Positions 1 through 60,639 of a DNA stretch of 60,639 bases are shown here, piece by piece. The notes under the pieces were generated by a model, which did not search any database, had not been told where the DNA came from, and saw only the letters and a list, made by a program, of their open reading frames with translations. Both the position numbers and the translations under genes were made by a program. The DNA comes from Chloroflexota bacterium (GTDB lineage Bacteria; Chloroflexota; UBA11872). Position 1 is the stretch's first letter, and the number at the start of each line of letters is the position of its first letter. The DNA lies in contig JAPPNP010000051.1 of assembly GCA_028873795.1 (NCBI GenBank), forward strand, positions 1 to 60,639. Direction: 5' to 3'.

Positions 1-52
1 CGGTGTTCACCATGTCTCCGAACACCTGTTCACCATGTGTCCGGTCTGGACA
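1..52. mobile_element. Terminus of an IS481-like insertion sequence (partial)
   Basis: Two 17-base direct repeats (TGTTCACCATGTCTCCG at 4-20 and TGTTCACCATGTGTCCG at 27-43) differ at one base and are spaced 23 bases apart. The stretch ends in TGTCC...GGACA around 38-52. Repeated TGT-ACC-ATGT-TCCG modules closing with ACA are, from memory, typical of IS481-family ends. The transposase would lie left of the window. The boundary near base 52 coincides with the point where the downstream protein starts to look like its family, so the element probably truncated that gene. Only one end is visible, so the family assignment is tentative. Confidence 0.5.
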
Positions 53-1753
53 GAAGTAGCCCTCACGGTCCCGCTCGCGTTCGCGGGCTTTCAATTCGAT
101 GAGCAGACGGATCCCGTCGAGGTCATGCAGGCGCTGCGAGCGATGAGCGGCCGCATGGACATCTTCTGCCAGGCCGGAGCCATCCACGCCGGGAAGTGGC
201 CGTCTGACTTGGTGGCCCTGCTTGAGAGCGGCATCCACGCGGCGGCGCCCCCGCAGCCAGGCCACATCTTTCATCCAAAAACCTGGGTGCTGCGATTCCG
301 CGGTCCGTCCCCAGAGCATTCGTACCGGCTCCTGGTGCTCTCCCGCAACCTCACTGATAGCCGCAGTTGGGACACCATCCTCCGGCTTGACGGGCAGCCG
401 CGGCACCGAACCAGCGCTGGCAGCGAGCCCCTTGCGGAGTTCGTACGCGCGCTGCCCGATTTGGCCGTCGCGCCGCTGCCGCCGAGCCGTCACTCGACAA
501 TCGCCGCACTTGCCGACGAGTTGCGCAGCGTCGAGTGGGAGCTGCCTGCCGGCGTTCGCGAGGCTAAGTTCCACCCCATCGGACTCCGAAACGCGGCCCC
601 GTTTGCGGTTGAGGAGCACTTCCAGGGCTACCGAAAGCTCGCGATCTCACCATTTCTCGGGCCCGGTGCGATTCGGCGTTTCTTCCGGCCCAAGGCCGGA
701 CGGACGGCCGTCCTCGTCTCAAGCGGCGCGGAGCTTAGCGCCCTCCCTCGGGCTGCGCTCGAACACCTGGATGTTTACGAAATCGATCCGACGGCGAGTC
801 TTTCCGGGGATGATGTCGAGGAAGGCGCGTTCCAGACCTTTTCGACAGATCTGCACGCCAAGCTCTTTGTCGTGGAGCGCGCCCGGCTGGCGCATCTCTT
901 TGTCGGCTCCGCCAACCTGACCCACGCTGGCCTCAGCCACAACGTCGAGTTCCTCTGTGAACTCGTCGGCCCGGTCGCGAAGTTCGGGGTCAAAGCGATG
1001 GTCGGCGAAGACGCGCCGTTTCGCGCCATGCTCATGCCCTACGTTGCCTCCGATCCGGCGGAAGTCGACGAATCCAGCACGGCGGAACGGGCGCTCACCG
1101 ATCTGCTGTTTGGCCTTGCGTCTCGCGTTTGCTTTCGCACCACCGTCACAGAGAGTGATGACGCTTGGGTTGTCCGCATTTCGACCGATGACGCGCTCCC
1201 GCGCATTTCCGAAGACATTGATCTCGTCATCGCTCCCCACAATCGCGATGGCGAGACCTATCCACTCAGTCCGGCAGAGCCGGTCGACGTCGAGCTGCCG
1301 CCCCGCGAGCTCGCGGATATCACGGCCTTTCTTCGGCTCACGGCGACCCGGACGGTCGACGGCGAGCCGTTGCAATGCTCGGCCGTGGTCTGTTCGCAGC
1401 TCCAAGGCGCGCCGGACGAGCGCTTCCAGACAATCCTGGCCCGGCAGATCGACACGCCGGAAAAGTTCATGCGGCTGCTCGCCCTGCTCATCGGCTTCGC
1501 TGCCGGCAGTGGCTTGGCTGAGGCCGCGGCGGGCGATGGGCAGGGGAGCTGGTCGGCCGGGGCCGGGCAGGGCGTCCTGGAACTGCTCGCGCGCGCCTTG
1601 GCCGAGAGACCTGAATCCATCGATCACTTGGAGGACATTGTCGAGCACCTCCGCCGGTCACTGAATAGTCCAGCCGTCCTGCCGCCAGGCTGGGACGACC
1701 TATGGGTGCCGGCCCTCGAGGCGCGACGTGCCATGCGCGCAGTGGAAGCATGA
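35..1753 (+). CDS. Phospholipase D-fold nuclease-like protein, N-terminally truncated (572 aa)
   Basis: The protein has two HKD-like halves. The first is HPK at residues 80-82 with SRN at 103-105. The second is HAK at 274-276, followed by E281 (usually D) and GSAN at 291-294. The two halves form one active site in PLD-superfamily nucleases. The first six residues are encoded by the insertion-sequence end; residues 7 onward (EVALTVPLAFAGF) resemble the inside of the family's N-terminal domain, so roughly 30-40 residues are probably missing. It overlaps the helicase gene by ATGA at 1750-1753, which implies translational coupling. PLD plus helicase pairs occur in phage-defence loci such as DISARM (DrmC plus DrmA), but the DUF1998 partner is not seen here. 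Defence function is inferred. Activity of the truncated protein is doubtful. Confidence 0.75.
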   Translation: MCPVWTEVALTVPLAFAGFQFDEQTDPVEVMQALRAMSGRMDIFCQAGAIHAGKWPSDLVALLESGIHAAAPPQPGHIFHPKTWVLRFRGPSPEHSYRLLVLSRNLTDSRSWDTILRLDGQPRHRTSAGSEPLAEFVRALPDLAVAPLPPSRHSTIAALADELRSVEWELPAGVREAKFHPIGLRNAAPFAVEEHFQGYRKLAISPFLGPGAIRRFFRPKAGRTAVLVSSGAELSALPRAALEHLDVYEIDPTASLSGDDVEEGAFQTFSTDLHAKLFVVERARLAHLFVGSANLTHAGLSHNVEFLCELVGPVAKFGVKAMVGEDAPFRAMLMPYVASDPAEVDESSTAERALTDLLFGLASRVCFRTTVTESDDAWVVRISTDDALPRISEDIDLVIAPHNRDGETYPLSPAEPVDVELPPRELADITAFLRLTATRTVDGEPLQCSAVVCSQLQGAPDERFQTILARQIDTPEKFMRLLALLIGFAAGSGLAEAAAGDGQGSWSAGAGQGVLELLARALAERPESIDHLEDIVEHLRRSLNSPAVLPPGWDDLWVPALEARRAMRAVEA

Positions 1754-2271
1754 CGCTCATGACCCGTGAGGGCCCGGCAGGCGCGCTGAGCGACTTTCAG
1801 CAGGCCACCGCCGCGCACGCGTTCCGGCAACTCTATCTCGATCAGGATTCGTCGCGTCGCTTTCTCGTGGCCGACGAGACCGGGCTGGGCAAGACGCACG
1901 TTGCGCGGGAAGTCATCAACCTGACCCTCGACCACCTCCAGCAGGTCGACCGCGTGCGTCGCAGCGACATCGTCTACGTGTGCTCCAACGCAGACATTGC
2001 CGCTCAGAACATTCGCAAGCTCAACGTGGCCGGTTCGGAGACTCCGAGCTTTGCCACGCGGTTGAGTCTGCTGATCACACAGCCGGACGTGCTGAAACCG
2101 ACGGGCGGCAAGGGAAAGCCGGCCACGTTCGTCGCCTTCACCCCGGCCACGTCGTTTCAGTTCGGCTGGCAGTTAGGGACGGCCGCTGAGCGCGCCGTGC
2201 TCTATGTGCTCCTCCGCGGCCACCTGGGCCTGCGACGCGCACGAGCGACGGCGGCAGAGCGGATCTTTTAG
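1750..2271 (+). CDS. Superfamily 2 helicase, N-terminal part (ends at in-frame TAG)
   Basis: Start chosen at ATG 1750, which overlaps the stop of the nuclease gene (ATGA); an in-frame ATG at 1702 would sit inside that gene. The fragment carries Walker A ADETGLGKT (residues 42-49), a motif-Ia-like stretch near residues 75-90 (YVCSNADIAAQN) and a TPATSF segment. It stops at TAG 2269-2271, and the same reading frame continues without a shift into 2278-4944, which holds all remaining helicase motifs. Alone it would be a 173-residue ATP-binding fragment without motif II. It is best read as the first part of a single ~1,064-codon gene broken by one nonsense codon. Confidence 0.8.
   Translation: MTLMTREGPAGALSDFQQATAAHAFRQLYLDQDSSRRFLVADETGLGKTHVAREVINLTLDHLQQVDRVRRSDIVYVCSNADIAAQNIRKLNVAGSETPSFATRLSLLITQPDVLKPTGGKGKPATFVAFTPATSFQFGWQLGTAAERAVLYVLLRGHLGLRRARATAAERIF
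2269..2271 (+). other. In-frame amber codon splitting the helicase
   Basis: TAG at codon 174 of the frame starting at 1750. Flanking residues read ...AAERIF-stop-GFVASRRR..., and in related helicases I would expect Gln at such an 'F-Q-G' position. A single CAG-to-TAG transition therefore explains the break. Alternatives are a base-call error, stop-codon readthrough, or a true split with re-initiation at GTG 2278, which has only a weak AGGGA upstream. Confidence 0.65.
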
Positions 2272-2277
2272 GGATTC

Positions 2278-4944
2278 GTGGCCAGCCGGAGGCGATTCGT
2301 CAAGTCGTACGTCGCTCACGCCGGTGCCAAGCGCTTCGAATCCAGTATTCGTCAAGAGTTTCTGGAGGAGTTCGACCGGAGCGGCGAGCGGGAATCGCTC
2401 CTCGCGCTGATCGATGAAGTCGTGGGACGGCGGGCGCTGACCGCCGGCCAGCACAAATCCGCTCGCAGGATCGTCGGCAGCTTGCGCCAGATGCTCGCGC
2501 GAGCCGCGGTCCAGGCACTGGAGCCGGATCTAGTGATCCTGGACGAGTTTCAGCGCTTTCGGGATCTGCTCGATGTAAAGACCGGCGGCGAAGCGGCCGA
2601 ATTGGCAAATGCCTTGTTCACCCAATCCGACGCGCGCGTGCTCTTGCTCTCGGCAACGCCCTACAAGCCATTCACGTATGCGGAGGAGACAGCGGAAGGC
2701 GGCGGGCACTACGAAGACTTCCTAAAGACCCTGGAGTTTCTCGCTGATTCGGACAAGCCGGTGGACAGCCTTCGCTCCGATCTCGAGGCGCTGCGGCACG
2801 CGGCGCTCTCGGGCGAGCCGACGGCCACGATCCGTGATCGCGTGCAGACCCAGCTTCGGGGATGGATCGCTCGCACGGAACGGCCCACCGACGCCCGCCA
2901 CGTCACCACGCTCGCGCCGACTACGGGCCGGTTCGGTGTCAGGACGGACGACTTCTTGGGCTATGTCGCGTTGCGGCGGGTCGCCGAAGCCGTCAAGGCT
3001 CCGCTGAGCGTCGAGTACTGGAAGTCAGCGCCCTACTTTCTGAACTTCCTGACCGGGTATCGCGTTGGGGAGCACCTCCGCAATGCGATGAAGGTTCCGG
3101 ATCGGCGGGCCGGGCTGATGCCAATGTTTCGTGGCGCACAGCGGATTGCACGACCCAAGGTGCAGCGATTCCGGCCGGTCGAGTGGGCCAATGCTCGTCT
3201 GCGAGCGCTGGCCGAGGAGACGCTAGAGCCGGGCTGGTGGCGATTGCTCTGGATGCCGCCGTCCCTGCCCTACCACCGACTCGGCGGTCCGTACGAGTCG
3301 ATCGATTCGACCGCGACTACCAAGAAGCTCATTTTCTCCAGCTGGGTGGCCGCTCCTTCGGCCATCGCCTCGCTCTTGAGCTACGAGGTCCAGCGGCGGA
3401 TTTTCACGGGCGCGCGGAGATTTGAGAATTCGCCCGCGGCCCGCGCGGCCATTTCGAGACGGCTCGACTATCGGATGGATGAGGGGCGTCCCGCCTCGAT
3501 GTCGGCACTGGCGTTGTTTTGGCCGCAACCGGCGCTGGCGTCCCGCACCGACCCGCTGGACGCTGCCCGTGACCACGCTGACTCGCCGAGCGTGGAGCGT
3601 CTCCTCGAGTGGGCCCAGGAGCGCGCGAAAACCGTCGTCGGTCCGGCTGGCACCACCGCTTCCACGGCGAGCGCGGTCTGGCACTGGTATGCGCCGATAC
3701 ACGCCGATCGGGACGGCTCGCTCTCCTCCGCGCTCCTTGCCACCCACCGGAGTACGTTGACCGAGGCATTGGCGGGGGCCTCGCCTGACCACCCGGCGGA
3801 CGACGTTCCGCGCGCGCTTGACGCGCATGTGGAGCACGCACTCACCGCCCTCGGCGGCGCGAACCCGGAGTCGGAACGACCATCAGACCTGCTGGCAACC
3901 AGCGCGCTTCTTGCCTTAGGAGCACCAGGAAACATCGCTTGGCGAGCGCTCCGCCGGCTGAAGCGAGCGGGCGACCGAGTGACCGAGTTAGGGCGGTGGC
4001 GGGCAGCGGCCATCCTCGCGTCCGGCATGCGGAGCGTGTTCGCTCGGCCTGTCTCGATTCTGCTTCTCGACGGCCTGTACGCAGGTTCCGGCGGCACGCG
4101 CGACGACGACGGCATCTATTGGCGCAGGGTCGCTCGCTACTGCATCGACGGGGGCCTCCAAGCAGTCCTCGATGTGTACATCCACCACCTCGCCGGGGAA
4201 GCAGGCGTTGACACGACCACGGATGAGGGACTGATCTCCCTTGCCGCAATGGCACGGCGCGCAATTGCCGTCCGAGAGTCGGTCTACCGCGCGACCGACA
4301 TCGACAACTTCGACGGCGAGGGAATCGCGTTTCCAAGCAGATACTCCATGCGCTACGGCAGTACGGGCCACGGTCAAGATGAAGCGAGGCTCCCCGAGGT
4401 CCGGGCAGCGTTCAACTCGCCGTTCTGGCCATTCGTTCTCGCGACGACATCCGTCGGTCAAGAGGGCATCGACTTCCATTGGTGGTGCCACTCGGTCGTC
4501 CATTGGGACATTCCCGGCAACCCGGTCGACTTCGAGCAGCGTGAGGGTCGGGTGGACCGCTACAAAGGACACGCGATCCGCAAGAATGTCGCGGCCGCTC
4601 ACCGATTGGCCGCGCTTGCAACAGAGGCGCATGACCCCTGGGCGGCGGCTTTTGAAGCGGCCGTTGCGGACGGCGACCCGGATCTCGGCGGACTCTCCCC
4701 CTTCTGGATATACCCGGGTGATGCCCAGCTCCACCGACGAATCATGGCGCTTCCCTTGAGTCGCGATGAGGATCACTGGGCACGGCTGCAAGAGTCGCTG
4801 GCGCTCTATCGCCTGGCGTTCGGTCAGCCGAGGCAGGAGGACATGGTGGCCGCACTCCAGCGTCGCGGCATCGCTGGGAATCCGGAACGGATGGCGGAGT
4901 TGCGGATCGACCTGCGCCCGCCGGCTCTCGGCCCAATGCGCTAG
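2278..4944 (+). CDS. Superfamily 2 (SNF2-like) helicase, C-terminal part (888 aa)
   Basis: It continues the frame of 1750-2271 after one stop codon. Motif II is DEFQRF (near residue 90), motif III is SATPYK (near 125), a motif-IV-like KLIFSSWV follows near 345, and motifs V/VI are ATTSVGQEGIDF and QREGRVDR (about 720-765). This order is that of a two-lobed SF2 translocase with a long insertion of several hundred residues between the lobes. With Walker A encoded upstream, this piece cannot bind ATP normally by itself. The GTG start at 2278 is simply the first possible codon after the break. In the nuclease-helicase pair it would be the DNA-translocating partner. The gene is probably inactivated unless readthrough or reassembly of the two parts occurs. 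Confidence 0.8.
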   Translation: MASRRRFVKSYVAHAGAKRFESSIRQEFLEEFDRSGERESLLALIDEVVGRRALTAGQHKSARRIVGSLRQMLARAAVQALEPDLVILDEFQRFRDLLDVKTGGEAAELANALFTQSDARVLLLSATPYKPFTYAEETAEGGGHYEDFLKTLEFLADSDKPVDSLRSDLEALRHAALSGEPTATIRDRVQTQLRGWIARTERPTDARHVTTLAPTTGRFGVRTDDFLGYVALRRVAEAVKAPLSVEYWKSAPYFLNFLTGYRVGEHLRNAMKVPDRRAGLMPMFRGAQRIARPKVQRFRPVEWANARLRALAEETLEPGWWRLLWMPPSLPYHRLGGPYESIDSTATTKKLIFSSWVAAPSAIASLLSYEVQRRIFTGARRFENSPAARAAISRRLDYRMDEGRPASMSALALFWPQPALASRTDPLDAARDHADSPSVERLLEWAQERAKTVVGPAGTTASTASAVWHWYAPIHADRDGSLSSALLATHRSTLTEALAGASPDHPADDVPRALDAHVEHALTALGGANPESERPSDLLATSALLALGAPGNIAWRALRRLKRAGDRVTELGRWRAAAILASGMRSVFARPVSILLLDGLYAGSGGTRDDDGIYWRRVARYCIDGGLQAVLDVYIHHLAGEAGVDTTTDEGLISLAAMARRAIAVRESVYRATDIDNFDGEGIAFPSRYSMRYGSTGHGQDEARLPEVRAAFNSPFWPFVLATTSVGQEGIDFHWWCHSVVHWDIPGNPVDFEQREGRVDRYKGHAIRKNVAAAHRLAALATEAHDPWAAAFEAAVADGDPDLGGLSPFWIYPGDAQLHRRIMALPLSRDEDHWARLQESLALYRLAFGQPRQEDMVAALQRRGIAGNPERMAELRIDLRPPALGPMR

Positions 4945-5068
4945 ACCCGCTCGACAATTTCACCGAAGTGGTCGTCGCTCGAGAATCTTTGGGAGTCGGC
5001 GCTGTCCGCGACGAATCCTGCGGTCGGAAATACCGGGCGATGCCTTTGGTGGCGTCGAGTGTCAGGTC

Positions 5069-5866
5069 TCAGGCGAAATCGATGATTATGCGGCAGTGGT
5101 CGCTGGGGCCCCAGTCGTCGGGACTGTTGAGGGCACGGGCGGAGACGCGGTCGGCGATGTTGTCGGTGGCGAAGACGTAGTCGAGTCGTCCCCACGCCTC
5201 CGCGGGTGACTTGCCGATCGGCTTGAAGGTCACGACGTCGCCGCGGTATCCGCGCCGTCCGTCGGGCATGAGGTGGCGAAATCCTAGTGCCCGCATCCGG
5301 TCGAATGCCGTCTGAAAGTGCAGCGCCTCGCGTTCCTTCCAAATCTTGGTTGGGTGGTCGCTCCATCCTTGGAAGATCGACCAGTCGCCGGCGGCAATGA
5401 CGCGGCTGCGACGGCCGACCAAACGCGCCAGGTCCGAGATCAGGCGATGCACCGAGCCGGTAGCCTCGCGACGACTCGGCGAGCCTGACTCACGAGTGAA
5501 ATCGTCGCCGCCGGCAGCCATCGAGATCACGATGACCGCCTCGTCACCGTCGGCCGGCGTAACCACGGCGGCGCCGAGCGTGCCCCACTCGCTCGTATAG
5601 AAGTCGTGGCTGTAGCGACCGCCGATTGGCCGGGTCGCGATGAAGCTGGCGGAGACTTGGTCGGAGAGCCGCGTGACCACGGATGGATACCCCAGCCAGG
5701 CGTCGTGGCGCTCAGGCCAGAGCCTGTAGTCGACGTCGATGCGGTGACGCAGGTCTTCGGGTACGCGTGACGCTTCCTGCAGGAGCGCGATGTCGACATC
5801 GGGCATCTCGACCAATGCGTCCCAGGACCTCCGAGAGTGCGCCATGTTCCAGCAGACGATCTTCAT
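5069..5866 (-). CDS. Endonuclease/exonuclease/phosphatase (EEP) family protein
   Basis: A 265-residue protein of the Mg-dependent EEP (DNase I-like) fold. Visible motifs are CWN at residues 5-7, LLQEA with E31, GDW at 160-162, LDYV at 228-231 and SDH at 255-257. The asparagine usual after GDW (GDxN) is Ser163, a deviation that may alter substrate or activity. There is no signal peptide, so it is probably cytoplasmic. It lies opposite to and about 120 bases downstream of the broken helicase, in the accessory segment left of the tRNA-Leu remnant, so it may be cargo of the same island. Phosphodiesterase, nuclease or lipid phosphatase activity cannot be told apart from the sequence. Confidence 0.75.
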   Translation of the reverse strand: MKIVCWNMAHSRRSWDALVEMPDVDIALLQEASRVPEDLRHRIDVDYRLWPERHDAWLGYPSVVTRLSDQVSASFIATRPIGGRYSHDFYTSEWGTLGAAVVTPADGDEAVIVISMAAGGDDFTRESGSPSRREATGSVHRLISDLARLVGRRSRVIAAGDWSIFQGWSDHPTKIWKEREALHFQTAFDRMRALGFRHLMPDGRRGYRGDVVTFKPIGKSPAEAWGRLDYVFATDNIADRVSARALNSPDDWGPSDHCRIIIDFA

Positions 5867-5965
5867 TGGACCCGGCCGCCAGTCAGTTCAATTCTTCCGT
5901 CCAAGCTGCATGGCAGCATTCCACACCTGCGGAGACCACAAGGACGGCCCGCGATGTCGAGTGGC

Positions 5966-6016
5966 GCCGAGGGCGGGACCCAAACTCGCACGGCCCGACG
6001 GCCACGAGATCCTCAA
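5966..6016 (-). other. Degenerate 3' half of tRNA-Leu (possible integration scar)
   Basis: By my base-by-base alignment, 42 of 51 positions match the 3' half of the intact tRNA-Leu at 6940-6990, from the acceptor strand through the T and variable arms to the anticodon loop. Similarity stops there and no 5' half exists. The T-loop is damaged (UUCGA becomes UUUGG), so it is not a functional tRNA. It has the same orientation as the intact gene, at the distance expected for an attachment-site duplication enclosing a ~970-base unit that contains the ArsR and VOC genes. No integrase is seen. Confidence 0.6.
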
Positions 6017-6041
6017 AACTGCAGCGGGAGACATTGAACTG

Positions 6042-6108
6042 TTGACATGCAAGCGCGCTCTTGCATATCGTGGACCATTGACATGCAAGCGAACACTTGC
6101 CTTAGACT
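6042..6108 (+). promoter_or_regulatory. Tandem palindromic operators and promoter of the ArsR-VOC operon
   Basis: Two copies of TTGACATGCAAGCG begin at 6042 and 6078. Each contains an inverted repeat. The first is ATGCAAG-6-CTTGCAT at 6047-6066, a perfect 7-base arm. The second is ATGCAAG-6-CTTGCCT at 6083-6102 with one mismatch. Each palindrome overlaps a consensus TTGACA -35 hexamer (6042-6047 and 6078-6083). A possible -10, TAGACT at 6103-6108, would start transcription close to the GTG at 6115, giving a nearly leaderless mRNA. This is a classic layout for autorepression by the downstream ArsR protein. Confidence 0.65.
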
Positions 6109-6114
6109 AGTCGT

Positions 6115-6405
6115 GTGGACGTATATCGCGCGATCGCTGACCCAACCCGGCGAGCCATCCTGGATGAACTCGTCGAACGGTCAGGTCAGTCGCTCTTCGA
6201 GATTTGCGCACGCCTGACCATGAAGCACGGCATCAACTCTTCACGCCAGGCGATCACGCAACACCTGGATGTCTTGCAGGCCGCCGGGTTGATTCGCACG
6301 CGGCGCGAGGGCAGGTCGAAGCTTCATTGGTTTGTGGGCAGCCCGCTGAAGGCCATCGCGGAGCGTTGGCCGATCTCGGCCGACGAAGGGGGAGTTGAAG
6401 GATGA
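6115..6405 (+). CDS. ArsR/SmtB-family transcriptional regulator
   Basis: A 96-residue winged-helix protein opening with VYRAIADPTRRAILDEL, the usual ArsR-family start, followed by a recognition-helix region (SRQAITQHLDVLQAAGL) and a basic wing (RTRREGRSKLHWF). No cysteine or histidine cluster typical of metal sensors is visible, so it belongs to the non-metal branch that often pairs with VOC or SRPBCC proteins. The GTG start has no Shine-Dalgarno sequence and lies just after the likely -10 element, consistent with leaderless translation. It overlaps the VOC gene by ATGA (6402-6405). It probably represses its own operon through the two palindromes at 6047-6102. Confidence 0.85.
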   Translation: MDVYRAIADPTRRAILDELVERSGQSLFEICARLTMKHGINSSRQAITQHLDVLQAAGLIRTRREGRSKLHWFVGSPLKAIAERWPISADEGGVEG

Positions 6406-6797
6406 GGATTAACCTGGCCGGCGTCTTCGTGGACGACCAAGAGAAGGCGCTTCGGTTTTACACGGAAACGCTTGGCTTCCAGGTCAAGCACAACATTCCC
6501 TTGGGCGAGTACTCCTGGATCACGGTGGTATCCGCGGAAGACCCGGAGGGGACGGAGTTTCTGCTCGAGCCTGATGCCCATCCCGCGGTCCGTCCGTACT
6601 TGAAGGCGATTGTGGCGGACGGTATCCCCAGCACCTCCTTCGCGGTCGACGACGTGCAAGCCGAATACGATCGTCTCGTGGAAAAAGGTGTGCGCTTCGT
6701 ACAGCCGCCAACCGACCTCGGGACAGTCGTCACGGCGATATTCGACGACACGTGCGGCAACTTGATCCAGATCATGGAGGAGAAACCTCAACCGTAA
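6402..6797 (+). CDS. VOC family (glyoxalase/bleomycin-resistance fold) protein
   Basis: A 131-residue vicinal-oxygen-chelate protein with two beta-alpha-beta-beta-beta modules. It opens with a VFVDDQEKALRFYTETLGF segment and ends with GTVVTAIFDDTCGNLIQIME, where the terminal Glu is a common metal ligand. Members are lyases, dioxygenases or ligand-binding resistance proteins; the substrate cannot be read from sequence. Its start overlaps the regulator's stop, so the pair is one transcript. Together they form a small stress or detoxification cassette between the tRNA-Leu fragment and the intact tRNA-Leu, and may have arrived as a mobile unit. Confidence 0.85.
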   Translation: MRINLAGVFVDDQEKALRFYTETLGFQVKHNIPLGEYSWITVVSAEDPEGTEFLLEPDAHPAVRPYLKAIVADGIPSTSFAVDDVQAEYDRLVEKGVRFVQPPTDLGTVVTAIFDDTCGNLIQIMEEKPQP

Positions 6798-6938
6798 CGG
6801 TCGTGAGCCGTCGCACCAGCCCCATGGGACGTGGCCGGTCGCCGACCGCAACGGGGCGCCCCCGAGCATGAAACACACGACTTGACGGATGCCGGGAGGT
6901 CGAGCGCCTGTCTCGCTGATCTGACCGGCGAGTGAGGG

Positions 6939-7022
6939 TGCCGAGGGCGGGACTCGAACCCGCACAGCCCGGAGGCCACTAGCCCCTCAAGCTAGCGCGT
7001 CTACCAATTCCGCCACCTCGGC
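6939..7022 (-). tRNA. tRNA-Leu(GAG)
   Basis: Reading the reverse strand gives an 84-base class II tRNA. The acceptor GCCGAGG pairs with CCUCGGC, the D arm contains GGUAGAC, and the anticodon stem CUAGC/GCUAG encloses loop UUGAGGG with anticodon GAG. There is a long variable arm and an intact T-loop UUCGAGU. CCA is not encoded. The 3' end faces left, towards the accessory region, as expected for a gene used as an integration target. Confidence 0.95.
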
Positions 7023-7141
7023 CGGGCGCTCGATTATAGGCGCGGCGATGCGGCCCTGTGCGCGGTCGGCCTTCTCACGTCCTAGCGCCGCATGGTGATC
7101 CGGCACCGGCAGGCATCCTCGACTCGTCGGTTGAGTTTTGG

Positions 7142-7263
7142 GAGTGGATTCCGGCGTCCGGAGCGCCCCGCAAAACCCGGCCAAGCTTGAGGATCACCGG
7201 GGGGGACCCTGGCCGCCCCGAGGTCAACTGAAGGGTGGATTCCCGCCTCCGCGGGAATGACGG
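7142..7263. repeat. ~120-base composite intergenic repeat, copy 1
   Basis: It ends in the palindrome GATTCCCGCCTCCGCGGGAAT followed by GACGG (7237-7263). The upstream part (AAGCTTGAGGATCACCGG and onward) matches the left parts of the copies at 25648-25749 and 37861-37980, so the mobile unit is longer than the hairpin. The interval 7023-7358 holds no gene that I can support; this repeat is its main content. Confidence 0.75.
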
Positions 7264-7358
7264 CCTCAGACCAGCCCAGGACCGCCTCGTGCGGACGCAG
7301 GTTCGGTGCGGGCGGATGGCGTACGCTGAACGCAATCAGACTACCCTCGGGTGGATTT

Positions 7359-7799
7359 ATGTCAAGCTCACCGCACGTTGCCTGGCTGCGCCTCTCGCCC
7401 CGCCCCGGGGAAAACGTGGACGTCAGCAGCCTCAGCTTCGTGGCCGACATGGGCATCGAAGGCGACCGCCACGCCAATCCGGAATCGCGCAACCAGGTGC
7501 TGCTGATGGACACCGAGACCCTGGACGTGCTGGAGCTTGGGCCCGGCGACATCCGCGAGAACGTCGCCACGACCGGCATGGATCTGGCCGCGTTGAACGA
7601 GGGTGACCGGCTGCGCATCGGCGGCGAGGTCGAGGTGGTGATCTCCCACCCATGCGAGCCGTGCTACAAGATGGACATCCTGCGTCCGGGGCTTCAGGAG
7701 GACATCAGGGGGCGCCGGGGCATGCTGGCCGTCGTCAGCGCCGGCGGCGTGGTCGTTGCCGGCGACCCGATCAGCCTTGCATCCGCCACGGAGGCCTGA
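7359..7799 (+). CDS. MOSC domain-containing protein
   Basis: A 146-residue stand-alone MOSC domain (the MoCo sulfurase C-terminal fold), a family thought to carry or transfer sulfur or bind molybdenum cofactor. Seen are the GIEGDRHAN segment (about residues 34-42), RNQVLLMD, and HPCEPCYKMD with a CxxC near residue 100. The start at ATG 7359 was chosen because the upstream open frame runs through an intergenic repeat and the family normally begins just before the first beta strand. A mobA gene occurs elsewhere in the window, so molybdenum-cofactor use is plausible. Role in this cell unknown. Confidence 0.85.
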   Translation: MSSSPHVAWLRLSPRPGENVDVSSLSFVADMGIEGDRHANPESRNQVLLMDTETLDVLELGPGDIRENVATTGMDLAALNEGDRLRIGGEVEVVISHPCEPCYKMDILRPGLQEDIRGRRGMLAVVSAGGVVVAGDPISLASATEA

Positions 7800-7848
7800 C
7801 AGCCGCCGCGCAGCCTGACGCCGGAGTCCCGCGCATCCCGGAGGTCGC

Positions 7849-8379
7849 ATGAATCTCTACATCCTGCGGCACGGCAAGGCCGAGGCCTTTGGGCCGTCCT
7901 ATCCGCGTGACGACCTCCGCCCGCTCAGTCCGCGGGGATTGCGGCGGACCGAAGAGTCCACCAGGGGCATGGCGGCGGCCAACGTGGTGGTGGACGTCAT
8001 CATCTCCAGCCCCCTGCTGCGCGCGCGGCAGACGGCGGAAATCGTGCACGCAGGCCTAAACGTCGCCGCCGACATCGAGTATTCCGACGCTCTCGCCAGG
8101 GGCGATCTGAGCGGCATCGTCACTTCGGTTCGGTCGCACGCGCGCAGCAAGGGCGTGATGCTGGTCGGACACGAGCCGACGCTGAGTCAGCTCATCTCGA
8201 TATTGGCCTGCGGCGCGCCGGGCGGGACACTTGGCCTGAAGCCCGGCGGCCTCTGCAAACTCCAGACGTATGACATCGGTCTCTGGCAATGCGCCGTGCT
8301 CCGCTGGTTCCTCACGCCCAAGCAGCTCGTTGGCCTGGGACGGCGTTCGCGCACGAGCGATCGAGACGCGGCGGCTTAG
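7849..8379 (+). CDS. sixA: SixA-like phosphohistidine phosphatase
   Basis: A 176-residue histidine phosphatase with the N-terminal LRHGKAE motif (nucleophile His8), [12 protein letters not shown] (conserved Arg) and VGHEPTL carrying the second catalytic His. The length and short architecture match SixA rather than phosphoglycerate mutase. SixA proteins dephosphorylate phosphohistidine on phosphorelay proteins. No histidine kinase is adjacent. It follows the MOSC gene by 49 bases on the same strand. Substrate is unverified. Confidence 0.85.
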
Positions 8380-8401
8380 GCCGCCGCACTGGTCGCGCCG
8401 C

Positions 8402-9649
8402 ATGAGTCGCTGGCTGCGTCGGGCGATGTCGCGCGCCCTCTCCCGCAATCGCTCCTGGGGATTCGCAGCGGCCCTGGCCGGGTCCGCGCTCGTGATTTCA
8501 ATGGCCTGCAACGGCGGCTCGTCGAGGGTGATCCGGGTGCCCATCGAGCGTGTCACCGTGGCCGCCTCGACGCCGGCGCCGGTCCCGGCTGAGTTTCCCG
8601 TTGGCCGACCGCGACCGACCCCCACTGCCCCGGTGAGCTTGCCGCCCCCCACACCCACCGCGACGCCAACCGCCACGCCCAGCCCGACGCCCGCCCCCAC
8701 GTCCACGCCGAGCCCCACGCCCACCGCGACGCCCACGCCAACCCCAACCCCCAGACCGACCGCCACGCCGACGCCGACACCCGCACCGACGCCCACTCCA
8801 ACCCCGACGCCGCCGCCTCCGGATACGTCGTTCCCGCTGCACTGGGTCGCCTACCAGGCGGATATCGGCCGCAATCTCGAGATCTACGTCATCGCCACGG
8901 ACGGCACCGGTCAACGGCGGCTGACCGTCAATCCCGCCGACGACGCGCAGCCCGCCTGGTCGCCCGACGGCTCGACCATTGCCTTCGCCAGCAACCGGGA
9001 CGGCGAATTCCGCATCTGGCTGATGAGCTCGCTTGGCCGCAACATCCGCCCGCTCACGCAGGGTCCCGGCGACTCGCGGCCCTCCTGGTCGCCCGACAGC
9101 TCGACCATCGCCTTCCAGTCACAGCGCGGCGGCAGCCCCGACATTTGGATCGTTGACGTGGAGACGGGCGACGAGACGCTGTTGGTGGGCAGCGGCCGCG
9201 CCGAGAACTCGCCGTCGTTCTCGCCCGACGGCGCGCGCCTCGTCTACAGCGCCGATCGTTTCGGCCAGTTCGACCTGTTCACCGTGGCCCTGGACGGAAG
9301 CGACGAGCAGCGCCTGACCGATGCCGCCGGCGCCGACCTGGAGCCGCGCTGGTCGCCCGACGGCGCGCGTGTTGCCTACGCCACCATCCGCGAGCGCCAG
9401 CCGCGCGTCGCCATCATGAACGCCGACGGCACGGGCACGATCGTGCTCCCGCTGTCCGGGTTCCGGTATACCCTTGGCGATCGCGCGCCCGTATGGACGC
9501 CGGACGGGAACGCGCTGGTCTACGTGACGGCTGATGGCGACTCGTCTAATCTGGCGGTGATGTGGGTGGATGGTTCGGGGCGGACATTGTTTGTATTCCG
9601 CTTTGGTGACGACTCGTCACCCTCGCTCGGTCCTGCGGTAGCGCCATGA
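8402..9649 (+). CDS. TolB-like beta-propeller protein with Thr/Pro stalk, membrane-anchored
   Basis: It begins with a basic n-region and hydrophobic segment ending ISMAC-N, a weak lipobox, so it is probably a lipoprotein or a signal-anchored protein. Residues ~60-140 are a low-complexity Pro-Thr linker. The rest is at least five PD40/TolB-type blades with [10 protein letters not shown]-like signatures at roughly 80-residue or shorter spacing. ATG 8402 was selected because the signal segment starts there, although an open frame extends upstream. The stop overlaps the next MFS gene by ATGA (9646-9649), which suggests one transcript. Such proteins bind ligands or scaffold envelope complexes; no enzymatic motif is visible. 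Confidence 0.8.
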
Positions 9650-10938
9650 GCCGCGGCGCGGAGATCGCCCGCCGCTCCGCGTTCTTTCTCGTCCGCATCA
9701 GCCTCTTCTGGTTCGGCCTGTCGTTCCTATGGGGCGGCATGAACATCCAGCTGCTGCCGACCCGCGTGCCGGAGCTGGTGGACGACGAGATCAAGGGCAC
9801 CGCCATCGGCGCCATCGTGGTGGTGGGCCTCATCGTGGCCATCCTCGTGCAGCCGATGGCCGGCGCGTTCAGCGACCGGGTGCGGCTGCGCTGGGGCCGG
9901 CGGCGGCCGATCATGGCGGCGGGCATCGCCGCGGCCATGCCCTGCCTGCTGTTCGTGGCCTACGCGCCGAACTACGGCCTGCTGTTCGTGGCGATGGTGC
10001 TGCTGCAAATCGCCGCCAACATCGCCCACGGCCCCTACCAGGGCGTGATTCCCGACCAGGTTCCGACCGATTCCCGCGGGCGCGCGTCCGGGTTCTTCGG
10101 ACTGGCCAACCTCATGGGCACGCTCGTCGGCGCGGGCGTCGCCGGCGCGTGGCTCAGCATGGCCGCCGAGGGGCAGGACCCCAACCCCTTCTTCGCCCCC
10201 GCGCTCCTTACGATCATGGTGGTCCTGGGCGTGTTCTCCATTGCCGCGTGGTTCTCCGTGCGCGAGCAACGGCCGCCCGAGCAGGCGCCGTTCGAGGGCG
10301 TCTTGCGCGAGGTCCGCACGCGGCTGCGCGAGCTGAGCCAGCGTTCCGCCTTCGCGTGGCTCATGCTCTCGCGGCTGCTCTATTTCATGGGCCTACAGGC
10401 CATGGACAACTTCATCCAGCTTTTCCTGAAGGGCGACCAGGTGGACGGCGGCCTGGCCGAGAGCGACGCCGAGTTCAAGACCACCATAGTCCTGGCGGCG
10501 GTGCTGTTGACGGCGCTCATTACCACCGTTCCCGCCGGATGGCTGGCCGACCGCTACGGCAAGCTGCGGCTGGTGGCGACGGCCGCCGCGCTGGGGCTCA
10601 TTGCCGCCGCGGTGCTCATGACCTCGCAGTCGTTCGTACAGGTCGTGATCTTCGCCGCGGTGCTCGGCGTTGGGGTGGGCCTGTTCACCGCCGCCGACTG
10701 GGCCGTGGCCATTGACCTGATTCCCGACCAGCGCGCGCCCGGCCTCTACATGGGCCTGTCGAACGTCGCCACCGCCGGCGGCGACGGCCTGGCCACGCTG
10801 TCGGCCGGCATCGCGCTGGACCTGTTCGGCTATCGCGCCGTGTTCGCCATGATGGCCATCTTTTTCGGGCTGAGCCTGGTGGTGCTGCCCGTCGTCCGTG
10901 CCCGACTGGCCGCCGCGCAGGCGCCGCCGCCTACGTGA
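9646..10938 (+). CDS. MFS transporter (SLC45/sugar-type)
   Basis: A 430-residue polytopic membrane protein with about 12 hydrophobic segments in two halves. The cytoplasmic loop 2-3 reads [16 protein letters not shown], an extended MFS A-motif, and the second half has [12 protein letters not shown]. The [11 protein letters not shown] segment resembles SLC45/GPH-like sugar transporters. The start overlaps the propeller gene's stop, so the two may be co-expressed. Substrate unknown; a sugar or organic solute is the best guess given the surrounding carbohydrate enzymes. Confidence 0.85.
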
Positions 10939-10939
10939 T

Positions 10940-10967
10940 GTAGGGACGCCCTTCATTGGGGCGCCCG
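10940..10967. repeat. GTAGGG-type palindromic repeat after the MFS gene
   Basis: GTAGGGACGCCC and GGGGCGCCC flank a short loop, a diverged member of the 'GTAGGGGC...GCCC' family seen at 12075-12543, 13424, 38056 and 48292. It begins one base after the MFS stop codon. It could serve as a transcript-end hairpin, but no U-run follows. Confidence 0.55.
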
Positions 10968-10997
10968 CCGTCACTGGACCGGGGGTAAGGTGGCTCG

Positions 10998-12014
10998 ATG
11001 ACCGACGCCCCGCCCGTCTACAAGCTAAATCTGCCGCCGGAGCGATACGTTTCGGTTCCGGCGGAGCGGTTGCGGGAATTCGTGCAGGATGCCGCACTGG
11101 CCTTGGGCCTGCCGGAAACGCAGGCCGGTCAACTGGCCGAGTTGCTGACGGGCAACGACTTGCGCGGGGTGCACTCGCATGGGACGCGGATGTTCACCCA
11201 CTATGCGGACGAGCTTCGCGGGGGTCGGCTCAATCCGGCGCCCAAGCCGCGCGTCACGCGGGAGACGCCGGTGGGCCTGGTGGTGGACGGGGACGGGGGG
11301 CTTGGCTATTTCGCCGCGCACCTGGCGACCGAGCGGGCCATCGCGAAGGCGCGCGAGATCGGCGTCGCCGTGGCGGTGACGCGGAACCACGGACACATCG
11401 GCGCCGCCGGAATCTACGCCCGCATGACGCTGCCGCACGATTTGCTGTGCCTCGTCACCGGCGGAGCGCGCCTGGAGATGGATCCGGGCATGCCGGTCTA
11501 CAGCTCGGCGGTCGGCTCGCCGATGTGCTTCAGCGCTCCGGCGGGCGATGCCGACCCGCTGGTGGTCGACTTCTCGCCGGTGTACGACCTGCGCTCGTCG
11601 CCGCACCGCGAGGAGCTCGAGGACTGGATTCCCGGCACGATCTTCCGCTGCATCGGCCTGGGCAACATCGCCCAGGCGTGGGGCGGCATCCTTGCTGGCG
11701 TGCCGCAGGAACGCGACGGGCCACCGCCACGGTTCGCCTCGGCGCACCAGGCCGCCGCGTTCATGATGTTTCGCATCGATCTGTTTCTCGAGCCGGCGGA
11801 GTTCCGGCGGCAGATGGACGTGCTGGCGGAGCGCATCACGGAGCTGGCGCCCCTGCCGGGCTTCCCGAAGGCCCAGTTCGCCGGGGCGCCGGAGGCCGAG
11901 CGGGCGCGGCGGTACGCGGTTGAGGGGATTCCGGTTGGCGATGAGCACCGGCGGGAGTTGGAGGCATTGGCGGACGACCTGGGCATCGAGGTGCCGTGGG
12001 AGCGCGGCGGCTGA
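10998..12014 (+). CDS. Ldh2-family NAD(P)-dependent dehydrogenase (malate/L-lactate type)
   Basis: A 338-residue member of the Ldh_2/MDH2 family, which is unrelated to classical lactate dehydrogenase and reduces 2-oxoacids or similar imines using NAD(P)H. The signatures NDLRGVHSHG (residues 53-62) and NHGHIGAAG (130-138, catalytic His) are intact. AAGGTGG lies a few bases upstream of ATG 10998 as a ribosome-binding site. Family members include ureidoglycolate, sulfolactate and 2,3-diketogulonate reductases, so the exact substrate is open. It follows the MFS gene by 59 bases and may act on an imported acid. Confidence 0.85.
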   Translation: MTDAPPVYKLNLPPERYVSVPAERLREFVQDAALALGLPETQAGQLAELLTGNDLRGVHSHGTRMFTHYADELRGGRLNPAPKPRVTRETPVGLVVDGDGGLGYFAAHLATERAIAKAREIGVAVAVTRNHGHIGAAGIYARMTLPHDLLCLVTGGARLEMDPGMPVYSSAVGSPMCFSAPAGDADPLVVDFSPVYDLRSSPHREELEDWIPGTIFRCIGLGNIAQAWGGILAGVPQERDGPPPRFASAHQAAAFMMFRIDLFLEPAEFRRQMDVLAERITELAPLPGFPKAQFAGAPEAERARRYAVEGIPVGDEHRRELEALADDLGIEVPWERGG

Positions 12015-12074
12015 CACAGGCGCGCCCCTCGTGTGGGAAGAACGCGGCCGGCAGGCTGGCCAGCGATCGCCGGA

Positions 12075-12543
12075 GGGCAACCACAAGGGTTGCCCCTACA
12101 AGGACTCCAATTGCCGGGCCGGCGACCCCTTAAGGGCAGGTTTGAGACCTGCCCCTACCGAACCCAGTCGGCCGCCCTAATTCGGGTACGCCACAAACCC
12201 CGATCCGGCGCAGAACGACCGCGAGAATCCCGTGCGCCGCCGGATCAGATGAAAGGTGGATTCCCGCCTCCGCGGGAATGACGGATGGGGTGTGCAGGAT
12301 TCCCAAACGGGCAGGTTAGAAACCTGCCCCTACCGATCGCGGCTTCGGCAACTCACCAGTTCAGCCGTAGGGGCGGTCTGAGACCCGCCCGACGCCAAGC
12401 GTCCGGCGTGCCCCCAGATCTAACCGGACTGGATTCCGGCCTCCGCCGGAATGACGGAGGGGTTACGTCAGCGTTTCGAGCAGGGGAGGTTTGAAACCTG
12501 CCGCTACCGGTTCGGTCGTAGGGGCGGGTGTCAGACCCGCCGG
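12075..12543. repeat. Cluster of eight palindromic repeats in a gene-free interval
   Basis: The 569-base gap 12015-12583 is almost wholly repeats. GTAGGGGC-family hairpins sit at 12075-12099, 12134-12158, 12309-12333, 12367-12391, 12483-12507 and 12518-12543, in both orientations and with different loop and stem sequences. Two GATTCC-type hairpins sit at 12255-12284 (stem CCCGC/GCGGG) and 12431-12457 (stem CCGGC/GCCGG). Arms co-vary between copies (for example GGGCAGG/CCTGCCC and GGGCGGT/ACCCGCC), so the hairpin rather than the sequence is conserved. No coding sequence is supported here. Confidence 0.85.
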
Positions 12544-12583
12544 TCTCCAATCTCGTCCGCCCGGCCAGGCGGCCTTGGGCGGC

Positions 12584-13333
12584 CTAGTCCGTGCACCCCA
12601 GCAATGCGCGCCGCACCGGGTCGGTCTGGCGGGCGATGAACTCCGGCGAGTGATGCCATTCGGGGCGCACGTCGTAGACCTGGGTAGACCACTTGTAGAC
12701 CACCCACACCAGGCGGCGCGGGCGAGACGAGCGGTTGGGCATGGCCGTGTGCCAGATGTTGGTGTCGTTGATGAGGCAGGTGCCGGCCGGCGCGGTGAGC
12801 GGCACCATGCCCGGCAGCGCCCGTGGCTGGTTGTCGTGATTGGCCCAGGGCGGCGGACGATTCGGGTCCTTGTGGCTGCCGGGCATCACCGCCGTCGGCC
12901 CCTCCTCCTCGGTCACGTCGTCCAGATAGATCGTCAGCCGCATGTACGGTCCGCCATCGCGGTGCCAGAGCGTCGCGGCCGGCGAGTTGGGGGCCCGGTA
13001 GTTGCCCATCCCGCTCGACAAGAGGACCACGTCGTGATTGCGCGCCGCCTGCACGATCGGCAGCACTGTGGGCAGGTCCATGAAGTCTTCGAATAGCGGA
13101 TCGAGCTCGAAGAATCGGTGCAGGTCAATCGACCCGACGCCCTTGACCGACGTCGACGCGCCGTCCACCACCGCCGACGGCACGTTCTCGTAGTCGGCGA
13201 TCAGCGCGTCGAACCGCTCGCGAATCGGGTCCAGGCGCTCGGGGCCGACGGCGTTGGGCACCGCCGTATAGCCGACGTGCTCGAGGCGCCATACGTGCAT
13301 GAACAGCTCGTGCACGCTGGGAATCGGTCGCAT
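12584..13333 (-). CDS. Phytanoyl-CoA dioxygenase (PhyH)-family Fe(II)/2-oxoglutarate oxygenase
   Basis: A 249-residue double-stranded beta-helix oxygenase. HRD at about residues 124-126 and a distal His in NIWHTAMP (~195), followed by an Arg-rich strand for 2-oxoglutarate, form the facial triad. ATG 13333 was chosen because GGAG lies five bases upstream; frames starting earlier run into a repeat at 13424-13448 and lack a ribosome-binding site. PhyH-like enzymes hydroxylate many small molecules, so the substrate is unknown. It is divergent in sequence from the second PhyH gene at 43188. A repeat-filled interval lies just downstream. Confidence 0.85.
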   Translation of the reverse strand: MRPIPSVHELFMHVWRLEHVGYTAVPNAVGPERLDPIRERFDALIADYENVPSAVVDGASTSVKGVGSIDLHRFFELDPLFEDFMDLPTVLPIVQAARNHDVVLLSSGMGNYRAPNSPAATLWHRDGGPYMRLTIYLDDVTEEEGPTAVMPGSHKDPNRPPPWANHDNQPRALPGMVPLTAPAGTCLINDTNIWHTAMPNRSSRPRRLVWVVYKWSTQVYDVRPEWHHSPEFIARQTDPVRRALLGCTD

Positions 13334-13423
13334 CGCCGCTCCGTCTGCCGACCACAACGCGGTCGTCGAGAGCGGCCCCAGCATACGCCGCTCGGATGCA
13401 CACCGTTCCCGCAAGTTGAGCAC

Positions 13424-13448
13424 GGGCAGGTTTGAAACCTGCCCCTAC
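13424..13448. repeat. GTAGGGGC-family hairpin overlapping a gene end
   Basis: GGGCAGGTTTGAAACCTGCCC followed by CTAC. It lies between the PhyH and Gfo/Idh genes. Its right edge, read on the reverse strand as GTAGGGGC, supplies the TAG stop (13445-13447) of the Gfo/Idh gene. Confidence 0.8.
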
Positions 13449-14449
13449 GCCACGCGCTCCAATTCGACCGCGCGTCCCAGACGCATCGACTCGTACAGCC
13501 CATCGGCCAGCTGCACCGCGCGGACGCCGTCGGCAATGTCGGCCAGGGGCCGACCGCCATCACGTACAACGTCGACAAACGCACCCAGCAGCCCGGCGCA
13601 AGCGTCGGGCCCGGTGGCCGGCCGGGGAGTCTCGGCCACCACCCGCTCGCCTTCGAATACCCGAGCTTCGGTGAGGTCGTTCCAAAGCTCGGCGCGGCGC
13701 ACGCCATCGTTCACGCTGCCCCAGTAGACTCCACGGCCCTCTGGCGCGCCAAACTCGCCCACCACAATCTGCGCCACGGCGCCGCTCGCAAACTTGATGG
13801 TCGCGGTGAGCGTGTCCGGCAGCCCGGAGCGACGCACAAAGCGACCACCGGCCCCATACACCCGCAGCGGACGAGAGCCCGCCAGATGGACGGCCAAGTC
13901 CAGCGCGTGGCTGCCGAACGTGCCGAGCACACCGCCGTGCTCGGCCTCGCCTTCCCACCGCCCGGCCAGCGAATCGACCGTGGCGCGCACCTCGATCGCC
14001 CGCGGTCCCGGCGCCGCCGAGCGAACCAGCCGGACGCCGGGCGCCGCACGCAAGGCAAAGTCGACGCCGGCCACCACGCCGGCCTCGCGCACCGCCGCAT
14101 GCGCGCGCAGCGCGTCGGGCAGCTTGGTCGCCAGCGGCGCCTCGACGAACACGTGCTTGCCGGCGCGGGCCGCCGCCGCCACCAATTGCGCATGCGAGTC
14201 GGGTCGGGTCGCGATCAGCACCGACTCGACCTGGGACCGGAACAGCAGCGATTCGACGTCGTCATCGGCCTGTGATCCCTCGAATTGGCCCGCGAATCGC
14301 CTCGCCGCCTCGAGATCGCGATCGACGCACCACAGCAGGCGACTGTCGGCTCGCCGCGCCACCGCTCGCGCCAGGAGGCCGCCCATTCGACCACACCCGA
14401 TCAGTGCCATGGGTAACGGATCCGCGGCGGGGCTCACCACGCTCGTCAC
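13445..14449 (-). CDS. Gfo/Idh/MocA-family oxidoreductase
   Basis: A 334-residue protein with an N-terminal Rossmann fold (ALIGCGRMGG, residues 15-24) and the two-domain Gfo/Idh/MocA layout, including GTFGSHALDL for the active-site His region. The usual catalytic EKP motif is EAP at 103-105, so the conserved lysine is replaced by alanine. This suggests altered chemistry or a non-dehydrogenase role. Family members oxidise sugars, inositols or pseudosugars with NAD(P). The stop codon is contributed by a GTAGGGGC repeat. It lies upstream of, and possibly in one transcript with, the PhyH gene. Confidence 0.8.
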   Translation of the reverse strand: MTSVVSPAADPLPMALIGCGRMGGLLARAVARRADSRLLWCVDRDLEAARRFAGQFEGSQADDDVESLLFRSQVESVLIATRPDSHAQLVAAAARAGKHVFVEAPLATKLPDALRAHAAVREAGVVAGVDFALRAAPGVRLVRSAAPGPRAIEVRATVDSLAGRWEGEAEHGGVLGTFGSHALDLAVHLAGSRPLRVYGAGGRFVRRSGLPDTLTATIKFASGAVAQIVVGEFGAPEGRGVYWGSVNDGVRRAELWNDLTEARVFEGERVVAETPRPATGPDACAGLLGAFVDVVRDGGRPLADIADGVRAVQLADGLYESMRLGRAVELERVA

Positions 14450-14568
14450 CGACTTCGGTGAGCCGGGCGTAACGTCATGCGCGCGCAGGGCGATCTACCG
14501 CGCGAGGTAGTCCATGCTGCAAAACTCTCACGTCGTGCGCACCCACCGCGGCCCTTGCCTGTCGTATA

Positions 14569-15768
14569 GTGACGCCACAATTCGACATAATGCCTGAACT
14601 GCGCATGCCCGACGGTTCTGAGCGCCTCGCCAGGCGTCTGCACCGCGCCGAAGTCATAAGTCTCGGCGCGTCGCTGGCGGTCTTTGTCATCGTGGGCGCC
14701 ATTGGGCTCTTCGTCTGGCGCAGCAACAGCGTCGAGCCTGCAGCGCCGGCGCCCGAATCAACCCCAACCGTCGTGCCGCGGCCGGTCGCGCCGGAATCAC
14801 CGCCCACGGTCACCGCGGTCGCAGCCCCTGTCACGACTCCCGCGGTCACGCCGGACGTTGAGCCGCCCACGATCACCCAGGCCGAGGTCCCGAGCCCGTT
14901 GGACTTGATCGAGGACTGGCCCGGCGACCGGCCCTTCTCCCTGCTGCTGTTGGGCTTGGACCAACGGCCGGGCGAGTCCAGCGGTCGCACCGACGCCATG
15001 GTGCTCACCCGCATCGATCCCGCGAACAACTCCGCCGCTTTGATCTCAATTCCGCGCGATCTGTGCATCGCCGATTGCCGCACGGATCCCTATCGCATCA
15101 ATTCCGTCTACCAAGGCGAGGGCCCCGACGTCCTCCGACGGCGCGTTGGGGAGATCATGGGAATCAAGGTGGATTACGTGATGGTGCTTGATTTCTATGG
15201 CTTTCGGCGGCTGATCGACTTCTTCGGCGGCGTCGAAGTCGATGTGACCACCACGATCTACGACGAGAGCTATCCGAATGCCACGGACACCGGCTTCGAA
15301 CCCCTGTACATACCGGCTGGGATCAACCACTTCGACGGCGACTTGGCGCTGCGATATGCGCGCTCGCGCCATCAGGACGGGGCAATTGCCCGCGACCAGC
15401 GGCAACAGCAGCTGCTCCTCGCCCTTCGCGACCAGCTATTGACGCCGCGCACGATCCTGCAGTGGCCCAACTTTCTGGAGCGCCTCCGCGACGCCTTCAA
15501 GACGGACGTGCCGTTGGAGCTCGTTCCCCGAATGTTGAAACTCGCCCTTTCCATCGACTCGTCGCGCGTGGTCCAGGGCGCCGTGGGATTTGATCGCGGG
15601 CTTTCGCACACGGTCATCGCCGAAAACGGCGCCTACGTGCTCGAACCCAACGTGCCGCTCATCCAGGCCTACGCGGCCGAATTGATCCGTCAAGGCGAGT
15701 CCTTGCCGGCGATGGAGGGCGGCGCCGCCGGTCCCGAATTCGCCGACCGGCAGCACCTCGAGCCTTAG
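14569..15768 (+). CDS. LytR-CpsA-Psr (LCP) family glycopolymer transferase 1
   Basis: A 399-residue type II membrane protein with one transmembrane segment at about residues 31-50, a Pro/Thr/Val-rich linker to about 100, then an LCP domain. Signatures are LLLGLDQRPGESSGRTDAM, ISIPRDL, Arg/Asp near RINSVYQ, and the ALRYARSRHQDG strand with catalytic arginines. LCP enzymes transfer undecaprenyl-linked glycopolymers onto peptidoglycan outside the membrane. GTG 14569 is the longest start; ATG 14590 is an alternative and neither has a clear Shine-Dalgarno sequence. A second LCP gene lies at 57072 and a TagA-like enzyme at 23811, so wall glycopolymer synthesis is likely. Confidence 0.9.
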   Translation: MTPQFDIMPELRMPDGSERLARRLHRAEVISLGASLAVFVIVGAIGLFVWRSNSVEPAAPAPESTPTVVPRPVAPESPPTVTAVAAPVTTPAVTPDVEPPTITQAEVPSPLDLIEDWPGDRPFSLLLLGLDQRPGESSGRTDAMVLTRIDPANNSAALISIPRDLCIADCRTDPYRINSVYQGEGPDVLRRRVGEIMGIKVDYVMVLDFYGFRRLIDFFGGVEVDVTTTIYDESYPNATDTGFEPLYIPAGINHFDGDLALRYARSRHQDGAIARDQRQQQLLLALRDQLLTPRTILQWPNFLERLRDAFKTDVPLELVPRMLKLALSIDSSRVVQGAVGFDRGLSHTVIAENGAYVLEPNVPLIQAYAAELIRQGESLPAMEGGAAGPEFADRQHLEP

Positions 15769-15772
15769 CGCG

Positions 15773-16579
15773 TCACTCCGCGGGTCTGCGGGCCACGACG
15801 AAAACTTCGGAAGGCTCGTAGGCAACCTCGAGCACCCGGCGGACGATTGCGGCCAGTTGGGTCAGTTCGTCCCGCGTGTGGCGCAGCTGGGCGCTCACTT
15901 GGTGCAGCGCCGCTTCGAGGTCCGCCGCGTAGCGGGTCCGCGCCACGCGGCCGCCCATCCAGCGCGTCACCCGGTCTTCGTCCGGCGGCGCGCGGCCTTT
16001 TGGTGATGGATCGTCGGTTATGTCAAGATCATCCAGCGTCACCGGCAGTCCGCGCGCCGACGTCGGGTTGACCCCCGAGGCTTGCACGTCGAGACCCGCG
16101 TCCCGACACAGGAACTCAAGCAACTCCACGTCATACGGACGCGCGTGCGTCGGATCCTTCCAGAATTCGTGGGCAATCGTCGGCAAGCTGCCGGGATTGG
16201 GCGTGGCGACGATCAGGGCCCCCCCGGGGACCAGGCGGCCTCCGCCGAGCCGCACCAGCGCCGCGCCCTGGTCCACCGGCAAGTGCTCAATCACGTGCAG
16301 CGCGCTCACCACGTCGAATGTCTCGGGCGTCGACTGCAGATAGTCCAGCGCTTCGGCCTCGACAATCTGGTGAGCGCCGGCGTGCGCCAGCATGGCCGCG
16401 TCCAGGTCGACGCCGTGCGTTTCCAGCCCCGCATCAGCCGCCACGTCCAAGAACTCACCGCGCCCGCAGCCGACGTCGAGGATCCGTCCGGCGGACGGGA
16501 GAAACCGCGCATACCAGGCGCGCGCGTCGCGGACCACTTGCGCGTCGAATTCGCGAAACGCGTACCAGTCGGCTGCCAT
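15773..16579 (-). CDS. Class I SAM-dependent methyltransferase
   Basis: A 268-residue protein of the Methyltransf_11/23 type. Motif I is ILDVGCGRGEFL at residues 33-44, motif II is HGVDLD, and post-motifs VVSALHVIEHLP and LVPGGALIVATPNP are clear. The C-terminal third is helical and Arg/Glu-rich (ALHQVSAQLRHTRDELTQL), possibly a short coiled coil. Such enzymes often act in glycan or O-antigen methylation and sit with glycosyltransferases. Here it converges with the LCP gene, with four bases between the stops. Substrate unknown. Confidence 0.85.
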   Translation of the reverse strand: MAADWYAFREFDAQVVRDARAWYARFLPSAGRILDVGCGRGEFLDVAADAGLETHGVDLDAAMLAHAGAHQIVEAEALDYLQSTPETFDVVSALHVIEHLPVDQGAALVRLGGGRLVPGGALIVATPNPGSLPTIAHEFWKDPTHARPYDVELLEFLCRDAGLDVQASGVNPTSARGLPVTLDDLDITDDPSPKGRAPPDEDRVTRWMGGRVARTRYAADLEAALHQVSAQLRHTRDELTQLAAIVRRVLEVAYEPSEVFVVARRPAE

Positions 16580-16717
16580 CAGCGCACGCTACAACGGCGA
16601 CGAGTGACGAAAGTTGCGGCCACAGGCGAGGCGAAATGGCGACCCAACCTGAACTGCTTCACCCGGTTTCCGCTCCTCGCAGACGATTCGATGCGCTCCC
16701 GCGGCGCGGCCCATCCG

Positions 16718-16757
16718 GTTCCCTCTCCCTTGACGGGAGAGGGTTAGGGTGAGGGGG
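16718..16757. repeat. CCCTCTCCCTTGA hairpin repeat, copy 1
   Basis: CCCTCTCCC pairs with GGGAGAGGG, followed by TTAGGGTGAGGGG. The same unit recurs at 19748-19784 in an intergenic position. It is a third interspersed palindrome family in the window. Confidence 0.75.
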
Positions 16758-16829
16758 ACGGCCGCTGCCTCCAACCACCCATCCCAAGCGCGACCGTACA
16801 ATACCGAGCCGCTTCTCAGGTCACCGCGC

Positions 16830-17633
16830 GTGCGTAACGACGACGTCGAGATCTTTGCCATCGGCACGGAGCTAGTGACCGGCCTGATCCTCGACACCAA
16901 CTCGCATTGGCTCGCCGGCGAGGTGGCGGTGGCCGGCGGCGACGTGCGGCGCATCACCGCGCTTGCCGACGACTTTGACGCGCTGACCGCCGAATTGCGG
17001 GCGGCCGTCGGCCGACGCGCGCGCGTCATCATCACCACCGGCGGCCTGGGCCCGACGCCCGACGACCTCACTGTCGAAGCCGTGGCCGAGCTTGCGGGAT
17101 GCGGGATCCACACGCCCCGGGACGTGCTCGAGGACTACGCGCGCCGGCGCGGCATCAGCTTGGAGGAAGCCTCCAGCCCGCCACGGCTCAAGATGGGCAC
17201 GGTGCCCGCCGCCGCCCGCGTGCATCTAAATCCGGTGGGCTGGGCGCCGTGCTTCATGGTCCAAGTCGAAGATTCCAGTGTCTGGTGCATGCCGGGGCCG
17301 CCGCGCGAAGTCCAGGGCTGCTTCCGCGCGCATATCCAACCTGTCATCGAGCGAATGTTCGCCGGGCAGTCGGCCCGGCTGCGAGTGTTCATCGACGCGC
17401 ACGAGTCGGAAACCTCGCCGCTCATGCAGTCGGTCATGCGCCGCATTCCCGCCGCCTATCTCAAGGCCTATGTCGGCATGTCGAGCCCCGAGGGTCTTCC
17501 CGTCGACATCGTCGTGCGCAGCGAGGACGGCGTGGCTCCCAAGGAGCTGCTGCAGCAGGCCTACGACGAGTTCTGCGCTGTCGCCGCCGAGTCCGGCAAG
17601 ACGGTGACTATGGAGGCTCCGGCCGGGTCGTAA
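16830..17633 (+). CDS. CinA-like competence/damage-inducible protein (MoCF domain)
   Basis: A 267-residue protein with the CinA N-terminal molybdopterin-binding-like fold. The family signature VEIFAIGTELVTG is at the N-terminus, and TTGGLGPTPDDLT with WCMPGPPREV follow. GTG 16830 was chosen because the family starts here and the upstream open frame crosses a palindromic repeat. The nicotinamide-nucleotide amidase domain of full CinA is absent, as in many short homologues, so it is most likely an ADP-ribose/NMN-linked pyrophosphatase or a cofactor-binding protein. Function in this organism is inferred only. Confidence 0.85.
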   Translation: MRNDDVEIFAIGTELVTGLILDTNSHWLAGEVAVAGGDVRRITALADDFDALTAELRAAVGRRARVIITTGGLGPTPDDLTVEAVAELAGCGIHTPRDVLEDYARRRGISLEEASSPPRLKMGTVPAAARVHLNPVGWAPCFMVQVEDSSVWCMPGPPREVQGCFRAHIQPVIERMFAGQSARLRVFIDAHESETSPLMQSVMRRIPAAYLKAYVGMSSPEGLPVDIVVRSEDGVAPKELLQQAYDEFCAVAAESGKTVTMEAPAGS

Positions 17634-17686
17634 TCCGCTCGCAGTAGACTGCCCGCGCCGATTCACCGTCTCCGTTTGCCTTTCGC

Positions 17687-19690
17687 ATGCAATCTCGCTG
17701 GTCCGACAACGATGCCCGCGGACTCGACCCGCTCGACCTCCGGGTCTATACCTCGCGGCTCATCGGTGCGGAACCGGCGTTGGTGCTGCACGGCGGCGGC
17801 AACACCTCCGTCAAGCTCGACGACCGCGACCACCGCGGACGCCCCTGCCGCGCGCTGGCGATCAAGGGCAGCGGGTCCGATCTGCGCACCATCGAGCCGA
17901 GCGACTTTGCGCGATTGCATCTAGACGACCTCGAGGCCCTGCGCCCGCGGCCGGAGATGTCCGACGACGAGATGCTGGCCTACCTCGCGCGCAGCTCGCT
18001 GGATCCGGCCGCGCCGCGTCCGTCGATCGAGACGCTGCTTCATGCGTTTCTGCCCGATGCGTGGGTCGACCACTCGCACGCCGACGCCGTCCTGGCGCTG
18101 ACCAACCAGCCGGACGGTCACCAACTCGTGCACGAGGTCTACGGCGACCGCGTGGCGGTGGTGCCCTACATCCTCCCGGGCTTCAAGCTGGCGCAGCTCA
18201 CCGCCGACGTGTACGCCGCCAATCCGGGCGTCGAGGGCCTGGTGCTGGACATGCACGGGCTGGTGACCTTCGGCGCGACGGCGCGCGAGTCCTACGAGCG
18301 ACACATCGAGCTGGTGACCCTGGCAGAGGAGCGGGTGCGACCGCACCTGCCGACGAACGGAAGCACGCGCGGCGACGAGGCGGAGGCCGCAGCGCTGGCG
18401 CCGGTGCTGCGCGGCGCGCTCTCAGCCGCGCGGCGAGTGATCGTGCGCTGCGACGCCTCGCCCCGCGTGCGCGCGTTTGTGGACCGGCCGGACCTCGAGC
18501 AAATCTCGCAGCAGGGCCCGGTCACTCCCGACCATGTGTTGCGCACCAAGCGGCTGCCGCTGGTCTTGCCGGCAACCGATCCCGACGGCGTGCGCGACGC
18601 GGTGGCGGCCTACCGCGCCGACTACGAGCGCTACGCACGCGAGCACGGCGGCGCCAACTCGTTTCGGCATGACTCCGCGCCGCGCGTCGTGCTGGCTCCC
18701 GGCGTCGGCATGTTCACCACCGGCGCCACCTGGGACGAGGCCGGCATGGTGGCGGACATGTACCGCCACAGCATGGACGTCATCGAGGCCGCGACTGCCA
18801 TTGGCGCCTACCGCGCCCTGCCGGCGAACGATCTCTACGACATGGAGTACTGGCCGCTCGAGCTGTACAAGCTCACACGGGCGCCGCCGGAGCGCGAGCT
18901 GGCGCGCCGCGTGGCCCTGGTCACGGGCGCGGGTCGGGGCATCGGACGCGCCATCGCCCAGGCGCTGGCGTCGGACGGGGCCTTCGTCTTTGTCACCGAC
19001 ATTGATTCGGAGGCTGCAACCACTGTCGCCGAGGCGATCACCGGCGATGGCGACCGAGCCCAGGCGCTCCCGCTCGACGTCACCAGCGAGCGCCAGACGG
19101 CGGAGGCCTTCGAGGCCGTGGCGCGTCACGTGGGCGGCGTGGATATCGTGGTGTCCAACGCCGGCGTCGCGGCCGCCGCGCCCCTTGACGACCTGGAGCT
19201 CGACGCGTGGCAGCGCAGCCTCGACATCAACGCCACCGGGCATTTCCTCGTCTGTCGCGCGGCGCTGCGCCAGATGCGCTCCCAGGGTCTGGGCGGCAGC
19301 ATCGTGCTGATCTGCACCAAGAACGCCCTCGACCCGGGCGCCGGATTCGGCGCCTACAGCGCCGCCAAGGCGGCGCAGCTTCAGCTGGGCCGCGTGCTCG
19401 CGATCGAGGGCGGTCCCGATGGCATCCGCGTCAACATGGTCAACCCCGACGCGGTGTTCGAAGGCTCCGGGCTATGGGACGCCGACCTGCGGGCGGGACG
19501 CGCCGCCGCGCACGGCGTGGAGGTCGAGGACCTGGAATCGTTCTACGCGCAGCGCAACCTGCTGGGCCGGCGCGTCACGGGCGCGGACGTGGCCGAGGCC
19601 GTGTCGTTCCTCGCGTCGGACCGAGCGGCCAAAACGACGGGAGCGGTCATCCCGGTCGATGGCGGCCTGCGCGGGGCGTTTCCGCGGTAG
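17687..19690 (+). CDS. Bifunctional class II aldolase / short-chain dehydrogenase
   Basis: A 667-residue fusion. Residues 1-~395 are a class II aldolase with HGGGNTSVK (35-43), the zinc-ligand segment DHSHADAV (~128) and MHGLVTFG. Residues ~405-667 are a short-chain dehydrogenase with TGAGRGIG (~412-419), NAG and YSAAK (~556). This architecture is known from rhamnulose-1-phosphate aldolase/lactaldehyde dehydrogenase fusions in deoxysugar catabolism, where the second domain consumes the aldehyde made by the first. The other rhamnose pathway genes are not adjacent, so the exact sugar is unproven. Upstream is the CinA-like gene, 53 bases away on the same strand. Confidence 0.9.
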   Translation: MQSRWSDNDARGLDPLDLRVYTSRLIGAEPALVLHGGGNTSVKLDDRDHRGRPCRALAIKGSGSDLRTIEPSDFARLHLDDLEALRPRPEMSDDEMLAYLARSSLDPAAPRPSIETLLHAFLPDAWVDHSHADAVLALTNQPDGHQLVHEVYGDRVAVVPYILPGFKLAQLTADVYAANPGVEGLVLDMHGLVTFGATARESYERHIELVTLAEERVRPHLPTNGSTRGDEAEAAALAPVLRGALSAARRVIVRCDASPRVRAFVDRPDLEQISQQGPVTPDHVLRTKRLPLVLPATDPDGVRDAVAAYRADYERYAREHGGANSFRHDSAPRVVLAPGVGMFTTGATWDEAGMVADMYRHSMDVIEAATAIGAYRALPANDLYDMEYWPLELYKLTRAPPERELARRVALVTGAGRGIGRAIAQALASDGAFVFVTDIDSEAATTVAEAITGDGDRAQALPLDVTSERQTAEAFEAVARHVGGVDIVVSNAGVAAAAPLDDLELDAWQRSLDINATGHFLVCRAALRQMRSQGLGGSIVLICTKNALDPGAGFGAYSAAKAAQLQLGRVLAIEGGPDGIRVNMVNPDAVFEGSGLWDADLRAGRAAAHGVEVEDLESFYAQRNLLGRRVTGADVAEAVSFLASDRAAKTTGAVIPVDGGLRGAFPR

Positions 19691-19747
19691 GGCGTTCTAG
19701 TCCGGGACGGCGGCATCACCAGCCAAGAATCAATTGTTGCGTCGTTC

Positions 19748-19784
19748 GGTCCCCTCTCCCTTGAGGGAGAGGGCTAGGGTGAGG
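19748..19784. repeat. CCCTCTCCCTTGA hairpin repeat, copy 2
   Basis: CCCCTCTCCCTTGAGGGAGA continuing to GGGCTAGGGTGAGGGG, nearly identical to 16718-16757. It lies between convergent genes and could also act as a bidirectional transcript-end hairpin. Confidence 0.75.
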
Positions 19785-19822
19785 GGAAGATTGACTCGCC
19801 GACGACTCCTACCGGCCCGCCG

Positions 19823-20281
19823 CTACTTCCCGCAGGCCCCCGCCGTGACTCCAGACCCGTCGGTGTTGAACGAGCTGCCGCAACCGCAGGTCGTCTGCGC
19901 GTTGGGATTTCGCACCGAGAACCCACGCCCCATCATGCTGTCGATGAAGTCGATCTCGGCGCCGGCGATCAGGTGCGCCGTGTGCCCGTCGATGTAGACC
20001 TGGATGCCGTTCGACTGCGCCGTGATGTCGGTCGGCTCCGGCTCGTGAGCCAGCGCCATGGCGTATTCGTAGCCCGCGCAGCCACCGCCGGTCACCGCGA
20101 CCTTCAGCGCGCCCTGCATGTGTCCGCGCTCGCTGAGGATCTCGCCGAACGCGCGCGCCGCGCGATCCGTGACCGTCACCGGCGAGGGCGGCGGCGGGGC
20201 AGCCATCGGCAGCCCGATCGGTTCGTCAGCCGGGCCATCCATCGGCAGCGAGATGCGGCCGTCGGTCTGCACTGCGCTCAT
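19823..20281 (-). CDS. A-type iron-sulfur carrier (IscA/ErpA/HesB family)
   Basis: A 152-residue protein. Residues ~34-150 are the A-type carrier domain with the three cluster-binding cysteines, C68 in GGGCAGYEY and C132/C134 in CGCGSS. These proteins receive Fe-S clusters from the scaffold and hand them to target enzymes in the cytoplasm. The first ~33 residues are a Pro/Met-rich extension not typical of the family, so ATG at residue 26 is an alternative start. It is transcribed alone, away from any isc or suf operon in the window. Confidence 0.9.
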   Translation of the reverse strand: MSAVQTDGRISLPMDGPADEPIGLPMAAPPPPSPVTVTDRAARAFGEILSERGHMQGALKVAVTGGGCAGYEYAMALAHEPEPTDITAQSNGIQVYIDGHTAHLIAGAEIDFIDSMMGRGFSVRNPNAQTTCGCGSSFNTDGSGVTAGACGK

Positions 20282-20501
20282 CGGCGTCGTTCCTCAATGA
20301 ATCGGACGTTCTCGGCCTCACCCGAAGCTAGCACGAGAGACGCCCCACGGCGAGCGGCGGCGGTGTCGCGGACCGTTCGGTCGCAAGCCGACCTGCGCGC
20401 GAATCGCCGCGATACGAAGCCTGGGCGCGGGTCTTCTAGGATCAACGGATGGGCACGAAGCGTCAGGCGGCGGTCTTTTCTCGCGTGGACAACCTCCCTC
20501 A

Positions 20502-21857
20502 ATGACGTACGCCGAGGCCCTGCGCTGGATCTACGGCTTCGCGGACCTGGAGCGCGGCGTCGGCCACGCCGGCCGCGACGCCTATGCGGCGGGGCCGGCG
20601 CGCACGCGCCGGCTGCTGCGCGCGCTCGGCGATCCGCACCACGGCCTGACCTTCGTGCACGTCGCCGGCAGCAAGGGGAAGGGCAGCGTCTGCGCGCTGG
20701 TGGCGAGCGCGGCCGAGGCCGCCGGCCTGCGCACCGGCGCCTACACGCAGCCGCACCTGCACTCGTTCCGCGAGCGCATCGCGATCGACGGGCGCCCCAT
20801 CGACGCAGAGGCATTCGCCGATCTGTGTGAGCGGCTCGCGCCGCAGGTGGAGCGTCTGTCAGCGGCTCACGCCGAGGACGGTCCGTACTCGACATTCGAA
20901 CTGGCAACCGTGCTCGCGCTGGCGTGGTTCGCCGAGCAGCAGGTTGGCCTCGCGGTGATCGAGGTCGGGCTCGGGGGTCGGCTGGACGCGACGCGCGTGA
21001 TCGATCCGGCCGTGGTCGGCCTGACGACGATCGTGCTGGAGCACACGCGCGTGCTGGGAGAGACGCTGGAGGCCATCGCGCGGGAAAAAGCCGGCATCAT
21101 CAAGCCGGGAGTGCCGGTCGTCGCCGCCGCGCAGTCCGGCGAGGCGCTAGCGGTATTCCGGGCGGCCTGCCGGTCCCAGGAAGCGCCGCTGACCGTTGCC
21201 GAACCGCTGGACTGGGCCGGCGACATTGCCGCGCGTGACGGGCGTCCTCTGATGCTTGCGGGCGCGCCTGATGACGGCGGCAGTCTCCCGGTGGGACTTG
21301 CGGGACCCCATCAACGTCAGAACGCCGCCGTCGCCTGGCACATCTGCCGCGCGCTGGCGGACTACGGACTGCCGATCGATCGCGGCGCCATCCGCGCCGG
21401 ATTCGGCGCTGCGTCGTGGCCCGGGCGGCTCGAGGTCGTGGCCGGCGACCCGCTAACCATCGTGGACGGCGCGCACACGCCGGAGGCCGTGGCGGCCGTC
21501 GTCGAGGGGCTGGGCGAGGCCTTCCACGTCCAACGCGGCCCGGTCATATTCGGCTCGCTGCGCGACAAGCGCGTGCCGTTGATGCTCGACGCGCTGCGCG
21601 GCTACGCCACCCGATTGCTGGTGGTGCGGCCGGACCATCCGCGCGGCTGGTTGCCCGAGCGAATGGTGCGCCGCTATGGCCTGACCGGGCAGGTCGAGAT
21701 CGCGTCGTCGACCGAGGCGGCCTTGCGGCAAGCGCGCGCGGCATGCCGGCCCGGCGAGGCGGTGCTGGCCACCGGCAGCCTGGCCGTCGCGGCCGACGTG
21801 CGCGCGGCGGCGGGCGTGCCGCATGAGGTCGATCCTGAGCCGTGGGCGGGGACGTAG
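20502..21857 (+). CDS. folC: Folylpolyglutamate synthase / dihydrofolate synthase
   Basis: A 451-residue Mur-ligase-like enzyme that adds glutamate to dihydropteroate or folates using ATP. The P-loop is AGSKGKGS (55-62). Other family blocks are TGAYTQPHLHSFRERI, VGLGGRLDATRV, EKAGIIKPGVPVV and the C-terminal DGAHTPEA. The length is normal. ATG 20502 gives the standard N-terminus (TYAEALRWIYG). No other folate gene is adjacent. Confidence 0.93.
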   Translation: MTYAEALRWIYGFADLERGVGHAGRDAYAAGPARTRRLLRALGDPHHGLTFVHVAGSKGKGSVCALVASAAEAAGLRTGAYTQPHLHSFRERIAIDGRPIDAEAFADLCERLAPQVERLSAAHAEDGPYSTFELATVLALAWFAEQQVGLAVIEVGLGGRLDATRVIDPAVVGLTTIVLEHTRVLGETLEAIAREKAGIIKPGVPVVAAAQSGEALAVFRAACRSQEAPLTVAEPLDWAGDIAARDGRPLMLAGAPDDGGSLPVGLAGPHQRQNAAVAWHICRALADYGLPIDRGAIRAGFGAASWPGRLEVVAGDPLTIVDGAHTPEAVAAVVEGLGEAFHVQRGPVIFGSLRDKRVPLMLDALRGYATRLLVVRPDHPRGWLPERMVRRYGLTGQVEIASSTEAALRQARAACRPGEAVLATGSLAVAADVRAAAGVPHEVDPEPWAGT

Positions 21858-21896
21858 GGTGGGGTTTGGATCTGCCTTGCGCGTTGGTGACTATAG

Positions 21897-22126
21897 GGTA
21901 GATTCTCGCCTCCGCGGGAATGACGGACCCGAACCGGTCGCGACGCGACGGTTTGTCCATGTCGTTTCTGATTCGCCTGCGTAATGCCGAGCCACCGCCT
22001 TCGGTCATTCCGAGCCGCAGGCGAGGAATCTCAGAGGCGGGGAGAATGCATAACGTCCTTAGATTCCTCACTTCGTTCGGAATGACATTTTGGGGTTCGG
22101 AGTGACATCGGGGTTCGGAGTGACAT
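21897..22126. repeat. Repeat block: GATTCTCGCC hairpin plus composite inverted repeat and 17-base tandem
   Basis: The interval 21858-22165 has no supported gene. It holds a GATTC-type hairpin at 21897-21926. A composite element follows at about 22001-22086, whose ends GTCATTCCGAGCC/GAGGAATCT and AGATTCCTC/TTCGGAATGAC are inverted copies. Next comes GGGGTTCGGAGTGACAT twice, at 22092-22108 and 22110-22126. The composite looks like a small non-autonomous element. Confidence 0.7.
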
Positions 22127-22165
22127 TTACGGGGCAACTACAAGTGACCCTGAGGCGCTTGCTCC

Positions 22166-22681
22166 ATGATGAGTGACGAGGTGCGCCCGATCCGGCGGCG
22201 CGTTGATCAGGCCATCGAGCAGGCCGCCGCCGAAGGCGCATTCGACGATCTGGCGGGAACGGGGCGTCCGCTCAAGTCGGACCCAGGCATCGTTCCAAAC
22301 GAGCTGCGGGTGCCGTTCAAGGTGTTGGAAAACGCCGGCATGGCTCCCGCCTGGGTGGAGATGGCCGCCGAAATCGAGCGCCAAATCGACGAGTTTCGCG
22401 CAGCCCGGCGCGAGCACGAGCAGCGGATGCGCCGGGCGCGCGCGTACGCGGTGGCGGGCACGGCGGGAGACTTCGCCGCGCGCTTTCGAGCCGCGCAGCA
22501 TGCCCATGCGGAGCAGCGCGCCAGGCTGACCACCGACGTCCGGCGAATCGTGCGCCTGATCGATCGGTTCAACACCATGGCCCCGGCGAGCGCGCCGCGA
22601 TTTGGATTTCTCGCGCGCGCCGAGCTCGAAGCGGTGGAGGCGATCTGGTCCTGGACCGCGCCGGGCGACGACCCGGAATGA
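22166..22681 (+). CDS. DUF1992 (DnaJ-homologue subfamily C member 28-like) protein
   Basis: A 171-residue mostly helical protein whose N-terminal ~70 residues match DUF1992: VDQAIEQAAAEGAFDDLAG, GRPLKSDP, then EIERQIDEFRAARREHEQ. No J-domain is present. The molecular role of the family is not established. It is the first gene of a tightly overlapping operon, sharing ATGA with the GT9 gene (22678-22681). ATG 22166 is used; ATG 22169 is equally possible. Confidence 0.8.
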   Translation: MMSDEVRPIRRRVDQAIEQAAAEGAFDDLAGTGRPLKSDPGIVPNELRVPFKVLENAGMAPAWVEMAAEIERQIDEFRAARREHEQRMRRARAYAVAGTAGDFAARFRAAQHAHAEQRARLTTDVRRIVRLIDRFNTMAPASAPRFGFLARAELEAVEAIWSWTAPGDDPE

Positions 22682-23814
22682 AACGGCAAACGCGGGCACT
22701 GCTCGGTCGGCTCGTCGCCGCAGCCCTGACACCGCTGCTCGGAGTGGTTGCGCTTTGGCGACGGGTCGTGGGCACGGCCAACGCACACGGCGAGCCCCGG
22801 TCGGTGTTGCTGGTTCGGCTCGACCTGATGGGCGACATCGTCAACGGGCTCTCGTCCGCCCACGCGGCGCGGCGGCGGTGGCCGCGGGCGCACATCGCCT
22901 TCATGGCGCCGCCCCAGTGGCGCGCCATCGTGGATCGCTGCTCGGCCGTGGACGAGACCATTGCGCTCGACCCGGCGGCGGTCACGCACTGGCCGGCCGG
23001 CCTGGACCCGCGACGCTGGGGGCAGCTCCTGCGAGCGCTCGTGAGCTTGCGCGCGCGGCGGTTCGACCTCGCGGTGAGCATCTACGGTCAAATTGCCGGA
23101 ACGGTCGTGGCGCTCAGCGGCGCCCGCGAGCGCCGCGGCTACCGTGGCGAGGCGCCGCGGTTCAGCTTCGACCGGTCCTTCGACGGAAAACGCCGCAACG
23201 GCGGCCCGCACGAAACCGAGCTGGCGACGCGCCTGGTCGACGGCGACCGTTCACCCTGGCGCACCATCGACCGCACCGACGACCTTGCCACGCCTGAGGT
23301 GTTGGCCGGCATCGGCCGGCCGCTGGTGGTTGCGCATGCGGGCGCGGCGCACGGCGACGCCAAACGCTGGCGAGAGGAACACTGGGAGCGCGCGCTGGCC
23401 GAGCTGGCGGCCGGCGGCGCGACGGTGGCGCTAGTCGGCCTGGCCGGCGACCGCGCGCTGGCTCGGCGGCTGCAGGGCTCGGTCCATAATCTGATCGACC
23501 TCACGGGCGAAACGTCGCTCGAAACACTCATGGGCACGCTCCAGGCGGCCGACCTCGTGATCTCCACCGACAGCGGCCCGGCGCACTTGGCGCGCGCGCT
23601 CGGCACCCGGGTTGTCGCCTTGCACGGGCCCACGGACGCCGCCCTGCACGGGCCCGGCGATCCGGCGTGCGCGGCTCTGCGGGTGGATATGCCGTGCGGG
23701 CCTTGCTACGACTTTCGCCGTGTGGCGACCTGTCAATTCGGCGACACGCTCTGCATGGAATGGCTCGATCCCAGTCGCGTCGTTGGCGCCGCCCGGTCGA
23801 TGCTGGCCATATGA
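22678..23814 (+). CDS. Glycosyltransferase family 9 (heptosyltransferase-like)
   Basis: A 378-residue GT-B fold enzyme. The N-terminal strand VLLVRLDLMGDIVNGLSS is the usual GT9 start, and VAHAGAAHGDAKRW and DLVISTDSGPAHLARALGTRVVALHGPT are the C-terminal nucleotide-sugar site. Cys-rich CGPCYDF follows. Family members transfer heptose or similar sugars to lipid-linked acceptors. The window shows no LPS heptose pathway, so the acceptor may be another surface glycolipid or polymer. Both ends overlap neighbouring genes by ATGA. A second GT9 gene is at 55022. Confidence 0.87.
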   Translation: MKRQTRALLGRLVAAALTPLLGVVALWRRVVGTANAHGEPRSVLLVRLDLMGDIVNGLSSAHAARRRWPRAHIAFMAPPQWRAIVDRCSAVDETIALDPAAVTHWPAGLDPRRWGQLLRALVSLRARRFDLAVSIYGQIAGTVVALSGARERRGYRGEAPRFSFDRSFDGKRRNGGPHETELATRLVDGDRSPWRTIDRTDDLATPEVLAGIGRPLVVAHAGAAHGDAKRWREEHWERALAELAAGGATVALVGLAGDRALARRLQGSVHNLIDLTGETSLETLMGTLQAADLVISTDSGPAHLARALGTRVVALHGPTDAALHGPGDPACAALRVDMPCGPCYDFRRVATCQFGDTLCMEWLDPSRVVGAARSMLAI

Positions 23815-24599
23815 GCGCCGCAACCGGCACCAAGACCGCGGCGCTGCGGGCCGTCGAGTTTCGCGTGCTCGGCACGCGCATCCACGGCGTCGACCTGGGC
23901 CAGGCCGCCGCGTGGATCGACGCCTGGGCGCAGGCCGGCGTACGCGCGCACATCGCCACCGTGAACCCCGAGTTTGTGATGCGCGCACGCCGGGATGCCG
24001 ACTTTCACGACCTGCTGGAGCGCACCCGCCTGAACGTGCCGGACGGGGTCGGCGTCGTAGTGGCAGGCCGCCTGGGCGGCAGGCGCGTTCCAGGCCGCGT
24101 GACCGGCGTGGCCCTGATGCACGAGGCCATGCGGCTGGCCGCCGTCCGGGAGTGGTCCGTGGCGCTGGTCGGCGGTGCGCCGGGCGTGGCCGAGGCCGCG
24201 GCCAAGCGTCTGGTCCGCGACGTGCCGGGCCTCCGGCCGCCGCGCACCTACGGCGGCGCGCGTGGTCCCGAGGGCGACGACGCCGCGCGAGAGTTTCTGC
24301 GAGACGCGCAACCGCGCATCCTCTGCGTCGGCTACGGCGCGCCGCACCAGGAATTCTGGATCGACCGCAACCTCGACGCGGACGCGGCGTGCGTGGCCAT
24401 CGGAATAGGCGGGACGCTGGACTATCTCAGCGGCCGGGTGCCGCGGGCGCCCGAGGCCCTGCGATCGGCCGGCCTCGAATGGGCCTACCGGCTGTGGCGA
24501 CAGCCCTCCCGCTGGCGCCGCATGCAGGTGCTGCCGATTTTCGCCGCGCTCGCGGTCCGCGAAATCATTGACCTTAAGACCAAGGACGCCGCCAAATGA
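23811..24599 (+). CDS. WecB/TagA/CpsF-family glycosyltransferase
   Basis: A 262-residue GT26 enzyme. Signatures are the N-terminal FRVLGTRIHGVDL, IATVNPEFVMRAR, NVPDGVGVVVAGR, the RVTGVALM stretch, CVGYGAPHQEFWIDRN and GIGGTLDYLSGRVPRAP. Homologues add N-acetylmannosamine or ManNAcA to undecaprenyl-PP-GlcNAc, the linkage step for wall teichoic acid or related polymers. ATG 23811 overlaps the GT9 stop (ATGA), which fixes the start. It pairs logically with the two LCP proteins that attach such polymers to peptidoglycan. Confidence 0.9.
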   Translation: MSAATGTKTAALRAVEFRVLGTRIHGVDLGQAAAWIDAWAQAGVRAHIATVNPEFVMRARRDADFHDLLERTRLNVPDGVGVVVAGRLGGRRVPGRVTGVALMHEAMRLAAVREWSVALVGGAPGVAEAAAKRLVRDVPGLRPPRTYGGARGPEGDDAAREFLRDAQPRILCVGYGAPHQEFWIDRNLDADAACVAIGIGGTLDYLSGRVPRAPEALRSAGLEWAYRLWRQPSRWRRMQVLPIFAALAVREIIDLKTKDAAK

Positions 24600-25510
24600 G
24601 CCGCGTGGTCGTGGTCGGCAGCCTCAATCTGGACATCGTCATGCGCCTGCCGCGCATTCCGCGCCCCGGCGAGACCGTGCACGGCGGGCGCATCGGCCGC
24701 TATCCCGGCGGCAAGGGTGCGAATCAGGCCGTCGCAGCCGCGCGTGCAGGGGCGGCGGTGGCCATGGTTGGCGTCGTGGGTCAGGACGATGCCGGCGACG
24801 CGTTACTCGAGTCGCTCGCCGCAGCCGGCGTGGACCGGGCCGATGTGCGCCAGGACACCGACGCCGCCACCGGTACCGCGATGATCGTCGTCGACAACTC
24901 CGGCGCCAATGCCATCGCCTTGGCGGAGGGGGCCAACTTGGCCGTGCGGCCGGAAGACGCGGCGCGCGCTGTGACCGCACACGATCCCGCCGTCGTCGCG
25001 GTCCAGCGGGAAGTGCCGGAAGCGGCTGTTCGGGCCGCCCTGAGCCATGCGCCCGAGGGGGCAATCCGCGTGATGAATGCCGCGCCTCTGGAGCCGGACG
25101 CCGACCTGCCGCTCGACGTGATCGACCTGCTGGTCGTGAACGAGATCGAGGCGTCAGACCTGTTGGGGGCTCTAGTCACGACCAACAACGCGCCCGATGC
25201 GGCGAAGCGCCTGGCCGCCGACGTGACTCGGGGATGCGTGATTACGCTAGGCGGCCACGGACTGGCGGCGCACGTGGACGGTCAGGCCCTGCGCCTGAAT
25301 GCCCATCCCGTCAACGTCATCGACACCACCGGCGCCGGTGACGCATTCTGCGGCGCCATGGCCGCCGCGCTGGCGCTGGGCGAAGCGATGCCGAACGCGC
25401 TCGCCTGGGGCAACGCCGCCGGAGCGCTGGCGGCCAGTCGTCCGGGAGCGCAGCCGTCGATGCCGACCGGCGCGGAGATTGCCGCGCAGCTCGCGACGGC
25501 GTTGGCATAG
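24596..25510 (+). CDS. rbsK: Ribokinase (PfkB family)
   Basis: A 304-residue sugar kinase. It opens VVVVGSLNLDIV, then PGGKGANQAVAAARAGA (residues ~41-57), and ends with the catalytic DTTGAGDAFCGAM where Asp is the base. This pattern is specific to ribokinase within PfkB kinases; it phosphorylates ribose at O5. It overlaps the GT26 gene by ATGA and is the last gene of the four-gene operon, an odd position for a catabolic kinase unless it supplies a sugar phosphate for glycan synthesis. No rbs transporter is nearby. Confidence 0.9.
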   Translation: MSRVVVVGSLNLDIVMRLPRIPRPGETVHGGRIGRYPGGKGANQAVAAARAGAAVAMVGVVGQDDAGDALLESLAAAGVDRADVRQDTDAATGTAMIVVDNSGANAIALAEGANLAVRPEDAARAVTAHDPAVVAVQREVPEAAVRAALSHAPEGAIRVMNAAPLEPDADLPLDVIDLLVVNEIEASDLLGALVTTNNAPDAAKRLAADVTRGCVITLGGHGLAAHVDGQALRLNAHPVNVIDTTGAGDAFCGAMAAALALGEAMPNALAWGNAAGALAASRPGAQPSMPTGAEIAAQLATALA

Positions 25511-25647
25511 CCTGCGGCCGCGGTCGTACCAGGGATGATCGGAAGGACTCCTCGCGATGGCGGTAACCGCAGCCATTGGGTGGGGTCGTCAAGGGCCCCG
25601 ACCTGGAACCCTAGCCGTTGAGCCCCGTCCCCACATTCCCCTTCCAG

Positions 25648-25749
25648 GAGTCCCCGGCAGAATCAAGCCGGGCTTGAGGATGACCGGGCGCATACTGTCC
25701 GCTCCCAGGTTCAATGAAGGGTGGATTCCCGCCTTCGCGGGAATGACAG
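25648..25749. repeat. ~120-base composite intergenic repeat, copy 2
   Basis: It contains AAGCCGGGCTTGAGGATGACC, then CCAGGTTCAATGAAGGGTGG, then the hairpin GATTCCCGCCTTCGCGGGAAT and GACAG. The order and spacing match copy 3 (37861-37980) closely and copy 1 (7142-7263) more loosely. Nothing else is recognisable in 25511-25809. Confidence 0.8.
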
Positions 25750-25809
25750 CAGGGTTACGAAAGGGTCTCCTTCCAGAAGGAAAGGATTCAAGCAGAGGTT
25801 TCCTGGAGT

Positions 25810-26961
25810 TCAGGCCGACGCCGGCGACGGCACAACCTGACCACGCCGCGGCATCCAGGGCAGCACTGCCAGCACCACGAGCTGCGCCAGCGCCATGCCG
25901 CCGAAGGCTACGTTCAGCCCCGCGGCGTCGCCGATGATGCCGGTCACGTAGTTCCCCACCGCGCCGGCGCCGAACGACAATCCGAGGACCACGCCGCTGG
26001 CGGCCCCCATGCGTCCGGGCAGCAGCCGCTGCACCATCACAACCGTGGGCGTGAAGCCGGCGCCCAGGGCCGCCCCCATCACGGCGCCCAGGGGGATGTG
26101 CCACGGGCCGAATGGAAAGAGGCCAAAGCCCAGCATGGCCGGAATCATCACCAGTGATGAGAAGCCGAGAATCCGGCGCACGCCGAATCGGTCGGTGGAC
26201 ACGCCGCCAGCGAAGGCGCCGACCGCATGGCCGATCAGATACCCCGATAGCACGATGCCCGCGCGAATCGGATCGGGCCGATCCGGCGATACGAAGACCG
26301 GGATGAATGTCGCCAGCGCGGCGTAGGCCCAGCCGCGTACCACGGCCACCAGCAGCAGTCCCACAAGCGCCGCCGAGACGCCGGCGAAGATTCGCCGCCC
26401 GGCGTTCTCGGTGACACTCGGCCTTGGCGGAACCGGAAAGTTGCGCAGCGACCAGGCCATGAAGAGCGACACGAGCAGCACGGGCGCGAGCACCACGGGC
26501 ATCCAGTCGGTGCCCCCGACTTCGAGCACCCCGCCCAGGACCAGGGGCGCGACGGCGAACGCGGCGTGTCCGCCCAGAAAGAACAAGGCGACGTTTGTGC
26601 CGGTATTGCGGCCCTGGGCCTCATTTGCGATCGCCGCGCCCTGCGGGTGAAACGCGGCGACGCCAACAGCGGCCACCACCAGGTAGACCACCAGCAGGGG
26701 ATAGCTCGGCGCGGACGCGGCCACTGCCACCCACACGGCGATCCAGGCCGGGCTCACCGAGGCGAGCCAGCGCCGTCCCATACGGTCGCCGATGTAGCCG
26801 AAGAGCGGCTGAATCACCGAGGTCGTGATGGCCCAGGCAAGCGCCGCCAGACCGATCATGCCGTAGGACATATCCAGCCGCACCGCCAGGATGGGGTAGA
26901 GCATGCTCGGCCCCAGCGCGGCGAAGTCCGAGGCGAAATGCCCCAGCGCGACGGTGATCAC
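25810..26961 (-). CDS. MFS transporter, fosmidomycin-resistance (Fsr)-like
   Basis: A 383-residue 12-TM protein. It begins HFASDFAALGPSMLYPIL, has GYIGDRMGRRWL in loop 2-3, AAFHPQGAAIA in TM4-5 and FFLGGHAAFAVAPLVLG, all hallmarks of the Fsr-like MFS branch. In Escherichia coli Fsr exports fosmidomycin; most homologues have unknown substrates. It is divergently placed from PPDK with 146 bases between. Drug export is a family inference only. Confidence 0.83.
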   Translation of the reverse strand: MITVALGHFASDFAALGPSMLYPILAVRLDMSYGMIGLAALAWAITTSVIQPLFGYIGDRMGRRWLASVSPAWIAVWVAVAASAPSYPLLVVYLVVAAVGVAAFHPQGAAIANEAQGRNTGTNVALFFLGGHAAFAVAPLVLGGVLEVGGTDWMPVVLAPVLLVSLFMAWSLRNFPVPPRPSVTENAGRRIFAGVSAALVGLLLVAVVRGWAYAALATFIPVFVSPDRPDPIRAGIVLSGYLIGHAVGAFAGGVSTDRFGVRRILGFSSLVMIPAMLGFGLFPFGPWHIPLGAVMGAALGAGFTPTVVMVQRLLPGRMGAASGVVLGLSFGAGAVGNYVTGIIGDAAGLNVAFGGMALAQLVVLAVLPWMPRRGQVVPSPASA

Positions 26962-27107
26962 GGCCTGCCGGCCGGCAAGAATTCGCGAGGCGGTTCGACC
27001 CTCGAGGCGTCGGCGCTACAGCCGGGACGGCCCCGTGACGGTGGTACATTCGCAGGCCAAGCGTACGCACCGCCGGCGCACCCTGCATGCCACCCCCAGC
27101 CGCCGTC

Positions 27108-29759
27108 ATGACCAAGTGGGTCTACCCCTTCCGCGAGGGCGGCGAGTCCATGCGCAATCTGCTCGGGGGCAAAGGCGCCGGCTCGGCCGAAATGACCAAG
27201 GCCGGCATGCCGGTGCCGCCGGGACTCACCATCACCACGGCCGCTTGCCTGGAGTACTACGCCAACGGCAAGGAGCTGCCCGAGGGCCTTGACGCCCAGG
27301 TCGACGTGGCGCTGGCCGAGGTCGAATCGGCCGTCGGACGGCGCTTCGGCGATCCCGAAAACCCGCTGCTGGTGTCGGTGCGATCCGGGGCGCGCGTCTC
27401 CATGCCCGGCATGATGGACACGGTGCTCAATCTTGGCCTGAACGCGGCCACCCTCGAGGGCCTGATCGCCGCCACCGGCGACGCGCGCTTCGGCTGGGAC
27501 GCCTACCGCCGGTTCATCCAGGGCTTCGGCTCGATCGTGCTGGGCGTGGAAAGCCATGCATTCGAGGACCGCATCGACGCCCACAAATCCCGCCTCGGCG
27601 TGGATCAGGACACCGAGCTCGGCGCGTCGGACTGGCAGGCAGTGGCCGACGACTTTCGCCAGATCATCCGCGACGCCACCAACGCCGAGTTTCCCGACGA
27701 CCCCCGCCGGCAGCTCGATCACGCCATCCGCGCGGTGTTCGACTCCTGGTTCGGGCGTCGCGCCGTGGACTATCGCCGCGTGCACGGATTGCCGGACGAC
27801 TGGGGCACGGCGGTCAACGTCCAGACCATGGTCTTCGGCAACATGGGCGAAACGTCCGGCACGGGCGTGGCCTTTACGCGCAACCCCAACACCGGCGAGC
27901 GCGAGCTATTCGGCGAGTACCTGCTGAACGCCCAGGGCGAAGATGTCGTGGCCGGCGTGCGCACGCCGACGCCGATCGCCACGCTCGAAACCTCGATGCC
28001 CGAGGTCTTTACTCAATTCGAGACTTACGCCACGCGGCTGGAGCAGCACTACCGCGAGATGCAGGACCTCGAGTTCACCATCGAGTCCGGCAAGCTCTAC
28101 ATGCTGCAAACGCGCGCGGGCAAGCGCAGCCCGGCGGCGGCCGTGAAGATCGCCGTTGACCTGGTGCGCGAGGGCGTCATCGATACGACCACCGCCGTGC
28201 AGCGGGTGGAACCGGAGCAGGTGGGCGCGGTGCTGCACCCGCGCGTCGATCCGGCGCACTGGGACCATCCCATCGCCACCGGGCTCAACGCGTCGCCGGG
28301 CGCGGCGCACGGCCAGGTGGTGTTCACGGCGGACGAGGCGGCGGAGTTGGCCGGTGCCGACAATCCCGTAATCCTGGTGCGGCCCGAGACTTCACCGGAC
28401 GACTTTCACGGCATGGCGGTCTCGGCGGCCATTCTCACGGCGCGCGGCGGCGCGACCAGCCACGCGGCCATCGTGGCCCGCCAGTTGGGCATTCCGGCCG
28501 TCGTGGGCTGCGCCGACCTTGTGCTCGATCTCGAAGCCGGGCAGTTCACGGCCCATGGCGTCACGGTGAAAGCCGGCGACGTGATTACCGTCGACGGCAC
28601 GGACGGCGAGGTGCTCAACGGCGCGCTCCCGCTCATCCCCGGCTCGATGACGCCCGAGCTGGAAGTGCTGCTGGGCTGGGCCGACGAGATCCGGCGGCTG
28701 AGCACCTGGGGCAACGCCGACACGCCCGAAGAGGCGGAGCTGGCCCGCGAGCACGGCGCCGAGGGCATTGGGCTGTGCCGCACCGAGCACATGTTCCGCG
28801 AGGGCGACCGCCTGCCCATCGTGCAGGAGATGATCCTGGCCGAGACCGTCGAGGAGCGGCAGAAAGCCCTGGATCGTCTGCTGCCGATTCAGCGGGAGGA
28901 CTTCGTCGGGATTCTGCGCGCCATGGACGGCTTTCCGGTCGTGATTCGGCTGCTCGACCCGCCGCTGCACGAGTTCCTGCCGGACCACGAGCCGCTCGCG
29001 GCCGAGTTGGCAGCCCTGACCGCTGCCGGCTCCAATCCGGAGCGCCGGGCGCATCTCGAACGCATGCTGCGCCGGGTGGAAGAGATCCAGGAAGTCAACC
29101 CCATGCTCGGCCTGCGGGGCTGCCGCCTGGGTATCCAGCAGCCCGAGGTCTACGAGATGCAGGTGCGCGCGATCATCGAAGCGGCGCTGGAGTTGAGCGC
29201 CGCGGGCCTGCAGCCGCGGCCCAAGATCATGATTCCGCTGATAAGCCACGTGAACGAGCTGCGGAAGGTGGAGGGGCGGCTGCACGCGGTCGCGGACGAG
29301 GTGGTGCGCGCCAAGGGCTCCGAGGTGTCCTACGAGTTCGGCACGATGATCGAGGTGCCGCGCGCCTGCTTGACGGCCGGGGCGCTCGCCGAGGTGGCGG
29401 ACTTCTTCAGCTTCGGCACCAACGACCTCACGCAGACGACCTACGGCATCTCGCGCGACGACGCGGAGGGCAAGTTCCTCATTGATTATGTCGAGTCGGA
29501 GATCCTGCCCTCGAATCCGTTCCAGGTCATGGACCCCGACGGCGTCGGCGCTCTGGTGCGCTTTGCGGTCGAGCAAGGGCGGGCAGCCGATCCCGACATC
29601 GAAATGGGCATCTGCGGCGAGCACGGCGGCGACCCGGACTCCATCGGGATCTGCGAGCAGCTCGGCCTGGACTACGTCAGCGCCTCGCCGTTCCGCATCC
29701 CCGTCTCGCGCATGGCCGCCGCCCACGCCAGGCTGGCTGAGATCGAGCGGGATCGCTAG
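27108..29759 (+). CDS. ppdK: Pyruvate, phosphate dikinase
   Basis: The 883-residue enzyme interconverts pyruvate/ATP/Pi with PEP/AMP/PPi. The ATP-grasp N-domain starts KWVYPFREGG and contains NLLGGKGAGSAEM. The swivelling His domain carries the catalytic H452 in GGATSHAAIVAR. The C-terminal PEP barrel has FGTNDLTQTTYG and catalytic C836 in GICGEHGGDP. All key residues are present. ATG 27108 matches the family start; ATG 27087 would add seven residues. PPDK can run in gluconeogenesis or in PPi-dependent glycolysis. The gene is monocistronic, followed by a HicAB module. Confidence 0.93.
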   Translation: MTKWVYPFREGGESMRNLLGGKGAGSAEMTKAGMPVPPGLTITTAACLEYYANGKELPEGLDAQVDVALAEVESAVGRRFGDPENPLLVSVRSGARVSMPGMMDTVLNLGLNAATLEGLIAATGDARFGWDAYRRFIQGFGSIVLGVESHAFEDRIDAHKSRLGVDQDTELGASDWQAVADDFRQIIRDATNAEFPDDPRRQLDHAIRAVFDSWFGRRAVDYRRVHGLPDDWGTAVNVQTMVFGNMGETSGTGVAFTRNPNTGERELFGEYLLNAQGEDVVAGVRTPTPIATLETSMPEVFTQFETYATRLEQHYREMQDLEFTIESGKLYMLQTRAGKRSPAAAVKIAVDLVREGVIDTTTAVQRVEPEQVGAVLHPRVDPAHWDHPIATGLNASPGAAHGQVVFTADEAAELAGADNPVILVRPETSPDDFHGMAVSAAILTARGGATSHAAIVARQLGIPAVVGCADLVLDLEAGQFTAHGVTVKAGDVITVDGTDGEVLNGALPLIPGSMTPELEVLLGWADEIRRLSTWGNADTPEEAELAREHGAEGIGLCRTEHMFREGDRLPIVQEMILAETVEERQKALDRLLPIQREDFVGILRAMDGFPVVIRLLDPPLHEFLPDHEPLAAELAALTAAGSNPERRAHLERMLRRVEEIQEVNPMLGLRGCRLGIQQPEVYEMQVRAIIEAALELSAAGLQPRPKIMIPLISHVNELRKVEGRLHAVADEVVRAKGSEVSYEFGTMIEVPRACLTAGALAEVADFFSFGTNDLTQTTYGISRDDAEGKFLIDYVESEILPSNPFQVMDPDGVGALVRFAVEQGRAADPDIEMGICGEHGGDPDSIGICEQLGLDYVSASPFRIPVSRMAAAHARLAEIERDR

Positions 29760-29918
29760 CTTCGACGGCCTGCAGGGTCCCAGACACCATTGGCGCGCGA
29801 TTGAGTCCAACTTCTGGCGCCTGGAGCAGAAAACTTCCGGGCCTGATCTTCGATGTCGCGAGAAGCTGACATGGTGACCCGGAGAGTCAATTCCGACGAG
29901 GCTCAGGGTGCCTAATCC

Positions 29919-30119
29919 ATGCCGAAGGTGCGTGACGCGATTCGGATGGTGGAGCGCGACGGCTGGCTCCATGTGGCCACGCGGGGGAGCCACCGGCAGT
30001 TCCGCCACCCGGTCAAGCCGGGCAAGGTTACGATTCCCGGCAAGCCGAGCGACGACGTGGGGCAGAAGGTCTGGGCCAGTATCATGAAACAGGCGGGCAT
30101 CGCGAGAGAACGTCGATGA
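29919..30119 (+). CDS. hicA: HicA-type mRNA interferase toxin
   Basis: A 66-residue double-stranded RNA-binding-fold toxin with the catalytic His25 in TRGSHRQF, and GKVTIPGKPSDDVG, typical of HicA. It cleaves mRNA independently of the ribosome unless bound by HicB. It overlaps hicB by ATGA at 30116-30119. Toxin-first order is the usual one for hicAB. It lies in the gap between ppdK and dnaG, so it may be a recent insertion. Confidence 0.88.
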   Translation: MPKVRDAIRMVERDGWLHVATRGSHRQFRHPVKPGKVTIPGKPSDDVGQKVWASIMKQAGIARERR

Positions 30120-30460
30120 AGCTCACGTACGCTGTCGTATTCGAGCAGACGCCCAACAACTACGCCGCCTACGTGCCGGACGTCCCGGGCTGCGTCAGCA
30201 CCGGTGAATCGTGGGACGAGATGCTCGCGATGATCCGCGAGGCGCTGGTATTTCACATCGAGGCGATCCTGGAGGATGGGGAGCTGCTCCCCGAGCCGAA
30301 GATGTCCATCGACCAGGCCATCGCGAACCACAGCGAACCCATCGCCGAGGATGTGCTCGACTCCTACCGGGAGTTCGGCGAGCCCGCCCCCACGATCTCG
30401 ACCCGGTTCGAGCTGGTTGAGATTGAGGTTGCTGCCCCGCAAGTTGTTCAGGCGGGCTGA
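30116..30460 (+). CDS. hicB: HicB-type antitoxin
   Basis: A 114-residue protein. The first ~60 residues form the partial RNase-H-like HicB fold (YAVVFEQTPNNYAAYVPDVPG, CVSTGESWDEMLAMIREAL). The C-terminal ~50 residues show neither a clear ribbon-helix-helix nor a helix-turn-helix, so autoregulation by this protein is uncertain. It is translationally coupled to hicA. It neutralises the toxin by direct binding. Confidence 0.87.
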   Translation: MKLTYAVVFEQTPNNYAAYVPDVPGCVSTGESWDEMLAMIREALVFHIEAILEDGELLPEPKMSIDQAIANHSEPIAEDVLDSYREFGEPAPTISTRFELVEIEVAAPQVVQAG

Positions 30461-30536
30461 CGGACGCCCGGCGTCGAGCGTCGAGGCGGCCAGGGACTAG
30501 AATCTACGCAGCCTGAGACGCGCGTGAGGAGGCCGC

Positions 30537-32360
30537 GTGGCCTCGCCTGTTGAGGACATTAAATCCCGGCTGAATGCCGCCGAGGTCATTGGCCGCGACG
30601 TGCGTCTGCAGCGGGCGGGGCGGTACCTCAAGGGGCTGTGCCCGTTCCACCAAGAGAAGACGCCGTCGTTCTTCGTTTTTGGCGAGCGCGGCACGTTTCG
30701 ATGCTTTGGGTGCGGCGAGGGCGGCGATCTCTTCACCTACGTCATGCGGCGGGACGGCAGCAGCTTTCCCGACGCGCTGCGGCTGCTGGCCGGCGAGGCC
30801 GGGGTGGAGCTGCGGGCGCAGGAGCGCGATCCCGAGGCCGACCGGCAGCGGCGCCTCACGCGATCCGCGCTCGAAGAGGCAGCCAACCTCATGCACCGGT
30901 TGCTGCGCGAGGCGCCCGAGGCTACCGGCACGCGCGACTACCTGGATGAGCGCGGGGTGTCCGAGGAGATGCTCACCGCGTTTCGGCTGGGTTATGCGCC
31001 CGCGCGCGGCTCGCCGGTCACCAAACACCTGCGCCAGCTCGACACCGATCCGGAGGCGCTGAGCGCGACGGGCCTCGTCCGCGACGACGACGGGCCTCCG
31101 CGCGATTACTTCTTCAACCGCCTGATCTTCCCCATCAGCGAGCGGCGCGGGGCCGTGATCGGGTTCGGCGCGCGCGCGCTGGGCGACGCGACGCCGAAGT
31201 ACCTGAACTCGCGGGAGAGTGACACGTTCCGCAAGGGCCAGCATCTCTACGCGTTCAACCTGGCGGCGGACGCCATCCGGCGCGAGCGCGCGGCGGTGCT
31301 GGTCGAGGGCTACATGGACGCGATTGCGGCCCACCAGTTCGGCTTCAAGAACACCGTGGCGTCGATGGGCACGGCGCTGACGGCCGAGCAGGGACGCCTA
31401 CTTGCCGGCTCGGGCGCGCAGCGAATCATCCTGGCGTTGGACGCCGACACCGCCGGCGCCGCCGCCACGCGCCGCGGCGTTGACGTGCTGCGAGAGGCCG
31501 GCCGGGACGAGGACGATCCCGTGCTGGACATTCGCGGCTTGATCCGGCACGAGACGCGGCTCTCGATCGACATCGCGGTAGTCGAGTTGCCGGCGGGCGA
31601 GGACCCGGACTCGGTGATTCGCGCCGATCGGGCCCGCTGGCGCGCGCTGCTGGACGACGCGGTGCCGCTGGCGGACTACTACTTTCGCTGGGCGCTCGAA
31701 GAGCATGATGTGTCGTCGATCGTCGGGCGGCGTCGGGCCGTCGCCGACCTGACGCCGGTCATCACGGAGATCACCGATCCGGCCGTGCGCGCGCACTATT
31801 ACGAGCGCCTGTCGCACGTCTCCGGCGTAACAGTTGATGAGCTGCGCCGCGCGGCGCCGCAGCGTCAGCGACGCATGGGGACCGCTCCGGCGACGAGCAC
31901 GCAGCCCATCGACCGGGTCGAGGAAGGGCTGCTGGAGCTTGTGCTCCAGGCACCGCCCGAGGCATCCGGCGTCGTGACCCGCCTGGACGCATCAAAGGTG
32001 TCCGATCCGTCGCTGCGCTACGTCATCGAAGCCCTGGCGAAAAACGCCGGCGATCCCGCCAGCGAATCCTGGGAGTCGGTGCTCGACGGTCTTGACGAAC
32101 AGTCGCGCGAGCAGGTCGAGGCCGTGCACACCCGCATCGCCGGCCTGCCGGCACTCGAGGGGGACGCCTTCCGCAGCGCGCTGGAGGTTACGCTGCTGCG
32201 GCTGCGCGAGCGACGCATCCTGGAGGAGCTGCGCGAAGTTGCCGCCATGGATGACGGCGACGCAGCGGCCGCGCGCTCACGGGAGCTTGGCGCGCAGAAG
32301 CGAAGCGTCGAAATGGCGATGCGGGAACTGTCCGTGCTGACCCACGGACCGACGGCTTAG
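30537..32360 (+). CDS. dnaG: DNA primase
   Basis: A 607-residue primase making RNA primers at the replication fork. The CHC2 zinc site is C35, H38, C56, C59 (LCPFH and CFGCG). The N-domain core continues to a Toprim domain with VLVEGYMDA (~255-263) and ALDADTAG (~300). A C-terminal helicase-binding region follows. GTG 30537 gives the standard N-terminus. An rpoD gene, its common neighbour, is not next to it. It converges with trxA. Confidence 0.95.
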   Translation: MASPVEDIKSRLNAAEVIGRDVRLQRAGRYLKGLCPFHQEKTPSFFVFGERGTFRCFGCGEGGDLFTYVMRRDGSSFPDALRLLAGEAGVELRAQERDPEADRQRRLTRSALEEAANLMHRLLREAPEATGTRDYLDERGVSEEMLTAFRLGYAPARGSPVTKHLRQLDTDPEALSATGLVRDDDGPPRDYFFNRLIFPISERRGAVIGFGARALGDATPKYLNSRESDTFRKGQHLYAFNLAADAIRRERAAVLVEGYMDAIAAHQFGFKNTVASMGTALTAEQGRLLAGSGAQRIILALDADTAGAAATRRGVDVLREAGRDEDDPVLDIRGLIRHETRLSIDIAVVELPAGEDPDSVIRADRARWRALLDDAVPLADYYFRWALEEHDVSSIVGRRRAVADLTPVITEITDPAVRAHYYERLSHVSGVTVDELRRAAPQRQRRMGTAPATSTQPIDRVEEGLLELVLQAPPEASGVVTRLDASKVSDPSLRYVIEALAKNAGDPASESWESVLDGLDEQSREQVEAVHTRIAGLPALEGDAFRSALEVTLLRLRERRILEELREVAAMDDGDAAAARSRELGAQKRSVEMAMRELSVLTHGPTA

Positions 32361-32375
32361 CGCCGTCCGCAGCTG

Positions 32376-32705
32376 CTACGCGGCGAGCGCCTGGTCGATC
32401 TGGCTCTTGATGTCCGCCTTGGGGCGGAAACCGACGATGCGGCCCACTTCGGCGCCACCGTTGAAGATGATCAGCGTGGGAATGCCGCGAATGCCGAGTT
32501 CCATGGGCGTGTCGGGATTCTCGTCCACGTCCATCTTGGCGAACGTCACCTGGCCGTCGTAGTCCTGCGCCAGTTCCTCGACCACCGGCGCCACCATCTT
32601 GCACGGCCCGCACCACTCCGCCCAGAAGTCCACCAGGACGGGCGTGTCGGCGTCGAGCACCGTCGATTGAAATTCAGCATCCGTCACCGCAACGGGAGCC
32701 GCCAT
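32376..32705 (-). CDS. trxA: Thioredoxin
   Basis: A 109-residue thioredoxin with the WCGPC active site (31-35), VDFWAEWC lead strand, cis-Pro in RGIPTLIIF and a GF-R-K C-terminal region. It keeps cytoplasmic protein disulfides reduced. It converges with dnaG (15 bases between stops) and diverges from mobA. A thioredoxin-reductase-like flavoprotein with CxxC is at 39710. Confidence 0.94.
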   Translation of the reverse strand: MAAPVAVTDAEFQSTVLDADTPVLVDFWAEWCGPCKMVAPVVEELAQDYDGQVTFAKMDVDENPDTPMELGIRGIPTLIIFNGGAEVGRIVGFRPKADIKSQIDQALAA

Positions 32706-32772
32706 GTGATCCTGTCACCCTTCGCCTGCGCCACGATATAGCGCGCTTGAGACTAGGAACGGCAGCCTAGCC

Positions 32773-33408
32773 ATGTCAACGAACGATGGCGCGCCCGCAG
32801 CCGCGGCGGCATCGGCCGTGGTGCTTGCCGGAGGCGCCAGCCGCCGCATGGGACGCGACAAGCGGATGTTGCCTTGGGGAACGGACGCCGACGGACGCCC
32901 CCGCACGCTGCTGCAATCGGTCGTCGATACCCTCGCCGCTGTTGCCGACGACGTGATGGTGGTGGCGAACGACCAGCCCGGCGTCGCGCGCGCCCGCGTG
33001 GAACCGGACGCGATTCCCGGTTCGGGCAGCCTGGGCGGCATCCTGTCGGGCATCGAAGCGGCGCGGCATGAGCGGGTGTTCGTGGCGGCGGCCGACATGC
33101 CGTTTCTGAACGTGGCGCTGATGCGCGATCTCTTGGGTCGTCTCGAAGGTCACGACGCCGTGGTGCCGATCGTCGGCGGCCGGCCCGAGCCGCTGCACGC
33201 CGTTTACGGCCCTGCGGTCGCGATCGCGGCCCGGCGGCAGATTGGGCGCGGGCAACTCAAGATTGCGCTGGCCTTCGAAGGTCTCGACGTCGTGCGGGTG
33301 CCGGAGGCGGAGCTGCGGGCGTTGGATCCCGACCTGCTCTCGTTTCGCAACGTCAACACGCCGGAGGACTATGCGGGGGCTCGGAGGGATGCCGGAGCGA
33401 AGGGTTAG
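32773..33408 (+). CDS. mobA: Molybdenum cofactor guanylyltransferase
   Basis: A 211-residue nucleotidyltransferase. The GTP-binding signature LAGGASRRMGRDK (18-30) and AADMPF (~112) are intact, and HAVYGP with FRNVNTPEDY near the C-terminus are typical of MobA. It attaches GMP to molybdopterin to give the guanine dinucleotide cofactor. No other moa or moe genes are in the window. Its presence implies at least one molybdoenzyme in the cell. Confidence 0.9.
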   Translation: MSTNDGAPAAAAASAVVLAGGASRRMGRDKRMLPWGTDADGRPRTLLQSVVDTLAAVADDVMVVANDQPGVARARVEPDAIPGSGSLGGILSGIEAARHERVFVAAADMPFLNVALMRDLLGRLEGHDAVVPIVGGRPEPLHAVYGPAVAIAARRQIGRGQLKIALAFEGLDVVRVPEAELRALDPDLLSFRNVNTPEDYAGARRDAGAKG

Positions 33409-33501
33409 CCACAAGTCGCTGGCCCGGGGTGCTTACGGCTCGGCAGTCGACTGAATTCCCAGGCTGCACGCAGCCTGGGCCACCGGGCCAGGAAAGATGG
33501 C

Positions 33502-36009
33502 CTAGTGCGCGATCCCCAATTGGTGCATGCGGCGGTGGATGGCGTCGCGGGCGGCTTGCAGTGGGCGCTCTAGGTAGGCGGTGTGGTCCGGCTCGCCGTG
33601 GTGGTGGGTGACCGAGTCGTCGGTTGGCTCACTGCCGGCGCGGCGGCGGACGTAGCTGAGGTTGCCCTCGATCATGGTGAGCATGTATTCGGCGGTGGCG
33701 TCGTTCCACATGCGCCAATCGCCGCCGGTCGAGACGTACACCGGCGACGTGTGGGCGAAGCGCTGCCGCTTCCAGCCGTCGAGGTAGTAGGGCGCGTCGT
33801 AGTAGTCCGCTCCGCCGGTGCGGGCCGCGAACCACGTGTGCCCGTCCGCGCGTAGCCGCTCGCTCAGCTCCAGCCGCCGGGCGCCGCCGGACGCCTGGGT
33901 TTCGGCCACGACCCGGCCTTCCTGCACGATCTGCAGGTTGTGGATCGGCAGACTGCCCTCGGCCCACGCCTCGACGTGCACCGTGCCGCCGTTGCTGGGC
34001 AGATGCACCGTGTCGCCGATGGCGTGGCCCTCCACGCTGAGCCCGATGAGCGGACCGCTGGACATGAAGGTGCGCCCGGCGCTCATCTGCGCGCGCCAGG
34101 CGTCGTAGGTGAAGGGCATGTCTTCGGCAAGCTGGACGTAGGTGCGGTAGATGCCCACCGGCGTATCGGTGGCCATCTTGTCGGTGCCACCGACCAGCGG
34201 CAGGCGGTAGCCCGCGTTGAGATATCGGTAGTACTCATCGTGGTCGAACGGCACTTGCCGGCACATTTCCACGGCGTCGGCCAGGCCGAGGGCGATCAGC
34301 GCCACCGGATCGCCGTTAGGCCAGGGGAAGTGCGGCAGCACCACGGTCCCGCCCTGCTCGCGGCAGGCCTCGGCCCAGTGGGACATGGTGGTCTGCAGCG
34401 GGCCGCCCAGCTCGGCCTCGCCGGGACCGTCGCTGCACCAGGGCATGATCGGCTCGGTGTGGCCGAGCAGCGTGAGATGCCCCAGGAAGTGCTGCCGGTT
34501 CTCCTGGCCGAACGAAACGATGGTCTTGCCGTCGTCGGACACCTGGGGCCGCCCGGTAAAGTCATCGGTGTTGCTGAAGTAGTGGCCCCACTGCGACTGG
34601 AGCACGTTGGCGACGTTGAGATCCTCGCCCGCAGACTCGAGCACCGCGCCGTTGCCGGCCAGGAAGTGCACGTGCGTGTCACCGCTGTACCAACCCTGGG
34701 CGTTCATGTCGGTCCAGCGGCCGATGCGCAGCTCCAGCTCGCGCTGTCCCGGCTTGATCTCGACTTCCGTCCGCAACGGCTCGTATTCGAAGCCGCGCGC
34801 GACGTCCACGATCACGCGCCCGCGCGGCAACCAGCCCTGGCAGGCGCCGTCGACGTAGGCATAGGTGACCTGGTCCATGCGCACGTCGCCGAAAGCGTCG
34901 CGGCCCCAAGTGGAGAAGCCAGAAAACAGGTGCGGATGGTGGCCGTAAGGCTGGTAGGGCACGCCTTCCGGCGAGCGGAAGTGAATGCGGCACGGCACCG
35001 GCCGACCGGTGTCGGCGTCGAGCACGCGCGTGTGCACCCAGTTGCGGCCGGTTTCCGGCAGGCTAAGCCGGAGCCGCGGCGAGGCTTGCAACGCGCCCTG
35101 GGCCTGCAGATCACCGAAGCGCGCCGTGCCGAGCACCTCATCGCCCTGCGTCACGCTGACAGCGGCTGAGGGCGCGGCGCTGATTTCCGTATACGCGGGA
35201 CTCGACGTGAGGTTGTCCGGCTCGCCCCAGCCCTTGTCGACGGCGTCCACGAACGCCTCGGGGTCCTGCGGCAGCGGCTGGGCATAGGTTGCCGAGCCGC
35301 GCGTGACCTGCACGTCGAGATCGAATGGCTTCCCGGCGTCCTCGGGGCGGGTCAGCTCGATCCGCACGGGACGGCGCGCCGCGCGCTCCAGCGGGTCTTC
35401 GTCGACGAAGCCGGCCGAAATGCCACCCAGCACCCACGGAAGCGGACCGCCGCTGATCTCGATGCTTGCGACCGCGTGCTCGGGATGCGGGTTGCGCCAC
35501 GACCAGAGGAAGAATGACCGCACCCGTCCCGCGGCCACCTCGGTGATCCGCCGCTGCTGCTCGTCGTACGGCCCCTCGTAGCGGGGCTGCATCCCGTCCT
35601 CACCGTTCGGCGTGGCCAGATACGGCTGGCCGGGCCGCAGCAGGTAACGGCGCGAAATCCAGCCGATCTCGAACCGGTCGCGCAGAGGAACTTCCGCCCG
35701 CTCGCCGTTCTCGAACACGAACCTGTAGCGACCCACCTCGCCGCCGGGCGCTCCGCCGTGGGCGATGGCCGTGTCGAGCAGCGCGTGCGCAAACGTGAGC
35801 GAGTGGACGGCGCGTCCCACCGGCAGCGTCTGTGGCTCCGGGTGTCCGCCGGGACCAAATTGCGCAATGGTGCCGTGCGCCGGGTCGCCGACGTCGAATG
35901 CCAGCCCGCGAAAGTCCTGCGCACCGAGCAAATCGGGCGTTTCGGGTCCGGCCACCTCGGCGGAGACATTGCAGAGGTCAGTGATGGGAACGGGTTCGTA
36001 GGGATTCAC
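33502..36009 (-). CDS. CehA/McbA-family metallohydrolase
   Basis: An ~835-residue protein. The N-terminal half is beta-rich and carries no recognisable catalytic motif. From about residue 440 the PHP-like CehA/McbA hydrolase domain appears: GDTHVHF metal ligands, VLPHFPWPNGD and GGTDKMATDTPVG, then a beta-sandwich tail. Characterised relatives hydrolyse carbaryl, but most members have unknown substrates. GTG 36009 was chosen, with GGGG upstream; a longer frame to 36063 adds 18 residues unlike the family. The gene is divergent from the CocE-like hydrolase. Confidence 0.75.
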   Translation of the reverse strand: MNPYEPVPITDLCNVSAEVAGPETPDLLGAQDFRGLAFDVGDPAHGTIAQFGPGGHPEPQTLPVGRAVHSLTFAHALLDTAIAHGGAPGGEVGRYRFVFENGERAEVPLRDRFEIGWISRRYLLRPGQPYLATPNGEDGMQPRYEGPYDEQQRRITEVAAGRVRSFFLWSWRNPHPEHAVASIEISGGPLPWVLGGISAGFVDEDPLERAARRPVRIELTRPEDAGKPFDLDVQVTRGSATYAQPLPQDPEAFVDAVDKGWGEPDNLTSSPAYTEISAAPSAAVSVTQGDEVLGTARFGDLQAQGALQASPRLRLSLPETGRNWVHTRVLDADTGRPVPCRIHFRSPEGVPYQPYGHHPHLFSGFSTWGRDAFGDVRMDQVTYAYVDGACQGWLPRGRVIVDVARGFEYEPLRTEVEIKPGQRELELRIGRWTDMNAQGWYSGDTHVHFLAGNGAVLESAGEDLNVANVLQSQWGHYFSNTDDFTGRPQVSDDGKTIVSFGQENRQHFLGHLTLLGHTEPIMPWCSDGPGEAELGGPLQTTMSHWAEACREQGGTVVLPHFPWPNGDPVALIALGLADAVEMCRQVPFDHDEYYRYLNAGYRLPLVGGTDKMATDTPVGIYRTYVQLAEDMPFTYDAWRAQMSAGRTFMSSGPLIGLSVEGHAIGDTVHLPSNGGTVHVEAWAEGSLPIHNLQIVQEGRVVAETQASGGARRLELSERLRADGHTWFAARTGGADYYDAPYYLDGWKRQRFAHTSPVYVSTGGDWRMWNDATAEYMLTMIEGNLSYVRRRAGSEPTDDSVTHHHGEPDHTAYLERPLQAARDAIHRRMHQLGIAH

Positions 36010-36161
36010 GCGGCTTACCCCGGCGGACCGGCCGTTGGCATAGTGGCGACCTGCCTGCCGCACGGCAAACCGCGCCCCGGCGGATACACTGCCCGCGCTG
36101 ACAGTCCGTCAGTCGCCTGCCCCTGGTCCGGGAGGCGCGCGGCATCCCACGAGGGTCGGCC

Positions 36162-37838
36162 ATGCACCCCACATTCGGCGTTCGCTACGCGCTGGACACC
36201 AAGATGCCGATGCGCGACGGCGTGCAGCTTTCGGGCGACATCTACCTCCCCGACGCTCCCGGCCCGTTTCCGACGGTGCTGATTCGCACGCCCTACGACA
36301 ACAACACGCCGGAAACGATCGCCTCGGCCCGCGCCTTCGCCCAGGATGGCTATGCCTGCGTGGTGCAGGACGTGCGCGGGCGCTGGGATTCCGACGGCGT
36401 CTACTACCCGTTCCGCAACGAGGCGGCCGACGGCTTCGACACACACGAATGGATCGGTCGGCAACCGTGGAGCAATGGCCGCATCGGCATGAGCGGCCCG
36501 TCCTACCTCGGACTGGTGCAGTGGCTCAGCGCGCCTCGGGGCAGCGACTACCTCACCTGCCTCGCACCGCGGGTGGTGTGCCCGGAGTTCCTCGGCGGAC
36601 TGGTGCGGCCGGGCGGCGCATTGCAGCTCACCACGGCGCTCACCTGGGGCATGCGCACCAACTCACGCACCGCACAGAGCATCGCCTTTCACAACTGGAC
36701 CGAGGCGTTCCACACGCTGCCCGTCAAAGACCTGGACCTCCGCGCCGGCCGGCGCCTGGACTTTTGGCGCGACTGGCTGGAGCACGACCGCTACGACGAC
36801 TACTGGGAGGAGATCAGCGTCTCCCACCGCTGGCACGAGATCCGCGTGCCGGCGCTCACCATGGGCGGCTGGTACGACCTGTACGCGGCCGACACCTTGG
36901 AAAACGTCAGCAACCTGCGGCGCTTCGGGGCCACCCCGGAGGCGCGCCAGAGCCGCGCGATCGTCGGACCCTGGCCGCACCGCCTGGCCGGATCCACGCG
37001 GCTCGGCGACGTCGACTTTGGCGTCGATTCGCTGGTGAGCCTCACGCAGCTCGAACGGCGCTGGTTCAACCTCTGGCTCAAGGGCGAAGACGACGGCTTG
37101 AGCGAGGAGCCGCCGCTGCGCCTGTTCACCATGGGCGTCAACGAGTGGCGCGACGAGCACGAGTGGCCCCTGGCGCGCACCGACTGGCAGACGTGGTACC
37201 TGCACTCGGACGGCAACGCCAACACCGCGCGCGGCGACGGCACGCTCACGACCGCCGCGCCGGCCGAGGAGTCGCCCGACCGTTACGTCTACGACCCCGG
37301 ATTCCCCGTGCAATCGCTGGGCGGCACCACCTGCTGCACGCCGGAAATCGTCGCCTGGGGACCGTACGACCAGCGGCCCGTCGAGGCCCGGTCGGACGTG
37401 CTCTGCTACACCTCGGAGCCGCTTCAGACCGATCTGGACGTCACCGGACCCATCACCGTGGTGCTGTTTGCCGCTAGCGACAGCCGCGACACTGACTGGA
37501 CGGCGAAGCTGGTGGACGTGTCGCCCAGCGGCTACGCGATGAACCTGTGCGACGGCATCGTGCGTGCCCGTTACCGGAACGGCATGGCCGAGCCGAGCCT
37601 CTTGGCGCCGGGCAAGGTCTACCGCTACGAGATCGACGTGGGCGTGACCAGCAACGTCTTTCGCGCCGGGCACCGCATCCGGCTGGAGATCTCGTCGTCG
37701 AACTTCCCGTGCTATGACCGCAATCTGAATACGGGCAACGACCTCGCGAGCGACACCGATATGCGCGCCGCCTCGCAGACGGTGCTGCACGCGCACCTGC
37801 ATCCGTCGCACCTGCGGCTGCCGGTGATTCCCAGGTAG
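36162..37838 (+). CDS. CocE/NonD-family hydrolase (X-Pro dipeptidyl-peptidase type)
   Basis: A 558-residue alpha/beta hydrolase of the S15/CocE type. The N-terminal domain has MRDGVQLSGDIYLP and VVQDVRGRWDSDG. The nucleophile is Ser114 in GPSYLG, matching CocE Ser117. The C-terminal jelly-roll begins near TSEPLQTDLDVTGP and contains the GHRIRLEISSSNFP signature. No signal peptide, so cytoplasmic. Substrates of the family are esters, acyl prodrugs or peptides with N-terminal X-Pro; which applies here is open. Confidence 0.87.
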   Translation: MHPTFGVRYALDTKMPMRDGVQLSGDIYLPDAPGPFPTVLIRTPYDNNTPETIASARAFAQDGYACVVQDVRGRWDSDGVYYPFRNEAADGFDTHEWIGRQPWSNGRIGMSGPSYLGLVQWLSAPRGSDYLTCLAPRVVCPEFLGGLVRPGGALQLTTALTWGMRTNSRTAQSIAFHNWTEAFHTLPVKDLDLRAGRRLDFWRDWLEHDRYDDYWEEISVSHRWHEIRVPALTMGGWYDLYAADTLENVSNLRRFGATPEARQSRAIVGPWPHRLAGSTRLGDVDFGVDSLVSLTQLERRWFNLWLKGEDDGLSEEPPLRLFTMGVNEWRDEHEWPLARTDWQTWYLHSDGNANTARGDGTLTTAAPAEESPDRYVYDPGFPVQSLGGTTCCTPEIVAWGPYDQRPVEARSDVLCYTSEPLQTDLDVTGPITVVLFAASDSRDTDWTAKLVDVSPSGYAMNLCDGIVRARYRNGMAEPSLLAPGKVYRYEIDVGVTSNVFRAGHRIRLEISSSNFPCYDRNLNTGNDLASDTDMRAASQTVLHAHLHPSHLRLPVIPR

Positions 37839-37860
37839 CGCGCTCGCAGGTTCACCGTCC

Positions 37861-38129
37861 GTTGAATTCCCGCCTTCGGAGACCCTTGCAGAATGCAGCC
37901 GGGCTTGGGGGTGACCGGGCGCATCCCTTCTGCCGCCAGGTTCAATGAGGGGTGGATTCCCGCCTTCGCGGGAATGACGGAGGGGCGACGCATGGCCCCC
38001 GAGGGTGGGTGGGCGGTGAGAGTCCGCCAGCACCATCGCAGGATTCGGAATCCGCGTAGGGGCGCCCCTTGTGGGCGCCCGGGGATGAAGCGACCGTCCG
38101 ATGCGGGCGGCCACAAGGGCCGCCCCTAC
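37861..38129. repeat. Repeat block: composite copy 3 and two GTAGGGGC hairpins
   Basis: The composite unit occupies 37861-37980, ending in GATTCCCGCCTTCGCGGGAAT plus GACGG. GTAGGGGCGCCCC...GGGCGCCC lies at 38056-38084, and GGGCGGCCACAAGGGCCGCC with CTAC at 38105-38129. The last hairpin supplies the TAG stop (38126-38128, reverse strand) of the OB-fold gene. Confidence 0.8.
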
Positions 38130-38464
38130 GGCGGATTGACCGGCTCGAAGATTGGGCCGCGCTCGGGGTCGACGCATTGCAGTCGAACCCGGGCGCCCAG
38201 CTCGCGCCCGGCTTCGCCGATCAGGCGCCCCATGATGCGCACGCCACCTTCGAGCTCGACCATGGCCACCGTGTAGGGCGCTTCGTCGGCGTAGCGCGCG
38301 GGAGGAATATGGATGGTCGTCCAAACGACGATCCGACCATCACCCGGGATCTCGTGCGGCTCGAGGTCGGGACGCCCACACATCGGGCAGGCATCACCGC
38401 GCACCGTGACCGGTTGCCCGTCGAGACGACTGCGATAGACCGTCAGCCGAGGCGGATTAGTCAT
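38126..38464 (-). CDS. Zn-ribbon OB-fold (DUF35-type) protein
   Basis: A 112-residue acyl-CoA-associated OB-fold protein. One CxxC is present (CPMCG at ~26-30), where the family usually has two, so the rubredoxin-like ribbon is incomplete. The OB part is GRIVVWTTIHIPPARYADEAPYTVAMVEL. ATG 38464 overlaps the thiolase stop by 8 bases, so the two are coupled. DUF35 proteins form channelling complexes with thiolases or HMG-CoA synthase. The stop comes from an intergenic repeat, so the original C-terminus may have been slightly different. Confidence 0.8.
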   Translation of the reverse strand: MTNPPRLTVYRSRLDGQPVTVRGDACPMCGRPDLEPHEIPGDGRIVVWTTIHIPPARYADEAPYTVAMVELEGGVRIMGRLIGEAGRELGARVRLQCVDPERGPIFEPVNPP

Positions 38465-39614
38465 GGGCCAGGATGTGCACCGCGGCCGCCGCGCCGCAGC
38501 CGCCCATGCTGTGGGCCAGGCCGATCCGGGCGCCGTCGACCTGATTGGCGGCCTCACCGCGCAACTGCAGCGCGAGATCGTAGATCTGCCCGACGCCGCT
38601 GGCGCCCACCGGGTGTCCCTTGGCGATCAGTCCGCCGCTGGGGTTGACCGGCAACCGGCCGTTCACGGCCGTTTCGCCGGATTCCGCGGCGTGACCGCCG
38701 TCGCCGCGCGGTAGCAGTCCCAGGTCCTCGGTCGCCACCAGCTCGGCAATCGTGAAGCAGTCGTGCACCTCGGCCACGTCCACGTCACCGGGGGCGATTC
38801 GCGCCTGCCCAAACGCCTCGGAGGCCGCACGCACCGTGGCGGGAAACGACGTCAGATCGTCCATGCCGCTCAGCGCCACCGGACCGGATCCCTGGCCCGA
38901 GGCGAGGATGCGCACGCCGCGATTGGTGTGTTGACTCGCGATTTCCGCCGTGCAGACGACCGCCGCCGCCGCGCCGTCGGTGATGGGCGGGCAGTCGAAG
39001 AGCCGCAGTGGCTCGGCCACGAACCGCGAGCTCACGACCTCCTCGATCGTTGTCGGCTTGCGGAATTGGGCCTTGGGATTCGCCGCCCCGTTGTCGTGGT
39101 TCTTGACCGAAACGGCGGCGATCTGCTCCCGCGACGTGCCATAGCGCGCCATGTGCGCCTGCATGACCATGGCAAAGGCGCCCGGAAACGTGAGCCCGGT
39201 GCGCATCTCCAGCCCCTCGTCGCCGGCGGTGGCGAGGGCGGCGGTGACGTCGCCCGTGGGAATATCGGTCATCTTCTCGACGCCAGCCACCAGCACGACG
39301 TCATGGATGCCGGCAGTGACCGTGAGGTAGCCGTGGCGCAGGGCGATGCCCCCGGACGCGCAGGCGGCCTCGACCTTGGTCGCCGGTATCCCGTCGAGCC
39401 CCAGGCGACGCGCGACGATGGGCGCCAACGCTCCCTGATCGGCCAAACGTTCGCCGACGAAGTTGCCGAGATACAGCGCCTGCACCCGTTCATGCGGTAT
39501 GCCGCTATCCGCCAGCGCCTCGCGGCAGGCGTCGGTCGCCAGCTCGACGATCCCGCGATCCGGCAGCTTGCCGAACGACGTGGAACCGACGCCGGCAATG
39601 CTTACGTCACGCAC
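38457..39614 (-). CDS. Thiolase-family protein (SCP2-type acyl-CoA acyltransferase)
   Basis: A 385-residue thiolase. The nucleophile is C85 in VEAACASGG, the GHPVGASG histidine is near 340, and the second cysteine is in GGCGAAA near 375. Pairing with a DUF35 protein is typical of the SCP2-thiolase branch, which cleaves or condenses branched or aromatic beta-ketoacyl-CoAs rather than simple acetoacetyl-CoA. No other beta-oxidation genes adjoin. It is divergent from the flavoprotein at 39710. Confidence 0.88.
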   Translation of the reverse strand: MRDVSIAGVGSTSFGKLPDRGIVELATDACREALADSGIPHERVQALYLGNFVGERLADQGALAPIVARRLGLDGIPATKVEAACASGGIALRHGYLTVTAGIHDVVLVAGVEKMTDIPTGDVTAALATAGDEGLEMRTGLTFPGAFAMVMQAHMARYGTSREQIAAVSVKNHDNGAANPKAQFRKPTTIEEVVSSRFVAEPLRLFDCPPITDGAAAAVVCTAEIASQHTNRGVRILASGQGSGPVALSGMDDLTSFPATVRAASEAFGQARIAPGDVDVAEVHDCFTIAELVATEDLGLLPRGDGGHAAESGETAVNGRLPVNPSGGLIAKGHPVGASGVGQIYDLALQLRGEAANQVDGARIGLAHSMGGCGAAAAVHILAHD

Positions 39615-39709
39615 CGTGACCTCACTACCGCACCTCGCTCGCTGGCGCTCCCTATCATGCGACCATACGCCCCCGAGATGGGAGTGACCACCGTCGAAGT
39701 CTCGCGTCT

Positions 39710-40798
39710 ATGAGTGAGCTATCGCCGGATTCCCCGTTCGACGTGCTGGTGATCGGGTGCGGGCCCGCCGGCGCCCAGGCCGCCGTGAGCGCCGCCCACC
39801 AGATGCGGCACGTGGCGCTGATCGACGGCGGGGCCGTGAGCCTGCGGCGGGGCCGTCACTTCTGGTCGAAGTCGGTCGAGTTCGTGGACGCGCCGGTGTT
39901 CCCGGGCATCACCGGACCGGCATTCAACCGGGCGTTGAAGGGGTGGACCGACGCGCAGCCGGAGCAAGAGGTCACCATCGACGGCGAGTCGCGGCACATC
40001 GGCATTCGCCGTATCGCAGGCTACGTCACGGACGTGGAAAGGATGTCCGACGGCGCGCTGGCGGTGACCATGTCGACGGCGATGCTGCCGCGTGACGGCG
40101 GGACGCCGCCCACGGAGACGGTCCGGGCGCGGACGGTCGTCGTGGCCTCTGGATTCGAGGACGCTTGGCCGGACATCGAGATCGAGCCCTCGGCGGAGCG
40201 GGCCTACGCGCGCTACGGCCTGGTCTTCCGCTATGCCGGAAATCACCGCGGGTGGCATGTCTGCGTGCGCTGCGACGGGCACCTGCACACCGACCAGGAA
40301 CTCGCCATCGTCGGCGTTGGCGACTACATCTTCGACGTGGTCCACGGCGCCCAGGACTTCACCCACCGGATGACCGTGCTGACCAACGGGCGCCCGCACG
40401 GGATGTCCGCGGCGGTGCTGGCGGAAATGGATCGGCGGGGCGTGCGGCTCGAAACCGAACGAATCGAGGCCCATATCGGCAGCGGTCGCGATCTGCTCGG
40501 TCTACGCTTGGCGGACGGTCGCGAGCTCTTCTACGACGGCTTCTTCGTCGACGAGGGCCTGGTGGCCAACGACGAGTTTCTGGCCAGATTCTCGCCCCAG
40601 CATGATGTTGAGGGGTTCCTGGTCTGCGACGAGGACCACCGAGTGTTGGACGTCAACGGCGAGCCCATTGCCGGGATCTGGGCCTGCGGCGACATCGTGG
40701 CCGGCGAGCGCAATCTGATTGCCGCCGCCTTCGCCAGCGGGCAGGACGCGAGCCTGGAGGCCAGCGACAGCCTGCGCCGCTGGCCGCCGGTGAAATGA
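39710..40798 (+). CDS. Thioredoxin-reductase-like FAD-dependent oxidoreductase
   Basis: A 362-residue flavoprotein. The FAD-binding VIGCGPAGAQAA is at the N-terminus, a redox CxxCD (C185, C188; CVRCDG) matches the TrxR active site, and IAGIWACGDIVAGERN is the C-terminal FAD motif with Cys in place of the common Ala. The NADPH motif (VGVGDYIFD) departs from the usual GGGxxA, so the electron donor may differ. It overlaps the next gene by ATGA. It could reduce the thioredoxin at 32376 or a different partner. Confidence 0.82.
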   Translation: MSELSPDSPFDVLVIGCGPAGAQAAVSAAHQMRHVALIDGGAVSLRRGRHFWSKSVEFVDAPVFPGITGPAFNRALKGWTDAQPEQEVTIDGESRHIGIRRIAGYVTDVERMSDGALAVTMSTAMLPRDGGTPPTETVRARTVVVASGFEDAWPDIEIEPSAERAYARYGLVFRYAGNHRGWHVCVRCDGHLHTDQELAIVGVGDYIFDVVHGAQDFTHRMTVLTNGRPHGMSAAVLAEMDRRGVRLETERIEAHIGSGRDLLGLRLADGRELFYDGFFVDEGLVANDEFLARFSPQHDVEGFLVCDEDHRVLDVNGEPIAGIWACGDIVAGERNLIAAAFASGQDASLEASDSLRRWPPVK

Positions 40799-41790
40799 CG
40801 GAGGGCGCGGATACAGCCATGCAGCACTTTGCCGTCACCACCGAGCAGCTCGATCTGCCCAGCGCGGCCACGCCCCAGGCCCGGCGGGTCGCCGTCGCCT
40901 GGCGCGGCCGGCCGATCTGCGCCTTCACCCAGGGCGTGCACCGCTGCTATCTGTACCCGTTGTATTCGCCGGCCGGCGTTCCGCTGACCGCCGAGAGTCC
41001 CGTCGATCACCCACACCACGACTCGATCACGGTCGGCGCAGACATGGTCATCGCCAAGTTTCCGCCGCTGACGCCGGCGATATCGCCGCTGACGGAGTCC
41101 GGCACTTACAACCTCTATGCCAACAACGTGTTTCAAGGCCGGTGCCCGGGACGCACCTGGACCGTGGACGTCGGCGCGACCGAGTTGGCCCCGGATCACC
41201 TGCGCGTGGTGCAAACGGTCGAGTGGCAGGGACCGGAGGAGTGGGGGGCCGCGGACGGCCGGCGCGCTCTCGCCCAGGAAACCCGGACCACGGACATACG
41301 TCCCGGCGACGTCGTCAACACGATCGACATCCGGTCGCAGCTCACGCCGACGGACTGGGACCTAACGATCGGGCCGACTCGCCACGCCTATTTCACCGTG
41401 CGCCTGGCCTACGGCCTGCGCGTGGCCGACGGCGGAACCCTGATCGACGCCGACGGTCGCAGCGGCGGGGCGGCGATTACCAACCACGCGTCGGCGTGGG
41501 TCGATGCATCCGGGGCGGCGCCGCACGGCGCCAGGGCGGGCCTGACGATCCTGGGACACGAATCGACGGCGCACGTCCCCTGGGTGGCCTATGACTGGGG
41601 TACCGTCAACGTGAACCCGTTCGCCCGCGAGGCCGCCACTCTGCCGCGAGGCGACACGCTGGAGCTTGGCATTCGGCTGCTCGCGCACGACGGCGACGCC
41701 GTCGAGGCCGACGTCGCGGCGCACGCCGCTCGTCTTGCGGCCGAGTTCGACGCCGGTGCTAGCATTTCGCGCGTGGCCAACCGCCCTTAG
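40795..41790 (+). CDS. PmoA/DUF6807-family protein
   Basis: A 331-residue beta-rich protein. The signature YSPAGVPLTAESPVDHPHHDS (residues ~56-76) and a following TRHAYFTVR match the family labelled 'methane oxygenase PmoA' in Pfam, a name that does not imply methanotrophy. The fold is related to galactose-mutarotase-like sandwiches. Its function is unknown; occurrence with oxidoreductases and sugar genes suggests carbohydrate processing. Start fixed by ATGA overlap with the flavoprotein gene. Confidence 0.75.
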   Translation: MTEGADTAMQHFAVTTEQLDLPSAATPQARRVAVAWRGRPICAFTQGVHRCYLYPLYSPAGVPLTAESPVDHPHHDSITVGADMVIAKFPPLTPAISPLTESGTYNLYANNVFQGRCPGRTWTVDVGATELAPDHLRVVQTVEWQGPEEWGAADGRRALAQETRTTDIRPGDVVNTIDIRSQLTPTDWDLTIGPTRHAYFTVRLAYGLRVADGGTLIDADGRSGGAAITNHASAWVDASGAAPHGARAGLTILGHESTAHVPWVAYDWGTVNVNPFAREAATLPRGDTLELGIRLLAHDGDAVEADVAAHAARLAAEFDAGASISRVANRP

Positions 41791-41798
41791 GACGCCCC

Positions 41799-43160
41799 AT
41801 GCTGGAAACCACGACCCGCGATGCGCTGGCGTCGGCGGACATCGAGCACCTGATCCACCAACTCACGCGCGCCGGTCACCACGCGCGCACCGGTCCGGTG
41901 ATCGTCGAGTCCGCCAGTGGCGCCACGCTGCGACTGGCCGATGGGCGGGAGATTCTGGACGGCACGTCGGGCCTGTGGTGCGTCAACGCCGGTCACGGCC
42001 GCGCCGAGCTGGCCGATGCCGCGTCCGACCAGATGCGGCGCCTGGCCTTCGCCCACACGGCGAGCGGGTTTTCGCATCAGCCGGCCATCGAGCTGGCCAC
42101 GCGGCTGGCCGAGCTGACGCCCGGCGACCTCACCGCTGCGTACTTCACCTCCGGCGGAGCCGAGGCCACTGAGACCTCCTTCAAGTTCGCGCGCTACTAC
42201 TGGCGCTTGCAGGGACAGCCAAGCAAGTCGCTCGTCATCTCCCATGTGCGCGGCTATCACGGCCTGACGCATGGCGCGCAGTCGGCCACGGGGCTCACCG
42301 AATACCACGGCACGTTTGGCGACCTGGCCGAAGGCTTCGACAAAGTGCCGCCGCCATATCCGTTCCGCTGGGACGAGTACGGTCCGACCGACATCGACGC
42401 GGATGGCATCGCCAGTGCCGAAGCCGTGGCGCGCCGCATTGAGGAATTGGGACCGGAGAACGTGGCCGCCGTGATCATGGAGCCGGTGTTGGGCACCGGC
42501 GGCGTGATCGTGCCGCCCGACGGCTACTTCAGCGCCGTGCGCGAGGTGTGCAACCGGTACGACGTGCTCATGATCGCCGACGAGGTGATTACCGGCTTCG
42601 GCCGCACCGGCCACTGGTTCGGCTCGCAGCGCGACGGCGTGGTGCCCGACATGATGACGTTTGCCAAGGGCGTGACCAGCGGCTATCTGCCCCTGGGTGG
42701 CGTGATGCTGCGGGAGCACCTACGAGACGCGATGCGCGAGGCGCCCGGCGACCCGCCGCTGATGCACGTCTTCACCTATTCGGGGCATCCCGTGCCGTGC
42801 GCCGTGGCGCTGGCGAACCTGGCAATCCTGGAGAACGAGGGCATCGTGGACGGAGTGGCCGCCAAGGGCCGCCGCTTGCGCCGGCGCCTGGACGAGCTGC
42901 ACGACCTCCCGGAGGTCGGCGACATCCGGTCGGCGGGCCTCATGTCCGGCGTGGAGCTGGTGCGCGACGAGGACTCCAGGGAGCCCTATCACGTGAGCGA
43001 GCGACCGACCGCCGTGGCCGCCGCGGCGCTGGAGCGCGGGCTGGCCACACGCGCCCTGCTGGGCGGAACCATGCAGTTGGCCCCGCCCCTGATCATCAGC
43101 GACGAGCAGATCGACCGTGCGGTCGAGATTCTGGCGGAGTCCATCATCGCCACGCGCTGA
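41799..43160 (+). CDS. Class III PLP-dependent aminotransferase
   Basis: A 453-residue enzyme. PLP Schiff-base Lys290 lies in TFAKGVTSGYLPLGGV, upstream IADEVITGFGRTGHWF carries the cofactor Asp, and the substrate end reads GTSGLWCVNAGHGR. The closest characterised classes are omega-amino acid:pyruvate and beta-alanine aminotransferases. It starts 9 bases after the PmoA-like gene, so likely the same operon. The substrate, an amine or omega-amino acid, cannot be fixed from sequence. Confidence 0.9.
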   Translation: MLETTTRDALASADIEHLIHQLTRAGHHARTGPVIVESASGATLRLADGREILDGTSGLWCVNAGHGRAELADAASDQMRRLAFAHTASGFSHQPAIELATRLAELTPGDLTAAYFTSGGAEATETSFKFARYYWRLQGQPSKSLVISHVRGYHGLTHGAQSATGLTEYHGTFGDLAEGFDKVPPPYPFRWDEYGPTDIDADGIASAEAVARRIEELGPENVAAVIMEPVLGTGGVIVPPDGYFSAVREVCNRYDVLMIADEVITGFGRTGHWFGSQRDGVVPDMMTFAKGVTSGYLPLGGVMLREHLRDAMREAPGDPPLMHVFTYSGHPVPCAVALANLAILENEGIVDGVAAKGRRLRRRLDELHDLPEVGDIRSAGLMSGVELVRDEDSREPYHVSERPTAVAAAALERGLATRALLGGTMQLAPPLIISDEQIDRAVEILAESIIATR

Positions 43161-43187
43161 CCGGGGGCAGCGCCTACTATTCGAGCC

Positions 43188-44045
43188 ATGGATCCGAGCT
43201 GCCTGGCGCATGCGCTGACCGACGACGAGCGAGCCCATTTCGACGCCGAGGGCTACCTGGTGGTCGAAGGCGCCCTGAGCGACCCGGAGGTGACGGCGCT
43301 CAACGCCGTGCTCGATCGGTTGCGCGACGCCGACCGGCTGGCGTCACCCGAACGCTACGCCGGCATCGATCAGCGCGTGCTGCATCTCGGCTTCATTACC
43401 CTCGATCGGGCCTTCATGGACCTGATCGACCATCCCCGGCTCTTTCCGAAGGTGTGGGGAATCCTCGGCCCAAACATCTATCTCTACAGCACGCACTTAA
43501 TCATCACCCCGCCGCAGGCCGATGAATTCGACCCCACGCGGGACACCCTCAACTGGCACCAGGATTCGAGCTGGATGGGCCGGGACATGCCGGAGCTGGC
43601 CGTGCCGGCGCGACTCTCGGTGAAGGTCGCGTATCTCCTCACCGATCATTTGCAGCCCGGCAGCGCCAACCTGTGGGTGCTGCCCGGCGCTCACACGCGG
43701 TCTGCCATCGACGTGCCGCGGGACGGTAAGGGCCAGCCATCCGGCGCCATCCCCGTCTGCGCGCCCGCCGGCAGCGCGGTCATCTTCGACCGGCGGCTTT
43801 GGCACGACGGCAGCCCCAACGCCGCGCCGTGGTCGCGGCGGGCGCTGTTCTACGGCTACGGCTATCGCTGGATTCGACGGCGCGACAAGGATGCGATGCC
43901 CGTTCCGCCCAACCTGCTGGCGGACGCCGGACCGATCCGCCGGCAACTGCTCGACTACCCGACCGAAGGCGACGAGCCCCTGCAGTACATCGGCGGCGAG
44001 TCGCCGCTGCGCGACTGGTTGCAGCGGCACGGTCAGCTTGCCTAG
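43188..44045 (+). CDS. Phytanoyl-CoA dioxygenase (PhyH)-family oxygenase 2
   Basis: A 285-residue Fe(II)/2-oxoglutarate oxygenase. The HxD pair is H124/D126 (HQDSSW), the distal His206 lies in RLWHDGSPN, and the following Arg-Arg segment probably binds 2-oxoglutarate. It is only distantly similar to the PhyH at 12584, so the two are not a recent duplication. It trails the aminotransferase by 27 bases. Substrate unknown. Confidence 0.87.
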   Translation: MDPSCLAHALTDDERAHFDAEGYLVVEGALSDPEVTALNAVLDRLRDADRLASPERYAGIDQRVLHLGFITLDRAFMDLIDHPRLFPKVWGILGPNIYLYSTHLIITPPQADEFDPTRDTLNWHQDSSWMGRDMPELAVPARLSVKVAYLLTDHLQPGSANLWVLPGAHTRSAIDVPRDGKGQPSGAIPVCAPAGSAVIFDRRLWHDGSPNAAPWSRRALFYGYGYRWIRRRDKDAMPVPPNLLADAGPIRRQLLDYPTEGDEPLQYIGGESPLRDWLQRHGQLA

Positions 44046-44191
44046 GGTTGAGGCGAGCCCATGGGGCGCTCGAACGTCTGCGCCGAATCTGCACACCGCC
44101 TGCATGGCTGACGCACGCGGCCGGCATAGGCTGGAGCACCTGAGGTCGCGCCGACGAGGCCCGTTTCGACCGGTCCAATAGGAGAGTGTTG

Positions 44192-45133
44192 ATGCGCGGA
44201 GGACTTGTGCGGTGGCTGGTCGTCGCCGCCCTGCTTGGCGTTGTAATCGCCGGCGTGGCCTACCTGGTGGTGTTTATCACCGGCGGCACCGGCGAAGCCA
44301 GTGAGCCCATCAGCGCACCGCGATTGGCGTTGCCGACGGCGACCGCGGCGCCCCCCACTCCGACGCCGATACGGGTGTCTGAGGTCCGGTTGTCAACCCC
44401 CACGGCGCAGGCCGCGACACCAGCCGCAACCCCGCCGCCAACTGCCGCGGCGACAAGGGCGCCTGCCGCCACGCCCGCAGCGACCCCTACGCCCGTTGCC
44501 ACGGCCACGCCCGCGGCCACCCCAACGCCCGTGGCCACAGCCGCGCCGGTGGCCACTGAAGCGCCCGCAGGTGACGTCCCGACGTCGGCTGTCCTCTATC
44601 GCATCGTGCCGGAGGAGTCGGAGGTCCGATTCGAGATCGACGAGATTCTGCGCGGGGCGCCGACGCTGGTCGTGGGGACTACCAACCAAGTGGCCGGCGA
44701 CTTCATCATCGACTTCGCCGATCTCGCGGCCTCGCAACTGGGCACGATGCGCATCAACGTGCGCACCCTGCGCACGGATGAGGAGCGGCGCGACCGCGCC
44801 ATTCGCTCGCGGATTCTCGAGTCGGCGAGCGACCAGTACGAGTTCACCACGTTCGAGCCCGTGCGACTGAACGGACTTCCCGGTTCGATTGAACTGGGAC
44901 AGATCGTGGTGTTCCAAATCGTGGGAAATCTGGCCATTCGCGACATCACGCGCGAGGTCACCTTCCTCGCCGAGCTGACCGTGGTGTCCCCGGACCGTGT
45001 CGAGGGCACGGCGGTGACGACCATCCTGCGCGAGGACTACAGCCTGACCATTCCCAACGTGCCGTTCGTCGCGTCGGTCGACGAGGACGTGCTGCTGGCG
45101 ATCACGTTCGTCGCGGTGGCCGTGCCTCAATAG
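44192..45133 (+). CDS. Membrane-anchored YceI-domain protein
   Basis: A 313-residue protein. One transmembrane segment occupies about residues 7-28, an Ala/Thr/Pro linker runs to ~125, then a YceI lipocalin-like domain follows (SEVRFEIDEIL, GDFIIDFADL, FTTFEPVRLNG, REVTFLAELTV). YceI proteins bind polyisoprenoids or amphiphiles. ATG 44192 was chosen because GGAG at 44181-44184 is seven bases away; GTG 44186 would bring it too close. The domain faces outside the membrane. Confidence 0.88.
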   Translation: MRGGLVRWLVVAALLGVVIAGVAYLVVFITGGTGEASEPISAPRLALPTATAAPPTPTPIRVSEVRLSTPTAQAATPAATPPPTAAATRAPAATPAATPTPVATATPAATPTPVATAAPVATEAPAGDVPTSAVLYRIVPEESEVRFEIDEILRGAPTLVVGTTNQVAGDFIIDFADLAASQLGTMRINVRTLRTDEERRDRAIRSRILESASDQYEFTTFEPVRLNGLPGSIELGQIVVFQIVGNLAIRDITREVTFLAELTVVSPDRVEGTAVTTILREDYSLTIPNVPFVASVDEDVLLAITFVAVAVPQ

Positions 45134-45172
45134 CGACGGCACCGGCCGGCATCGCGCGAGTAGAATCCGCGC

Positions 45173-46687
45173 ATGCTTGCCAAGGTCCATAGCTGCGCGC
45201 TGGTGGGCCTTGACGGCGTGCTCGTGGACGTCGAGGTCGACGTAGCGCAGGGACTTCCCGCCTACACCGTCGTCGGTCTGCCGGACGCCGCGGTGCAGGA
45301 GGCGCGGGAGCGCACGCGCGCGGCGATTCGCAACAGCGGGGCCGTGTTTCCGAACCGCCGCCTCACGGTCAACCTGGCGCCCGCCGACGTGCGCAAAGTC
45401 GGGCCGGTGCACGACCTGTCCATCGCCGCCGCCATTCTGGCCGCCACCGGGCAGCTGGGCGACATCACGGAGAACCGCGCGGTATTCCTGGGCGAGCTGT
45501 CGCTCGACGGCGCGCTGCGGCACACCGACGGGATTCTGCCGATGGTGGCCGAGGCGCGCGGGGCGGGCATGGAGCGCGCGTTCGTTCCCGCCATGAATGG
45601 GGCCGAGGCGGCCGTGGTGAGCGGCATCGAGGTGCTGCCCGTGAACTCGCTGCAGCAGCTCATCGCGCACTTCATTGGACTCATCCAAATCGAGCCGCTG
45701 CCGGCCACGCAGACGACCGTCGATCGCTCGAGCTATCCGGTCGATCTGGCCGACGTGCGCGGACAGGCCCACGTGAAGCGGGCGCTGGAGATCGCGGCCG
45801 CCGGGGCGCACAACGTGCTGATGATCGGCCCGCCCGGCGCTGGCAAGACCCTGCTGGCGCGCTGCGTGCCGTCGATCCTGCCGCCGCTCGAGCTGGAAGA
45901 GGCCATCGAGGTCACTAAGATCTACAGCGTGGCCGGCCTGATCCCGCAGCGCACCTCGCTGATCGCCGAGCGCCCCTTCCGCGCACCGCACCACACCGTG
46001 TCGCACGTGGGGCTGGTCGGCGGCGGCGTGAGCCCCCAGCCGGGCGAAATCAGCCTAGCCCACCGGGGCGTGCTCTTCCTGGACGAGTTCCCGGAATTCA
46101 GCCGGCAATCGCTCGAAGCCTTACGGCAACCGCTGGAGGACGGCACGGTCAGCGTGGTCCGCGCCAACTACTCGGTCACGCTGCCGGCTCGCCTGATGCT
46201 CGTGGCGGCCATGAACCCATCGCCGGGCGGCTATGCCGAGGGCGGCGGCGACTCGACCATGGCCGACGCCGCGCGGCGATATCGACGGCGAATCTCAGGT
46301 CCATTGCTCGACCGCATCGACGTGTATGTCGAAGTGCCGGAGATCCCCTATGAGGACATGGCGGGAGGTGACCGCGGAGAGCCGTCCGAAGCCGTCCGCG
46401 CGCGCGTGGAAGCCTGTCGCGACATCCAGGCGAAGCGCCTCAACCCTCACGATCTGCGGGTGAATGCCGAGATCACAGCGCGACTCGTGCCGGAGCTTTG
46501 CCTGCTGGACAAGCGCGCGGAGTCGTTGCTGCGCGACGCGCATGACCGGATGGGCCTCAGCGGGCGCGGGCACCACCGCACGCTCAAGCTCGCGCGGACG
46601 ATCGCCGATCTGGACGGCGCGGAGGAAATCGGCCCGGCCCACGTAGCCGAGGCGCTGCAATACCGCGCCCGCCTCGACGACGCCTAG
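45173..46687 (+). CDS. comM: YifB/ComM-family Mg-chelatase-like AAA ATPase
   Basis: A 504-residue protein. An N-terminal Lon-like fold (VDVEVDVAQGLPAYTVVGLPD) is followed by the AAA domain with Walker A GPPGAGKT (~220-227) and Walker B LFLDEFPEF (~302), then a C-terminal Mg-chelatase segment with GRGHHRTLKLARTIADL. ComM is a hexameric helicase that promotes branch migration during natural transformation. Its presence, with the CinA-like protein, is compatible with DNA uptake but is not proof of it. The stop shares a CTAG tetramer with the convergent acetamidase. Confidence 0.92.
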   Translation: MLAKVHSCALVGLDGVLVDVEVDVAQGLPAYTVVGLPDAAVQEARERTRAAIRNSGAVFPNRRLTVNLAPADVRKVGPVHDLSIAAAILAATGQLGDITENRAVFLGELSLDGALRHTDGILPMVAEARGAGMERAFVPAMNGAEAAVVSGIEVLPVNSLQQLIAHFIGLIQIEPLPATQTTVDRSSYPVDLADVRGQAHVKRALEIAAAGAHNVLMIGPPGAGKTLLARCVPSILPPLELEEAIEVTKIYSVAGLIPQRTSLIAERPFRAPHHTVSHVGLVGGGVSPQPGEISLAHRGVLFLDEFPEFSRQSLEALRQPLEDGTVSVVRANYSVTLPARLMLVAAMNPSPGGYAEGGGDSTMADAARRYRRRISGPLLDRIDVYVEVPEIPYEDMAGGDRGEPSEAVRARVEACRDIQAKRLNPHDLRVNAEITARLVPELCLLDKRAESLLRDAHDRMGLSGRGHHRTLKLARTIADLDGAEEIGPAHVAEALQYRARLDDA

Positions 46688-47640
46688 CGGTCCGCCACCT
46701 CCCGCAGCACGTCCTTTCGCAGCTTGCAGATCATGGTGTAGGCGGGGTCGAACATGTTGCCCAGGTCGTATTCGACCATGCGGCCGAGCAGCAGATGGGC
46801 CTCGCGCGTCGTCAAGCCGTAGTCGGCTTCGAGCCAGCGCACCATCTCGGACGTGGCGTGCTGCACGGCCTGGTCCAGCGGCCGCAGGTTGCCGGCGGTC
46901 ATGATGTGGGTGTCGTTTTCGAAGCGCGGCCACTCGATGGTCTTGCCTTTGATGAGGTCGAGCGTGAACGTCACGTCCAAGGGCACCTCCACGCCGGTGC
47001 CGTCCATCTCGCCGTCGCCCTGCAGGGCGTGACCGTCGCCGGTGTGGAACAGGCCACCGGGCGCGAACACCGGAAAGTAGAGCCGCAGTCCCTCGACCAC
47101 GCCGTTGTAGTCCATGTTGCCGCCGAACGGCCCCGAGGTGGCGGTGGAGATGTGCTGCCGTCCCGGCGGCGCGACCGCGACGCATCCGATCATGGTTTGC
47201 AGCGGCAGCGCTACGTCGTGAATGCGATTTCGCGCCGGTGTGGGCTCGCCGGCCGGCGCGCGCTCGGGCGCCTGGAGCCTGACGGTGCCGGCCTCTTGGT
47301 CGATGTCCCAGAAGGACCGGTCGGCCTCGTCGCTGAAGTCGGGCACGTCATCGAACTCGAGCACGTTGGCCGCCAGCGCCGACGAGCTGAAACCCCAGGA
47401 CCGCGTGATGCGCACCTTGTCCAGCGTGACGACCAGCGTGTCGCCGGCCTCCGCGCCGGCCACCGCAAAGGGCCCCGATTGCGGGTTTCCCCGGTTGGCG
47501 ACGGTGTTGCCGTGCCGGTCGCCCCCGCGGGCATCGACGGTGCTCGTGCGCACGCTATCGCCCGGCTGAACCGTCAGCGGCGGCTCGTGCCAGCCAAAGG
47601 TGTTGTGATACGTCGTAGGCTCGAACTCGTGATGCGCCAT
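46684..47640 (-). CDS. Acetamidase/formamidase-family protein
   Basis: A 318-residue FmdA_AmdA member. Key blocks are HNTFGWHEPPLTVQPGDSV, SGPFAVAGAEAGDTLVV, GPFGGNMDYNGVVEG and FHTGDGHALQGDGE, a Zn/Ca-site region of the family. It hydrolyses short amides to ammonia and acid. ATG 47640 has GGGAG eight bases upstream; the frame extending to 47823 passes through intergenic repeats. It converges with YifB. Amide nitrogen assimilation is the likely role. Confidence 0.88.
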   Translation of the reverse strand: MAHHEFEPTTYHNTFGWHEPPLTVQPGDSVRTSTVDARGGDRHGNTVANRGNPQSGPFAVAGAEAGDTLVVTLDKVRITRSWGFSSSALAANVLEFDDVPDFSDEADRSFWDIDQEAGTVRLQAPERAPAGEPTPARNRIHDVALPLQTMIGCVAVAPPGRQHISTATSGPFGGNMDYNGVVEGLRLYFPVFAPGGLFHTGDGHALQGDGEMDGTGVEVPLDVTFTLDLIKGKTIEWPRFENDTHIMTAGNLRPLDQAVQHATSEMVRWLEADYGLTTREAHLLLGRMVEYDLGNMFDPAYTMICKLRKDVLREVADR

Positions 47641-47707
47641 GTCGTGATCTCCCGTCCGGGGCGATGGACAGCTATAGCATGCAACGCTGCGCGACATTCG
47701 GCTGCGT

Positions 47708-47860
47708 TTGTGGTGAGCCTGCCCCGTACGCGTTACGGGGGCGAACGGACCGGCGCCGACGACCACCTCCGTCATTCCGGCGGAGGCCGGAATCCAGTCC
47801 GGTCGATCCTGGCGGCGAGGCACCGATCCTGGACCCCGGCCTCCGCCGGGGTGACGAAGG
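47708..47860. repeat. Repeat block of CCGG and CCCGTA hairpins
   Basis: GAGCCTGCCCCGTACGCGTTACGGGG lies at 47711-47736. CGTCATTCCGGCGGAGGCCGGAAT lies at about 47770-47793. GGACCCCGGCCTCCGCCGGGGTGAC is near 47831-47855. They are members of the GATTCC/GACC palindrome superfamily with different stem sequences. No gene is supported in 47641-47899. Confidence 0.75.
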
Positions 47861-47899
47861 GGGCGCTGGTTTGACGGACGGAAGGGCCTTGATTCGGCG

Positions 47900-48295
47900 G
47901 TGAGGATTAATCCGGTCGTCCTCTACGACGGCGAGTGCGCCTTTTGCCGCGTCTGCGCCCGGCTTCTGCGCCGCCTGGATCGCCACGGTCGACTCGAGGT
48001 GCTGGACTTCAACCAACCCGAGGCCGATGTGCTCCTTACGCCACTCCCAGCTGCCGAGCGTCGCACCGCCCTGCACCTCGCCGTCCGCGACGGCACCGTC
48101 CACTCCGCCGGTCCGGCGTTGCGCCGGGCGCTGGCGGAGGCCCTGGGTCCGGCCGCGGAACGGCTGCTCACAAGCCCGCCCGCCGCATGGTTCGTGGACC
48201 GCGGCTATCGCATCGTCGCCGCGCAGCGCCACCGCCTTGGCTGGATCGAGCAGTTCCTTCCACCGCGCAAGGTTACTGACCAGCGCGAGCCGTAG
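47900..48295 (+). CDS. DCC-family thiol-disulfide oxidoreductase (DUF393)
   Basis: A 131-residue protein. The DGECAFC motif (10-16) with CxxC-like spacing defines the DCC family, followed by LDFNQPEA and a C-terminal basic segment. The members are thioredoxin-fold redox proteins of unclear substrate. The GTG start 47900 is used. Its stop TAG at 48293-48295 lies in the first GTAGG of a downstream repeat. Confidence 0.83.
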   Translation: MRINPVVLYDGECAFCRVCARLLRRLDRHGRLEVLDFNQPEADVLLTPLPAAERRTALHLAVRDGTVHSAGPALRRALAEALGPAAERLLTSPPAAWFVDRGYRIVAAQRHRLGWIEQFLPPRKVTDQREP

Positions 48296-48378
48296 GCGCC
48301 CCGGTAGGACGCGCAGCCACGAGGGCTGCCCCTACAGCGGTCGTCTGCCGGATTCCGGATTTCGCCGGAATGTCGGAG
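48292..48378. repeat. GTAGGCGCC repeat and GATTCCGG hairpin after DCC gene
   Basis: GTAGGCGCCCC at 48292-48302 and CAGCCACGAGGGCTGCCCCTAC at 48314-48335 are edges of the GTAGGGGC family. GGATTCCGGATTTCGCCGGAAT at about 48349-48371 is a GATTCC hairpin. The first edge provides the stop codon of the DCC gene. Confidence 0.65.
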
Positions 48379-48471
48379 TAACACGGTCCACTCTAAACGT
48401 GCCCGTCCGGCATGCGACCGGTACGCTACGGAGCAATTCCCGCGTGCCGAATCCGCGAAGGAGTCCTGCCC

Positions 48472-49257
48472 GTGAGTAATCGACTCAACGTGATCGTCAC
48501 CGGCGCCACCGGTGTCATCGGGCGCACGCTGATGGAGGACCTGGACGGCGAATTCACCCTCACCGGCACGTCGCGCCAGCCGCAGGACGATCCGCGGTTT
48601 CGGGTGCTGGACTTTGACGACATCGACGCCGTCGCCGAGGCGTTCGCCGGGCAGGACGCGGTGGTGCACATGCACGCCAAGTCGAACCACGACACGGACG
48701 AGCTTGGGCCGTATCTGCAACCGAACGTGGTCGGCGTCTACAACGCGTACGAAGCGGCGCGGCGGGCGGGGGTGAAGCGCTTCGTGTTCGCCAGCTCAAA
48801 TCACGCCACCGGCTGGTATGAGCTGGTCGGCGAGCGCTGCGATGCGGAGTCCACGCCGCGACCGGACGGCATGTACGGCGTCGCGAAGGTCTGGGGAGAG
48901 GCGGTGGGCCGCTACTACTCGGACCGCTTCGGGATGGAGGTCGTCTGCCTGCGCATCGGCAGCTACAAGTACCGCCAGAAGCCGCCGGAATGGGATTCCG
49001 GCGCGCGCATCCTGTCAACCTGGCTGAGCGACCGCGACCTGGTCAACCTGGTGCGCCGGTCGGTCGAGGCGCCCGGCATTCGTTGGGGCATTTACTATGG
49101 GATTTCGGCCAATGCGCGCGCCTATTGGGACATCACCAATGCCGTCACAGAACTCGGCTACCGCCCCCAGGACAACGCGGAGGAATTCGCGGACGAGGTG
49201 CTGGCGAAGGGCGGCGAGTACGACCTCTGGGGCTACACGACCGAGGGGATGGTCTAA
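48472..49257 (+). CDS. NAD-dependent epimerase/dehydratase, uronate-dehydrogenase-like
   Basis: A 261-residue extended SDR. TGATGVIG (residues 10-17) binds NAD, SSNHATGWYE resembles the uronate dehydrogenase active-site strand, and YGVAK holds the catalytic Tyr-Lys. GTG 48472 was chosen because AAGGAG sits at 48458-48463, eight bases away, and the Rossmann start follows directly. Uronate dehydrogenase oxidises glucuronate or galacturonate to the lactone. Close to the aldo/keto reductase at 49267 in one transcript direction, so sugar-acid metabolism is plausible. Confidence 0.83.
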   Translation: MSNRLNVIVTGATGVIGRTLMEDLDGEFTLTGTSRQPQDDPRFRVLDFDDIDAVAEAFAGQDAVVHMHAKSNHDTDELGPYLQPNVVGVYNAYEAARRAGVKRFVFASSNHATGWYELVGERCDAESTPRPDGMYGVAKVWGEAVGRYYSDRFGMEVVCLRIGSYKYRQKPPEWDSGARILSTWLSDRDLVNLVRRSVEAPGIRWGIYYGISANARAYWDITNAVTELGYRPQDNAEEFADEVLAKGGEYDLWGYTTEGMV

Positions 49258-49266
49258 GCTCCGCCG

Positions 49267-50208
49267 ATGACCCCAAGCGCCTCAGGCCCGCTGCCCACGC
49301 GACCCTTCGGTCGCCATTCGGATCGCGTGTCGATCATCGCCCTCGGCGGCGGACACATTTCGCGGCCCGGAGTGACCGACCAGCAAGCCGAGCGCATCAT
49401 TCGCACGGCGCTCGACAACGGGGTCACCTTCTTCGACACCTCGTGGGACTACGCCGAGGGTCTCAGCGAGCGCCGCTACGGCCGGGTCCTGCCCAGCCAT
49501 CGCGACGACATCTTTCTCATGTCGAAGGTCTGCGACCGGACGCGCGACGGCGCCCTGGAGCAGCTCGACGAGAGCCTGCGCCGCCTACGCACCGACTATC
49601 TGGACCTCTGGCAGTTTCACGAGATCAACTACGACAACGACCCCGAGTGGATCTTCGAGCCCGGCGGCGCCGTCGAGGCCGCCGAGATCGCCAAGTCGCA
49701 GGGCAAGGTGCGCTACGTCGGCTTCACCGGCCACAAGAGCCCCCACATCTTTCAGGGCATGCTGGCCGCCGACTACGAGTGGGACTCCTGCCAGATGCCG
49801 GTGAGCGTCTTCGACCACCAGTACCGCAGCTTCATCGCCGAGATTCTTCCCGAGCTGAACCGGCGCGGCATTGCCTGCATCGGGATGAAATCGCTTGGCG
49901 GCAACGGGCAGTTCATCACCGAAGGCGGGCTGACGGCGCACGAGCTGCGGCGCTACGCCCTCTCGCAGCCGATCACGTCGCTCGCCTGCGGCGCGGTCAC
50001 CCACGACAACCTGCTGCAGGACCTCGAAATCGCCCGCACGTTCACGCCGATGCCGGAGGACGAGCAGCAGACGCTGCGCGATCGGGTGCGGCGCCAGGCC
50101 ACGGACGGTCGGCACGAGTGGTTCAAGACGTCGACCTACTTCGACTCGCCGTATCACGCGGCGGCGCACGGATTCGGCAGCCACCTGGGGATTCCGCGCT
50201 TGCCGTGA
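49267..50208 (+). CDS. Aldo/keto reductase
   Basis: A 313-residue TIM-barrel NADPH-dependent oxidoreductase. DTSWDYAEG carries the catalytic Asp and Tyr, SKVCDRTRD the Lys, and FHEIN replaces the usual H-D/W segment; GFTGHKSPHIF and the C-terminal GAVTHDNLLQDL segment follow. It reduces sugar or steroid-like carbonyls. It begins nine bases after the SDR stop, so the two are probably co-transcribed. Confidence 0.87.
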   Translation: MTPSASGPLPTRPFGRHSDRVSIIALGGGHISRPGVTDQQAERIIRTALDNGVTFFDTSWDYAEGLSERRYGRVLPSHRDDIFLMSKVCDRTRDGALEQLDESLRRLRTDYLDLWQFHEINYDNDPEWIFEPGGAVEAAEIAKSQGKVRYVGFTGHKSPHIFQGMLAADYEWDSCQMPVSVFDHQYRSFIAEILPELNRRGIACIGMKSLGGNGQFITEGGLTAHELRRYALSQPITSLACGAVTHDNLLQDLEIARTFTPMPEDEQQTLRDRVRRQATDGRHEWFKTSTYFDSPYHAAAHGFGSHLGIPRLP

Positions 50209-50234
50209 TGCCCCTCGTCACCCCGACGCCCCGC

Positions 50235-50310
50235 CCGTCACCCCGGCGGAGAGCCTGCCCCGTACCTGATACGGGGCCGGGGTCCAGGGTCGCCGCCGCC
50301 GGAATTACGG
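50235..50310. repeat. CCCGTA-type palindromic repeat between AKR and DUF970 genes
   Basis: GAGCCTGCCCCGTACCTGAT, then ACGGGGCCGGGGTCCAGGGTC. The same GAGCCTGCCCCGTA hairpin occurs at 47711 and, reverse-complemented, at 53571-53600. Confidence 0.7.
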
Positions 50311-50374
50311 AGGATTACGCGATGGCCTGCATGTGCGAAAGTGAAAGAGCGCGCCTGGCCAATCCGATGCGGCA

Positions 50375-50665
50375 ATGACTGACGAGATCAACCGGCTGGT
50401 ATGCGCGGTGGTGCATAACGACGACGCCAACCGCGTGAATCAGGCATTGGTCGACGCGGGCTACGGCGTCACGCGCATCACTGCGCAGGGTGGATTCCTG
50501 CGACGGGGCAACGCGGTCTTCGTGATCGGCGTGGCGCAGTCGGCGGTCGATGCCGTCATCGATCTGCTCAAGCGCACGGCGCGCCAGGCCGCCGGGGCCG
50601 ACGCCGGCGGCTCGGCCTACGGCATCGTGTTCGTGGTGCGGGCCGGCCTGTTCGCGAGGCTCTGA
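50375..50665 (+). CDS. DUF970 / cyclic-di-AMP receptor-like protein, copy 1
   Basis: A 96-residue PII-like protein. The family signature DANRVNQALVDAGYGVTRIT followed by GGFLRRGN (residues 39-46) is complete, with the Thr, Phe-Leu and Asn positions that contact c-di-AMP in PstA/DarA. It likely binds c-di-AMP and reports its level to a partner. A diadenylate cyclase is not in the window. The second copy starts seven bases after this stop. Confidence 0.87.
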   Translation: MTDEINRLVCAVVHNDDANRVNQALVDAGYGVTRITAQGGFLRRGNAVFVIGVAQSAVDAVIDLLKRTARQAAGADAGGSAYGIVFVVRAGLFARL

Positions 50666-50672
50666 GGTGGCC

Positions 50673-51011
50673 ATGACGGCCGGCCAGAACGACCGGCTCG
50701 CCATCGCCGTGGTGCAGGACGCGGATGCGATGCGCCTGTCCAACGCGCTCAACGACGCCGGGTTCGCCCACACGCGGATCCCGACGCGCGGGGGATTCCT
50801 GCAACGCGCCAGCGAGGCCATCATGGTGGCCTATTCGCATACCCGCCACGAGCCCCTGATGGAGCTGATCGCCAGCCAGTGCCAGACGCGCAGCGAGATG
50901 CAGATCGTCTCGCTGGCGGGCGATACGATGCTGCTGGCCGAGCCGGTCGAGGTCGAGGTCGGCGGCGCCACGGTCTTCACCCTCGAAATCGAGCGCTTCG
51001 TCCGGCTCTGA
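50673..51011 (+). CDS. DUF970-like protein, degenerate copy 2
   Basis: A 112-residue paralogue of the preceding gene (LAIAVVQDADAMRLSNALNDAGF). The signature reads GGFLQRASE, so the Asn of GGFLxxGN is replaced by Ser and the Gly is lost; the C-terminal half is longer and divergent (LAEPVEVEVGGATVFTLEIE). It may not bind c-di-AMP, or may bind another ligand or form a hetero-oligomer. ATG 50673 has GAGG upstream; a longer frame starts inside copy 1. Probably one transcript with copy 1. Confidence 0.8.
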   Translation: MTAGQNDRLAIAVVQDADAMRLSNALNDAGFAHTRIPTRGGFLQRASEAIMVAYSHTRHEPLMELIASQCQTRSEMQIVSLAGDTMLLAEPVEVEVGGATVFTLEIERFVRL

Positions 51012-51065
51012 CCCTCGAGGAGCTTCGCGCATAATGCGCGCGCCGTTTCGCCACCAGAGCCGCTG

Positions 51066-52676
51066 ATGACCGACCAGATCATCGACGTATCGGGGCACTT
51101 TGGCGCCGTGCCCTTCGCGCGCGAGTCGTGGACTCCGGCGGACGTCGTGGACCGCGCGGCGGCGGTGGGGATCACCCACACCTATGTCGCGGCGCTCAGC
51201 GGGGTCTATCACGAAGCGAGCCTGGGCAACGCCGACGCACTCGCCGCGGCGGCGCGACATGGCGAGTTGACGGCCGCGTCGGTGGTCGATCCACGCTCCG
51301 GAAGCCGATCGCTGGATCAGGTCGAGGAGTCGATCGACGCCGGCGTGCGGCTGTTTCGCGCGTTTCGCGGCGCGCAGGGCGCCTGGCCGCCGGGCGAGGC
51401 GACATTCCAGGCCGCCGCGCGCCGGATCGCCGACGCGGGCCTGGTGCTGATGGCCGACCTGGGCAACCCGATCGGCGAGCTGACGGAATACATGCACGCA
51501 TTGGGCGACCTGGACCTGACGATCGTCTTCGCCAACGTGACCTACGCCACGCTGGGCGAGGCGCTCACCGTCATGCGCACGGATCCCCGCGTCCACCTGG
51601 AAAGCCACCGGCTCTGCCACCCCGACACGCTGGAGCTGATCGCGTCCGAAGTGGGCGCCGACCGGGTGCTGTTCGGAACGTCGGGACCGCCATTCAACGC
51701 GCTTTCGGCGCTCAATCTGGTGCTGCACGCCAACCTGCCGGAGCCGGACCGTCGCCTGATCCTGGCGGGCAACGCGCTGCGGCTGATCGAGGGCCGAGAA
51801 GCGACCGACCGCGCCACGCCCGATCTGACGCCCAGTCCCTTCGGCGAGCCGGTGCGGGGTCCCGAGACCGTGCCCATCATCGACATCCACGCTCACAACG
51901 GCGCCTGGCCCTACGCCGGCGCCAGCAGCCGCGAGAACCACGGCATCACCACGCTCGAGCGGCTGATGACCAAGTACAACGTCGAGCAGACGTTCGCCTC
52001 GTCGGCGCTGGCCATCACCAACGACTTCCGCCGCGGCAACCGGGAGTTGGTGGAAGGAAGTCGCGGACGCGGCACGATTCGCCCGCTGGTGACGATCACG
52101 CCGCACGACGTGGCGGGGTCGTGCGCGGAGATGGACCGGTGGTATCCCGAGCCGCACGTCGTGGGGGCCAAGCTGCACACGCAGCTGTCGCGCGTTCCCA
52201 TTGGCGACCCGCGAATGGCCGCCCTGTTTCGCGAGGTTGCCGCACGCGGCAAGCCGGTGGTGAATCACGTGATGGCGCTGGGTGGATTCGATCCACCCAC
52301 TGAGACGCAGCAAGTGGACGGCATCGCCGAGCTGGCGTCAAAGCACCCGGAATTGCCCGTGGTGGCCTATCACGGCGGCGGTCTCGATTGGGAGCGGATG
52401 CTGGAGCTCGCCGCGCCGCTGACCAATCTTTATGTCGAGTACGCCAGCTCCTGGCCGCAGGACAACCCGGTGCGCGCAGCCGTTGACCGACTGGGCGCGA
52501 GCCGCGTGATGTTCGGCACGGATATGGACTTGCTCTCGCCGTCGCTCATGGTGGGGCTGGTTGACAGCGCCGGCCTCGATCCCGCGGCCTACGCCGCCGT
52601 GCTGCACGGCAACGCGCGCCGGGTGTTCAGGCTGGGGCCGGCACGGTCACCGCAGGGGCAGGCAGCCAGCGGTTGA
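51066..52676 (+). CDS. Tandem amidohydrolase-fold protein with degenerate first domain
   Basis: A 536-residue protein made of two Amidohydro_2-type TIM barrels, about 1-265 and 266-536. The second has HxH (H275, H277 in IDIHAHNG), NHVMALGG, YHGGGLDW and GTDMDLL, all metal/catalytic ligands. The first domain aligns but its opening reads IDVSGHFG, with Ser9 in place of the first His, and its GTD site is GTSGPPF with Asp replaced by Ser. It follows the second DUF970 gene by 54 bases. It is likely a decarboxylase or hydrolase of unknown substrate; the first half is probably structural or regulatory. Confidence 0.83.
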   Translation: MTDQIIDVSGHFGAVPFARESWTPADVVDRAAAVGITHTYVAALSGVYHEASLGNADALAAAARHGELTAASVVDPRSGSRSLDQVEESIDAGVRLFRAFRGAQGAWPPGEATFQAAARRIADAGLVLMADLGNPIGELTEYMHALGDLDLTIVFANVTYATLGEALTVMRTDPRVHLESHRLCHPDTLELIASEVGADRVLFGTSGPPFNALSALNLVLHANLPEPDRRLILAGNALRLIEGREATDRATPDLTPSPFGEPVRGPETVPIIDIHAHNGAWPYAGASSRENHGITTLERLMTKYNVEQTFASSALAITNDFRRGNRELVEGSRGRGTIRPLVTITPHDVAGSCAEMDRWYPEPHVVGAKLHTQLSRVPIGDPRMAALFREVAARGKPVVNHVMALGGFDPPTETQQVDGIAELASKHPELPVVAYHGGGLDWERMLELAAPLTNLYVEYASSWPQDNPVRAAVDRLGASRVMFGTDMDLLSPSLMVGLVDSAGLDPAAYAAVLHGNARRVFRLGPARSPQGQAASG

Positions 52677-52703
52677 GTGTTTGCGAAGCAGCCGGAACCA
52701 CCA

Positions 52704-52736
52704 CTAAACTTAGTTTAGCTTAGCTAAATCAGGAGG
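52704..52736 (+). promoter_or_regulatory. Overlapping palindromic operators and SD of the Phd-VapC operon
   Basis: CTAAAC-TTA-GTTTAG (52704-52718) and TTTAGC-TTA-GCTAAA (52714-52728) are perfect six-base palindromes that share TTTAG. AGGAGG at 52731-52736 is a strong ribosome-binding site six bases before ATG 52743. Such an AT-rich operator in a GC-rich genome is typical of toxin-antitoxin autoregulation. Confidence 0.75.
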
Positions 52737-52742
52737 ATCGCC

Positions 52743-52976
52743 ATGCAAGTCAACATGCACGAGGCCAAGTCGCAGCTCTCACGACTCGGCGAGCGGGCCT
52801 GGGAGGGCGAAGAGGTCGTCATCGCCAAAGCCGGCAAGCCGTATCTGCGGCTGGTGCCCTTCCGGCCGGAGCGCAAGCGACGCATTCCGGGCGACCTGAA
52901 GGGGCAAATCTGGATCGCGCCGGACTTCGACGAGACGCCGGAGGAAGTAATCCGAGCGTTCGAGGGTGACGTGTGA
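52743..52976 (+). CDS. Phd/YefM-family antitoxin
   Basis: A 77-residue protein. The N-terminal MQVNMHEAKSQLSRLGERA is the Phd/YefM DNA-binding fold, and the C-terminal half (WIAPDFDETPEEVIRAFEG) is the toxin-binding tail. It binds the palindromes at 52704-52728 and neutralises the PIN toxin. The stop overlaps the toxin start (GTGTGA region). The AGGAGG gives higher translation than the toxin. Confidence 0.88.
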   Translation: MQVNMHEAKSQLSRLGERAWEGEEVVIAKAGKPYLRLVPFRPERKRRIPGDLKGQIWIAPDFDETPEEVIRAFEGDV

Positions 52977-53365
52977 GGCGCTTACTGCTGGATACGCAGG
53001 TGCTGCTGTGGTGGCGCACGGACGATCCAACGCTGAACAGAGCCGTACACGAAGCCATTGCCGATCCGGCTAACGACATCTTCGTCAGCGCAGTCTGCAT
53101 CTGGGAAATCGCCATCAAACGCGCCCTCGGGAGGCTGCGAGCCCCCGACCACCTGGCCGCGACGGTTGAAGCGGAGGGACTCAACGAGCTTCCGGTGACG
53201 TTCGTTCACGCCGAGCAGGCGGGCAGCCTGCCCAAGCTTCACGGCGATCCGTTCGACCGGATGCTGGTGGCGCAGGCGCAGGTCGAGGGGCTCACGCTGG
53301 TCACCGCGGACACCAACATTCTGCGGTACCCCGTCCGCACGATGGCGGCGCGGGACGGCGCCTAG
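52973..53365 (+). CDS. vapC: VapC-like PIN-domain toxin
   Basis: A 130-residue PIN ribonuclease with acidic residues in LLLDTQVLLWW (Asp7), WEIAIK (Glu) and DPFDRMLVAQA (Asp), plus LVTADTNI (Asp). These four carboxylates bind Mg. VapC toxins cut initiator tRNA or rRNA. GTG 52973 overlaps the antitoxin stop. It abuts the tRNA-Thr gene at 53384, which may have served as its integration neighbourhood. Confidence 0.88.
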   Translation: MRRLLLDTQVLLWWRTDDPTLNRAVHEAIADPANDIFVSAVCIWEIAIKRALGRLRAPDHLAATVEAEGLNELPVTFVHAEQAGSLPKLHGDPFDRMLVAQAQVEGLTLVTADTNILRYPVRTMAARDGA

Positions 53366-53383
53366 CGGCCGGAGAAGAGCCGG

Positions 53384-53456
53384 AGCCGACGGTGGGATTC
53401 GAACCCACGACCTGAGCTTTACGAAAGCCCCGCTCTGCCAGCTGAGCTACATCGGC
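53384..53456 (-). tRNA. tRNA-Thr(CGU)
   Basis: The reverse strand gives a 73-base class I tRNA. The acceptor GCCGAUG pairs with CGUCGGC, the D arm is GCUC/GAGC, the anticodon stem GGGCU/AGCUC encloses UUCGUAA with anticodon CGU, and the T-loop UUCGAAU is intact. CCA is not encoded. It decodes ACG. Confidence 0.93.
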
Positions 53457-53507
53457 GGACGGAGAAAAGCCTAGCACCGAGTCTCCGGTTGCCCCCGCGT
53501 TTCTTGG

Positions 53508-53611
53508 GCAAAGCCGGAATCAAGTCCGGTTGACCCTGGCGCCTGGGCATCGACCCTGGACCCTGGACCCCGGCCCCGTATCGAGTACGGGGCAGGCTCT
53601 TCGCCGGGGTG
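53508..53611. repeat. CCCGTA/GACC palindromic repeat block after tRNA-Thr
   Basis: GCCGGAATCAAGTCCGG at 53513-53529 is a GATTCC half. CCCCGTATCGAGTACGGGG at 53574-53592 with CAGGCTCTTCGCCGGGGTGAC at 53593-53613 is the long CCCGTA hairpin. No gene is supported in 53457-53652. Confidence 0.7.
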
Positions 53612-53652
53612 ACTAACTGGGAGGGAATCCACGCCCGAATGGGCCGGCTCGA

Positions 53653-54492
53653 TCAGACGCCCCAAACCTCATTGACGACCCGGCGCACAGCCGGCGGTCC
53701 CTCGACCGTGGCCACCTCGTCGGCCGCCGCCTGCACGTCGGGCGGGGCGTGCGCCATGGCGATGCCGCGTCCGGCCCATTGCAGCATCTCGATGTCGTTG
53801 CGGTCGTCGCCCACGGCCACGACCTGGGAAGCGTCGATCCCCAACTCGCCGGCCAGCCAGGCCACAGCTTCCCCTTTCGTGCCCCCGGCCGGAAGCGATT
53901 CCAGACCTCCCGCTCCAAGGCCCTCGCTCCACCACGACACGGTCGAGACGTCATCGCGCAACTCATCATTGATGCGGCGTTCCGCGGCGGCCACCGCCTC
54001 ACGGTCGCCGAAGGCGAAGACCTCGACGGCCGGCGCGGCGATCGCCGGGCTCGGCATGGGGCGAATGATCGGCAGCTTGGTGGACAGATACAGCCGCGTC
54101 GGGGCATGGGTCCACCAGGCGCCGTCGCACAGGTAGCGCTCGCCGGCAAAGGGCGATTCGACCCAGATACCGGACATGCCGCAGGCTCGGTAGACCCCGA
54201 GCACCGCGGCCGCCGCCGCGTGAGTCATGTGCCTGGCTCGCAGCACGTGCCCATCGCCGACGCGCCGAACGGTGCCGCCGTTGTTGAGGACGGCATAGGC
54301 GGAGGCGGGTAGCTCGCGCGCGATTTCGGCGGTAGCAAATGCCCCGCGGCCCGTCGCCACGACGACCGTGACGCCCTTCGCGGCGACATCGCCGAGCGAA
54401 CGGATCACGTCCGAATCGGGCCCCACGCCGGGCCAGGTCAGCGTGCCGTCCACGTCGAGCGCGAGGAGGCGCGGCTGCAGATTAGTCCTCAT
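53653..54492 (-). CDS. Cof-type HAD-family phosphatase
   Basis: A 279-residue HAD hydrolase of the IIB type. Nucleophile Asp13 in DVDGTL, motif II VVVATGR, motif IV VGDDRNDIEML. The long cap between them suits sugar-phosphate substrates. ATG 54492 overlaps the FmdB-like gene by 11 bases; a frame to 54597 would run inside that gene. Sugar-phosphate dephosphorylation is a family inference. Confidence 0.88.
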   Translation of the reverse strand: MRTNLQPRLLALDVDGTLTWPGVGPDSDVIRSLGDVAAKGVTVVVATGRGAFATAEIARELPASAYAVLNNGGTVRRVGDGHVLRARHMTHAAAAAVLGVYRACGMSGIWVESPFAGERYLCDGAWWTHAPTRLYLSTKLPIIRPMPSPAIAAPAVEVFAFGDREAVAAAERRINDELRDDVSTVSWWSEGLGAGGLESLPAGGTKGEAVAWLAGELGIDASQVVAVGDDRNDIEMLQWAGRGIAMAHAPPDVQAAADEVATVEGPPAVRRVVNEVWGV

Positions 54493-54886
54493 CGAACGCG
54501 CCACCGCCGTCGTCAAGGTCGGCGGCCGCGCCCTCGAACTCGGCGTCGTCGGGCATCTCTCCGGCCTCCATCCGGCGCAGCATGGGCTCGAACTCATCGG
54601 GCAAGTCTTCGCCCATCTCCTCGCTCATGTGGCGCGTCATGCGGGCCAGGCTGCGCGGATCGCCGGACTCGAGGCCTTCCAAGGCGGTGTCCATACCCGC
54701 GAAATCGTCGCCCCCCGCGTCGTCGTCGCCGGCGCCGCTGCGGACGACGGCAACTCGCGATAGCAGGCGCTCCAGACGCTCCGAGCCGCAGTGTGGGCAG
54801 GGCGGATCATGCACCGCGGCGAACGTCTTGAAGAGCTTGGTGGAGCGCCGCCCGCAGTCGAGGCAGCGATAGTCGAAGACAGGCAC
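54482..54886 (-). CDS. FmdB-family zinc-ribbon protein
   Basis: A 134-residue protein. The N-terminal 35 residues hold two CxxC pairs (CLDC at 8-11, CPHC at 30-33), the FmdB putative regulatory ribbon. The remaining ~100 residues are acidic (DDDAGGDDF, EEMGEDLPDEFEPM) and probably mediate protein contacts. It overlaps the HAD gene, so translational coupling is likely. Confidence 0.85.
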   Translation of the reverse strand: MPVFDYRCLDCGRRSTKLFKTFAAVHDPPCPHCGSERLERLLSRVAVVRSGAGDDDAGGDDFAGMDTALEGLESGDPRSLARMTRHMSEEMGEDLPDEFEPMLRRMEAGEMPDDAEFEGAAADLDDGGGAFDED

Positions 54887-55021
54887 GGGAGGAGTTTGGC
54901 CGCGCTGGAACGACCAGCGCGGGGACGCCGCAAGTGTACGGCGCGCGACCGACGGCGGACTCTCACGGTGCTAGGCTCACTGCTGCAATCCAACCGCGCG
55001 AGCTCGTTCGAGCGTGCTGCC

Positions 55022-56176
55022 ATGAGGCGATGGGAGCCCAGCAAAGACTGGCGTCGCCGCCATGGTCTGCGCGCTCACTCGGTCACTGCGCTGTGCCGCG
55101 CGGCCGGGCTCGTCATCCGTCCCTCGCCGCCCGGTTTTCGGGCATTGCCGCCCCCGCCGTTCTCCGCGGTCGTCATCAAGCCCCTGGCCCTGGGCGACGT
55201 GCTGCGAACGACGCCGTTTCTGGACGCCATGCGCCGGGCGTACCCCGGCTCGAGGATCACCTATGGCGTCGGCGCCTACGCCCGCCAAGCGCTCACGGAC
55301 AATCCCCACATCGACGCCATGCTGGACATGGAGCAGCTCGGCACGCCGCGCCGGTACGACGTGCAGGCCTACCTGGGCTTCGCCCGCCGGCTGCGGCAGG
55401 GGCGATTCGACGTGGCCGTGGTCTTGGACCGTTCGCCGCTCATGGCGCTGTTGCCCTATGTCGCGCGCATTCCCTATCGCATCGGCCTCCACAACAAGGG
55501 GCGGGGGTTTGCGCACACCACGCGGGTGCCCATCGCGGACGACGAGCACGAGGTCGAGGCTTATTTGAAGGTCGCAACGGAGATGGGGATCGATACCAGC
55601 GACGCGCGTTGCCACTTCCGTCCTTCGCCAAGCGACGTGGCGGCCGCCGACCGGTTGCACCAGGAGTTCGGCGTCACACCCGGTCGCCCGTTGGTAATCA
55701 TGGCGCCGGGCGGTGGGTTGAATCCGGGCGCGGTGGACGTCTCGAAGCGATGGACCGCCGCGGGCTATGCGCGCGTGGCCGACACGCTAGTCGAGCGCCG
55801 GGGCGCGACCGTGGCGCTCGTCGGCTTGCCGTCGGACGCGGGCTCGAATGCCGCCGTGCGGTCGGCGATGCACCAGTCGGCCATCGATCTGAGCGGCCAG
55901 ACCGGTTTCGGACAACTCGCCGCGCTCATTGCCCGAAGCGACCTGTTCGTCGGAAACGACTCGACGGCGGCGCAACTCGCCGCGTGCGTGGGCACAGCGT
56001 CGGTGACGGTCTTCACCACCACCGAGCCCTGGGTCTATGGCCCCTACGCCCCGAATGCCGTTTGGGTCTATCGCGGCAGCCCGTCGAGCGGCTTGGTGGA
56101 CAGCCCCGACGTCGCGGAGGTCGAGCAGGCGGCGCTCGACGCCCTGCAGGCTCCGAGAGCGAGCCCAGCCGGCTAG
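55022..56176 (+). CDS. Glycosyltransferase family 9, second copy
   Basis: A 384-residue GT-B enzyme. AVVIKPLALGDVLRTTPFLDAMRRAYP is the GT9 N-terminal block and IMAPGGG, DLFVGNDSTAAQLAACVGTASVTVF the nucleotide-sugar end, where TAAQ replaces the more usual GP(A/M)H. ATG 55022 was selected because upstream residues are not family-like. Substrate not known; together with GT9 at 22678 and GT26 at 23811 it indicates surface glycan synthesis. Confidence 0.85.
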   Translation: MRRWEPSKDWRRRHGLRAHSVTALCRAAGLVIRPSPPGFRALPPPPFSAVVIKPLALGDVLRTTPFLDAMRRAYPGSRITYGVGAYARQALTDNPHIDAMLDMEQLGTPRRYDVQAYLGFARRLRQGRFDVAVVLDRSPLMALLPYVARIPYRIGLHNKGRGFAHTTRVPIADDEHEVEAYLKVATEMGIDTSDARCHFRPSPSDVAAADRLHQEFGVTPGRPLVIMAPGGGLNPGAVDVSKRWTAAGYARVADTLVERRGATVALVGLPSDAGSNAAVRSAMHQSAIDLSGQTGFGQLAALIARSDLFVGNDSTAAQLAACVGTASVTVFTTTEPWVYGPYAPNAVWVYRGSPSSGLVDSPDVAEVEQAALDALQAPRASPAG

Positions 56177-56180
56177 GACC

Positions 56181-56960
56181 TCAGGCGTCCGGCGATGCCT
56201 CGCGCCGCGGCGTTGCCCGCGACCCGACGCGGTAGCCCGCTGTGCGCTCGGCGGCCATGGAAGCGCCGTCCACGTGCCACACGGCCACGGGCGGCCCGCC
56301 GGTCAGATCGCGGCAGAGCCGCCGCAGCGGGCACCTGGGGCAGTCGGGCGCCCGGGCGGTGCAAATGGTGGCGCCGAGGTCCATGAGCCCCTGCCCGTAG
56401 TCGTAGAAGCGTCGGGCCGGGGTCAGCGCTTCGGCAAGCTCGGCCAGCCGGCGCGTGTCCCGGTAGGTCGATCCTTCGGCCGGCAGGCCGACGGCCCGCG
56501 TGTAGACCCTGGCAATGTTGGTGTCCACCAGTGGCGCGCGCTTGCCGTTGCCGAAGGTATGCACGGCGGCCGCGGCGTAAGGCCCCAGGCCCGGGAGACG
56601 CCTGAGGCCTTCCAGTGATTCGGGCATGCCGGACCCGTGATCCGCAACGACGGCGGCCGCCATGGCCTTAAGCCATTTGCCGCGAATGTGGTAGCCAAGC
56701 GGATCGGTCAGCGCGCTGACCTCTGCGGCGGGCGCCCGGTGGAGATCCTCGATGGTCGGGTAGCGCCGCACGAACTCGAGGTACACCGGCGCCACCCGCG
56801 AAGCCTGCGTTTGCTGAAGCAGCAGCTCGGACACGGCCACGTGATACGGATCGGCGGTGTGACGCCACGGCAGGTCACGTCGATGCGCGCGGTACCAGCG
56901 AATGAGACGGTCCTGAAAGGCGGCTCGAAATCGCTGGTCGATTTCCAGATGGCTAGTCAC
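56181..56960 (-). CDS. mutY: MutY-like DNA glycosylase without C-terminal domain
   Basis: A 259-residue HhH-GPD glycosylase. Catalytic Glu45 in SELLLQQTQ, Tyr128 in GLGPYAAAAV, Asp146 in VDTNIARV, and a 4Fe-4S site C200-x6-C-x2-C-x5-C. The Glu, Tyr, Asp set fits MutY of Gram-positives and actinobacteria. The NUDIX-like domain that reads 8-oxoguanine is missing, so it may be an adenine glycosylase of relaxed specificity or a mismatch glycosylase. GTG 56960 has AGGGG upstream; an alternative start at 57023 adds 21 residues. It converges with GT9. Confidence 0.82.
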   Translation of the reverse strand: MTSHLEIDQRFRAAFQDRLIRWYRAHRRDLPWRHTADPYHVAVSELLLQQTQASRVAPVYLEFVRRYPTIEDLHRAPAAEVSALTDPLGYHIRGKWLKAMAAAVVADHGSGMPESLEGLRRLPGLGPYAAAAVHTFGNGKRAPLVDTNIARVYTRAVGLPAEGSTYRDTRRLAELAEALTPARRFYDYGQGLMDLGATICTARAPDCPRCPLRRLCRDLTGGPPVAVWHVDGASMAAERTAGYRVGSRATPRREASPDA

Positions 56961-57071
56961 GGAACCCCTGCCGCAATCGCTCTCCAGATGCACCGTTGCC
57001 ACGCGGGCCGATGGTACGGTCAAAAGGATCGTGCGCCGCTCGAGCTATCGATTGTTCAGCCCGCCACGCCG

Positions 57072-58334
57072 TTGATCCGTACGTTGGCGCGCGTCCTCAT
57101 ACCGGTCGCGGTCGGTGTGTGGCTTGTGGCCGCATGTGGCGACGCCACACCGGGGCCACGCACCGCCACAACGGCGGTCGTGGTGGTGGCGCCGACGCCC
57201 CCGCCGCCCATATCGCCGACGCCCACGTCGGTCGCGCCGGCCTCGCCATCACCGCAAGTGACGATTCCGACGACTACGGCTACCGCGCCAGCGGCCTCTC
57301 CCGCGGCCGCGCCCGTCCCACCCACGATCCAGGGCACGCCGACACCACCATCGACGCCGCTTTCCCCGACGCCGGAGCCAACGGCCCCGTTTCCAGGGAC
57401 GCCGGCGTCCGGATCGGCCACCCCGGCTCCGGGCGGCATCCGGGCGGTCACGCTCCCGACCGGCGCCGACGACCTGCCCGGCGTCGAACAGCGCGTCACG
57501 CTCCTGCTGCTCGGCATCGACCAAGCCGACTCGTTCGAGGGCAACACGGACGTCATCATGCTTGTCAGCCTGGACCCCGAGAGCGGATCGGCCTTTGTGC
57601 TCTCGATTCCGCGCGATCTCTGCCTGGAGGCCTGCGATACGCACTCCTCGCGGATAAACGAGATCTACAAGCGCCAGGGCATGGAGGCGCTTCAGTCAAC
57701 CCTGCACAACATCACCGGGCTGCCGATCGACTACTTCCTGCTGGTTAATTTCTACGGCGTCGAACGCATCATCGACGCGCTGGGCGGCGTGAACGTCTGG
57801 TCGCCGCGCGAGTTCGACGAGCGGTTCGTCTACCTGGACACCGACGAGGAGATTCGCCTGGTCCTTGAGCCCGGCTTGAACACGCTCAACGGACGCGAAG
57901 CCGTGGCCTACGGCCGCTCGCGCAAGTATGACCCTGCGGGAGACTTTGCCCGCATATGCCGCCAGCAGCAGGTGATGCGCGGTCTGCGGGATCAGGCGCT
58001 CTCACCGGCGTTGGTCGTGAACATTCCAGCCGTTATCGAGGAGGTCGGCGGCGCCTTTCGCACCGACTTCCCGCTGGAGCGACTGCCGTCGCTGGCCGAG
58101 CTGGCGCTGCGCACGCCCGCGCAGCGAGTGCATTCATTTGCGATCCACGGCGGCGGCGGCGACCTCCTGCAGTGGATGACCGGCGAGGACGGCGCATTTC
58201 TCCTGCGGCCCGACCTGGTCGCGATTCGAGACTTCGTGGCCGACGCCTTCGCGCGATCGCTGGGGAGCCCCACGAACGCCGCCGGCGAGCCTGTATTTAT
58301 CGCAGACAACTGCGAGGCCTACTACCCGAGCTAG
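57072..58334 (+). CDS. LytR-CpsA-Psr family glycopolymer transferase 2, lipoprotein
   Basis: A 420-residue protein. TTG 57072 gives a signal peptide with a lipobox LVAAC (Cys22); an ATG at 56988 would leave an over-long n-region of 28 extra residues. A Pro/Thr/Ala linker covers ~30-125, then the LCP domain: LLLLGIDQADSFEGNTDVIM, LSIPRDLCLEAC, RINEIYKRQG and the Arg-rich AVAYGRSRKYD strand. It is paralogous in layout to LCP1 at 14569 and should act on the outer face of the membrane. It overlaps the NHL gene tail-to-tail by CTAG. Confidence 0.87.
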   Translation: MIRTLARVLIPVAVGVWLVAACGDATPGPRTATTAVVVVAPTPPPPISPTPTSVAPASPSPQVTIPTTTATAPAASPAAAPVPPTIQGTPTPPSTPLSPTPEPTAPFPGTPASGSATPAPGGIRAVTLPTGADDLPGVEQRVTLLLLGIDQADSFEGNTDVIMLVSLDPESGSAFVLSIPRDLCLEACDTHSSRINEIYKRQGMEALQSTLHNITGLPIDYFLLVNFYGVERIIDALGGVNVWSPREFDERFVYLDTDEEIRLVLEPGLNTLNGREAVAYGRSRKYDPAGDFARICRQQQVMRGLRDQALSPALVVNIPAVIEEVGGAFRTDFPLERLPSLAELALRTPAQRVHSFAIHGGGGDLLQWMTGEDGAFLLRPDLVAIRDFVADAFARSLGSPTNAAGEPVFIADNCEAYYPS

Positions 58335-60034
58335 CCCTCCGCGGCTCCCCGGCGGGGAAACTGCCGAATCTCGCCGCGCCGCACGAAGTCGGCATCGAGA
58401 AATGGCGTCAGCGCCCGCCACGCGCCGTTCGGAAACTTGCGATCTCGCAAGGCGTCGCCGAGCAGACGTAGTTGCACCGTCTCTCCGGAGTGGGGCCAGC
58501 TCTCAAAGACGGCGTTCTGAAAGTACTGCCGGATCACACCCGGCTCGGCGCCGGGCGCGATGATCGTGCCGGGCGCGCCGCTGTCCACGCGCGCCTCCGT
58601 GCGCGGAGCGCCGAATGCCAACGCGCCGCCGAATGCCTCGAAGAAGTCGAGGAATCCCGTCTCCGCGCCGTCGATGGCGAAGTTGGACACACGATGGCCC
58701 CAGGTGCCGACGATGACGCCCTCCTGATTCGAGAACACAGTCGGCTCGATGCCGAGATTCGGCGCGCCGTCGCGACCGCCGCCGATGAGGTCCCACGCGG
58801 GGCGGGCGAAGACCCTTCGCTTGCCGGAAAATGTGTCGAGGTTCCAATCCATGACGCCACGCTGGAACCACTGGGAGATGACGCCGGGCTCCTCGCGCCA
58901 GGGATCGGACGTGGGATAGCCCCAACGTCGCAGTCCGCCGGTTTCCTCGAAGTAGGCGGCGAATCCGGCTGTGAGCAATTCGCCATCGAGCCGCACGCGC
59001 CAGTCGGTCAGGCTATGCCGCAGCGGGCCTCCGGCCGCGTCGGCCAGGGCAAGGCCGACTGCCAGATCGTCGGTCTCCGGCGGCGGCGTTGATTGGCTGA
59101 GAGGCGACTCGAAAATCTGAATCCGACTATTGAGGCTGTCGGCAACATAGATCCGGCCGTCGCCATCGACGGCGATGCCCTGCGGAAACCGAAACTCGCT
59201 CTCCTCGACGCCTTCTTCCCCGAATCGGCCCACCAGGGACCCGTCGGGCTCGAACACCGCCACCCGGTGATCGGCCTCTTCGGTCACGTACAGCCGCTCC
59301 GCGTGATCCACGGCAACGCCGACGGGATTGCGAACCATCGGCGCGGTCGCGGCGAAGCGCCAGAACTCCCCGGACGCGCTGAACACCTGCACCCGGTCGC
59401 GAAACGTATCGGCTACGTACACCAAGCCCGAGGGTCCGATGGCAATTCCGTTGGGCGTGCTGAACTCACCCGGCTCTTGGCCGCGGCTGCCCCACGCGCT
59501 CACGAACGAGCCGTCCGGGCCAAACTTCTGCACGCGATCGTTGAAGCCGTCGGCGACGTAGACGAATCCGTCGGCGTCGACCGCAATTCCGCGCGGCGCA
59601 TTGAACTGGCCCGTGGCGCTTCCCCGGCCGCCCCACTGGCTTTGGAACTCGCCGTCCCGCGTAAATGCCTGAATGCGTCGATTGCCGCCGTCGACCACGT
59701 ACAGCAGACCGTCGGGGGCGAGGGCGATGCCCTTGGGACGGGAGATCGACCCCGCGGCGCTGCCCTCATCGACGATAACCAGAAGCTCGAAGCCGTCCGG
59801 GGATATGCGGACGACGCGGCTCGTGCGCGAATCCGACACGAACAGGAACCCGTCCTCGTCGACGACAACACCCCACGGCGAGGTCTCGCGACCCACGCCG
59901 CGAATGGCCGCCAGGGTCACCGCCAAGGGCTCGTCGTCCGCCTGCGCGGACACGGTTCGCGCCGCGAATCCGGCCAACGGAGCGAGCGCCAGACCGGCAA
60001 GGAGAGCCCGTCGATCAATCAGGCGGGAGGTCAT
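58331..60034 (-). CDS. Exported NHL-repeat protein with FGYP-type C-terminal domain
   Basis: A 567-residue protein. A twin-arginine-like signal (DRRALLAGLALAPLAG) is followed by an NHL six-bladed propeller (~35-320), each blade having PxGIAVDxDGxVYVADxxNxRV. The C-terminal ~230 residues have repeats with F-x-E-T-G-G-L-R-R-W-G-Y-P and QWFQRGVMD motifs, which are common in secreted Chloroflexota proteins. No catalytic residues are obvious. It shares CTAG with the LCP2 stop. Ligand or role unknown. Confidence 0.85.
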   Translation of the reverse strand: MTSRLIDRRALLAGLALAPLAGFAARTVSAQADDEPLAVTLAAIRGVGRETSPWGVVVDEDGFLFVSDSRTSRVVRISPDGFELLVIVDEGSAAGSISRPKGIALAPDGLLYVVDGGNRRIQAFTRDGEFQSQWGGRGSATGQFNAPRGIAVDADGFVYVADGFNDRVQKFGPDGSFVSAWGSRGQEPGEFSTPNGIAIGPSGLVYVADTFRDRVQVFSASGEFWRFAATAPMVRNPVGVAVDHAERLYVTEEADHRVAVFEPDGSLVGRFGEEGVEESEFRFPQGIAVDGDGRIYVADSLNSRIQIFESPLSQSTPPPETDDLAVGLALADAAGGPLRHSLTDWRVRLDGELLTAGFAAYFEETGGLRRWGYPTSDPWREEPGVISQWFQRGVMDWNLDTFSGKRRVFARPAWDLIGGGRDGAPNLGIEPTVFSNQEGVIVGTWGHRVSNFAIDGAETGFLDFFEAFGGALAFGAPRTEARVDSGAPGTIIAPGAEPGVIRQYFQNAVFESWPHSGETVQLRLLGDALRDRKFPNGAWRALTPFLDADFVRRGEIRQFPRRGAAEG

Positions 60035-60639
60035 GGCGTGGGCGTGGAGCAGGAACGATCGGCTGTTGCCAGTCTAGCGGCGGCCCGAAGAGCCATCCGC
60101 GCGTCATCCTCGCCCTGCATGCTCCTGGTTCCCCGCGGCTGCCCGTGCGCCGAGTCACCGGTCGGAACTAGGAACGGACGCCGTCGCGAATACATGACGC
60201 CCGGACGCGTATGCTGCCGCCCATGGGCAGCAGGTCATGTTGGTCCGTCATTCCGGCGCAAGCCGGAATCCAGGTCCGCGCATCCCCCGGTGAATCGATA
60301 GCGCCCGTAAGCGATGGGTCGCCATGCCGCGCCCCAAGGTCAACGTGACCCAAGACCCGCCCCTGAGACCCCGACATTCGACGAGACGGCCTCACACCCT
60401 GACGTCGAAAAAAAAGAGTGACGAAGCGCGCAACGTTTCGCGCCTGAGCCGCGATCTATGTTCGGCGGGTCCGGACGTCCAAGGCAGCGGTCCTGCGGGA
60501 AGCTCGGACTCGCCTCCCTCCCCATGAGCGTGGGGGCCCAACGCCTAAGTGACCGTTGCCCATGGGCCCCGCCTGGTGAATGGGGGGCCCCGGATATTGG
60601 CCAGGGTTGGCACCCCGCCCCCCACCGCCCCCCCCCCCC
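60035..60639. other. Gene-free right end with a GATTCC repeat and G/C homopolymers
   Basis: It holds one hairpin of the GATTCC family at 60246-60273 (GTCATTCCGGCGCAAGCCGGAAT) and no supported gene. The only sizeable open frame here (60324-60527) lacks any recognisable family. From about 60560 the sequence turns into G and C runs and ends in a long C stretch, which looks like a low-quality contig edge rather than biology. Confidence 0.7.

Follow-up and report, generated by a model that had tools for sequence, protein, structure and literature searches.

Cis-mobilizable elements (CIMEs) are flanked by att sites and hold no genes for integration or transfer, and their accretion in tandem at tRNA genes has been reviewed, with ICESt1-related elements among the examples (PMC5704250; Pavlovic et al. 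2004, cited there). The ssrA-specific genomic islands of Dehalococcoides, which belongs to the same phylum as the bacterium studied here, lie in tandem downstream of one RNA gene, carry 20-bp repeats of its 3' end and use a serine recombinase, and 15 of these islands have no integration module (PMC3146451). In Methylophilaceae, which belong to another phylum, additive flexible genomic islands are built of segments of 330 bp to 42 kb with recurring 20-bp repeats of the 3' end of tRNA-Lys, and tycheposons, as described in the same paper, are cargo elements of 4-200 kb with a tRNA border and a tyrosine recombinase (PMC10872708). A search of the open-licence literature found these precedents and no published account of tRNA-Leu islands in the bacteria studied here.

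The window, that is the whole stretch of DNA that was analysed, comprises 60,639 nucleotides of an uncultured Chloroflexota genome (G000), and its features are collected in Table 1 with those of the relatives. The original prediction held that a degenerate 3' half of tRNA-Leu and an intact tRNA-Leu gene bracket an ArsR-VOC gene pair, and this was confirmed. In an ungapped scan of the window, the outer copy matched the repeat within the tRNA gene at 44 of 55 positions, the runner-up places reached 31 on the same strand and 32 on the other, and the top score in 100 block-shuffled windows was 34. The match is the one seen before, whose earlier extent (start at 5966, 42 of 51 positions) had been slightly trimmed. 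The 55-bp repeat runs from tRNA position 32, the first base of the anticodon loop, to the 3' end of the tRNA. Likeness of the remnant to an unrelated tRNA would have told against the prediction; in a search of the whole genome (3.18 Mb) its top non-self match was tRNA-Leu(GAG) (81% over 54 nt, E 1.5e-8), followed by a far weaker one of 34 nt at another locus (E 0.004), which ruled out a different source tRNA. Since the genomes of the named relatives, and probably those of the other relatives too, were assembled from metagenomes, a chance similarity or an assembly artefact has to be considered, but the distance from the shuffled maximum and the recurrence of the structure in several genomes with separate assemblies make such an explanation extremely unlikely.

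Table 1. Features of the tRNA-Leu(GAG) site in the window and of the corresponding arrays in relatives.
Feature	Position or genome	Strand	Basis or remark
Intact tRNA-Leu(GAG), target gene	6937-7022	minus	ARAGORN
att repeat within tRNA (tRNA positions 32-86)	6937-6991	minus	many other copies in the array genomes have the same sequence
Outer att copy, decayed 3' half of tRNA-Leu(GAG), 44/55	5963-6017	minus, tRNA orientation	ungapped scan
Inserted ArsR-VOC segment	6018-6936		missing from the G003 site, which has the same flanks; between two 55-bp repeats in G001
First palindrome, TGCAAG-N6-CTTGCA, probable ArsR operator	6048-6065		pattern search; kept in relatives
Second palindrome, TGCAAG-N6-CTTGC, probable ArsR operator	6084-6100		pattern search; kept in relatives
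ArsR/SmtB-type repressor, 96 aa	6115-6405	plus	Pfam HTH_20
VOC/glyoxalase-family protein, 131 aa	6402-6797	plus	Pfam Glyoxalase
tRNA-proximal segment end, ctgaccggcgagtgag type	6913-6936		resembles the protease-segment end and the G005 IntB-element end
Repeats on G001 C30	164522, 165496, 189473		decayed copy at 161983
Repeats on G002 C31	254992, 288283		tRNA at 331642; partial copy at 252436
Repeats on G005 C10	328762, 346286, 404965		plus decayed or partial copies
IntA	G001, G002, G004, G007, G011
IntB	G005, G011
IntC	G001, G002, G012

Counting one copy of the repeat, the ArsR-VOC segment is 974 bp long, and between the two repeats only the ArsR and VOC genes were found, with no integrase. 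The start of the VOC gene (6402) overlaps the stop of arsR (6405), and the closest solved chain to the VOC protein is 4g6x_A (E 6.8e-50). A search for the pattern TGCAAG-N6-CTTGC returned 3 hits vs 0.04 expected; the two palindromes that lie 5' of arsR, at 6048 and 6084, are conserved in relatives and are probably ArsR operators.

Comparison with relatives, which had been proposed as a check, revealed the insertion polymorphism. In G003, a member of the same genus, the same flanks occur without the insert: window positions 59-6016 align in one block at 81% to C26:84909-78958, which ends in 54 bases that form the 3' half of an intact tRNA, and positions 6935-7053 align to C26 79013-78895. The left flank thus runs straight into the intact tRNA and ArsR-VOC is absent from the site, which supports the claim of insertion into the tRNA gene. 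A different copy of ArsR-VOC, 79% identical, is located elsewhere in G003 (C24). A tree built from 4.9 kb of flanking DNA puts G000 and G003 close together, with the outgroup unreliably placed; because of this closeness, the difference may possibly reflect loss of the segment in G003 rather than gain in G000.

The chromosome to the left is shared with five relatives up to a defence module, and this synteny supports the view that the whole left side is chromosomal. The module, whose proteins were identified by PADLOC as ZacB and ZacC, occurs in G000, G001, G003 and G005; G002 and G004 do not have it. Its ZacB-matching protein with a PLD domain (35-1753, E 8e-139, PADLOC) adjoins a split ZacC-matching gene (1702-4944), which consists of two open frames of 189 and 888 aa in the window and is a single frame of 1078-1188 aa in G001, G003 and G005. 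The original prediction had taken the position of this broken module, further out on the 3' side, as a sign of tandem integration. No tRNA-like repeat scoring above shuffled sequence was found at its left edge, and the module is not shown to be a unit of the tandem, yet the end of the stretch adjoining the remnant on the left resembles the ends of IntC-type elements, and for this reason the stretch may itself be an old element. Beside the remnant lies an endonuclease/exonuclease-like gene on the minus strand (5069-5866), and a second copy with 74% DNA identity is found in the IntB element of G005 (C10:383226-384068). Further along the window, positions 12256-12508 give short matches in G001, G003 and G004 that are partly off the syntenic order, possibly as a dispersed repeat, and positions 38050-38140 are matched at many scattered places in every genome of the genus and probably represent a repeat family.

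Tandem integration at one tRNA, which the original prediction had regarded as likely, is directly seen in relatives, because arrays of the repeat with adjoining tyrosine recombinases occur in G001, G002 and G005. In each of these genomes, one contig bears the 55-bp repeat at least three times, always in the same orientation and at distances of 1 to 59 kb. The outermost copies are the most decayed (33-35/55 in the three array genomes, 44/55 in G000), and the inner ones are identical or nearly so; such an outward gradient fits stacking at the tRNA, since each new element would displace the old 3' half outward. The same ArsR-VOC segment lies between the G001 repeats 164522 and 165496, with the tRNA on another contig. 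Its left repeat is down to a few bases in G005, and in G004 other DNA stands in place of its right end, so that one boundary is kept in each. Right after the truncated G004 segment there is a 125-nt copy of the left chromosomal edge (C38:164438-164562). Between the outer repeat and ArsR-VOC, G001 carries a segment of 2.5 kb (C30:162129-164267) whose single gene codes for a trypsin-like protease of 712 aa and which has no integrase. This segment is also found in G002 and in G005, where it precedes ArsR-VOC as in G001, and G004 has two such genes; unlike G001, G000 has no protease segment between the outer copy and ArsR-VOC. General homologous recombination between tRNA-derived repeats could explain this missing segment, and in its full form such a reading takes the repeat as a passive duplication and the locus as shaped without any integrase. 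However, the repeat copies share their end point at tRNA position 32 to within a base, integrases adjoin the repeats, and the same integrase types recur across genera, and we therefore regard homologous recombination as an improbable origin of the locus.

Tyrosine recombinases, matched to PF00589 only, lie no more than about 1.2 kb from repeats in G001, G002, G004, G005, G007, G011 and G012, and fall into three related subtypes with 36-55% identity between them. IntA has 90-97% protein identity across two genera (four copies compared), whereas the single chromosomal stretch of about 1 kb that was matched in the other genus has 69% DNA identity. The integrase-bearing elements of G002 and G005 encode a TrwB/HerA-like ATPase (tested in both), and a Replic_Relax protein was found in G002, where it was tested; these larger elements look like mobilizable islands, and their content is compatible with mobilization. 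They also carry defence-type genes (DNA methylase, DUF499, DUF1156 and PAPS-reductase-like proteins). On G002 C31, the cargo of the IntC element includes SMC-like and PAPS-reductase-like genes, and that of the IntA element DNA methylase and HEPN/DUF499 genes. No viral contig with the att sequence was found in one exact scan.

A search with IntB gave E 6e-112 or better in G001, G002, G004 and G005. In G000 and G003 it returned distant proteins only (best E 5e-23 and 2e-24, 32-33% identity), and no close homologue of the integrases of this site was detected in either assembly. The ArsR-VOC segment is thus without a resident helper in the assembled G000 genome. The expected stacking of several elements holds for the arrays of the relatives, while in G000 a single insert, without cognate integrase, is left between remnant and tRNA.

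The segment ends were then compared with those of other units. The ArsR-VOC end of G001 matches the protease-segment end and the IntB-element end at 13 of 22 positions each (random P about 0.005), and against the IntB-element end the G000 copy scores 12/22 and the G005 copy 9/22; these modest scores are suggestive of a link to IntB. For the protease segment the similarity of ends is a strong indication of such a link, with 18 of 22 positions shared between its G001 end and the G005 IntB-element end. When aligned with ArsR-VOC copies outside tRNA sites, the segment shows a sharp left boundary at the bases AAG, common to att and to the non-tRNA context: homology starts at the last bases of the att repeat and fades on the right before the final 24 bases or so. 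As to descent, the ArsR-VOC copies found in the arrays group in one clade (support 0.91). The non-tRNA copies of G002 and G003 are more distant from this clade than are copies from another genus and another family. ArsR-VOC has 88-90% DNA identity to a different family vs 67% for a chromosomal stretch, which, with the placement of the clade, points to horizontal transfer.

Taken as a whole, we consider it highly probable that ArsR-VOC is a cis-mobilizable element without integrase, that the tRNA-Leu(GAG) gene is a hotspot where elements accrete in tandem, and that the segment is stranded in G000, where no helper is present. The tyrosine recombinases of the larger elements would act inside the tRNA gene, at that end of the 55-bp sequence which lies in the anticodon loop. 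An incoming element would bring a fresh 3' half, so that the tRNA stays whole and the old half is pushed outward, free to decay, and repeated insertions would leave a head-to-tail stack of elements next to the tRNA. One unit of such a stack would be the ArsR-VOC segment, with its own promoter and putative operators, whose movement is most likely due to an IntB-like helper or to joint carriage with a neighbour between two att copies. With no cognate integrase in G000, its current mobility there is unlikely.

A more specific origin within the same frame is that ArsR-VOC is the left-over of a larger integrase-bearing element, whose integrase and most cargo were deleted before the species split and which has been inherited since. 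The segment occurs in four species, with the gene pair unchanged and the ends similar, the order of protease segment and ArsR-VOC is common to G001 and G005, and a review derives cis-mobilizable elements, as a rule, from larger elements that have decayed (PMC5704250). Against this, the segment contains nothing besides ArsR-VOC and the flanking context known from non-tRNA copies, which extends nearly to either end, no remnant of an integrase or of mobilization genes is visible in the segment, and G003 is without it; we hold this origin to be a tentative possibility. It could also be proposed that the site is a cassette-collecting platform, in which helper integrases capture chromosomal genes or operons with their native promoter via chance sites, and the resulting units of 1-2.5 kb are exchanged among tRNA att copies of different species, much as in an integron but with no attC. 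The AAG left boundary, and the protease segment as a second such unit, are compatible with this, which nonetheless seems to us unlikely.

Relatives show the site without insert and with long tandem pile-ups, so that it is a genuine landing site for mobile DNA, though of an ordinary kind. One genus of uncultured Chloroflexota thus presents the tRNA-Leu(GAG) hotspot in several states, with no insert in G003, one in G000 and long arrays in G001, G002 and G005, and how far the displaced tRNA halves have decayed roughly indicates the sequence of events. The hotspot helps explain gain and loss of defence-type genes in these bacteria, since its elements carry such genes. The integrase-less units of 1 kb and 2.5 kb stand at the small end of the range for tRNA-borne elements.

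Compared with known systems, the segment is like CIMEs in its flanking att repeats, decayed on one side and within the tRNA on the other, and in holding ArsR and VOC genes without any for integration or transfer. An adjoining integrase-bearing element with the same att, as CIMEs have, occurs in G001 and G005 and not in G000. Unlike known CIMEs, the segment is very small (about 1 kb, two genes), its helper is absent from G000, and its mobilization is putative. An integron gene cassette was rejected because the boundary repeats are tRNA 3' halves and not attC. The ArsR-VOC segment, about 1 kb and without recombinase, was not assigned to the tycheposons, which it resembles in the tRNA border and, through the larger elements of relatives, in the tyrosine recombinase. 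The arrays of G001, G002 and G005, in which variable segments are parted by 3' repeats of one tRNA, agree with additive flexible genomic islands, those of Methylophilaceae differing in tRNA and repeat length. The Dehalococcoides islands are alike in their tandem arrangement, their 3'-end repeats and the many members without integration module, but an ssrA-specific island was rejected here, the target being tRNA-Leu(GAG) with a 55-bp repeat and the linked enzymes tyrosine recombinases (PF00589). What is new relative to these precedents is the tRNA-Leu(GAG) target, the 55-bp repeat and the very small units.
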